From: Escherichia sp. MOD1-EC7003
GTDB taxonomy: Bacteria > Pseudomonadota > Gammaproteobacteria > Enterobacterales > Enterobacteriaceae
Assembly (NCBI RefSeq): GCF_002965065.1
Contig: NZ_PTRE01000008.1
Coordinates: 1-38,875 of the forward strand
Length of the DNA stretch: 38,875 nucleotides
Direction of reading: 5' to 3'
The notes under the pieces: generated by a model
What the model was told of the DNA's origin: nothing
The model's database searches: none
What the model saw: only the letters and a program-made list of their open reading frames with translations
Made by a program: the position numbers and the translations under genes
Shown here: piece by piece, positions 1-38,875 of the stretch
How positions within the stretch are numbered: the stretch's first letter is position 1
Layout of the letters: each line of letters starts with the position of its first letter

Positions 1-62
1 GATTCGAACCTGTGACCCCATCATTATGAGTGATGTGCTCTAACCAACTGAGCTACGTAGCC
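1..62 (-). tRNA. metT: Elongator tRNA-Met (CAU), partial at window edge
   Basis: Read on the minus strand the sequence begins GGCTACGTAGCTCAG, has the D-loop GTTGGTTAGAGCA, an anticodon loop CTCATAA with anticodon CAT, and the T-loop GGTTCGAATC. This is the elongator methionine tRNA. The acceptor 3' strand and CCA lie beyond position 1. Upstream of asnB in E. coli the first tRNA of the metT-leuW-glnU-glnW-metU-glnV-glnX operon is metT, and its own promoter just upstream (103-131) supports this being the first gene of that operon. metU is nearly identical in sequence, so the name rests on position. Confidence 0.93.
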
Positions 63-102
63 ATCTTTTTTTTCGCGATACCTTATCGGCGTTGCGGGGC
101 GC

Positions 103-131
103 ATTATGCGTATAGAGCCTTGCAGCGTCAA
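103..131 (-). promoter_or_regulatory. Promoter of the metT tRNA operon
   Basis: On the minus strand a -35 box TTGACG (131-126) and a -10 box CATAAT (108-103) are separated by exactly 17 bp. The -10 is followed by the GC-rich stretch GCGCCCCGC, the discriminator type typical of stringently controlled stable-RNA promoters. The tRNA starts about 40 nt downstream. This is read from sequence only. Confidence 0.75.
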
Positions 132-394
132 CCTCTTTTTCAAGGAAAATTACTCGAAAGTGACTGTTTGGTTAGGTTGCGAACAGCGTGGCGCTATATT
201 CGTCAATTATTGTTTACTTTATGTTTTTCCCCCACCCTACAGTCATTCTTTTGCCATACAGGATGAAATTCGGAATTTAACAATAGTGGTGGGAAATTAA
301 TCTATGAAATACTAGTCCGTTGCAACAGGACAGGGCAGGGATCGCTACGCCTGCATCTTTGCCACCACTTCAGGCGATTAATTGAGGGAATACT
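132..394. other. Intergenic region between tRNA promoter and small secreted protein gene
   Basis: This spacer carries the upstream side of the tRNA promoter and the leader of the gene at 395. A ribosome binding site GAGGGAA lies at 384-390, four bases before the ATG. I see no other gene, repeat or hairpin that I can defend. Short open frames across it have no ribosome binding site and overlap the tRNA or its promoter. Confidence 0.5.
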
Positions 395-832
395 ATGCTG
401 CGTTTTATGACGGCGTTGATGGGGGCGTTATTACTTATGCATTCTGCGTTTGCCGATACGGCCAAACCGGAAATTGGCAAATATGTTTTTGGCTATCGTG
501 GGCAGGAAGGGGCTGTGGTGTGGATGATGCGGATTGGCCCGAAAGCGGAAAATGAAGCCCTCATTCAGGTATCGCATGTTGATAACGACATCGATGGTCA
601 GATTTTTCGCTGTAAAGTGAAAGCATTACAGGAAGGTGAGAAATCCTATACTGCCGTAATTAAGGGCAAATCTTTTGAGTTATTACGCCTGAAAGAGGGA
701 AATGGTAGCCTGCATATTCCGGATGAGCAGGCGACCTGGTCGGTGGCTTACAGTGATGAGTTGTCAAACAGTGATGTGGCAAACCCGGAACATTACCTTA
801 CTGCATATCAGAATCAACAAGCACCTCAATAA
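395..832 (+). CDS. Small secreted protein of unknown function
   Basis: A 145-residue protein that I do not recognise. Residues 1-20 form a clear Sec signal peptide (a hydrophobic stretch ending in HSAFA before DTAKPE), so the mature product of about 125 residues is probably periplasmic. The mature part is hydrophilic, mixed alpha/beta in character, with one cysteine (in IFRCKVKA) and no lipobox. It has a good ribosome binding site (GAGGGAA, 384-390) and ends in front of a GC-rich hairpin that can act as terminator. It is transcribed away from the tRNA operon and converges on asnB. In E. coli K-12 there is no gene between metT and asnB, so this is an accessory insertion. Coding is supported by the signal peptide, the ribosome binding site and the long open frame; function is open. 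Confidence 0.75.
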   Translation: MLRFMTALMGALLLMHSAFADTAKPEIGKYVFGYRGQEGAVVWMMRIGPKAENEALIQVSHVDNDIDGQIFRCKVKALQEGEKSYTAVIKGKSFELLRLKEGNGSLHIPDEQATWSVAYSDELSNSDVANPEHYLTAYQNQQAPQ

Positions 833-837
833 CTGAA

Positions 838-863
838 ACTGCCCCGGATTTCACCGGGGCAGT
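838..863. terminator. Bidirectional terminator between the small secreted protein gene and asnB
   Basis: Arms ACTGCCCCGG and CCGGGGCAGT enclose the loop ATTTCA, giving a ten-base-pair GC-rich stem between two converging genes. On the minus strand the stem runs into TTTCAGTT, on the plus strand into ACCGCATTTCTT, so it is a plausible though not strongly U-rich terminator for both. Confidence 0.6.
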
Positions 864-873
864 ACCGCATTTC

Positions 874-2538
874 TTACTTATATGCCGACTGGTGAACGCC
901 AACTGCGCGACCAGATGGATCGTCCATTTTCTTGAACGCCTCATCCCATTCGATCGCTTTAGCGGAAGAACAAGCGACGGAAGGACCGCCCGGCACGCAC
1001 TCAGCGGCGCTCGGAAGCGGGAACAGTTCTTCAAAGATTTCCCGGTACAGATACGCTTCTTTTGAGGTCGGTGTGTTGTACGGGAAGCGGAAGCGGGCAG
1101 TTTCGAGTTGTTGATCAGAAACCTGCTGCGCCGCCACTTCTTTCAGGGTATCGATCCAACTGTAACCGACACCATCGGAGAACTGCTCTTTCTGCCGCCA
1201 GGCCACGCTTGCGGGCAGATACGCTTCAAAACATTCACGCAGGATGTGTTTCTCCATTTTGCCGTTACCGCACATTTTGTCCTGCGGGTTAATGCGCATC
1301 GCCACGTCGAGGAATTTTTTATCCAGGAACGGTACGCGCGCTTCCACGCCCCAGGCAGACATCGCTTTGTTGGCGCGTGCGCAGTCATACATATGCAGGG
1401 CCAGCAGTTTACGCACCGTCTCTTCATGCAGTTCTTTAGCGTTTGGCGCTTTGTGGAAGTACAGATAACCGCCAAACACTTCATCAGAACCTTCACCGGA
1501 TAGCACCATTTTAATGCCCATCGCCTTGATCTTACGCGACATTAAATACATCGGTGTTGAAGCACGGATAGTCGTCACATCATAGGTTTCGATGTGGTAA
1601 ATCACGTCGCGGATGGCATCCAGGCCCTCCTGTACAGTGAAGTGAATTTCGTGGTGCACCGTGCCCAGATGGTTTGCCACCTCCTGGGCGGCTTTCAGAT
1701 CTGGAGACCCCGGCAGACCGACGGCAAAGGAGTGCAACTGAGGCCACCAGGCTTCCGAGCGTTCCTGATCTTCCACGCGACGAGCAGCATATTTCTTGGT
1801 GATCGCGGAAATGATTGAAGAGTCCAGCCCCCCCGAGAGCAGCACACCGTAAGGCACGTCAGACATCAAATGGCTTTTAACGGAATCTTCCAGTGCCTGA
1901 CGCAGTTCGTTTTTGTCGGTCACGTTATCTTTCACCGCATCGTAGTCGAACCAGTCGCGGTGATAATAAGAACGGATTTCACCATCCTGACTCCATAAAT
2001 AGCTCCCCGCCGGGAACTCTTTAATCGAGCGGCATACTGGAACGAGAGCTTTCATTTCTGAGGCCACATACAGCTGACCGTGTTCGTCATAGCCCATATA
2101 CAGTGGGATGATCCCCAGATGGTCGCGACCAATCAGGTATGCATCTTTTTCGCTGTCGTACAGGGCAAAGGCAAACATGCCCTGCAAGTCGTCGAGAAAT
2201 TCCGGCCCTTTTTCCTGATACAGCGCGAGGATCACTTCGCAGTCAGACCCGGTCTGGAACTGGTAACGATCGCCGTATTCGGCGCGCAGTGCCTGGTGGT
2301 TGTAGATTTCACCGTTTACCGCCAGTACGTGGGTTTTTTGTTGGTTGTAGAGAGGTTGCGCCCCTGCGTTAACGTCAACAATTGACAGACGTTCGTGGGC
2401 GAGAATGGCGTTATCGCTGGCATAAATACCGGACCAGTCCGGACCACGATGACGCATCAGGCGTGACAGCTCGAGTGCTTTCTTGCGCAGCTCAACTGCG
2501 TCTGTTTTGATATCGAATACGCCAAAAATTGAACACAT
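874..2538 (-). CDS. asnB: Asparagine synthase B (glutamine-hydrolysing)
   Basis: Converts aspartate, ATP and glutamine to asparagine in the cytoplasm. The protein begins MCSIFG, so removal of Met exposes the catalytic N-terminal Cys of the class II glutamine amidotransferase domain (about residues 1-200). The synthetase domain follows, with the pyrophosphate-binding loop SGGLDSS at about residue 235. Length 554 equals E. coli AsnB. The start is supported by GGAGAAGG upstream on the minus strand. It lies downstream of the nag operon in the same orientation but is separated from it by a terminator and 240 bp, so it has its own promoter region. Nothing looks damaged. Confidence 0.98.
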   Translation of the reverse strand: MCSIFGVFDIKTDAVELRKKALELSRLMRHRGPDWSGIYASDNAILAHERLSIVDVNAGAQPLYNQQKTHVLAVNGEIYNHQALRAEYGDRYQFQTGSDCEVILALYQEKGPEFLDDLQGMFAFALYDSEKDAYLIGRDHLGIIPLYMGYDEHGQLYVASEMKALVPVCRSIKEFPAGSYLWSQDGEIRSYYHRDWFDYDAVKDNVTDKNELRQALEDSVKSHLMSDVPYGVLLSGGLDSSIISAITKKYAARRVEDQERSEAWWPQLHSFAVGLPGSPDLKAAQEVANHLGTVHHEIHFTVQEGLDAIRDVIYHIETYDVTTIRASTPMYLMSRKIKAMGIKMVLSGEGSDEVFGGYLYFHKAPNAKELHEETVRKLLALHMYDCARANKAMSAWGVEARVPFLDKKFLDVAMRINPQDKMCGNGKMEKHILRECFEAYLPASVAWRQKEQFSDGVGYSWIDTLKEVAAQQVSDQQLETARFRFPYNTPTSKEAYLYREIFEELFPLPSAAECVPGGPSVACSSAKAIEWDEAFKKMDDPSGRAVGVHQSAYK

Positions 2539-2750
2539 AACCTTCTCCGTTAACCTGATGTTTGCTTGTTAAAAAAATGCCGCAAAGCAGCACTGTGCGC
2601 AAGCGATTTGGAGGAGGAAAAATAAAAAACGTAATGGTGATTGCTGATTTGTGAAAAAGGATAGGGTGTAGTGGCATGTTTATTGATGGATCGATAATTT
2701 TTGGCGGGTTTTATTAAATGGGAGAATTTTAATGATGGGTAAAAATATGA

Positions 2751-2773
2751 AACCACGCCCTGAGGCGTGGTTT
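2751..2773 (-). terminator. Terminator of the nagBACD operon
   Basis: Immediately after the nagD stop, the arms AACCACGCC and GGCGTGGTT pair around a four-base loop. In the minus direction the stem is followed by TCATATTTTT. It ends the nagBACD transcript before asnB. Confidence 0.75.
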
Positions 2774-2777
2774 CTAT

Positions 2778-3530
2778 TCAGATAACGTCGATTTCAGCGA
2801 CTGACGGGTAAATCCAGCTGGGGCGAAACGGCATGCTGTCAATATCGTCGAGCGACGAAACGCCGGAGAGTACCAGAATCGTCTCCAGACCGGCCTGGAA
2901 GCCCGCCAGAATGTCGGTACGCAGGTTATCGCCGACAATCACCGTTTCTTCCGAGTGCGCCTGCATTTTGTTTAATGCCGCGCGGATGATCCACGGGCTG
3001 GGCTTACCAACATAGAACGGTTTGCGCCCGGAGATTTTCTCAATGCCCGCGCACAGAGCGCCACAGGCCGGATAAAAACCACGTCCGTGGGTGTCAGGAT
3101 TGGTGGCGATAAAGCGTGCACCGTTAGCGACGAAATAGGCCGCTTTATGCATCATCTCCCAGTTGTAGGAACGCGTTTCGCCAACAATCACAAAATCAGG
3201 GTTCACATCGGTAATAGTGAAACCGGCTTTGTACAGCTCATGGATAAGCGCCCCTTCGCCCACCACATACGCTTTCTTGCCTTCCTGGCGACGCAGGAAA
3301 TCGGCGGTTGCCATGGCAGAGGTATAAAACACGCTGTCCGGCACATCGACACCCGCAGTGGCAAAACGGTTTGCCAGGTCCTGCCCGGTCTGCGAAGGAT
3401 AGTTGGTCAGCAATACCAGCGGTAGGCCTTTATCCATAATCCCGTGCAAAAATTCCGCTGCACCCGGTACGGCGACGTTATCGTGCATCAGCACGCCGTC
3501 GATATCGCAAATTACATTTTTAATGGTCAT
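2778..3530 (-). CDS. nagD: UMP phosphatase / HAD hydrolase NagD
   Basis: A cytoplasmic HAD-superfamily phosphatase, 250 residues as in E. coli. The nucleophile motif DIDGVL (Asp9, Asp11) is at the N-terminus, followed by LLTNYPSQT (motif II), and the C-terminal metal site GDNLRTDI. E. coli NagD (UmpH) prefers UMP and other nucleoside monophosphates; its link to GlcNAc use is positional, as the last gene of nagBACD. The 47-bp gap after nagC contains no obvious terminator. Confidence 0.97.
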   Translation of the reverse strand: MTIKNVICDIDGVLMHDNVAVPGAAEFLHGIMDKGLPLVLLTNYPSQTGQDLANRFATAGVDVPDSVFYTSAMATADFLRRQEGKKAYVVGEGALIHELYKAGFTITDVNPDFVIVGETRSYNWEMMHKAAYFVANGARFIATNPDTHGRGFYPACGALCAGIEKISGRKPFYVGKPSPWIIRAALNKMQAHSEETVIVGDNLRTDILAGFQAGLETILVLSGVSSLDDIDSMPFRPSWIYPSVAEIDVI

Positions 3531-3577
3531 GGACTACCCAGAATATTGACAACAATAAGCGCCACTATAAAAGCACA

Positions 3578-4798
3578 TTAATTTTCCAGCAAATGCTGAA
3601 GCAAAATACCGTTGAGCATGGCGCGTTTAACCAGCGCAAACGCGCCGATTGCCGAGCGGTGATCCAGCTCAGAACGTACCACCGGCAGATTAGTGCGAAA
3701 CGCCTTCAGCGCCTGGGTATTAATGCAGCTTTCAATAGCAGGGAGCAGCACTTTATCGGCTTCGGTGATTTCACCGGCAATAACAATTTTTTGCGGATTA
3801 AATAAGTTGATAGCAATGGCGATGGTTTTGCCCAGATGACGACCAACATACTCAATCACTTCCGAGGCCAGACCGTCGCCTTTGTTTGCAGCTTTGCAGA
3901 TAGTTTTGATGGTGCAGTCATCCAGTGGCACGCGGCTCTGGTAGCCTTGCTTTAACAGATTCAACACCCGTTGTTCAATGGCAGCGTTGGCAGCGATAGT
4001 TTCCAGGCAGCCAAAGTTGCCGCAGTGGCAGCGTTCACCCAGCGGTTCGACCTGAATATGGCCAATTTCACCGACGTTGCCGTTGCGCCCGATAAAAATG
4101 CGTCCGTTAGAGATAATCCCGGCCCCGGTTCCGCGATGGACACGCACTAAAATGGAGTCCTCGCAATCCTGACTTGCACCGAAGTAGTGCTCTGCCAGCG
4201 CCAGACTGCGGATATCATGGCCGACGAAACAGGTCACGTTAAAACGTTCTTCCAGTGCTTCTACCAGTCCCCAGTTTTCTACCTGAATATGCGGCATGTA
4301 ATGAATTTTGCCGCTGTCCGGGTCAACAAGCCCAGGCAGGATCACCGAAATGGCGATCAGCTCTCGCAGCTTGCGCTGGTAGCTATCAATAAACTGAGCA
4401 ATGGCATTCAGCAGGGCATGTTCCAGCGTTTGCTGGGTACGTTCAGGCAGTGGGTAATGTTCTTCTGCCAACACTTTGCTACTGAGATCAAACAGGGTAA
4501 TGGTGGCGTCGTGACGACCAAGTCGTACGCCGATTGCGTGGAAATTGCGGGTTTCGGTGACGATGGAGATAGCGCGGCGGCCCCCGGTGGAGGCCTGCTG
4601 ATCAACTTCTTTGATCAGCCCGCGTTCGATAAGCTGACGCGTAATTTTGGTTACGCTGGCGGGAGCAAGCTGGCTTTGCTCGGCAATCTGAATCCGTGAG
4701 ATTGGCCCGTACTGGTCAATCAGGCGATAAACCGCCGCGCTGTTAAGCTGTTTTACGAGATCAACATTACCTATCTGAGCTTGTCCACCTGGTGTCAT
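3578..4798 (-). CDS. nagC: NagC, GlcNAc-6-phosphate-responsive transcriptional repressor (ROK family)
   Basis: Represses nagBACD and nagE, and in E. coli also chiP and other amino-sugar genes, until GlcNAc-6-P binds. The N-terminal winged helix-turn-helix (about residues 20-75) includes SRIQIAEQSQLAPASVTKI. The ROK sugar-kinase-like body follows, with the zinc-binding motif CHCGNFGCLE. Length 406 equals E. coli NagC. The stop lies 47 bp before nagD and the start 8 bp after nagA, consistent with cotranscription. Likely operators for it are visible between nagB and nagE and possibly upstream of chiP in this window. Confidence 0.98.
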   Translation of the reverse strand: MTPGGQAQIGNVDLVKQLNSAAVYRLIDQYGPISRIQIAEQSQLAPASVTKITRQLIERGLIKEVDQQASTGGRRAISIVTETRNFHAIGVRLGRHDATITLFDLSSKVLAEEHYPLPERTQQTLEHALLNAIAQFIDSYQRKLRELIAISVILPGLVDPDSGKIHYMPHIQVENWGLVEALEERFNVTCFVGHDIRSLALAEHYFGASQDCEDSILVRVHRGTGAGIISNGRIFIGRNGNVGEIGHIQVEPLGERCHCGNFGCLETIAANAAIEQRVLNLLKQGYQSRVPLDDCTIKTICKAANKGDGLASEVIEYVGRHLGKTIAIAINLFNPQKIVIAGEITEADKVLLPAIESCINTQALKAFRTNLPVVRSELDHRSAIGAFALVKRAMLNGILLQHLLEN

Positions 4799-4806
4799 AC
4801 TTTCTC

Positions 4807-5997
<1,191 letters not shown>

Positions 5998-6015
5998 TCA
6001 GGGCAGGGATAACAA

Positions 6016-6816
6016 TTACAGACCTTTGATATTTTCTGCTTCTAATTCATTGAAATATCTTAAAGTCTTAACTTTCAGCTCCATGGTGGAAGGCTCATCG
6101 CACACCATGATCGCTTTCGGATGCAGTTGCAGACAGCTGATGGTCCACATGTGGTTCACGCAACCTTCAACTGCGGCTTGCAGCGCCAGTGCTTTCTGGC
6201 TACCCAGCACCAGAATCATCACTTCTTCGGCATCCAGCAATGTACCAACACCGACAGTCAGGGCATATTTTGGCACCTGATTGACATCGTTATCAAAGAA
6301 ACGAGAGTTCGCGACGCGAGTGTCATGAGTCAGGGTTTTGATACGAGTACGTGAAGCCAGAGAAGACGCCGGTTCATTAAATGCAATATGACCGTCGTTA
6401 CCTACACCGCCCATAAACAGATGAATTTTTCCGTAAGAACGAATTTTTTCTTCATATTGGCGGCACTCGGCGTCGATATCCGGGGCGTTTCCGTTGAGAA
6501 GGTTGATATTTTCTGCTGGAATATCAATGTGATCGAAGAAGTTACGGTGCATAAAGCTGTAGTAGCTTTCCGGATGCTCTTTCGGCAGACCGACATATTC
6601 GTCCATGTTGAAGGTGACAACGTGCTTAAAGCTGACCTGGCCTGCTTTATGCATTTCGACTAACGCTTTATAGGTGGTCATCGGCGTGCCGCCAGTCGGC
6701 AGACCCAGAACAAACGGACGATCGGCGGTCGGTTTGAACGCATTGATACGATTGACGATATGGCGAGCAGCCCATTTGCCGACTTGTTCAGCGGTAGTCA
6801 GGGGGATCAGTCTCAT
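6016..6816 (-). CDS. nagB: Glucosamine-6-phosphate deaminase
   Basis: Converts glucosamine-6-P to fructose-6-P and ammonia, feeding glycolysis. At 266 residues it has the E. coli length. The active-site segments NMDEYVGL (Asp72) and [14 protein letters not shown] (Asp141, His143, Glu148) are intact. It is the first gene of nagBACD, divergent from nagE across a 332-bp control region that carries NagC and CRP sites. Confidence 0.98.
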
Positions 6817-6910
6817 TATTCACCTCAATAAGTAAAATGTAAGCCGTTGGCGGATTAGGCATCTTTAAGCGTAACCTGGATTTGCGCAGACAGGCGTCAA
6901 TCCGACCTGA

Positions 6911-6936
6911 TTTTTTGAATGATAAAATAAGTTTTC
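6911..6936. promoter_or_regulatory. Candidate NagC operator of nagB
   Basis: The AT-rich stretch around TTTTTTGAATGATAAAATAA sits about 100 bp upstream of the nagB start, in the position of the E. coli nagB operator. In E. coli, NagC bound here loops to the nagE operator. The symmetry is weaker than at the nagE site; assignment is by position and similarity to the known site. Confidence 0.6.
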
Positions 6937-6972
6937 TGGTTTAGCCAGTAAAAGGGAGTGCTGATAACGATA

Positions 6973-6994
6973 TTTGGTGACAAAACTCACAAAA
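6973..6994. promoter_or_regulatory. CRP site in the nagB-nagE control region
   Basis: GGTGA and TCACA half-sites are separated by six bases (CAAAAC), one mismatch from the CRP consensus TGTGA-N6-TCACA. It lies between the two NagC operators as in E. coli, where cAMP-CRP activates both nag transcripts. Confidence 0.7.
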
Positions 6995-7002
6995 GATACG
7001 CG

Positions 7003-7025
7003 TTTAATTTGCGATACGAATTAAA
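7003..7025. promoter_or_regulatory. NagC operator of nagE
   Basis: TTTAATT and AATTAAA form the arms of a near-perfect dyad around GCGATACG. This matches the high-affinity nagE operator of E. coli, including the AT-rich flank TTTTTACA. It is about 125 bp upstream of the nagE ATG. Confidence 0.8.
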
Positions 7026-7148
7026 TTTTTACACACTTTGTAGTAGATGATCTAACAATCTGATTACAGAACATCAGCAGTACCATTTGCAGCAAAATAA
7101 AAATACGGCTTTAAACGAGCCAAATAGGGGTCTCGTAGGGGGAATAAG

Positions 7149-9095
7149 ATGAATATTTTAGGTTTTTTCCAGCGGCTCGGTAGGGCGTTACAGCTCCCTA
7201 TCGCGGTGCTGCCGGTGGCGGCGCTGTTGCTGCGATTCGGTCAGCCCGATTTACTTAACGTTGCGTTTATTGCCCAGGCGGGCGGCGCGATTTTTGATAA
7301 CCTCGCATTAATCTTTGCCATCGGCGTGGCATCCAGCTGGTCAAAAGACAGCGCTGGTGCCGCGGCGCTGGCGGGGGCGGTAGGTTACTTTGTGTTGACC
7401 AAAGCGATGGTCACCATCAACCCAGAAATTAATATGGGTGTACTGGCGGGTATCATTACCGGTCTGGTTGGTGGCGCAGCCTATAACCGTTGGTCCGATA
7501 TTAAACTGCCGGACTTCCTGAGCTTCTTCGGCGGCAAACGCTTTGTGCCGATCGCCACCGGCTTCTTCTGCCTGGTGCTGGCGGCCATTTTTGGTTATGT
7601 CTGGCCGCCGGTACAGCACGCTATCCATGCAGGCGGCGAGTGGATCGTTTCTGCGGGCGCGCTGGGTTCCGGTATCTTTGGTTTCATCAACCGTCTGCTG
7701 ATCCCAACCGGTCTGCATCAGGTGCTGAACACCATCGCCTGGTTCCAGATTGGTGAATTCACCAACGCGGCGGGTACAGTTTTCCACGGTGATATCAACC
7801 GCTTCTATGCCGGTGACGGCACGGCGGGGATGTTCATGTCTGGCTTCTTCCCGATTATGATGTTCGGTCTGCCGGGCGCGGCACTGGCGATGTACTTCGC
7901 AGCACCGAAAGAGCGTCGTCCGATGGTTGGCGGTATGCTGCTTTCTGTTGCTGTTACCGCGTTCCTGACCGGTGTGACTGAGCCGCTGGAATTCCTGTTC
8001 ATGTTCCTTGCACCGCTGCTGTACCTCCTGCACGCACTGCTGACGGGGATCAGCCTGTTTGTGGCAACGTTGCTGGGTATCCACGCGGGCTTCTCCTTCT
8101 CTGCGGGGGCTATCGACTACGCGTTGATGTATAACCTGCCAGCGGCCAGCCAGAACGTCTGGATGCTGCTGGTGATGGGGGGTGTCTTCTTCGTTATCTA
8201 CTTCGTGGTGTTCAGTTTGGTCATTCGCATGTTCAACCTGAAAACGCCGGGTCGTGAAGATAAAGAAGACGAGATCGTTACTGAAGAAGCCAACAGCAAT
8301 ACCGAAGAAGGTCTGAATCAACTGGCGACCAACTATATTGCTGCGGTGGGTGGTACTGACAACCTGAAAGCAATTGACGCCTGTATCACCCGTTTGCGCC
8401 TGACCGTGGCTGACTCAGCTCGCGTCAATGATGCGATGTGTAAACGTCTGGGGGCTTCTGGGGTAGTGAAACTGAACAAACAAACTATTCAGGTGATTGT
8501 CGGCGCGAAAGCGGAATCCATTGGCGATGCGATGAAGAAAGTTGTTGCCCGTGGTCCGGTAGCAGCTGCGTCTGCTGAAACTGCGCCTGCAACTGCCGCT
8601 CCTGTAGCAAAACCGCAGGCTGTACCAAACGCGGTCTCTGTCGCGGAGCTGGTATCGCCGATTACCGGTGATGTTGTAGCCCTAGATCTGGTTCCTGACG
8701 AAGCCTTCGCCAGCAAAGCGGTGGGTGACGGTGTGGCGGTGAAACCGACGGATAAAATCGTTGTATCACCAGCCGCAGGGACAATCGTGAAAATCTTCAA
8801 CACCAACCACGCGTTCTGCCTGGAAACCGAAAAAGGCGCGGAGATTGTTGTCCACATGGGTATCGACACCGTGGCGCTTGAAGGTAAAGGCTTTAAACGT
8901 CTGGTGGAAGAGGGCGCGCAGGTTAGCGCAGGGCAACCTATTTTGGAAATGGATCTGGATTACCTGAACGCAAACGCACGCTCGATGATTAGCCCGGTGG
9001 TTTGCAGCAATATCGACGACTTTGGCGGTCTGATCATTAAAGCTCAGGGCCATGTTGTGGCGGGTCAAACGCCGCTGTATGAAATCAAAAAGTAA
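7149..9095 (+). CDS. nagE: N-acetylglucosamine-specific PTS permease, EIICBA
   Basis: Imports GlcNAc and phosphorylates it to GlcNAc-6-P at the inner membrane. The 648-residue protein has a membrane EIIC domain (about residues 1-370), an EIIB domain with the phosphorylated Cys412 in DACITRLR, and a C-terminal EIIA domain of the glucose type with the phosphorylated His569 in VVHMGID. An Ala/Pro-rich linker (about residues 475-500) joins B and A. The start is supported by AGGGGGAATAAG just before the ATG. Transcription is divergent from nagB and ends at the strong terminator at 9144. Confidence 0.98.
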   Translation: MNILGFFQRLGRALQLPIAVLPVAALLLRFGQPDLLNVAFIAQAGGAIFDNLALIFAIGVASSWSKDSAGAAALAGAVGYFVLTKAMVTINPEINMGVLAGIITGLVGGAAYNRWSDIKLPDFLSFFGGKRFVPIATGFFCLVLAAIFGYVWPPVQHAIHAGGEWIVSAGALGSGIFGFINRLLIPTGLHQVLNTIAWFQIGEFTNAAGTVFHGDINRFYAGDGTAGMFMSGFFPIMMFGLPGAALAMYFAAPKERRPMVGGMLLSVAVTAFLTGVTEPLEFLFMFLAPLLYLLHALLTGISLFVATLLGIHAGFSFSAGAIDYALMYNLPAASQNVWMLLVMGGVFFVIYFVVFSLVIRMFNLKTPGREDKEDEIVTEEANSNTEEGLNQLATNYIAAVGGTDNLKAIDACITRLRLTVADSARVNDAMCKRLGASGVVKLNKQTIQVIVGAKAESIGDAMKKVVARGPVAAASAETAPATAAPVAKPQAVPNAVSVAELVSPITGDVVALDLVPDEAFASKAVGDGVAVKPTDKIVVSPAAGTIVKIFNTNHAFCLETEKGAEIVVHMGIDTVALEGKGFKRLVEEGAQVSAGQPILEMDLDYLNANARSMISPVVCSNIDDFGGLIIKAQGHVVAGQTPLYEIKK

Positions 9096-9143
9096 TCTGC
9101 TTCATGTTTGATGCGACGCTTGAGCATCGCATCTAACAATAAC

Positions 9144-9174
9144 AAGCGGCGGGGTCTTCTCTGCCGCTTTTTTT
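9144..9174 (+). terminator. Rho-independent terminator of nagE
   Basis: Arms AAGCGGC and GCCGCTT enclose a 12-base loop and run into seven T residues, about 50 bp after the nagE stop and nine bases before the end of the converging permease gene. Confidence 0.85.
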
Positions 9175-9182
9175 GTCTGAGA

Positions 9183-10463
9183 TTACATTGGGAAGATAAA
9201 AACAGCGCCTGCGCAAAGCGCCAGAATACGGATGAGATACATGGGGATGGTGAAAATCCAAAATTCGGACATTTTATATTTACCCATTCCCATAATCATT
9301 GCTGGCATCCCGTCGATAGGCATATAGCCGCCGTTCCAGCCTGATATCGTTATCGCGACTGCGGCCGCCATCGGGCTGATACCTAACCCTGTACAAGCGG
9401 CAATGGCAATAGGGCCGAAAATGAAAATAGAGCCTATTGTTGAGCCGGTGAAGGTAGAGCAAGTACTCGTTAACAACGCCAGGACAAGAATAAAGATAAA
9501 CGGTGAAACGTTTGTTCCCAGTACCCCGGCCACAGCGTTACCGATCATCGCCGTCACACCTGTGCCAGCGAGTGCATCAGCAACACCGATAACACATGCC
9601 GTCATGATAATTACCGGAGCGCCCATATTATCGCGCACTTCCTTAAAGTCGAGGACGCCGATAATAAGTAAAAATCCCCCCGCCAGGCCTGGAATGATAT
9701 AAGCAATATCGCCCAGAGTACTGATAAGCATCATGCCAACGACGCTGACGAAAAAAGCGCCGACGGTGCATTTTTCCTTCCAGGCAGGAAGAACATCTGC
9801 TGCGTTTACTGATTGCGAGCCATCATTCTCAACGGTATCCGCAGTAGGATGGGTGGGTAAAAAGCGGTAAGCAATTAAACTCCATGCAAAATATGCCGCT
9901 GACATAATTAGGTTAACCAGGGCAAATTTGATCATCGAAATTTCCTGGTTGATACCTGATGACTGCAATACGGATACAGTGACACCAAAGAGTAACGCCA
10001 CATTAATCGGAATTAGTGGGTGATTAGTGGCAAAACCTAAAGGCATGACAAGTTTTGAGGTCGGTAGCTTCTGGCTATAAGGCAGGGATGCGATAAGCGA
10101 CAGGATTAGTACGTAATATCCCGTCGCACCTGTACCCGCAAGGCTCGCGCCAAGCATAACGATCATCAGCAACAGTATATAGCTTTTAAAACCCCCGCGA
10201 TTCAGATGTGACATCATCGCGGTTTTAATGCCCATGATAAGTTGTGTTTTTTGCAGTCCAGCCATTACCACCATAAAACCAGCAAGCATAATAACTGTTG
10301 AGTTTACAAAGCCAGCGAAGGCCTGTTGGATGGTGGATACCTTGCATAACACCAGCAATAAACACGCAAGCAGTGGCGGCGCGCCAAAGGGCATTTTGTC
10401 CGACATGATCAGCACGATCATCAGAACCAGTATTCCTAGCGCCAACATCATATCCATTGTCAT
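9183..10463 (-). CDS. SLC13/anion-transporter-like inner-membrane permease
   Basis: A 426-residue polytopic protein with roughly 11-12 hydrophobic segments. The overall pattern, including an N-terminal scaffold followed by GFVNSTVIMLAGFMVV and a C-terminal GGYMPIDGMPAM, is that of the SLC13/CitMHS ion-transporter superfamily, whose members carry mono- to tricarboxylates and other organic anions. I chose the ATG at 10463 because AGGAGAG lies seven bases upstream; the frame is open further but would then overlap the yhcH-like gene by more than 200 bp. It is the last gene of the six-gene operon and lies 13 bp after the yhcH-like gene. An anionic substrate would suit the rest of the cluster, but the substrate cannot be read from sequence. 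Confidence 0.85.
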   Translation of the reverse strand: MTMDMMLALGILVLMIVLIMSDKMPFGAPPLLACLLLVLCKVSTIQQAFAGFVNSTVIMLAGFMVVMAGLQKTQLIMGIKTAMMSHLNRGGFKSYILLLMIVMLGASLAGTGATGYYVLILSLIASLPYSQKLPTSKLVMPLGFATNHPLIPINVALLFGVTVSVLQSSGINQEISMIKFALVNLIMSAAYFAWSLIAYRFLPTHPTADTVENDGSQSVNAADVLPAWKEKCTVGAFFVSVVGMMLISTLGDIAYIIPGLAGGFLLIIGVLDFKEVRDNMGAPVIIMTACVIGVADALAGTGVTAMIGNAVAGVLGTNVSPFIFILVLALLTSTCSTFTGSTIGSIFIFGPIAIAACTGLGISPMAAAVAITISGWNGGYMPIDGMPAMIMGMGKYKMSEFWIFTIPMYLIRILALCAGAVFIFPM

Positions 10464-10476
10464 TTTTTCTCTCCTT

Positions 10477-10947
10477 TTAGGCTTCCAGCATGTCGCGCGG
10501 CACCTTAAAGACCGCTTTGCGTACTGACGTAGCCGCGCCAATCGCGCACAGCGCCTGATGGGGTTCTTCTGGCATAAAGACGGCAAAATCACCGGCGTGT
10601 AGGGTGATGGCGACGTTGTTCTCGGGGAACGGGGCGATAAACAGATCGGGCTTACGTTCTTCATCGCTTTCGCGAGCGATGGGCCGCGTTCCCGCATTAA
10701 TGCCCTCACACCCGGCAATCACCACCTGAATATCGGCCCACAGATGGTGATACTCCGTATGCCGGAGATCGGCGGGCTGCGTGTCTGAAATACCCAGCGT
10801 GCAGAACCACCGACATCCTTCCGGTTGCCAGCGACCATCCTCCCTGGCCGATAACGCCTGTAACGAACACTCCGGGTGCAGCAGAATATTTTTCACGCCA
10901 GCGGGAAGCCCCGCCTGTGACAAATGGTTGAGATTCCCGATAATCAT
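10477..10947 (-). CDS. YhcH/YjgK/YiaL family protein (sugar anomerase-like)
   Basis: A 156-residue cytoplasmic protein of the YhcH/YjgK/YiaL (DUF386) family. The family fold is a cupin-like beta barrel with a metal site; recognisable segments are EYHHLWADIQVVIAG and the C-terminal GDFAVFMPEEPHQALCA followed by VRKAVFKV. The E. coli paralogue NanQ (YhcH) is an anomerase that speeds interconversion of N-acetylneuraminate anomers; other members sit in 2,3-diketogulonate and acid-sugar clusters. The start codon overlaps the stop of the sialidase-like gene by four bases (ATGA), so translation is probably coupled. In this cluster it most likely acts on the ring form of an acidic sugar released or imported by its neighbours; the substrate is inference. 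Confidence 0.88.
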   Translation of the reverse strand: MIIGNLNHLSQAGLPAGVKNILLHPECSLQALSAREDGRWQPEGCRWFCTLGISDTQPADLRHTEYHHLWADIQVVIAGCEGINAGTRPIARESDEERKPDLFIAPFPENNVAITLHAGDFAVFMPEEPHQALCAIGAATSVRKAVFKVPRDMLEA

Positions 10948-12113
10948 GATGCCCGCCCCTTAACCCACTCGGGGGAGATGCGCACGTACTTGATGGCCTG
11001 ACGCCACCAGGTGTAAGCGATATGCAGCGTACCGTCCGGGCTTTGCTTGATGCTGGGATAGGAGAACTCGCGGTTTAGCTTTTCCAGCGAATTGTTAGTC
11101 ATGCAGTAGCCGTCGCCTTCATCGAGATTGCGCTTCCACGGCCAGCTTTTCCCGCCATCGGAAGAAATCGCCACTGTCATCGGCGCGCGCGGGGCACCCC
11201 AGAAAGCGGAGCGTCCGACGGCTGTGGGTTCTTTGCGGCTGTCATCGCCATCGTCGATTTCGTCATACAGCGACGCGCGACGTTCTACTGCGCCTGCTGC
11301 ACTCATCGCGTTGTACACCAGCGCCAGTTCGCCGCTGGCAAGCGTCGTCACCTGAATAGACGAATTGTTGTTAGGCAGTTCAGTTGCTTGCGGCACCGAC
11401 CAGCTCTCGCCGTGGTCCGCAGAATGGCTGATATAGATGTTGTCTGCCCAACGGCTGCGGAAGAGAGCAACCAGCGTACCGTCTTGCAGCATGGTGATAT
11501 TCATATGAACGCAGCCGAGGCTTTGTGGCACCTCGACATCGCGCCAGGAGTGGCCACCATCCGCAGAGATTTTCACCGCGCTGATATCATCATTGCCGAC
11601 CCATTTTTCACCGGGTTGGGTACGGCAATAAAAGACAGGCAGCAGCCAGTTACCGTTATCAAGCACCGTGATCGGCTGGCGAATGAACGTGCCGGGTTTA
11701 TCAAGCAGGGTGGCAATCTCGCCCCAGGTTTGCCCAAGGTCGTGAGACTGACGATAGCGGACGATGGCGGTGTCCTGATTACCAGATATTTGTGCGGTCC
11801 ACAGTAGCCACAGCACGTTATCCGGCGCGAGAAACAGTACTGGGTTCTGCTCTGAACGCGTGTCATCGTGGGAGAGTTTGACCGCATCGCTCCACTGCAT
11901 CCCGCCAGCGGGCAATCGCGATCCCCAGACAGAAATATCGGCAATACCTTCCTGCGTTCCCGCAAACCAGACGCACATTAAAGCGCCATCCGGCAAAGGC
12001 AGAATATTTGCCGCGTGGTTTTGCGGGCAGGATGAGGGCAGCATAGCGGTAAGCACATGCGAATCGTTTTCGGATGGACGGATGACGCCGTCACGAACAA
12101 GGGCTACAGACAT
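10944..12113 (-). CDS. Sialidase-family BNR-repeat glycosidase-like protein, cytoplasmic
   Basis: A 389-residue six-bladed beta-propeller protein of the sialidase / BNR_2 type. Four Asp boxes are visible: SHDLGQTW (residues 123-130), SADGGHSW (183-190), SADHGESW (231-238) and SSDGGKSW (317-324). The C-terminal SYPSIKQSPDGTLHIAYT is typical of this bacterial subfamily. There is no signal peptide, so unlike secreted virulence sialidases it should act inside the cell on an imported small molecule. The start has GGAGT six bases upstream. It overlaps the yhcH-like gene by four bases. Whether it hydrolyses a sialoside, another ulosonic acid or a different glycoside cannot be said: BNR_2 proteins include enzymes of other specificity. 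Confidence 0.87.
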   Translation of the reverse strand: MSVALVRDGVIRPSENDSHVLTAMLPSSCPQNHAANILPLPDGALMCVWFAGTQEGIADISVWGSRLPAGGMQWSDAVKLSHDDTRSEQNPVLFLAPDNVLWLLWTAQISGNQDTAIVRYRQSHDLGQTWGEIATLLDKPGTFIRQPITVLDNGNWLLPVFYCRTQPGEKWVGNDDISAVKISADGGHSWRDVEVPQSLGCVHMNITMLQDGTLVALFRSRWADNIYISHSADHGESWSVPQATELPNNNSSIQVTTLASGELALVYNAMSAAGAVERRASLYDEIDDGDDSRKEPTAVGRSAFWGAPRAPMTVAISSDGGKSWPWKRNLDEGDGYCMTNNSLEKLNREFSYPSIKQSPDGTLHIAYTWWRQAIKYVRISPEWVKGRAS

Positions 12114-12148
12114 AGTTAGACTCCATCTTAAAGTCAGTAATAGATTTA

Positions 12149-12907
12149 TTAATGAGAGTGCGATTCATGCGTTTCGATTAATGTCGAAACTTTTTTATTT
12201 CTTCTTTCACGGATAATATTGAGTGTCTCAACACTTAATGAGAAAAATATCGCGAAGTAGAGATACTCTTTGGCAATATGAATGTTGAGACTATCGGCAA
12301 CCAGCAATACGCCGACAAATAATAAAAAGGTTAACGCCAGTATTTTTATTGACGGCGTGGCGTTAACAAAATCACCAATTGTTTTCGCCGCAAACATCAT
12401 GATGCCGACGGCAATCATTACGGCGGCAATCATGATAAATATATGCTGAGAAAGGCCGACGGCGGTGATCACCGAATCCAGGCTAAACACGATATCGAGC
12501 AGCATTATCTGTACGATGGCACCGCACAGCGACAGCTGCCGAGATCCGCTGCCATGTTTGTCTTCCTGCGCGGGCGACATCTCTTCGCGTATCTCCTGTA
12601 TTGCTTTATAAATCAGGAACAGCCCGCCCCCGAGCAGAATCAACGTGCGGAACGAAATCTCCAGCGCCAGCACGGTAAAAAGCGGCTGGGTAATATGTGA
12701 AAGCCACGCAATGGATATCAGCAATAATATCCGCATAATCATCGCGCAGCTTAAACCCAGTTTACGCGCCATATTTTGTTGTGATAACGGCAGTTTTGCC
12801 ACCACCAGTGAAAGAAAAATAATATTATCCACCCCGAGAATAATTTCCAGAAAGGTGAGGGTAATTAAAGTAAGCCAGATATCTGGCTGTATAAACCACA
12901 GAAACAT
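12149..12907 (-). CDS. TerC/YgdQ-family integral membrane protein
   Basis: A 252-residue protein with about seven membrane spans. The two diagnostic acidic membrane motifs of the TerC family are present: LEIILGVDNIIF (Glu21, Asp27) and LLDIVFSLDSVITAVG (Asp138, Asp144). It resembles E. coli YgdQ in length and pattern. A polar loop around residues 108-125 and a His-containing tail (THESHSH) are cytoplasmic or exposed. TerC proteins are linked to metal export (Alx, manganese) or metallation of exported enzymes. It lies between the aldolase and sialidase genes in the same orientation, 70 bp after the first and 35 bp before the second. Its role in a sugar operon is unexplained. Confidence 0.88.
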   Translation of the reverse strand: MFLWFIQPDIWLTLITLTFLEIILGVDNIIFLSLVVAKLPLSQQNMARKLGLSCAMIMRILLLISIAWLSHITQPLFTVLALEISFRTLILLGGGLFLIYKAIQEIREEMSPAQEDKHGSGSRQLSLCGAIVQIMLLDIVFSLDSVITAVGLSQHIFIMIAAVMIAVGIMMFAAKTIGDFVNATPSIKILALTFLLFVGVLLVADSLNIHIAKEYLYFAIFFSLSVETLNIIRERRNKKVSTLIETHESHSH

Positions 12908-12977
12908 GGGATAATCCTTTAGTCTCTTTATCTAAACTTTACGGCAACACGTTAGCGGGCTGGATAATAGAGTTAAT

Positions 12978-13865
12978 TTAATTAATGTGATAATGACGAA
13001 TAATTTGCTGAATCTCGCCGATCTGTTCAGGCGTGAAATTAACCGCGTAGCGGCTATCGCCCACATCATGCCCCATAAGCTGCAATGCTTTTTTCACTGC
13101 AGCCGGAGAAAACGCTACTTTATAGAGATCGGTACGCAGGCCTGTCACACTCTCCTGTGCCTGATACGATCCTTCAATATCACCGGCATGGAAGCGAGAC
13201 CAGATGGCATTGATTTCTCGCGGCGCGACGTTGGCGAGCCCGGAAATACAGGCTGAACACCCCTCGACAAACCCTTTATGGATCAGTGAGTCCGGGCCGT
13301 TGAGCACATTAAAGCCGTCAATGTCGCGCACAGCATCGAGAAAACCTTTCAGGCTTTCGTAGCTTCCGGCGCTGTCTTTAATCCCAATGATATTGGGATG
13401 CGACGCCAGAGCGCGCGCGGTTTCCGGCTGGATCGTATTGCCGGTGCGGGCCGGGATGTTATAGAGAAACATGGGAATGCTCAGCGCGTCGGCAATTGCG
13501 GTGTAATGGGTAATCAGTTCTTCCTGTTTCAGCGGTACAAAGTACGGGGTAATGACCGACACCGCATCTACGCCCAGTTTCTCAATTTGCTGGCCCAGAC
13601 GAATCGTTTCGCGCGTCGAGATCTCGCCAATGTGCGCCACGACCGGTGCGCGACCAGCCACTTCATCCACGCAGGTTTGCGTAACGTTGAGCTTTTCCTG
13701 CTCGTTCAGCACAAAAAACTCGCCGTTGGTACCGCCGCAAAAAATCGCGTTACCGGCTTCCAGCTGGCGATTCACCTGTGCTTTTAACGCCGGGAGATTC
13801 AGGCCGCCGGTCGCGGTAAACGGGGTGACGATGGCGGTTAATACACCTTCAATGGTTTTCGGCAT
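12978..13865 (-). CDS. DapA/NanA-family pyruvate aldolase or lyase
   Basis: A class I aldolase of the dihydrodipicolinate synthase / N-acetylneuraminate lyase superfamily, 295 residues, TIM barrel. The Schiff-base lysine is Lys163 in IIGIKDSAG and the proton-relay tyrosine Tyr135 in FLYNIPARTG; GGTNGEF is the carboxylate-binding loop of pyruvate. All catalytic elements are intact. The family cleaves or forms 2-keto-3-deoxy acids using pyruvate; specificity (lysine biosynthesis, sialic acid, KDG, 2-keto-4-hydroxy acids) cannot be assigned from these motifs. Genomic context argues for catabolism, not lysine synthesis. The start has AAGGAG eight bases upstream, three bases after the alcohol dehydrogenase stop. 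Confidence 0.9.
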   Translation of the reverse strand: MPKTIEGVLTAIVTPFTATGGLNLPALKAQVNRQLEAGNAIFCGGTNGEFFVLNEQEKLNVTQTCVDEVAGRAPVVAHIGEISTRETIRLGQQIEKLGVDAVSVITPYFVPLKQEELITHYTAIADALSIPMFLYNIPARTGNTIQPETARALASHPNIIGIKDSAGSYESLKGFLDAVRDIDGFNVLNGPDSLIHKGFVEGCSACISGLANVAPREINAIWSRFHAGDIEGSYQAQESVTGLRTDLYKVAFSPAAVKKALQLMGHDVGDSRYAVNFTPEQIGEIQQIIRHYHIN

Positions 13866-13868
13866 GAT

Positions 13869-15026
13869 TTACTCCTTAAAGGGATGTTGCGGAAACAGCG
13901 TTTGGTAAATGGCCTGCACGTCCTGCTGATTCAGTTGGCAGGGCGCATTGTTCATCAGGCGCTTCACGTTCAGTGCCGCCGCGCTAAGAGACGCAATATC
14001 TTCTGGCGGTACGCCAAGATCCGCGAGATTGTTGGGTAGCTTGAGTTGATTGACTAACGCCTGTAGCCAGGCCACCAGAGTGTGAGATTTCTCTTCCGCG
14101 CTCAGGGAGGTATCCGCGTCAGGAATGCAATCCCAGACCTGGGCAAATTTCTCAACCGCGTAAGGGCGTACGACGGCCATGCATGGCGCCAGCAAGATGG
14201 CATTCGCCACGCCGTGTGGCAGATGATATTTGCCGCCTAATGGGTAGGAGAGCGCATGAACCAGGTGCGTGCCCGCATGAGTAATCGTCACGCCGCCATA
14301 GTAAGACGCCCACAGCATTTCCAGTTTTGCGCGCAGATCCTGAGGATCGTTCACGGCGGTCTGAATATGCCGGAAAAGCTTACTTAGCCCAGTCAGGGCC
14401 GCGTTATCGCTGACCGGGTTTGCCACGGTCGAGGTAAAACACTCCAGTAAGTGGCAAAGCGCGTCAATGCCTGTGGACGCTGCAATATGTGCGGGCATGC
14501 TGGTGGTCAGCTCGGGGAAAAGTGCCACGTAGTCCGGTAACAGCACCGGAGAAATAATACCCACCTTCGTGCTTTGTTCAGGGATCGCCAGAATCGCATT
14601 CGGCGTGGCTTCTGAGCCGGTACCAGCGGTTGTAGGAATCAACCATGATTGCACCCGCTGCGTCGGTTTTTCACCGGCAAGCAGCGCATCCAGCCCCGGT
14701 GAATCGGGGTGACAAAGCACCGACAACAGTTTTGCGACATCCAGCACGCTGCCGCCGCCGACGCCCACCACTACATCAAAAGACGCGTTGCCGAGGGTCG
14801 CCATTTGCTGGCGCACATCATGATGCGTAGGCTCTGCGGGCACATTATCGATAACGCTCACCTGCGGGCAGTGCTTTTCGAGTAAGGCGCGAATCTGCTG
14901 CACACCGTTAAGCTGTGCAATATTGCTGTCTGTGACCAGCAGCAATTTTCTGATGCTGGGTAAGAGCGACGTCAGGGAAGGGATAGCGCCTGCGCCGCTC
15001 AGTATCGTGCTATTGATAATTACCAC
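13869..15026 (-). CDS. Iron-containing (group III) alcohol dehydrogenase
   Basis: A 385-residue NAD(P)-dependent dehydrogenase of the iron-containing ADH family. Cofactor motifs GVGGGSVLD (residues 88-96) and TTAGTGSE (132-139) are clear, and the four metal ligands can be placed as Asp188, His192, His257 and His271 (the last two in HALSYPLGG and YHLPHG). It starts with GTG; AGAGAGG upstream on the minus strand supports this choice. It is the first gene of the six-gene operon, with a palindromic operator-like site 19 bp upstream. It could oxidise or reduce an aldehyde or hydroxy acid made by the aldolase next to it; the substrate is unknown. Confidence 0.9.
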   Translation of the reverse strand: MVIINSTILSGAGAIPSLTSLLPSIRKLLLVTDSNIAQLNGVQQIRALLEKHCPQVSVIDNVPAEPTHHDVRQQMATLGNASFDVVVGVGGGSVLDVAKLLSVLCHPDSPGLDALLAGEKPTQRVQSWLIPTTAGTGSEATPNAILAIPEQSTKVGIISPVLLPDYVALFPELTTSMPAHIAASTGIDALCHLLECFTSTVANPVSDNAALTGLSKLFRHIQTAVNDPQDLRAKLEMLWASYYGGVTITHAGTHLVHALSYPLGGKYHLPHGVANAILLAPCMAVVRPYAVEKFAQVWDCIPDADTSLSAEEKSHTLVAWLQALVNQLKLPNNLADLGVPPEDIASLSAAALNVKRLMNNAPCQLNQQDVQAIYQTLFPQHPFKE

Positions 15027-15044
15027 AAATAACCTCTCTTCTGG

Positions 15045-15060
15045 TGATTGAATTCAATCA
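15045..15060. promoter_or_regulatory. Palindromic operator candidate 1 (alcohol dehydrogenase side)
   Basis: TGATTGAATTCAATCA is a perfect 16-bp palindrome, 18 bp upstream of the GTG start of the alcohol dehydrogenase operon. A near copy (14 of 16 bases identical) occurs at 15151-15166 in front of the divergent operon. The pair is probably bound by the DeoR-family regulator encoded at 17412; this is inference. Confidence 0.6.
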
Positions 15061-15150
15061 TTCAAAATGCCGTAGTCTATATGACATGGCCTAATTTTAT
15101 AATTTATTGGAGTGATTAATAACTTGAACTTGCTCACATTTAATCAATTG

Positions 15151-15166
15151 TGATTGAATATAATCA
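15151..15166. promoter_or_regulatory. Palindromic operator candidate 2 overlapping a -10 box (kinase side)
   Basis: TGATTGAATATAATCA has arms TGATT and AATCA and matches operator candidate 1 at 14 of 16 positions. It contains a consensus -10 box TATAAT (15159-15164) reading toward the kinase gene, 29 bp before its start. No good -35 is present at 17 bp, so the promoter may need an activator or be weak. A protein bound here would block the -10. The overlapping dyad AATCA-ATTG-TGATT at 15142-15155 could extend the site. Confidence 0.6.
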
Positions 15167-15195
15167 TTGTCATCATAAAACAACCCGGAGTGATG

Positions 15196-16431
15196 ATGGA
15201 AAAGGGAATCAGTAAGCCGAGCATTCTCGTCGTTGCCGATGATTTCACGGGAGCCAACGACGCGGGGGTAAGCCTGGCGCAGGTGGGGCATACGGTTGAT
15301 GTGGCCTTTGAAATGCCTTATCGCGGAGATGCCAGCATATGGGTGATTAATAGCGACAGCCGGGCGATGGATCCTAAGCTGGCGGCGATGAAAATAACCT
15401 CGCTGATGAGTCATCTCCCTCTGGCGAATAACCCGCCGCTCGTGATTAAAAAGATAGATTCCACGCTGCGAGGAAATATCGGCGCAGAAATTGAAGCCCT
15501 GATGAAGGCATGCGGTATAACGGGCGCAGTGGTTGCCCCCGCATTTCCTCAGGCGGGAAGGACCACAGTGGCCGGTGAGTGTTGGGTAAACGGCGTGCGG
15601 ATAACGGAAACCGAGTTTGCCAGCGATCCGAAAACCCCGGTATTGAGTGCCCGAATTGCGGACATCATCCGGTTGCAGACGACCATTCCAAGCCAACCCG
15701 TTACGGTTTCCGACCTCAGTCATATGTCTTGTGAGCAACCGTGGATTGGCGTGATGGATGCGCAGACGGACAACGACCTGGATCGCATCGCTACCGCCGT
15801 GATGCAGATTAAACAACCGCTGCTGCTGGTCGGCTCTGCAGGTATTTGTGATGCCGTTGCCCGGCGCTCGGCGATTATGCCGCCACGTACCGCGCTGGCC
15901 ATTATTGGTTCAATGAGCGAAATCGCTCAACGGCAGATCGCCACTCTGCGTTCGCATCCACGTATCACACAGATATACGTTGATGTGGAACACATTCTGT
16001 CAGGCGACGTCAGTGGCTATGACGCGCGTATTGTGCAGGCCTTACAGAAAGGCGACCACTGCATTGTCCACACCTGTAACGATTCTGTAGCAAGGCACCA
16101 GATCGACACCCTTTGCCAGCGATGGCAGATGAGTCGCACAGCGCTTGGGGAAAAAATTTGCCGGTTTCTTGGTGAGCTCACCCGGCAGGTTCTGCTTCGC
16201 GCAATGCCCGATGCGCTCTATCTCTCTGGTGGTGATGTCGCAATGGCAACAGCCAGTGCGTTAGGCGCGACCGGTTTTCGTATTACAGGGAAGGTGGCGC
16301 AATGCGTTCCATATGGTCACTTTCTGGGTGGCATCTGGTCCCGCCCGGTGATGACGAAAGCGGGAGGGTTTGGCGATGAGACCACGTTGCGTCAGGTTCT
16401 GAATTTTATCGAGGAGAAATGTAGTGAATAA
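15196..16431 (+). CDS. dtnK: Four-carbon acid-sugar kinase (DUF1537 / DtnK family)
   Basis: A 411-residue ATP-dependent kinase. The N-terminal substrate domain begins with the family signature VVADDFTGANDAG, contains KIDSTLRGN, and the C-terminal nucleotide domain has LSGGDVA and the final TKAGGFGDETTL. Characterised family members phosphorylate D-threonate, L-threonate, D-erythronate or 3-oxo derivatives at O-4. Pairing with a PdxA2 gene, as here, is the arrangement of the D-threonate/D-erythronate route to dihydroxyacetone phosphate, so I use the symbol dtnK with reserve. GGAG at 15187-15190 fits best with the ATG at 15196; the ATG at 15193 is the alternative. Its last eight bases overlap the next gene. 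Confidence 0.85.
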   Translation: MEKGISKPSILVVADDFTGANDAGVSLAQVGHTVDVAFEMPYRGDASIWVINSDSRAMDPKLAAMKITSLMSHLPLANNPPLVIKKIDSTLRGNIGAEIEALMKACGITGAVVAPAFPQAGRTTVAGECWVNGVRITETEFASDPKTPVLSARIADIIRLQTTIPSQPVTVSDLSHMSCEQPWIGVMDAQTDNDLDRIATAVMQIKQPLLLVGSAGICDAVARRSAIMPPRTALAIIGSMSEIAQRQIATLRSHPRITQIYVDVEHILSGDVSGYDARIVQALQKGDHCIVHTCNDSVARHQIDTLCQRWQMSRTALGEKICRFLGELTRQVLLRAMPDALYLSGGDVAMATASALGATGFRITGKVAQCVPYGHFLGGIWSRPVMTKAGGFGDETTLRQVLNFIEEKCSE

Positions 16432-17410
16432 TATTATTGCGGTAACGATGGGCGACCCGGCGGGTATTGGCCCGGAGATCATTATTAAATCTCTGAGCGA
16501 AGCCGGGCTTGCTGGTGCCCCGGTGGTGGTGGTGGGCTGTGTGCGTACGCTGAGACGTATTATGGCGATGAATATTACGCCGCAGGCCGAGTTACGGATC
16601 ATTGAAAAGGTGTGTGACGCCAACTTTGCTCCGGGTGTGATTAACGTGATGGATGAGCCTCTGGCTAATCCCGATGCGCTGACACCCGGTGTGGTACAGG
16701 CTGTGGCGGGCGATTTAGCGTATCGATGTATCAAACGTGCAACGGCCCTGGCCTTATCAGGCGAGGTGAAAGCCATTGCCACTGCGCCACTGAATAAAGA
16801 AGCGCTGCATCTTGGTGGGCATAACTATCCGGGGCATACGGAATTGCTGGCCCATCTTACCGGCAGCAAAGAGTACGCGATGGTGCTCTATACCGATAAG
16901 CTCAAGGTTATCCATATTTCGACCCATATTTCACTGCGTAAATTCCTGGATACCTTGAATGGTGAAAGGGTCAAAACGGTTATTCGTGTTGCGAACCACT
17001 TCCTGAAACGTGTCGGCATTGAGCGTCCGCGTATTGCCGTGGCAGGTGTAAATCCACATGCAGGGGAACACGGTTTATTCGGCACTGAGGAACTCGAGAT
17101 TATCGCGCCTGCGATTGAGGCAATGCAGGCCGAGGATATTGATGTTACTGGCCCATGCCCGCCAGATACCGTGTTTATGCAGTGCCATGAAGGGCTATTC
17201 GACATGGTAGTGGCTATGTACCACGATCAGGGGCATATCCCGTTGAAATTGCTTGGATTTTATGATGGGGTAAATATCACTGCCGGGCTGCCATTTATTC
17301 GCACTTCTGCCGACCACGGCACCGCATTTGATATTGCCTGGACAGGAAAAGCCAAGTCTGAGAGCATGGCAGTTTCCATCCAGTTAGCAATGCAGATTTC
17401 ACGAGAATAA
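16424..17410 (+). CDS. pdxA2: PdxA2-type 4-phospho-D-threonate dehydrogenase
   Basis: A 328-residue NAD-dependent dehydrogenase of the PdxA family. Visible signatures are [11 protein letters not shown] at the N-terminus, [24 protein letters not shown] (metal His), [12 protein letters not shown] and [10 protein letters not shown] (metal His). True PdxA acts on 4-phosphohydroxy-L-threonine in vitamin B6 synthesis; PdxA2 proteins encoded beside DUF1537 kinases oxidise and decarboxylate 4-phospho-D-threonate to dihydroxyacetone phosphate and CO2. The gene starts with GTG, overlaps the kinase stop by eight bases and has GAGGAG seven bases upstream, which indicates coupled translation. The B6 gene pdxA is elsewhere in E. 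coli (with ksgA), so this is the catabolic paralogue. Confidence 0.88.
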
Positions 17411-17411
17411 A

Positions 17412-18173
17412 ATGAAGGGATATAACCGGTTAGAGCAGATAATGGATTACCTGAAAAGCCATAATCTGGTCACCGTTGATGAGCTGGTGGTGGTAACCAA
17501 TGCGTCGCCGGCCACGATTCGTCGAGATCTGATAAAACTCGATGAGCAGGGTGTTATCAGCCGTACACACGGCGGTGTGACCCTCAACCGGTTTATTCCT
17601 ACCCAACCGACTACCCATGAGAAAATGCAGCGCAGCCTGGCGGAAAAACATGCCATCGCCAGCGCAGCAGCATCAATGGTCAAAGCGGGGGATTCCGTCG
17701 TCCTTGATGCTGGTACGACAATGATTGAACTTGCGCGGCAGATTACGCATTTACCACTTCGCGTGATCACTAGCGACCTGCATATCGCGCTTTTTTTGGC
17801 TGAATTCAAGCAGATTGAAGTGACGATTATCGGTGGACGTATCGACGACTCCAGCCAGTCCTGCATTGGCGAACATGGTCGTAAATTGCTGCAAAATACC
17901 TGGCCGGACGTGGCATTTTTAAGCTGTAACAGTTGGGATCTTGAAAAGGGAATTACAGCACCCACGGAAGAGAAAGCTGCACTAAAACGCGATCTTATCG
18001 CGCATGCTTCGCGCAAAATTCTCCTGGCCGATAGCTCAAAATACGGCTCATGGTCGCTGTTTAATATCGCGCATCTTAATGAACTGACAGAGATTATTAC
18101 GGATAATCAGCTTGATGGGCAGACGCGAAGAACGCTGGCGTCCTTGTCGACGCGTTTAATCATAGCGGATTAA
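17412..18173 (+). CDS. DeoR-family transcriptional regulator
   Basis: A 253-residue repressor-type protein. Residues 1-60 are the DeoR winged helix-turn-helix: [20 protein letters not shown] followed by DLIKLDEQG and the hinge RTHGGVTL. The C-terminal sugar-phosphate-sensing domain has [13 protein letters not shown] and [21 protein letters not shown], as in GlpR-like isomerase-fold sensors. It starts two bases after the pdxA2 stop, so it belongs to the kinase-dehydrogenase operon and probably regulates itself. DeoR proteins usually respond to a phosphorylated intermediate, which would fit the phospho-acid made by the kinase. Its likely targets are the two palindromes at 15045 and 15151. Confidence 0.9.
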
Positions 18174-18394
18174 TATACAACTCTGTGGTTGGCTGGCTTA
18201 TTCAGCAATTTTATAAACGCTGCGATCTGGCGACGTTTGGCCCCATGTCTCCAGTACGAGGAGCTGTTGTATAGTGCAGAAAACACCCCAATATCTTCTG
18301 CAAAAGCACTTTTTCACTAACTAACAGTTGTCAGCCTGTCCCGCTTATAAGATCATACGCCGTTATACGTTGTTTACGCTTTGAGGAATCCACG
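18174..18394 (+). promoter_or_regulatory. glnS promoter and leader region
   Basis: This 221-bp spacer carries the conserved upstream region of E. coli glnS. A candidate -10 TATAAG is at 18346-18351 in the known glnS promoter segment (AGTTGTCAGCCTG...TTATAAGATC); I could not place a well-spaced consensus -35. The ribosome binding site TGAGGAA ends about eight bases before the ATG. No terminator is evident for the regulator gene upstream. Confidence 0.6.
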
Positions 18395-20059
18395 ATGAGT
18401 GAGGCAGAAGCCCGCCCGACTAACTTTATTCGTCAGATCATCGATGAAGATCTGGCCAGTGGTAAGCACACCACAGTACACACCCGTTTCCCGCCGGAGC
18501 CGAATGGCTATCTGCATATTGGCCATGCGAAATCTATCTGCCTGAACTTCGGGATCGCCCAGGACTACAAAGGCCAGTGCAACCTGCGTTTCGACGACAC
18601 TAACCCGGTAAAAGAAGATATCGAGTACGTTGAGTCGATCAAAAATGACGTTGAGTGGTTAGGTTTTCACTGGTCTGGTAACGTCCGTTACTCCTCCGAT
18701 TATTTTGATCAGCTCCACGCCTATGCGATCGAACTGATCAATAAAGGCCTGGCGTACGTTGATGAACTGACACCGGAACAGATCCGCGAATACCGTGGCA
18801 CCCTGACGCAGCCGGGTAAAAACAGCCCGTACCGCGACCGTAGCGTCGAAGAGAACCTGGCGCTGTTCGAGAAAATGCGTACCGGCGGTTTTGAAGAAGG
18901 TAAAGCCTGCCTGCGTGCGAAAATCGATATGGCGTCGCCATTTATCGTAATGCGCGATCCGGTGCTGTACCGCATTAAATTTGCTGAACACCACCAGACC
19001 GGAAACAAGTGGTGCATCTACCCGATGTACGACTTCACACATTGCATCAGCGATGCGCTGGAAGGTATTACACACTCTCTGTGTACGCTTGAGTTCCAGG
19101 ATAACCGTCGTCTGTACGACTGGGTACTGGACAACATCACCATTCCTGTTCACCCGCGCCAGTACGAATTCTCGCGCCTGAATCTGGAATACACCGTGAT
19201 GTCCAAGCGTAAGCTGAACCTGCTGGTGACCGATAAGCACGTTGAAGGCTGGGATGACCCGCGTATGCCGACCATTTCCGGTTTGCGTCGTCGTGGTTAT
19301 ACTGCGGCTTCTATTCGTGAATTCTGCAAACGCATTGGCGTGACCAAGCAGGACAACACCATTGAGATGGCGTCGCTGGAATCCTGCATCCGTGAAGATC
19401 TCAACGAAAACGCCCCGCGTGCAATGGCGGTTATCGATCCGGTGAAACTGGTTATCGAAAACTATCAGGGCGAAGGTGAAATGGTTACCATGCCGAACCA
19501 TCCGAATAAACCGGAAATGGGTAGCCGTCAGGTGCCGTTTAGCGGTGAGATTTGGATCGATCGCGCCGATTTCCGCGAAGAAGCCAACAAGCAGTACAAG
19601 CGTCTGGTGCTGGGTAAAGAAGTGCGTCTGCGCAATGCTTACGTGATTAAAGCAGAACGCGTGGAGAAAGATGCCGAAGGCAATATCACCACCATCTTCT
19701 GTACTTATGACGCAGATACCTTAAGCAAAGATCCGGCTGATGGTCGTAAAGTCAAAGGCGTTATTCACTGGGTAAGCGCGGCACATGCGCTGCCGGTTGA
19801 AATCCGTCTCTACGACCGTCTGTTCAGCGTGCCGAACCCAGGCGCTGCGGATGATTTCCTGTCGGTGATTAATCCGGATTCTCTGGTCATCAAACAGGGC
19901 TTTGCTGAACCGTCTCTGAAAGATGCGGCAGTGGGCAAAGCATTCCAGTTTGAGCGTGAAGGTTATTTCTGCCTCGACAGCCGCCATTCTACGGCTGAAA
20001 AACCGGTATTTAACCGCACCGTTGGTCTGCGTGATACCTGGGCGAAGGTTGGCGAGTAA
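18395..20059 (+). CDS. glnS: Glutaminyl-tRNA synthetase
   Basis: Charges tRNA-Gln with glutamine; essential class I aminoacyl-tRNA synthetase in the cytoplasm. At 554 residues it has the E. coli length. The HIGH motif is at residues 41-44 (in [10 protein letters not shown]) and the KMSKS-type motif appears as VMSKRK near residue 269. The catalytic domain is followed by the two C-terminal beta-barrel anticodon-binding domains. Transcription reads into the BIME array and reaches an effective terminator only at 21441-21468. Confidence 0.99.
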
Positions 20060-20090
20060 GTTTACGCCGCATCCGGCAGTAACTAATTGA
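20060..20090 (+). repeat. Half REP fragment immediately after glnS
   Basis: GTTTACGCCGCATCCGGCAG at 20060-20079 matches the right half of a REP sequence but has no partner arm here. It is likely a remnant of an older BIME that preceded the present array. Confidence 0.5.
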
Positions 20091-20111
20091 AACGCCACGA
20101 TCTGTGGCGTT
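20091..20111 (+). other. Copy 1 of the glnS terminator hairpin, without a T-run
   Basis: Arms AACGCCAC and GTGGCGTT form a hairpin identical in stem to those at 21102-21122 and (one mismatch) 21441-21461. Here it is followed by GAGAATGATG, the first bases of a BIME unit, in place of the U-tract. It therefore cannot work as an intrinsic terminator. Confidence 0.8.
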
Positions 20112-21440
<1,329 letters not shown>

Positions 21441-21468
21441 AATGCCACGATCTGTGGCGTTTTTTTTC
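21441..21468 (+). terminator. Functional glnS terminator (copy 3 of the hairpin)
   Basis: The stem GCCAC/GTGGC with loop GATCT is followed by eight T residues. It is the only one of the three hairpin copies with a U-tract and so the likely end of the glnS transcript, about 1.4 kb after the stop codon. Confidence 0.85.
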
Positions 21469-21507
21469 TTCATGAATTAATCCTGCGTTGTAATTAATCT
21501 ATACAAC

Positions 21508-21537
21508 AAATTTAAATCACAGAATCATAAATTTAAA
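21508..21537. promoter_or_regulatory. Candidate NagC site upstream of chiP
   Basis: An AT-rich dyad with AAATTTAA at one end and TAAATTTA at the other flanks CACAGAATCA. chiP is repressed by NagC in E. coli, and this is the most NagC-like AT-rich symmetry in the leader. Evidence is limited to symmetry and context. Confidence 0.35.
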
Positions 21538-21636
21538 AAATACAATCAATTCCATTCTGATAAAAATTCACACATTTTTTCTTTTGCACGCCTTTTTATA
21601 ACGAACCTAAGCCTTGTAACAAAAATCATCAAAATA

Positions 21637-21652
21637 TGTGCGGTTGCTCATG
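21637..21652. promoter_or_regulatory. Candidate CRP site upstream of chiP
   Basis: TGTGC and TCATG half-sites with six bases between match the CRP consensus at 8 of 10 core positions. Catabolite control of chitoporin is plausible and known in E. coli, but I could not place the promoter boxes relative to it. Confidence 0.4.
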
Positions 21653-21794
21653 TTATTACATTCTGGTTACAGAAAGAGATTGATAATTCGCGTCGCGAAA
21701 AATAGTCTATCCCTGTAGTCGGCGAGCCTTTCCTCTCCGCTACTTTTTTAATTTTTATTTTTTTCGCTGTTCACCTGTGGTGCAGCAATTTATA

Positions 21795-21806
21795 CGTCAA
21801 AGAGGA
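21795..21806 (+). promoter_or_regulatory. ChiX small-RNA pairing site over the chiP ribosome binding site
   Basis: CGTCAAAGAGGA is the exact complement of the UCCUCUUUGACG seed of the E. coli sRNA ChiX and includes the Shine-Dalgarno AGAGGA, about eight bases before the ATG. ChiX silences chiP by pairing here until chitobiose transcripts sequester it. The site is intact although chiQ downstream is not. Confidence 0.75.
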
Positions 21807-21813
21807 TTAACCC

Positions 21814-23220
21814 ATGCGTACGTTTAGTGGCAAACGTAGTACGCTGGCGCTGGCTATCGCCGGTGCTACAGCAATGTCGGGCTTTATGGCAATGCCGGAG
21901 GCTCGCGCCGAAGGATTCATCGACGATTCAACCTTAACCGGCGGTATCTATTACTGGCAGCGTGAACGCGACCGTAAAGATGTTACTGACGGCGACAAAT
22001 ACAAAACCAACCTTTCTCACTCTACCTGGAATGCCAACCTCGATTTTCAGTCTGGTTATGCTGCTGATATGTTCGGCCTTGATATTGCTGCGTTTACGGC
22101 GATTGAAATGGCAGAAAACGGCGATAGCTCCCACCCGAACGAAATCGCGTTTTCAAAAAGCAATAAAGCCTATGACGAAGACTGGTCCGGCGATAAAAGC
22201 GGTATAAGCCTGTATAAAGCTGCGGCCAAATTTAAATACGGTCCGGTGTGGGCGAGGGCAGGTTATATTCAGCCAACCGGTCAGACGCTGTTAGCGCCGC
22301 ACTGGAGCTTTATGCCGGGTACTTATCAGGGCGCGGAAGCTGGGGCAAATTTTGATTACGGCGATGCTGGTGCGCTGAGTTTCTCCTACATGTGGACCAA
22401 CGAATATAAAGCGCCGTGGCATCTGGAAATGGATGAGTTTTATCAGAACGATAAAACCACCAAAGTTGATTATCTGCACTCCCTTGGGGCGAAGTACGAC
22501 TTCAAAAATAACTTCGTGCTGGAAGCGGCGTTTGGTCAGGCTGAAGGATATGTCGATCAATATTTTGCCAAAGCCAGCTACAAATTTGATATCGCAGGTA
22601 GCCCGTTAACTACCAGCTACCAGTTCTATGGTACGCGCGATAAAGTTGACGATCGTAGCGTCAACGATCTTTATGATGGCACCGCCTGGCTGCAAGCGTT
22701 GACCTTTGGTTACCGGGCGGCAGACGTAGTGGATTTGCGCCTCGAAGGCACCTGGGTTAAAGCCGACGGTCAGCAAGGATACTTCCTGCAACGTATGACC
22801 CCAACCTACGCGTCCTCGAATGGTCGCCTGGATATCTGGTGGGATAACCGCTCTGACTTTAACGCCAACGGCGAAAAAGCGGTCTTCTTCGGCGCGATGT
22901 ATGATCTGAAAAACTGGAATCTTCCAGGCTTTGCCATCGGCGCTTCCTACGTTTACGCATGGGATGCTAAACCCGCGACCTGGCAGAGCAATCCGGATGC
23001 GTACTACGACAAGAACCGGACGATTGAAGAATCTGCATACAGCCTGGATGCGGTCTACACTATTCAGGACGGTCGCGCCAAAGGCACGATGTTCAAACTG
23101 CACTTCACCGAATACGACAACCACTCCGACATCCCAAGCTGGGGCGGTGGTTACGGCAACATCTTCCAGGATGAGCGCGACGTGAAATTTATGGTCATTG
23201 CACCATTCACCATCTTCTGA
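21814..23220 (+). CDS. chiP: Chitoporin ChiP (OprD-family outer-membrane porin)
   Basis: Admits chitooligosaccharides across the outer membrane. The 468-residue precursor has a signal peptide ending at about residue 32 (PEARA before EGFIDD). The mature part has the alternating amphipathic strands of an OprD-type beta barrel and ends in the aromatic terminus MVIAPFTIF recognised by the BAM complex. Start fixed by AGAGGA just upstream. It is normally cotranscribed with the lipoprotein gene chiQ, which here is a pseudogene. Controlled in E. coli by NagC and ChiX, linking it to the nag genes earlier in the window. Confidence 0.97.
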
Positions 23221-23269
23221 TGTCAGATGCGGTAGGCATTTCGCCTGCCGTACGCTTGAGGAATTCGCT

Positions 23270-23540
23270 ATATCCCACAGGAAGATAGCCGCCTGAAAGA
23301 GGCGTACAGCGCCTGTATCAATACCGCTCAGGGATCGCCAGAAAAAAATCGAAGTCTGTCAGAGAGTGTTAAAGGTGTTGAAGAAAGAGAAACAATATCA
23401 ACAGGTTGCTAATCAGGAGAATGTGCAGGCTGGATTATCAACAGTACCTGCGTGCAACGCAGACTGGCGGCGAACAGGCGATGAAAGCTGATTGTGATAA
23501 AGTCTGGCAGGAAATTCGTAATAATCACACTGTGCAGTAA
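23270..23540 (+). pseudogene. chiQ: chiQ (ybfN) remnant
   Basis: Pieces of a small protein can be read in three frames: EDSRLKEAYSACINTAQGS from 23281, then after a run of seven A residues at 23342-23348 VLKVLKKEKQYQQ, then from about 23425 LDYQQYLRATQTGG and DKVWQEIRNNHTVQ to a stop at 23538-23540. This fits the C-terminal part of the ChiQ lipoprotein that follows chiP in E. coli. A ribosome-binding sequence TGAGGAATTCGCTAT remains at 23257-23271 but the ATG, lipoprotein signal and N-terminus are missing, so there is a 5' deletion as well as two frameshifts. It is clearly non-functional. The identity rests on position and the readable fragments. Confidence 0.8.
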
Positions 23541-23616
23541 ACAAAACCAATCTGCGGTTTAGCTGAGACTGATGGCAAACTTAAAAGCTCTTTTCTCTTC
23601 CTTATTTTCCAACCAT

Positions 23617-23639
23617 AAAAAAGCCAACCGTCAGGTTGG
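23617..23639 (-). terminator. Left half-copy of the split chiQ/fur terminator (serves fur)
   Basis: CCAACC and GGTTGG pair around GTCA; in the minus direction the stem is followed by C and then six T residues, so this copy can end the fur transcript. A second copy of the stem lies at 23792-23814, beyond the BIME. Confidence 0.7.
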
Positions 23640-23790
23640 TTCAGACTGCTGACAAAGTGCGCTTTGTTCATGCCGGATGCGGCGTGAACGCCTTATCCGG
23701 CCTACAAGAACATGCACTTCAATAGATCGCAGAGATTACGTAGGCCTGATAAGCGTAGCGCATCAGGCAATTTGCGTTTGTCATCATTCT
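23640..23790 (-). repeat. Single BIME unit inserted in the chiQ/fur terminator
   Basis: Read on the minus strand this is one copy of the unit repeated after glnS: GAGAATGATGACAAACGC, REP GCCTGATGCGCTACGC with TTATCAGGCC, spacer, REP GTAGGCCGGATAAGGCG with CGCCGCATCCGGC, and tail ending in TCTGAA. Its outer ends coincide with those of the glnS array, and a terminator stem flanks it on both sides. Confidence 0.9.
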
Positions 23791-23791
23791 C

Positions 23792-23814
23792 AACCAACTG
23801 CCAGGTTGGCTTTT
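23792..23814 (+). terminator. Right half-copy of the split chiQ/fur terminator (serves chiPQ)
   Basis: CCAAC and GTTGG pair around TGCCAG and are followed by CTTTT on the plus strand. This copy keeps the short T-run needed to end transcripts coming from chiP. Confidence 0.6.
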
Positions 23815-23828
23815 CACTTGCAAAAGTA

Positions 23829-24275
23829 TTATTTGCTTTCGTGCGCGTGCTCATCTTCGCGGCAATCGCCTTCGGCGCAGTGACCGTAAAGATAGAGACT
23901 ATGGTTAGTCAGGCGAATGCCGTGTTTCGCGGCGATTTCACGCTGACGCGCTTCGATGGAATCATCACTAAATTCGATGACCTTGCCACAGTCGAGGCAG
24001 ATTAAGTGATCGTGGTGATGTTGCTGTGTCAGTTCAAATACGGATTTACCGCCTTCAAAATTGTGGCGGGTGACGATACCCGCGTCGTCAAACTGGTTCA
24101 GTACGCGATATACCGTAGCCAGACCAATTTCTTCACCCATATCGATCAGACGTTTGTATAAATCTTCCGCACTGACGTGATGGTTGTCCGGCTCCTGAAG
24201 AACTTCCAGGATTTTTAAACGAGGAAGCGTTACTTTCAGGCCAGCTTTCTTTAGGGCGGTATTGTTATCAGTCAT
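23829..24275 (-). CDS. fur: Ferric uptake regulator Fur
   Basis: Iron-responsive global repressor, 148 residues as in E. coli. The N-terminal winged helix includes HVSAEDLYKRL and GLATVYRVLNQFDD; the dimerisation domain carries the HHHDH metal cluster (residues about 87-91), the Cys-X2-Cys pair in ICLDCGK, and a His/Asp/Glu-rich C-terminus. Translation is coupled to the upstream frame uof, which ends inside the first codons. A Fur-box-like site overlaps the leader. No oddities. Confidence 0.99.
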   Translation of the reverse strand: MTDNNTALKKAGLKVTLPRLKILEVLQEPDNHHVSAEDLYKRLIDMGEEIGLATVYRVLNQFDDAGIVTRHNFEGGKSVFELTQQHHHDHLICLDCGKVIEFSDDSIEARQREIAAKHGIRLTNHSLYLYGHCAEGDCREDEHAHESK

Positions 24276-24354
24276 GCGGAATCTGTCCTGTTACTAAGCG
24301 GTTCACTTCATTAGAAGAAGTGACAGAATTTGCTCTTGAGATAATGCGTATCAT
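24268..24354 (-). CDS. uof: Uof, 28-residue upstream leader peptide of fur
   Basis: The frame from the ATG at 24354 encodes 28 residues, MIRIISRANSVTSSNEVNRL through TGQIPHD, and its stop overlaps the fur start region by eight bases. In E. coli fur is translated by coupling to uof, and the sRNA RyhB acts on uof to lower Fur. The sequence and geometry here are those of E. coli, so that control should be kept. Confidence 0.92.
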   Translation of the reverse strand: MIRIISRANSVTSSNEVNRLVTGQIPHD

Positions 24355-24358
24355 TATA
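24340..24358. promoter_or_regulatory. Fur box at the fur/uof leader
   Basis: GATAATGCGTATCATTATA matches the 19-bp Fur consensus GATAATGATAATCATTATC at 15 positions. It covers the start codon of uof. fur is weakly autoregulated in E. coli. Confidence 0.6.
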
Positions 24359-24563
24359 GAATTGCCACGTCTAAATGAAAACCACAAGTCCCTGGCAAAT
24401 ATTGTTAATAAAAACGTGGCACAGCTTACATTTACAACGGCAATACCACTTGAACACTGGAACATTGTACAGGTACAACAGCAAAAGTTACAAATTTGTA
24501 GCAATTATTTTGATTGGCATTATCTATTAATACGGCGTAGACACGAGTCTACGCCGCATCACA
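24359..24563. other. fldA-fur intergenic region with a stem-loop
   Basis: Contains the fur promoter region and, at 24533-24556, a perfect hairpin with arms CGGCGTAGAC and GTCTACGCCG directly after fldA. It has no T-run on the minus strand, so it may attenuate or protect the fldA message more than end it; part of fur transcription in E. coli comes from the fldA promoter. Confidence 0.55.
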
Positions 24564-25094
24564 TCAGGCATTGAGAATTTCGTCGAGATGCAACTCTTCA
24601 GAAATCTGTTTAACCCATTTTTCTACACGTTCAGCGGTCAGTTCCGGCTGACGGTCTTCGTCAATAGCCAGTCCGACAAAGTGGTCGTCATCTGCCAGAC
24701 CTTTTGATGCTTCGAAATGGTAGCCCGCAGTTGGCCAGTGACCAACGATGGTTGCACCGCGCGGTTCAATGATGTCGCGGATGGTGCCCAATGCGTCACA
24801 GAAGTATTCAGCGTAATCTTCCTGGTCGCCGCAACCAAACAGCGCAACCAGTTTGCCATTGAAATCAATCTCTTCGAGAGTCGGGAAGAAGTCATCCCAG
24901 TCACACTGCGCTTCGCCGTAATACCAGGTTGGGATGCCCAGCAGCAGAATGTCATAAGCTTCCAGATCTTCTTTGCTGCTTTTTGCAATGTCATGGACAT
25001 CGGCAACGTCTTTACCAAGCTGTTTCTGAATCATTTTTGCGATATTTTCGGTATTACCGGTGTCGCTGCCGAAAAAGATGCCAGTGATAGCCAT
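24564..25094 (-). CDS. fldA: Flavodoxin 1
   Basis: FMN-containing electron carrier essential in E. coli, donating electrons to pyruvate formate-lyase activase, methionine synthase and the isoprenoid enzymes IspG/IspH. The protein is 176 residues. The FMN phosphate loop [12 protein letters not shown] is at residues 9-20, and the isoalloxazine-contacting loops [15 protein letters not shown] and [16 protein letters not shown] are intact. I chose the ATG at 25094 over longer frames because [13 protein letters not shown] is the known N-terminus and a weak AGAGG lies upstream. Confidence 0.99.
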
Positions 25095-25233
25095 GAGTGA
25101 AATAACCTCTTGAAACTTATTGGAATGGGGGTGGAAAATTGCCCACGGATAAAGGCAATCATAGCAGAACAGGCAGTCTTGCGGAATCAGCAAACGAGCA
25201 GGACTGCACACTGTGCTACATGAAAGTGGAAAT

Positions 25234-25527
25234 TTAAACGATGCCCTGACTACGCAGCGCCGCCAGTTGCTGCATTAACATCTCTTCGATCAGTTCGCTA
25301 CGGCTCATATTACGCGATTCTGCCAGCTCGTTCAGCGCCTCGACAGCTTCCGCGTTCAGCTTCAGTTCGACACGCTTAAGGCCACGTACTTTGTCGCGTT
25401 TTAGCTGGTTGCGTTTATTAATACGCAGCTGTTCATCACGCGAAAGCGGATTAGTTTTCGGTCGTCCCGGTCGACGCTCGTGCGCGAACAGATCTAATGT
25501 CGTACGGTCCGTTTGTTCTTTGGCCAT
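25234..25527 (-). CDS. ybfE: LexA-regulated protein YbfE (ribbon-helix-helix-like)
   Basis: A 97-residue basic protein with an N-terminal Arg/Lys/Pro-rich part ([15 protein letters not shown]) and a C-terminal segment [17 protein letters not shown]...[11 protein letters not shown] typical of a ribbon-helix-helix DNA-binding fold. Function unknown; in E. coli it belongs to the LexA regulon. A LexA box lies upstream at 25644. The start at 25527 gives the known product; a longer frame to 25602 has no better support. Confidence 0.93.
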
Positions 25528-25643
25528 GATCTTGGTGACTTCGGGGGAAACAATCAGCCAGGCGCCTGCCCGGATGGATAGCGCGCCATAATACATCAGC
25601 ACGATGAGTCACGCCAACGCCCACGCGCGGAAAGCGACGCGGA

Positions 25644-25663
25644 CGCTGGGTTTTTAATCAGTT
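25644..25663 (-). promoter_or_regulatory. LexA (SOS) box of ybfE
   Basis: On the minus strand AACTGATTAAAAACCCAGCG has the invariant CTG-N10-CAG spacing of LexA sites and is the known ybfE SOS box. It lies about 117 bp upstream of the ybfE start, immediately after the ybfF stop. Confidence 0.8.
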
Positions 25664-25666
25664 GCG

Positions 25667-26431
25667 TTAATCATTGAGATAGCGACGGATAGCACGTAAT
25701 ACCGCGTCCGGTTTTTCAGCATGGACCCAGTGACCCGCGCCTGCAATCACATGCGCCCGTGCCTGTGGAAATTGTGCCAGTAAATCATCACGGTATTGTT
25801 CGCTAACATACGGAGAATTGCCGCCAGGGATCAACAGGGCAGGGTGGTCCCATGCCGGGATTTTCTCCCAACCCACAATATGCGGATACTGATCCCACAA
25901 TACCGGCACGTTAAAGCGCCACTCTCCGTCAACAAAAGATTTCAGTAAAAACTGAATCACCCCTTCTTCATTAAGATGCTGGCGCATTATTGCCGCTGCT
26001 TGCTGGCGAGTTTGTGCGTCGGATCCACTGACTGCGTTGATGGCAGCGAAAATCTCATCATGACGGCGCACGTGATAGTCGACCGGCGCGATATCAATCG
26101 CCACCAGTTTATCGATGCGATCGGGGGCCAGTGCAGTAAGTGCCATCACCGCTTTCCCCCCCATTGAGTGACCAATAAATGTCGCCTTATCGATCTGCTG
26201 CGCATCCAGGGTATCAACAAGATCCTGAGCCATCGCCGGGTAATTCATTACCGGATCTTTCGGTGAAAGACCGTGGTTACGCATATCAACCTGGATGATA
26301 TTGTGATCGTTTACCAGATCGCGAGCCAGTACACCAAGGTTGTCGAGGCTGCCAAACAGACCATGAACAAGAACGATGGGAGAATTATTGTGCTGGTTTT
26401 GTGCAGTTTGCGCGCGGATATTCAATTTCAT
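25667..26431 (-). CDS. ybfF: Acyl-CoA esterase / alpha-beta hydrolase YbfF
   Basis: A 254-residue alpha/beta hydrolase. The nucleophile elbow GHSMGG places the catalytic serine at residue 89; oxyanion-hole motif HGLFGSLDN is near the N-terminus and the catalytic His is in GAGHWVHAEKP near the C-terminus. The E. coli protein hydrolyses malonyl- and palmitoyl-CoA esters in vitro. It is divergent from seqA. Confidence 0.96.
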   Translation of the reverse strand: MKLNIRAQTAQNQHNNSPIVLVHGLFGSLDNLGVLARDLVNDHNIIQVDMRNHGLSPKDPVMNYPAMAQDLVDTLDAQQIDKATFIGHSMGGKAVMALTALAPDRIDKLVAIDIAPVDYHVRRHDEIFAAINAVSGSDAQTRQQAAAIMRQHLNEEGVIQFLLKSFVDGEWRFNVPVLWDQYPHIVGWEKIPAWDHPALLIPGGNSPYVSEQYRDDLLAQFPQARAHVIAGAGHWVHAEKPDAVLRAIRRYLND

Positions 26432-26615
26432 GGCAAAGTTCTTTTTTTCGCGTTGTCGGGTTAGGGTATTATGTTGACCATTGTGCCACAGGGCTGCAAC
26501 AAATAAGGTTTAATCCGAGTTTTTCTGCAAGCCAGGCTTGACGCTATCCGCTGCCGGGATTTATTCATATACTCCTGGCGACTTGTATTCAGCTAAGACA
26601 CTGCACTGGATTAAG

Positions 26616-27161
26616 ATGAAAACGATTGAAGTTGATGATGAACTCTACAGCTATATTGCCAGCCACACTAAGCATATCGGCGAGAGCGCATCCGACATTT
26701 TACGGCGTATGTTGAAATTTTCCGCCGCATCACAGCCTGCTGCTCCGGTGACGAAAGAGGTTCGCGTTGCGTCACCTGCTATCGTCGAAGCGAAGCCGGT
26801 CAAAACGATTAAAGACAAGGTTCGCGCGATGCGTGAACTTCTGCTTTCGGACGAATACGCAGAGCAAAAGCGAGCGGTCAATCGCTTTATGCTGCTGTTG
26901 TCTACACTATATTCTCTTGACGCCCAGGCGTTTGCCGAGGCAACGGAATCATTGCACGGTCGTACACGCGTTTACTTTGCGGCAGATGAGCAAACGCTGC
27001 TGAAAAATGGTAATCAGACCAAGCCAAAACATGTGCCTGGTACGCCGTATTGGGTGATCACCAACACCAACACTGGCCGTAAATGCAGCATGATCCAACA
27101 CATCATGCAGTCGATGCAATTCCCGGTGGAATTGATTGAGAAGGTTTGCGGAACTATCTAA
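26616..27161 (+). CDS. seqA: SeqA, negative modulator of replication initiation
   Basis: Binds hemimethylated GATC sites, sequesters oriC and organises new DNA behind the fork. The protein has 181 residues: an N-terminal oligomerisation domain ([18 protein letters not shown], residues 1-35), a flexible linker, and the C-terminal DNA-binding domain with [14 protein letters not shown] and [11 protein letters not shown]. The ATG at 26616 gives the E. coli product; an in-frame start at 26538 would add 26 unconserved residues. It is followed after 25 bp by pgm, with which it is cotranscribed. Confidence 0.98.
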
Positions 27162-27186
27162 CACGTTGCAGACAAAGGACAAAGCA

Positions 27187-28827
27187 ATGGCAATCCACAA
27201 TCGTGCAGGCCAACCTGCACAACAGAGTGATTTGATTAACGTCGCCCAACTGACGGCGCAATATTATGTACTGAAACCAGAAGCAGGGAATGCGGAGCAC
27301 GCGGTGAAATTCGGTACTTCCGGTCACCGTGGCAGTGCAGCGCGCCACAGCTTTAATGAGCCGCACATTCTGGCAATCGCTCAGGCAATTGCTGAAGAAC
27401 GTGCGAAGAACGGCATCACTGGCCCTTGCTATGTGGGTAAAGATACTCACGCTCTGTCCGAGCCTGCATTCATTTCCGTACTGGAAGTGCTGGCAGCGAA
27501 CGGCGTTGATGTTATTGTGCAGGAAAACAATGGCTTCACTCCGACGCCTGCCGTTTCCAATGCCATTCTGGTTCACAATAAAAAAGGTGGCCCGCTGGCA
27601 GACGGTATCGTGATTACACCGTCCCATAACCCGCCGGAAGATGGTGGTATCAAGTACAATCCACCAAATGGTGGCCCGGCTGATACCAACGTCACCAAAG
27701 TGGTGGAAGACAGGGCCAACGCACTGCTGGCTGATGGCCTGAAAGGCGTGAAGCGTATCTCCCTCGACGAAGCGATGGCATCCGGTCATGTGAAAGAGCA
27801 GGATCTGGTGCAGCCGTTTGTGGAAGGTCTGGCCGATATCATTGATATGGCAGCAATTCAGAAAGCGGGCCTGACGTTGGGTGTCGATCCGCTGGGCGGT
27901 TCCGGTATCGAATACTGGAAGCGCATTGGCGAGTATTACAACCTCAACCTGACCATCGTTAACGATCAGGTCGATCAAACCTTCCGCTTTATGCACCTCG
28001 ATAAAGACGGCGCGATCCGTATGGACTGCTCCTCCGAGTGTGCGATGGCGGGCCTGCTGGCTCTGCGTGATAAGTTCGATCTGGCGTTTGCTAACGACCC
28101 GGATTATGACCGTCACGGTATCGTCACTCCGGCAGGTTTGATGAATCCGAACCACTACCTGGCGGTGGCGATCAACTACCTGTTCCAGCATCGTCCGCAG
28201 TGGGGCAAAGATGTTGCTGTCGGTAAAACGCTGGTTTCATCTGCAATGATCGACCGTGTGGTCAACGATTTGGGCCGTAAGCTGGTAGAAGTCCCGGTAG
28301 GTTTCAAATGGTTTGTTGATGGTCTGTTCGATGGCAGCTTCGGCTTTGGCGGCGAAGAGAGCGCAGGGGCTTCCTTCCTGCGTTTCGACGGTACGCCGTG
28401 GTCGACTGATAAAGACGGCATCATTATGTGTCTGCTGGCGGCAGAAATCACCGCTGTCACCGGTAAGAATCCGCAGGAACATTATAACGAACTGGCTAAA
28501 CGCTTTGGTGCGCCGAGCTATAACCGTTTGCAGGCAGCTGCGAGTTCCGCACAAAAAGCGGCGTTGTCTAAGCTGTCTCCAGAAATGGTGAGCGCCAGCA
28601 CCCTGGCAGGCGACCCGATCACCGCGCGCCTGACGGCGGCACCGGGCAACGGTGCTTCTATCGGCGGTCTGAAAGTGATGACTGACAACGGCTGGTTCGC
28701 CGCGCGTCCGTCAGGTACGGAAGATGCATATAAGATCTACTGCGAAAGCTTCCTCGGGGAAGAACATCGCAAGCAGATCGAGAAAGAAGCGGTTGAGATT
28801 GTTAGCGAAGTTCTGAAAAACGCGTAA
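27187..28827 (+). CDS. pgm: Phosphoglucomutase
   Basis: Interconverts glucose-1-P and glucose-6-P. The product is 546 residues. The phosphoserine is Ser146 in [12 protein letters not shown], the metal loop is NDPDYDRHG, the sugar-binding loop [10 protein letters not shown] and the phosphate-binding loop [12 protein letters not shown] took the ATG at 27187, which has AAAGGACAAAGC just upstream, because the product then matches the E. coli length. In K-12 pgm is followed by ybfP and the speF-potE genes; here kdpE comes next. Confidence 0.98.
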
Positions 28828-28834
28828 TCACCGA

Positions 28835-28877
28835 AAGTAAGAAAAAGGGTGGTCGGAAGAGCGCCCTTTTTTACTTA
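28835..28877. terminator. Terminator after pgm
   Basis: AAGTAAGAAAAAGGG pairs with CCCTTTTTTACTTA around a short loop, giving a strong AT/GC stem with a T-run on the plus strand. A partial second copy of its right arm (CGCCCTTTTTTACTTATG) is at 29046-29063 as part of the tandem duplication. Confidence 0.75.
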
Positions 28878-29218
28878 TGACTGCCTGATGCGCTACGCTT
28901 ATCAGGCCTACGAGATATATTGAATTTGCATGATTTTGTAGGCTGGATAAGGCGTCACGCCGCATCCGGCAATTCAGCTTCCTAAAGTATAAACCGATAC
29001 CCAATCCCGGTTTCGGTAATAAAATGGCGGGGGCGGTCGGAAGATCGCCCTTTTTTACTTATGACAGCCTGATGCGCTACGCTTATCAGGCCTACGAGAT
29101 ATATTGAATTTGCATGACTTTGTAGGCTGGATAAGGCGTTTACGCCGCATCCGGCAATTCAGCTTCTTAAAGCATAAACCGATACCCAATCCCGGTTTCG
29201 GTAATAAAATGGCGGGGG
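28851..29218. repeat. 184-bp tandem duplication carrying REPs and the 3' end of kdpE
   Basis: Copy 1 (28851-29034) and copy 2 (29035-29218) each begin GGTCGGAAGA, continue through the right arm of the pgm terminator, a REP pair (GCCTGATGCGCTACGC at 28883 and 29067; GTAGGCTGGATAAGGCG), and end in the last codons of kdpE. They differ at about ten positions and by one indel. The first copy is therefore a REP pair plus a dead fragment of kdpE. Confidence 0.93.
28979..29034 (-). pseudogene. Duplicated C-terminal fragment of kdpE
   Basis: On the minus strand the fragment encodes about 17 residues ending HFITETGIGYRF followed by IL and a TAG stop, against ML and TAA in the intact gene. It has no start or upstream gene body and is a by-product of the tandem duplication. 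Confidence 0.85.
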
Positions 29219-29844
29219 CGGGCGGGATCTTGCTCCAGTTTTTGTCGCAGATGCCCCATATAAATACGCAAATAATGACTGTGCTCGACCGCGTTTGGTC
29301 CCCACACCTGGTTAAGGAGCTGGCGCTGGGTGAGCACTTTTCCGGCGTTGTTGAGCAGCACCGCCAGTAAGCGGAACTCAATCGGCGTGAGATGCACCTC
29401 TTCCTCACCCCGGTGAATCATGCGGGCAGCTAAATCGACGGTAACATCGGAAAATTTCACCACCGGATCGGGCGTGGCGGTGGCAGAGTGGCGGCGTAAA
29501 GCGACGCGCAGACGGGCCTGCAATTCACCAATGCCAAATGGCTTACTCAGATAATCATCAGCTCCGGCATCCAGCGCGGCGATTTTGTCGCTCTCTTCGC
29601 TACGTGCGGAAAGCACAATCACCGGCACCGCGCTCCACTGGCGCAGGTCGCGGATAAACTCAATCCCATCACCATCGGGCAGGCCGAGATCGAGAATAAT
29701 CAAATCTGGCTTACGGGTTGCCGCTTCCAGCAAGCCGCGTTGCAGCGTTTCAGCCTCAAAGACGCGCATACCGTCGCCTTCCAGCGCCGTGCGCAGAAAG
29801 CGACGAATAGCCTGTTCATCTTCAACAATCAGAACGTTTGTCAC
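29167..29844 (-). CDS. kdpE: KdpE, response regulator of the Kdp potassium system
   Basis: OmpR-family response regulator of 225 residues. The receiver domain has the phosphoacceptor Asp52 in ILDLGLPDGDG, the Asp pair EDEQ near the N-terminus and Lys in SKPFGIGEL. The C-terminal winged helix contains LTPIEFRLLAVLLNN and EHSHYLRIYMGHLRQKL. It activates kdpFABC when phosphorylated by KdpD. Its start overlaps the kdpD stop by four bases. Confidence 0.98.
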   Translation of the reverse strand: MTNVLIVEDEQAIRRFLRTALEGDGMRVFEAETLQRGLLEAATRKPDLIILDLGLPDGDGIEFIRDLRQWSAVPVIVLSARSEESDKIAALDAGADDYLSKPFGIGELQARLRVALRRHSATATPDPVVKFSDVTVDLAARMIHRGEEEVHLTPIEFRLLAVLLNNAGKVLTQRQLLNQVWGPNAVEHSHYLRIYMGHLRQKLEQDPARPRHFITETGIGYRFML

Positions 29845-32525
29845 ATATCCTCATGAAATTCTTCAAGTTCAGGGGCAGTTTGCTGGGGAAGTGTAACACG
29901 AAAACAGGCCCCACCTTCCGGTCGGTTGAACGCGGTAATGGTGCCGCCGTGTACATCCACAATCGCCCGACAAATTGCCAGCCCAAGCCCGACACCCGGC
30001 ACCGCCGACTCTTTATTTCCGCGAGCAAACTTATCGAAAATCGTTTGCTCCTGGCCTGGTGGAAGGCCGGGGCCGTTATCCCAGACATCCAATTGTAGCT
30101 TCTCGCCCTCAACGTGGGCATCGATACCAATTTCGGCCTGCGCACCCGCGTATTTCACCGCGTTCTCCAGCAGATTAATCAGCACCCGTTCAAAGAGTGG
30201 CCCGTCAACGTGGATTAAGGTCAGCGGTTCTGGCAGAGAAAGATTGATGGGCGATGATAAACCCGGTTCCAGCATTTGCAGCGCACTGCCGACCACTTCT
30301 TCCAGCGTTAACCACTCTTTCTTCAAATTAAAGCCGCCGGACTGAATTCGCGCCATATCCAGTAGATTATTCACCAGTCGGGTAGTATTCAGCACATGCT
30401 GACGAATCTCGCTGGCCTGGCGGGCGTGGGGCGATCCTTCACTTGCCAGATCGAGCGTTAAGATTTCGGCCTGACCGAACAGCACCGTAAGCGGAGTGCG
30501 TAAATCATGCGAAAGCGCCGCCAGCAGGGCGTTGCGGATCTGTTCACGTTCGCTTGCCATCCGCGCCTGTTCTTCGCTGGCGGTCAGCGTCAGGCGTTCC
30601 AGGGCATTAGCGACTAACAGCGTAAACGTTTCCAGCAGACGTTGCTGTTCCGGGATCATCAATTGGCGCAGATTCCCCGGTTCCACCACCACCAGTCCGT
30701 AGGTTTTCTCACCGCTTTTTAACGGTAAAATCTGGTATGGCACGCCGGGTAACGTGTCGGTACCCGCGCCCGCAGGCAGGCTTTTGTCAAAACTCCACTG
30801 TGCGATGGCATCGTCCCACGGCGTCATTCCTTGCGGATGCGTCAACGGCTGCAATTTGCCATTGTCATCAGGCAGCAACACCTGGCTACGGGCATGAAAC
30901 GTGGAGGCAATAAATTGTTCGCTGGTGGCGGCAATATCCTGCGGGCTGCGGCCCACCGCCAGAGCTTTGGACATTTCATATAAATGCCGCGTGCGTTGTT
31001 CGCGGTAACGGGCTACCCGCGCCTGATAACGCACGCCAGCAGTAAGGTTCCCGATCACCAGTCCGACGGTTAACATCACCGTGAAGGTCAGCAGATATTG
31101 CACATCAGAGACGGCGAGCGTGCCGCGTGGGGTGATAAAAAAGAGATCGAAACTCACCACGTTAATGACGGTGGCGACCACCGAAGGCCAGCGTCCATAA
31201 AAGAGTGCCACCACCACCACGCCAAGCAGATACAGCATCACCAGGTTGGCGGCATCAAACGTCATCAGCCACTGCATGGCAATTAAGGTGATAACGGTGC
31301 ATAACGCGGCGGCAACCATGCATCCCTGAATCTGTACCCGCCACTTGTCTTTAAAAGAGCGGCTATCCGGCGCGTTGTTAATCGTGCGGGCGGGGGGTTT
31401 ATCAAGCGCGACCAGCACCTGATCGAGATCGGGGGCGATGCGTGCGAGTCGGTCAGCAAAAGTGTCCCGACGCCACCAGCGGCGTGAGGCCGGGCGCCCG
31501 AGAATAATCTTGCCGAGATTATGTTCACGGGCATAACGCACTACCGCTTTCTCTTCCGCTGGATCAGAAAGTGTTGCCGTCTCCGCACCCAGCTCCTGTG
31601 CCAGACGTAAGGCGCTGAGAATTGCCCGACGTTTTTTCTCAGGTAAGCGGTGCAGAGCAGGGGTTTCAACATACACCGCGTGCCAGACGCTTCCCAGACG
31701 CGAGGCCAGCCGCGCCGCCGCGCGGACCAGTTTCTCACTGCCGGTGTTATGCCCAATACATAAAAGGATCGCGTCGCGCGTGTGCCAGACTTTCTCTTCG
31801 CCAGGCCGCCCCCGCCAGGCGCGCATTTGCTCATCTACGCGATCGGCAGTACGGCGCAGTGCCAGTTCGCGCAGGGCGATTAGATTACCCTTGCGGAAAA
31901 AATGTTCAATGGCGCGTTCTGCCTGCCCGGCAATATAGACTTTACCTTCTTTCAGCCGTTGACGCAGATCGTCCGGGGGCAAGTCCACCAGCACCACGTC
32001 GTCGGCAGCATCAAAAAAAGGATCAGGTACGGTTTCCCGCACCTGAATTCCGGTGACGCCACTGACCACATCGTTCAGGCTTTCCAGATGCTGAACGTTG
32101 ACGGTAGTAAAAACATCAATGCCTGCTTCCAGCAGCTCTTCGATATCCTGCCAGCGTTTAGGGTGACGAGAGCCAGGCGCATTACTGTGCGCCAGTTCGT
32201 CCATTAAGATCAGCGCCGGACGGCGGGCGAGGGCGGCATCGAGATCAAACTCGCTGATATGTCGCCCACGGTGCGCCTGGCGTTTCAGCGGCAGAACAGC
32301 CAGCCCTTCCAGCATTGCTGCGGTATCTTTTCGCCCGTGGGTTTCTACCACGCCAACCACAATATCCAGCCCTTGCGCCCGCAGTCGCTGGGCTTCTGCC
32401 AGCATCGCCCAGGTTTTCCCGACACCTGCACAGGCACCGAAGAAAATTTTTAGCTTCCCCCGATGCGGCGCGGCAGTTTGTTCCAGCAGGCGATCGGGGT
32501 CGGGACGTAAGGGTTCGTTATTCAT
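29841..32525 (-). CDS. kdpD: KdpD, sensor histidine kinase for potassium limitation
   Basis: Inner-membrane kinase/phosphatase of 894 residues. The N-terminal KdpD domain has the Walker A motif GACAGVGKT (about residues 30-38) and a Walker B-like [10 protein letters not shown]; a universal-stress-protein-like domain follows (residues about 250-370). Four membrane spans lie around residues 400-500, then a GAF-like domain, the dimerisation helix with phospho-His673 in [10 protein letters not shown], and the ATPase domain with [10 protein letters not shown] and DNGPGLPPG. The ATG at 32525 gives the E. coli N-terminus [11 protein letters not shown]; the frame is open for 18 more codons without support. 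It overlaps kdpC by eight bases. Confidence 0.98.
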
Positions 32526-33090
32526 TAAGCTTATCCAACGCCAGATTGAGTTCGACAATGTTGACGACCGGCTGGCCAATATATTTCACCAGAGGTTGTT
32601 GGCTGTATTTTGCAACCAGTTGCGTGAGTTGTTCAACGCTGAGATTACGCGCTTTCGCCACGCGTGGGATCTGCCAGACCGCCGCTTGCGGGGTGATGTT
32701 ATTGTCCAGCCCGCTTGCCGACGCCGTCACCAGTTCAACCGGAACGCTCGAGCTGGCATCCGGGTTCGCGGCCCGTAATGCGGCAACGCGTGCGGCTATC
32801 TGTTTATCCAGCTCCGGGTTACTGACTGCCAGATTGCTCCCGCCAGAAGCCTGTGGATTATAGGGAATTTCTGCTGTTACCGACGGGCGACCATGAAAAT
32901 AGCCGTTACCGGTAAAATTCTGCCCGATTAATGCCGAGCCACGCACCGTATCACCTTCACGAATCAACGAACCGTTGGCCTGCCAGGAAAACCACCATTG
33001 CCCCAGCGCGGTAGTCAGCAGCGGGTAAACGCCGCCAGTAATCAATAACAGAAAGATAAATGTTGATAATGCCGGACGTAATCCACTCAT
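32518..33090 (-). CDS. kdpC: KdpC, small subunit of the K+-transporting ATPase
   Basis: A 190-residue single-span membrane protein (membrane helix at about residues 7-27, [17 protein letters not shown]) with a periplasmic domain. It supports high-affinity K+ binding by KdpA. I start at MSGLRPALS (33090), the E. coli N-terminus, over an upstream in-frame ATG at 33114 that would overlap kdpB. It lies 8 bp after kdpB and overlaps kdpD. Confidence 0.97.
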
Positions 33091-33098
33091 GGTAAACC

Positions 33099-35147
33099 TC
33101 ACACCAGACCGCAAACGGTCAGCAGTAAATCAATGACTTTGATACCAATAAACGGCACCAGCAGCCCACCCAGACCGTAAATCCATAAGTTACGGCGCAA
33201 CATGGCAGAAGCGGTAAGCGGTTTATAACTCACGCCTTTTAACGCCAGGGGAATCAAAAAGACGATAATCAAGGCGTTGAAAATGACCGCACTGAGAATG
33301 GCTGAGTCGGGCGAATGCAGGCGCATGATGTTCAGCGCATTTAACTGCGGATACGTTGCCGCGAACGCTGCCGGAATAATGGCGAAGTATTTCGCTACAT
33401 CGTTGGCGATGCTGAAGGTGGTAAGCGAACCACGGGTCATCAGCATCTGTTTGCCAATGTGCACCACCTCGATCAACTTGGTTGGGTTGGAGTCGAGATC
33501 CACCATATTGCCCGCTTCTTTCGCCGCCTGAGTGCCGGAGTTCATCGCCACCGCGACATCTGCCTGCGCCAGCGCCGGAGCATCGTTGGTGCCGTCGCCG
33601 GTCATCGCCACCAAACGGCCTTCTGCCTGATACTGACGAATCAATGCCAGCTTGGCCTCCGGTGTCGCTTCGGCGAGAAAATCATCGACGCCCGCTTCAG
33701 CAGCAATCGCGGCGGCAGTCAGACGGTTATCACCGGTAATCATCACCGTTTTAATGCCCATTTGGCGCAGTTGCGCGAAGCGCTCTTTAATGCCGCCTTT
33801 GACGATATCTTTCAGCGCAATTACGCCCAGCACGCGTGAACCTTCCACCACCACCAGCGGCGTGGCCCCCTGACGCGCAACCTGATCGACTTTTTGATCG
33901 ACATCGGCAGGGAAGTGACTACCGTTAGCCTCAACATGGCGGCGAATGGCATCGACAGAACCTTTACGGATCATGCGGTTGTCGATGTTGATCCCGCTCA
34001 TCCGGCTTTGCGCAGTAAACGGTATAAAGGTCGCATGGAGCGACTGCACATCGCGCTCGCGCAGGTTAAAACGCTGCTTGGCGAGGATCACAATACTGCG
34101 GCCCTCCGGCGTTTCATCAGCCAGCGAAGCCAGTTGTGCGGCGTTGGCCAGCGTTTTTTCCTCTACGCCCTGCGCAGGGATAAACTCCGACGCCTGACGG
34201 TTACCGAGTGTGATGGTGCCGGTTTTATCCAGTAGCAGAACGTCAACGTCACCCGCCGCTTCAACAGCACGTCCGCTGGTGGCAATCACATTCGCGCCCA
34301 GCATCCGGCTCATCCCGGCGACGCCGATTGCTGACAACAAGCCGCCGATGGTGGTTGGGATCAGACAGACCAGCAGCGCCACCAGTACCGTTACGCTGAC
34401 TGCATTACCGCCCCACGCGGAAAACGGCCACAGTGTGGCGGTTGCCAGTAGAAAGACGATAGTCAGGGCAATCAGCAGGATGGTCAGAGCAATCTCGCTC
34501 GGCGTTTTACGTCGCTGTGCGCCTTCCACCATCGCGATCATCCGATCCAAAAATGTCTCGCCGGGGTTAACGCTGCACTCAATCACCAGCCAGTCAGAAA
34601 GAATACGCGTGCCGCCAGTGACGGAGGCAAAATCACCGCCGGATTCACGGATCACCGGTGCCGATTCCCCGGTGATAGCGCTTTCATCGACCGATGCGCC
34701 ACCTTCAATAACTTCACCATCGCAGGGGATGATATCGCCGGCTTCTACCAGCACGATATCGCCTTTACGCAATTGATCGGCGGGAATTTTGTCTGCCGCA
34801 GCACCATATTTTGGCTCACGCAGTTTGCGAGCAAAGGCAGTTTTTTTCACCCCTTTCAGGCTGTTGGCCTGTGCTTTACTGCGGCCTTCTGCCAGCGCCT
34901 CGGCGAAATTTGCGAACAGTACGGTGACCCACAGCCAGCTGCTAATTGCCGCGCTAAACAGCGCATTGCCTGGCATCGCGCCGCTTGCCATCGCGATGCT
35001 AATACAGGTGGTCAGCAGACTGCCGATCCAGACGATAAACATCACCGGATTGCGCCATTGCGCCTGCGGGTTTAATTTTTTCACCGCTTCTTTCAGCGCC
35101 TGAACGACAAGTGTTGGTTCGAATAGCGCCAGTTGTTTACGACTCAT
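33099..35147 (-). CDS. kdpB: KdpB, catalytic P-type ATPase subunit
   Basis: A 682-residue P-type ATPase that energises K+ uptake. The phosphorylated Asp307 lies in [12 protein letters not shown]; the actuator motif ITGESAP and the hinge [17 protein letters not shown] are intact. About seven membrane spans flank the cytoplasmic domains. The gene is 22 bp downstream of kdpA. Confidence 0.98.
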
Positions 35148-35169
35148 ATTCAGTGCTCACTCAATATCA

Positions 35170-36843
35170 TCAGGAGAGATATTCCGCCACCGGACCAAGC
35201 GCCAGGGCAGGGATAAAGGTCAGTGCGCCAACCAGCAATACGGTGCCGATTAACAGACCTACAAACAACGGGCCGTGCGTAGGCAGTGTGCCGGAACTGG
35301 CGGGTTGGCTCTTTTTACTCACCATCGAACCGGCAATTGCCATCACCGGGATAATCACCCCGAAGCGCCCGACAAACATGCAGAACGCCAATAAACAGTT
35401 CCAGAACGGAGAGTTAGCGCTTAATCCGGCAAAGGCGCTGCCATTGTTGTTAGCAGCGGACGACACGGCGTACAGCACTTCGCTAAAACCGTGCGGGCCA
35501 GGGTTGAGCATGGCGCTACGTCCGGCGTCGGTCATCATCGCCAGTGCCGCGCCCATCAGCACCAGTGTTGGAGTAACCAGAATCGCCAGCGCAGTCAGTT
35601 TCATCTCGCGTACGTCGATTTTTTTACCCAGATATTCTGGCGTGCGACCAATCATCAGCCCGGCAATAAACACCGCCAGCAGGACGAACAGCATCATGCC
35701 GTAAAGACCAGAACCGACCCCGCCGAATACCACTTCACCAATTTGCATCAACCACATCGGCACCATGCCGCCGAGAGCGGTAAAAGAATCATGCATCGCA
35801 ATCACTGCACCGCAGGAAGCCGCCGTGGTCACGACCGCAAACAGACTACTGACCAGCACGCCGAAACGGCTCTCTTTACCTTCCATATTGATGCTGCTGT
35901 CCGCGCCCAGTGCCAGCAGATGAGGATTACCCTGAACTTCTGCCCACATCACCACGCCTACGCAGATGACAAAAATCACCGACATCGCCCACAGCAACAT
36001 TCGCCCCTGGCGACGATCGCCCGCCACTTCGCCAAAAGCAAAGCACAACGCTGTTGGGATCAAGAAGATTGCCAGCATTTGCACGAAGTTGGTCAGCGCG
36101 GTCGGGTTTTCAAACGGATGCGATGAGTTGGCATTAAAGAAACCACCGCCGTTAGTGCCGAGCATCTTGATCGCTTCCTGAGAGGCCACCGGACCCATTG
36201 GTAACAGCTGTTGCGCTCCTTCAACGGTCGTCACCGGCTGATAGGGTAGAAAGTTTTGCAGTGCACCTTGTTGAATAAAAAACAGCGCGATCAACAACGC
36301 CAGCGGGACTAATACCCATAACGTGATGCGTAGCAGATCGACCCAGGCGTTCCCGAGTGTGCTCATGCTCTGGCGGGTAAATGCACGGATGAGGGCAAAA
36401 ATCACCGTAATCCCGCTGGCGGCAGAAAGAAAGTTTTGCACCGTTAAGCCCGCCATCTGGCTGAAATAGCTCAACGTGGTTTCACCACTGTAAGATTGCC
36501 AGTTGGTATTCGTGACAAAGCTGACCGCAGTATTCAGCGCCAGATCCCACGACAGCCCCGGCAGTTCCTGCGGATTAAGCGGCAGATAGTGCTGACCGAG
36601 CAACATAAAAAACAGCACCGCCAGCCCTAGCATATTCAGGCCGAGAATGGCTGAGAGATACTGCTGCCAGTTCATCTCATGGTCAGAGACGCCAAGTACA
36701 CGAAAGAGTACGCGTTCAACGCCCGCTGTACCGGGAAGAGGTATGTCATTAATCAACCGCGCCAGTCCGCTGCCTAAAGGACGCGCCAGCACCATTAATA
36801 CCAGTAAAAACGTGGCAATCAGTAAGAACCCTTGCGCAGCCAT
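35170..36843 (-). CDS. kdpA: KdpA, potassium channel-like subunit
   Basis: A 557-residue membrane protein of the SKT channel superfamily with ten spans and four selectivity-filter-like loops (for example [27 protein letters not shown], and [10 protein letters not shown]). It binds and conducts K+ for the KdpB pump. The ATG at 36843 follows kdpF with one base of overlap; the longer frame upstream would run through kdpF and its leader and is rejected. Confidence 0.98.
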
Positions 36844-36932
36844 CAGAACGCCTCCGCATTGATCAGGGCATAAACCAGATAACCCAGTAATAAAAACACC
36901 AGCAACACGCCAGCTATCACGCCTGCACTCAC
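36843..36932 (-). CDS. kdpF: KdpF, small membrane subunit
   Basis: A 29-residue single-span peptide starting at GTG (36932): [20 protein letters not shown] then ALINAEAF. It stabilises the KdpABC complex. Stop and kdpA start overlap by one base (TGATG), indicating translational coupling. GGAGGT lies just upstream of the GTG. Confidence 0.95.
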
Positions 36933-37243
36933 AGTGCACCTCCAGTGGCCTAAAAGTGATACCGGAAGGGTAGAATTCTGGCTGCAAAGATTTCGCAAAA
37001 ATCTGCGGACGGGGTGTAAAAAAAGTATAAAAATGGCAAAAGCCATGTGTTAACTAATGGTTAGTATTTGTTTAACTTTTTTGTAACTCAGTTACGGAGT
37101 GAATGTAAATAAACCCTCAATAAGTAAAAATAAGTGGTCGGATGAGTGGTAAAATTACACAAAAGGCGGTACTATTTTCATCAGATAAACAAATTCATTT
37201 TTCCGGTGCCATTCACTGGGTAGATACAAAAGGGGAGAAAAGT
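36933..37243. promoter_or_regulatory. Divergent kdpFABCDE and ybfA control region
   Basis: Contains the KdpE site described separately, 80 bp upstream of kdpF, and the leader of ybfA with the ribosome binding site GGGGAGAAAAG just before its ATG. The reading frame of ybfA is open upstream to 37142, but those 34 codons have no good ribosome binding site and are unlike the known protein. No other gene is seen. Confidence 0.55.
37015..37031 (-). promoter_or_regulatory. KdpE-binding site of the kdp promoter
   Basis: On the minus strand TTTATACTTTTTTTACA is the T-rich 17-bp KdpE recognition element of the E. coli kdpFABC promoter, located upstream of the promoter and followed by ACCCCGTCC as in E. 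coli. Confidence 0.8.
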
Positions 37244-37450
37244 ATGGAACTCTACAGAGAATATCCTGCATGGCTTATCTTTTTACGCCGTACTTCTGCG
37301 GTTGCAGCGGGCGTTCTGGCGCTGCCTTTTATGCTTTTCTGGAAAGACCGTGCTCGCTTTTATAGCTATCTGCACCGCGTCTGGTCGAAAACCAGCGATA
37401 AACCGGTGTGGATGGATCAGGCCGAAAAGGCAACTGGTGATTTTTATTGA
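37244..37450 (+). CDS. ybfA: YbfA, small membrane protein
   Basis: A 68-residue protein beginning [16 protein letters not shown], with a hydrophobic segment [15 protein letters not shown] (about residues 19-33) and a basic, aromatic C-terminal half. Same length as E. coli YbfA (DUF2517). It is divergent from kdpF and followed by a terminator. Function unknown. Confidence 0.94.
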
Positions 37451-37472
37451 TTGCTGAGTTTTGAATACATTG

Positions 37473-37507
37473 AAAACCGCCAGCGGAAACGTTGGCGGTT
37501 TTTTTAT
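37473..37507 (+). terminator. Rho-independent terminator of ybfA
   Basis: AAACCGCC and GGCGGTTT pair around a 12-base loop and are followed by a run of seven T residues. Confidence 0.88.
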
Positions 37508-37783
37508 TAGGAAGAAGTTCAGATAAATATTTAGACACTGTATTACCCAACCTAAATATATTCATGAAATATATATAAATATTTTCCTAATAGTTGCTAT
37601 CTGACGGATATCTTATTTAAATCTATCTAATAAGTCTTTAGAGTTAGAACCATGAGTGCGGTAGCTATGGGGGTTATCCGGTGCGCCGTAAAACCCCGCA
37701 GGGCAGGGTGAGAGCATGAAAAGTATATTTTTTGCACATGCTTGAATAAAGGATAAAATACAATCAGAGACTGTATATTTAGC
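37508..37783. other. AT-rich spacer with a short GC-richer island
   Basis: In K-12 this is where rhsC begins. Here the spacer is strongly AT-rich except for 37650-37720, which reads as a 19-codon frame beginning MSAVAMGVIRCAV followed by GCAGGGCAGGGTGAGAGC. I see no Rhs N-terminal PAAR-type sequence. The island may be a scar of a removed or rearranged element; I cannot name it. Confidence 0.35.
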
Positions 37784-38065
37784 ATGCTAAAAGTCCTGAT
37801 TGGGATGCGTAATATGTCAAAAAATAAATTAAAAACACAATCCAGTTCTTTAGCGAAGGCAGAAGATAAAAAGAATAAAAATATAAAAACAGGAACTGAA
37901 CATATGCAGTATTGGATGTATAAAGATGATATTGCGCAGTCCTATAAAGATGACAGAGGTGTATCGAATGGCATTTGTTATAATAAAATAAAATCGTGCG
38001 CGGATAAATTGGAATTACAGCCTGGTAATATGCAGACATTGCGAGATATGGTAAAGGTAAAGTAA
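37784..38065 (+). CDS. Small AT-rich protein of unknown function, possibly an Rhs tail fragment
   Basis: Up to 93 residues, hydrophilic and Lys-rich in the first half (SKNKLKTQSSS...KAEDKKNKNIKTG), with a more structured C-terminus CYNKIKSCADKLELQPGNMQ. Start codon is uncertain: ATG at 37784, 37805 or 37814, none with a strong ribosome binding site (GGGATG before 37814 is the best). Base and codon use are far more AT-rich than in the neighbouring kdp genes, a sign of transfer. The stop is two bases before the next gene. Size, composition and position after ybfA suit a displaced C-terminal piece from an Rhs locus, but no Rhs core or RVxDPxG-like motif is seen, so this stays a guess. Confidence 0.45.
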   Translation: MLKVLIGMRNMSKNKLKTQSSSLAKAEDKKNKNIKTGTEHMQYWMYKDDIAQSYKDDRGVSNGICYNKIKSCADKLELQPGNMQTLRDMVKVK

Positions 38066-38067
38066 CT

Positions 38068-38607
38068 ATGCACTTTTATCGCAGCCTGTTTTTTATGATA
38101 ACTTTACCTTTTTGTTGTTTTGCTGAGAGTATTAAAGACGTTATAAAGTGTGATTTTAATAAAAATGATGGGGTTACGTTGGTTTCATTAAAAACAATTG
38201 ACGGTGATACTCCATATTTATTGTTTGAAAATATTATTGTTAGTGCATTTTTAGATGGAGCTATATATTCAGGGGATATTGTTCTTTCAAAGTGTGTAAA
38301 TCACTCTCTTATTTTTGCATTAAATTATGGCCCTCCATATATAAAAGGATGTCTGATAACAAGTTTAAATCATGATAGCGGAATGAAGAATAAGTTAAAA
38401 GGTTTTTGTTTTGCAGAGAGGAATATTCCAGAAGCTATCTGGTTTGGTAAAAAAAAGACACTAATCATTATTAAAAATGATAATAGGGTGGGGGAGTGGA
38501 GAGAAAAGTATATTATTTATGACAGCAGCAAGGAGGCGGCTTATGATTCTTATTCTTTGCCAGAGAAGAAAGGCTATGAAATTTACCCCGTAATTTCTTC
38601 AAAATAA
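38068..38607 (+). CDS. Secreted protein of unknown function, possible periplasmic immunity protein
   Basis: A 179-residue protein with a signal peptide (MHFYRSLFFMITLPFCCFA before ESIKDV), followed by a mature domain with Cys in VIKCDF, VLSKCVNH, KGCLIT and KGFCFAE, so up to two disulfides are possible. AAAGGTAAAG precedes the ATG, which is two bases after the preceding stop, a spacing typical of coupled gene pairs. Composition is very AT-rich. Pairs of a small protein and a signal-peptide-bearing partner occur as effector-immunity modules at rhs loci; nothing in the sequence proves that here. I do not recognise the family. Confidence 0.65.
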   Translation: MHFYRSLFFMITLPFCCFAESIKDVIKCDFNKNDGVTLVSLKTIDGDTPYLLFENIIVSAFLDGAIYSGDIVLSKCVNHSLIFALNYGPPYIKGCLITSLNHDSGMKNKLKGFCFAERNIPEAIWFGKKKTLIIIKNDNRVGEWREKYIIYDSSKEAAYDSYSLPEKKGYEIYPVISSK

Positions 38608-38629
38608 AATATTATTGTCAGAAAAACAT

Positions 38630-38875
38630 ATGAAAATGATATCTTGTTTTATCTTTAGTATTTTATATTATTAATGGCATTATGTTTGCCTGGGAGGACA
38701 TATACCCAGGCAGGGAAAGATATATCAACAATGGGAACATATTTCTATTATCCCCGATTACAGACAAGCATGGAGAGTGGAACATAAATAGGCCGCCGGA
38801 ATCTCCCCGGCAGCCTCTCGCAGAACCGTTATGCGTGGCAGTCTCCTTTCGGTCAATAATAGCAGAACAAAAGAA
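38630..38875 (+). pseudogene. Frameshifted secreted-protein gene, running off the window
   Basis: ATG at 38630 opens MKMISCFIFSILYY and stops at once. In the +1 frame the sequence reads on as IINGIMFAWEDIYPGRERY from about 38667 and stays open to the window end. Joining the two at the TATTATTAAT stretch (about 38665-38674) gives a normal signal peptide (MKMISCFIFSILYIINGIMFA) split here only by one base, followed by a mature domain. A single-base indel is therefore likely. Alternatively translation starts at the ATG at 38682 without a signal. The product is not recognised and its 3' end lies outside. Confidence 0.5.

Follow-up and report, generated by a model that had tools for sequence, protein, structure and literature searches.

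A candidate catabolic block for a 3-deoxy-heptulosaric acid between nagE and glnS of Escherichia

Described systems and the block

The D-threonate pathway of the DUF1537 kinase family (DtnK-PdxA2), reportedly described by Zhang et al. in 2016, ends in dihydroxyacetone phosphate (DHAP). Catabolism of sialic acids by the nan system (NanA, YhcH/NanQ, and sialidase) proceeds in the order ketosidase, ring opener, and pyruvate aldolase. 3-Deoxy-D-lyxo-hept-2-ulosaric acid (DHA) is a rare sugar acid of the pectin rhamnogalacturonan-II (RG-II), the only plant source of DHA known to us. RG-II is said to be depolymerised by glycosidases of Bacteroides thetaiotaomicron (Ndeh et al., 2017). Degradation of RG-II by this organism is the proposed source of DHA, and the available part of the paper concerned is silent on the fate of DHA inside the cell (PMC7939467); among the literature matches listed, no title was on the intracellular breakdown of DHA.

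The region analysed here is already in print: a 2026 paper, available in part, lists it in ExPEC strain BEN2908 as genomic region 6 (GR 6), from nagE to glnS, with its open reading frames and a note on a similar cluster in S. meliloti (PMC12928451). GR 6 is the same block as ours. Its authors suggest that the kinase pair serves to make pyridoxal phosphate; the available part gives no pathway or substrate for the whole block (PMC12928451). A first-pass annotation knew of no described pathway that joins all of these parts; the region itself had been published.

Here, we report an analysis of the block in a 38,875-nucleotide stretch of Escherichia sp. MOD1-EC7003 (contig NZ_PTRE01000008.1; the window). 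We judge it slightly favoured that the block forms a single catabolic regulon under DeoR control whose substrate is a 3-deoxy-2-heptulosaric acid, with DHA from RG-II, imported either unbound or as a small glycoside, as the likeliest candidate. Like the D-threonate pathway, it has a kinase and a 4-phosphate dehydrogenase, both scoring above the curated cut-offs; it differs from that pathway in that D-threonate is predicted to be made in the cell by the aldolase and the alcohol dehydrogenase (ADH), not only imported. With nan catabolism it shares the order of chemistry and the fold families, but the aldolase has a DapA-type Arg, the BNR protein has no visible signal peptide, the predicted product is a C4 acid instead of ManNAc, and the DeoR regulator has its own operator.

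All nine open reading frames are open, and their order, strands, and Pfam families (CitMHS/SLC13-type permease, DUF386/YhcH, BNR_2, TerC, DHDPS, iron ADH, SBD_N plus NBD_C [DUF1537], PdxA, and DeoR) agree with the two divergent operons first described between nagE and glnS. As also annotated, nagE directly adjoins glnS in K-12: the gap in MG1655 is 202 bp, an empty site. Judged by the annotated E. coli homologues, the most likely starts give 9183 to 10463 for the permease and 15196 to 16431 for the kinase, so the longest open reading frames there are over-extended. The features are as follows.

9183..10463, minus strand: SLC13/CitMHS-type permease, predicted importer (PF03600, 74 bits; start from the 1281-bp E. 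coli homologue)
10477..10947, minus strand: YhcH/DUF386 protein, predicted ring opener (anomerase) (PF04074, 88 bits)
10944..12113, minus strand: BNR_2 sialidase-fold protein, predicted cytoplasmic ketosidase (no visible signal peptide)
12149..12907, minus strand: TerC family membrane protein, accessory, outside the conserved core (PF03741, 157 bits)
12978..13865, minus strand: DHDPS-family aldolase with the DapA-type Arg as Arg140 (PF00701, 210 bits; active-site comparison)
13869..15026, minus strand: iron-containing ADH, predicted C4 aldehyde acid reductase (PF00465/PF25137)
15045..15060, no strand: operator TGATTGAATTCAATCA, a perfect palindrome, 5' of the minus-strand operon
15123..15140, minus strand: CRP-like site (by consensus; word ATGTGAGCAA kept in 46 of 55 spacers)
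15151..15166, no strand: operator TGATTGAATATAATCA, 5' of the plus-strand operon
15196..16431, plus strand: DtnK, putative D-threonate kinase (DUF1537; passes NCBIfam NF047819, 533 bits, cut-off 450)
16424..17410, plus strand: PdxA2, putative D-threonate 4-phosphate dehydrogenase (passes NCBIfam NF002891, 679 bits, cut-off 583)
17412..18173, plus strand: DeoR-family regulator, presumed reader of both operators (PF00455 and PF08220; accompanies the operator in Enterobacterales loci)

Predicted pathway and substrate

The aldolase was aligned with 32 of the 55 relatives found (33 rows with the window). The position of DapA Arg138 holds Arg in 28/33 rows and Lys in 1/33; the remaining four, all alphaproteobacterial, have neither and fall into another DHDPS subgroup, and the same holds for the Roseomonas and R. 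leguminosarum aldolases (2 of 7 rows in a separate comparison). Within the same genome, two proteins that we take to be DapA (L190) and NanA (L191) from their sequence and neighbours have Arg138 and Leu142, respectively. With a DapA-type Arg in place of the NanA Leu, the aldolase should release a C4 aldehyde acid.

The top-scoring model for the aldolase was dapA (190 bits), below its cut-off of 206, and a match to the 2-keto-4-hydroxyheptanedioate aldolase model (147 bits) also fell below cut-off. Both of these are enzymes of C7 diacids. The catalytic triad of DapA is Thr44-Tyr107-Tyr133; in the aligned aldolases, the Tyr107 position is Phe in 29/33 rows and Thr45 is Asn in 29/33. A true DapA paralogue was rejected on the sub-cut-off score and these active-site residues. 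For the iron ADH, the top NCBIfam models (ErcA, 221 bits; lactaldehyde reductase, 217 bits; 4-hydroxybutyrate dehydrogenase, 213 bits) all scored far below their cut-offs, so the family does not tell the substrate.

If the C4 aldehyde acid is reduced to D-threonate, the substrate would be a 3-deoxy-heptulosarate, and DHA, being such a compound with the D-lyxo configuration, would yield exactly D-threonate. The permease would import DHA, free or as a small glycoside; the cytoplasmic sialidase-fold protein would hydrolyse the ketosidic bond if DHA is still linked; YhcH would open the pyranose ring; and the aldolase would release pyruvate from DHA and leave D-threuronate, a C4 aldehyde acid as large as aspartate semialdehyde. 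The iron ADH would then reduce the aldehyde to D-threonate, which DtnK, assigned to this step by family as is PdxA2, would convert to D-threonate 4-phosphate for oxidation and decarboxylation by PdxA2 to DHAP. The predicted net reaction is DHA to pyruvate, DHAP, and CO2, in which the NAD(P)H used by the ADH would be balanced by that gained at PdxA2. The first-pass annotation had outlined an anionic, ulosonate-type substrate, ring opening, release of pyruvate, adjustment by the ADH, and entry of a C4 acid into the kinase and PdxA2 steps; folds, linkage, and operators fit this outline, and DHA can be proposed as the precise substrate beyond it.

A rather unlikely alternative keeps the same pathway logic but starts from a different compound leading into a C7 3-deoxy-2-ulosaric or related acid, DHA being one source or none; dehydration of a heptaric acid by an enzyme of the enolase superfamily, or oxidation of a 2-hydroxy acid by a dehydrogenase, would be examples. 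The core genes do occur without BNR; their partners are then either a 2-hydroxyacid dehydrogenase and an MFS permease of the D-galactonate type, or YhcH and a TRAP-TAXI transporter, which indicates that other entry compounds exist. Six loci, all alphaproteobacterial, carry a gene from the L-talarate/galactarate-dehydratase-like cluster. In the window, however, the sialidase-fold BNR protein and YhcH speak for a ring-forming ulosonate in ketosidic linkage, and we know of no natural source of heptaric acid.

Linkage and operators

Neighbourhoods were compared for 80 BNR loci, the best 80 of at least 576 relatives, and 79 genomes of this sample were examined (L119 was left out). The first-pass annotation had regarded frequent occurrence of the minus-strand operon without the kinase and PdxA2 genes as evidence against a joint pathway; instead, 75 of the 79 genomes hold all four core genes (aldolase, iron ADH, DUF1537 kinase, and PdxA). 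These lie beside BNR in 52 genomes (50 within the fetched flanks, plus L089 and L133, whose missing genes are just beyond on the same contig), are clustered on another stretch away from BNR in 22, and are split over two contigs in one (L110). The set is incomplete in four (L106 and L120, both MAGs, and L111 and L112); the 29 genomes beyond the 50 were searched with PdxA2 only and then in chosen stretches, within which "incomplete" applies. By score, 17 of the 75 full sets depend on a weak aldolase subgroup (69 to 119 bits). At L095, where the BNR contig begins 542 bases before BNR, the core genes counted as lying on another stretch may belong to one locus with BNR.

Three order-level searches (BNR, DtnK, and aldolase) seem to share one sample of 394 genomes, 18 of them with DtnK, which is present in 13/13 genomes with a strong BNR match (E < 1e-150) and in 16/16 with the aldolase. 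DtnK at E < 1e-60 was absent from six order-level genomes with weaker BNR matches (E 1e-59 to 1e-68). Regions were fetched for two weaker-BNR genomes: L047 holds BNR, DtnK, PdxA2, and the aldolase without the iron ADH, and L048 holds BNR and the iron ADH only.

The operator TGATTN6AATCA flanks both promoters in the window (two exact sites; 0.03 expected). At least one exact copy is present in 54/54 divergent loci (52 distinct spacers, a few loci being near-duplicates), 71 of the 78 exact sites in 1.05 Mb fall inside 19 kb of divergent spacers, and unlinked Pantoea SSS-BNR operons have the operator 5' in 8/8 cases. Outside the divergent set, an exact site was found in only 10 of 42 named loci; those of Bradyrhizobium and B. 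swezeyi all lack one. A KdgR-like pectin operator, sought in the divergent spacers, gave nothing better than 3 mismatches. In Enterobacterales, shared operators join the two operons, and the enzymes of the proposed DHA pathway (aldolase, ADH, D-threonate kinase, and PdxA2) are found together under one operator, presumably read by the DeoR-family protein. On this comparative evidence, both operons look like one pathway. Two independent neighbours, the plus strand for use of free D-threonate and the minus strand for an unrelated ulosonate, would suit the single genome among the 18 with DtnK (G248) in which DtnK-PdxA2-DeoR lacks the aldolase, but are improbable given the co-occurrence, the clustering at second sites, and the shared operators. 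A chance neighbourhood was rejected on the linkage counts and shared operators.

Enzyme families and distribution

The structure of the BNR protein drew on 53 rows (the window and 52 of the 80 loci, the best 80 of at least 576 relatives). The protein has a sialidase propeller fold of the GH33-like superfamily, with KDNases among its Foldseek matches and no GH143 entry among the fold matches listed. With regard to the catalytic residues of GH33 sialidases (Tyr, Asp, and an arginine triad), Tyr352 is invariant in the 53 rows, at an offset close to that of Tyr370 in 2ber, the position being compared by offset only. YhcH is described as an anomerase supplying sialic acid aldolase in the available part of PMC8141875; the YhcH protein of the block passes the general YhcH/YjgK/YiaL model (93.3 bits, cut-off 45.5) and falls short of the N-acetylneuraminate anomerase model (85.9 bits, cut-off 160).

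The sialidase fold, the KDNase matches, and the YhcH and DHDPS families would also suit an accessory nan-like operon that cleaves a C8 or C9 ulosonate in sialic acid or KDN/KDO-type catabolism. That reading is very improbable: the aldolase carries the Arg of DapA at the site of the Leu in the presumed NanA and falls below the N-acetylneuraminate lyase cut-offs (nanA model, 114.5 bits, cut-off 382; PRK04147, 149 bits, cut-off 281), the products would by general chemistry be C5 or C6 sugars unable to feed a D-threonate kinase, and a presumed nanA, with a gene of the DUF386/YhcH family on its contig, is already present in the genome. The NCBIfam cut-offs and the Leu/Arg difference led us to reject a canonical sialic acid operon, and aldol cleavage to a C5 sugar led us to reject KDO as substrate.

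The TerC protein and SLC13 permease, first annotated as block members, are present in the window but are lineage-specific and replaced elsewhere. Among the named loci (again the best 80 of at least 576 relatives), TerC occurs in 6/80 and an SSS symporter lies immediately upstream of BNR in 54/80. An SDR gene, without a place in the pathway, is immediately downstream of BNR in 49/80 loci of that sample. Selected genes of the neighbourhood, scanned against Pfam and NCBIfam, included no RG-II-specific glycosidase.

Vitamin B6 salvage, in which the DUF1537-PdxA2 pair would recycle 4-hydroxy-L-threonine to pyridoxal phosphate and the other genes would be unrelated, draws on phosphorylation of that compound by STM0162 (DUF1537), as given in the available part of PMC10971088, and on the like reading of the region in that of PMC12928451, but is hardly credible beside the D-threonate models that the kinase and dehydrogenase pass, the tight linkage and operators shared with the aldolase, ADH, permease, and BNR, and a DeoR-bearing layout of the sugar-acid catabolic type.

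Of 5426 complete E. coli genomes searched, 1044 match the block, always at 90 to 95% DNA identity and, in 1043 of them, over 80% or more of the query; among 12 genomes of the window's genus (its own genome counted), 2 contain a BNR match of full length. Core genes also occur in Pectobacterium, Dickeya, Erwinia, Pantoea, and Gilliamella and on rhizobial plasmids, all from plant- or pollen-linked taxa. That the block is a complete bacterial DHA route, by which gut enterobacteria could eat RG-II sugars freed by other bacteria, is a tentative reading that we hold at a little under even. If true, it would give a function to several conserved genes in more than 1000 complete E. coli genomes and many plant-associated bacteria, offer a concrete answer to the intracellular breakdown of DHA, suggest a natural origin of D-threonate, and tie ExPEC region 6 to dietary pectin, not vitamin B6. 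Such a route would run from a sialidase-like ketosidase and an anomerase, by way of a DapA-like aldolase and D-threuronate, into the D-threonate pathway. Its carriers would be roughly one in five of the complete E. coli genomes searched, together with bacteria from gut, plants, and soil that belong to two phyla. In one Formivibrio MAG, the cluster includes a gene for triose-phosphate isomerase, which fits DHAP as the product.

The block and its setting

The ORF map of the window places the nine block genes directly between nagE and glnS, located as follows:

7149-9095, nagE
from 18395, glnS

The nagE-glnS gap is just 202 bp in MG1655. The block is carried by 1044 of 5426 complete Escherichia coli genomes, and one E. 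coli record with the block has its genes annotated singly, without a pathway. The ORFs, the domains, and the 202-bp gap in MG1655 confirmed the nine-gene block recognized in the first-pass annotation, whose domain assignments were borne out by a domain scan. Against NCBIfam, the DUF1537 kinase (DtnK) and the PdxA protein (PdxA2) exceeded the D-threonate cut-offs, YhcH passed a general-family cut-off only, and the aldolase, alcohol dehydrogenase (ADH), and permease each scored under every curated cut-off. Repeated DNA, seen as a repetitive ORF, lies downstream of glnS (window 20179-20748). The region is listed as GR 6 in extraintestinal pathogenic E. coli (ExPEC), with ORF similarities, by PMC12928451 (2026), which proposes that the kinase pair serves to make pyridoxal phosphate and mentions a Sinorhizobium meliloti cluster resembling GR 6. 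DtnK and the 4-hydroxythreonine kinase STM0162 are reported in PMC10971088.

Linkage of the core genes

The alignment of the sialidase-like protein (BNR) was searched against genome_contigs (84,980 species, one genome each), the best 80 of 576 relatives were taken as named loci (L-numbers), and ORFs were labeled using profile HMMs built from the window proteins and their matches. All four core genes (aldolase, iron ADH, DtnK, and PdxA2) lay within the fetched flanks at 50 of these 80 loci. Four-gene core loci were found in Enterobacterales, Pasteurellaceae, Gilliamella, Bacillaceae, Lucifera, Formivibrio, and several alphaproteobacteria, and varied in gene order (plasmid and unnamed loci included) and in transporter type (SLC13, SSS, ABC, TRAP, or Nramp-like). 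For the remaining 30 loci, a PdxA2 search was run on 29 genomes and the best stretches were mapped. The missing core genes were further along the same contig in L089 and L133, giving 52 linked loci; the core was clustered on a separate stretch from BNR in 22 genomes (including L095, which may be one locus split by a contig break); the four genes were divided two and two between two contigs in L110; and the core was incomplete within the stretches fetched in L106, L111, L112, and L120. In L069, L071, and L072, whose contigs are complete or long, 350-400 kb separate the second core site from BNR.

The comparison of gene neighborhoods proposed in the first-pass annotation thus found the full core in 75 of 79 examined BNR genomes (from the best 80 of 576 relatives); 17 of these 75 gave a weak aldolase match (69-119 bits) from a different, alphaproteobacterial DHDPS subgroup. 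An order-level sample of 394 genomes, with cut-offs of E < 1e-150 (BNR), E < 1e-85 (aldolase), and E < 1e-60 (DtnK), gave counts of 13, 16, and 18, respectively; DtnK was present in 13/13 BNR genomes and 16/16 aldolase genomes. Genome G236 has a divergent aldolase, below the cut-off applied, inside its own locus (L046). DtnK at E < 1e-60 was absent from six further order-level genomes with weaker BNR matches, although in one of these (L047) a more distant DtnK and PdxA2 lie close to BNR. Judged from gene neighborhoods, the nine-gene block travels as one unit, and comparative genomics gives good support to a single pathway across both operons, as previously proposed. Individual genomes showed reading frames that were split or shortened, at L031 (TerC) and L099 (DtnK and BNR), possibly decaying copies or sequencing errors.

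Four order-level genomes had the core without BNR: in three it was accompanied by a 2-hydroxyacid dehydrogenase plus an MFS permease, in one by TRAP plus YhcH. More than one entry compound may therefore feed the core. At L182, L184, L185, and L135-L141, a 2-hydroxyacid dehydrogenase and an MFS permease of the D-galactonate type adjoin the core (no BNR at E 1e-30 in the genomes of L182, L184, and L185). Loci of this type suggest a second entry compound into the same lower pathway.

Shared operators

The divergent spacer of the window (intergenic DNA between the two opposed operons) holds two exact TGATTN6AATCA palindromes, one preceding each operon (0.03 expected across the window as a whole). 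All 54 divergent loci (window counted; 52 distinct spacers) had one or more exact sites, and 16 had at least two; 71 of the 78 exact sites in 1.05 Mb fell inside 19 kb of divergent spacers. Eight Pantoea loci, with the SSS-BNR operon unlinked from the core, all had an exact site upstream of that operon; the core region (second site) also contained one in all seven of these genomes from which it was fetched. Outside the divergent set are 42 named loci; 10 of them had an exact site (the seven Pantoea included) and 32 had none, so other lineages must use different control, and their regulators are in part of the FadR/GntR and IclR types. In the window's own genome, an extended version of the motif matched three times, twice at the block and once outside it (G000:C7:1712-1728, L187). 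Of 55 spacers, 46 carry a CRP-like word. Within the limits of sequence evidence, the shared operators speak against unrelated induction of the two operons, which the first-pass annotation had named as its refutation, and indicate that in Enterobacterales the whole block is under common regulation.

Predicted substrate and pathway

Aldolase Lys163, Tyr135, and Arg140 align with DapA Lys161, Tyr133, and Arg138; at the Arg140 position, the genome's presumed NanA carries Leu. In DapA, Arg138 binds the C4 aldehyde acid aspartate semialdehyde by its carboxylate. Since Tyr107 is replaced by Phe and Thr45 by Asn in 29 of 33 aldolase rows, and the score falls below the dapA cut-off, the aldolase is not simply DapA. 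The ADH family assignment gave no direct hint of which aldehyde is used. Reduction of a C4 aldehyde acid by the ADH would yield a tetronate, and the D-threonate kinase and dehydrogenase come next, which points to a 3-deoxy-2-heptulosaric acid as the substrate. Stereochemistry was derived by hand in Fischer projection for 3-deoxy-D-lyxo-hept-2-ulosaric acid (DHA) of rhamnogalacturonan-II (D-lyxo: C4 left, C5 left, C6 right). The aldolase would cleave C3-C4, with C4 becoming the aldehyde, and ADH reduction would give D-threonate, HOOC-C2(left)-C3(right)-CH2OH. Because the C4 configuration would be lost on cleavage, a D-xylo isomer would serve equally. We consider the odds on DHA as the substrate to be about even. 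No paper with a title on DHA catabolism or threuronate was found among the literature matches listed. A triose-phosphate isomerase gene lies within the cluster of a Formivibrio MAG (L105:6162-7028), consistent with DHAP as the final product.

Alphaproteobacterial clusters at L108, L121, L122, L128, L050, and L052 have the other DHDPS subgroup (YHIPQ motif, without Arg138), a possible non-orthologous replacement; the Arg138 equivalent is kept in the Azospirillum, Agrobacterium, and S. meliloti aldolases. A tartronate-semialdehyde-reductase-like gene (277 bits versus a cut-off of 341) lies near the Rhodopila cluster (L108:17343-18239).

The BNR protein has a sialidase fold and no visible signal peptide. 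Its Tyr352, invariant in 53/53 sequences, is probably the sialidase nucleophile, by the offset of a structural match to a Y370G mutant entry. YhcH ring-opens sialic acid for its aldolase (PMC8141875), and the YhcH of the block likely opens the substrate ring likewise. In 49 of the 80 best-matching named loci, the gene immediately after BNR/YhcH encodes an SDR oxidoreductase (L070:11155-11850 and homologues), which is missing from the Escherichia-type locus.

TerC occurred at six of the 80 named loci (Pseudocitrobacter, Klebsiella, and Kluyvera only) and, beyond these, in Escherichia and one further relative, always accompanied by an SLC13 permease; SLC13 without TerC was found at two Pasteurellaceae-type loci (L046 and L116). 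The substrate might be imported as a metal chelate, or with a metal needing export. Predicted metal transporters recur at block loci: the Escherichia/Klebsiella type has TerC (window 12149-12907), three Bacillota loci (L110, L114, and L115; L115:8596-9951) have an Nramp-like protein, and L046 (L046:9777-10739) and L116 have a calcium/sodium antiporter. The window permease matches the citrate-transporter family CitMHS.
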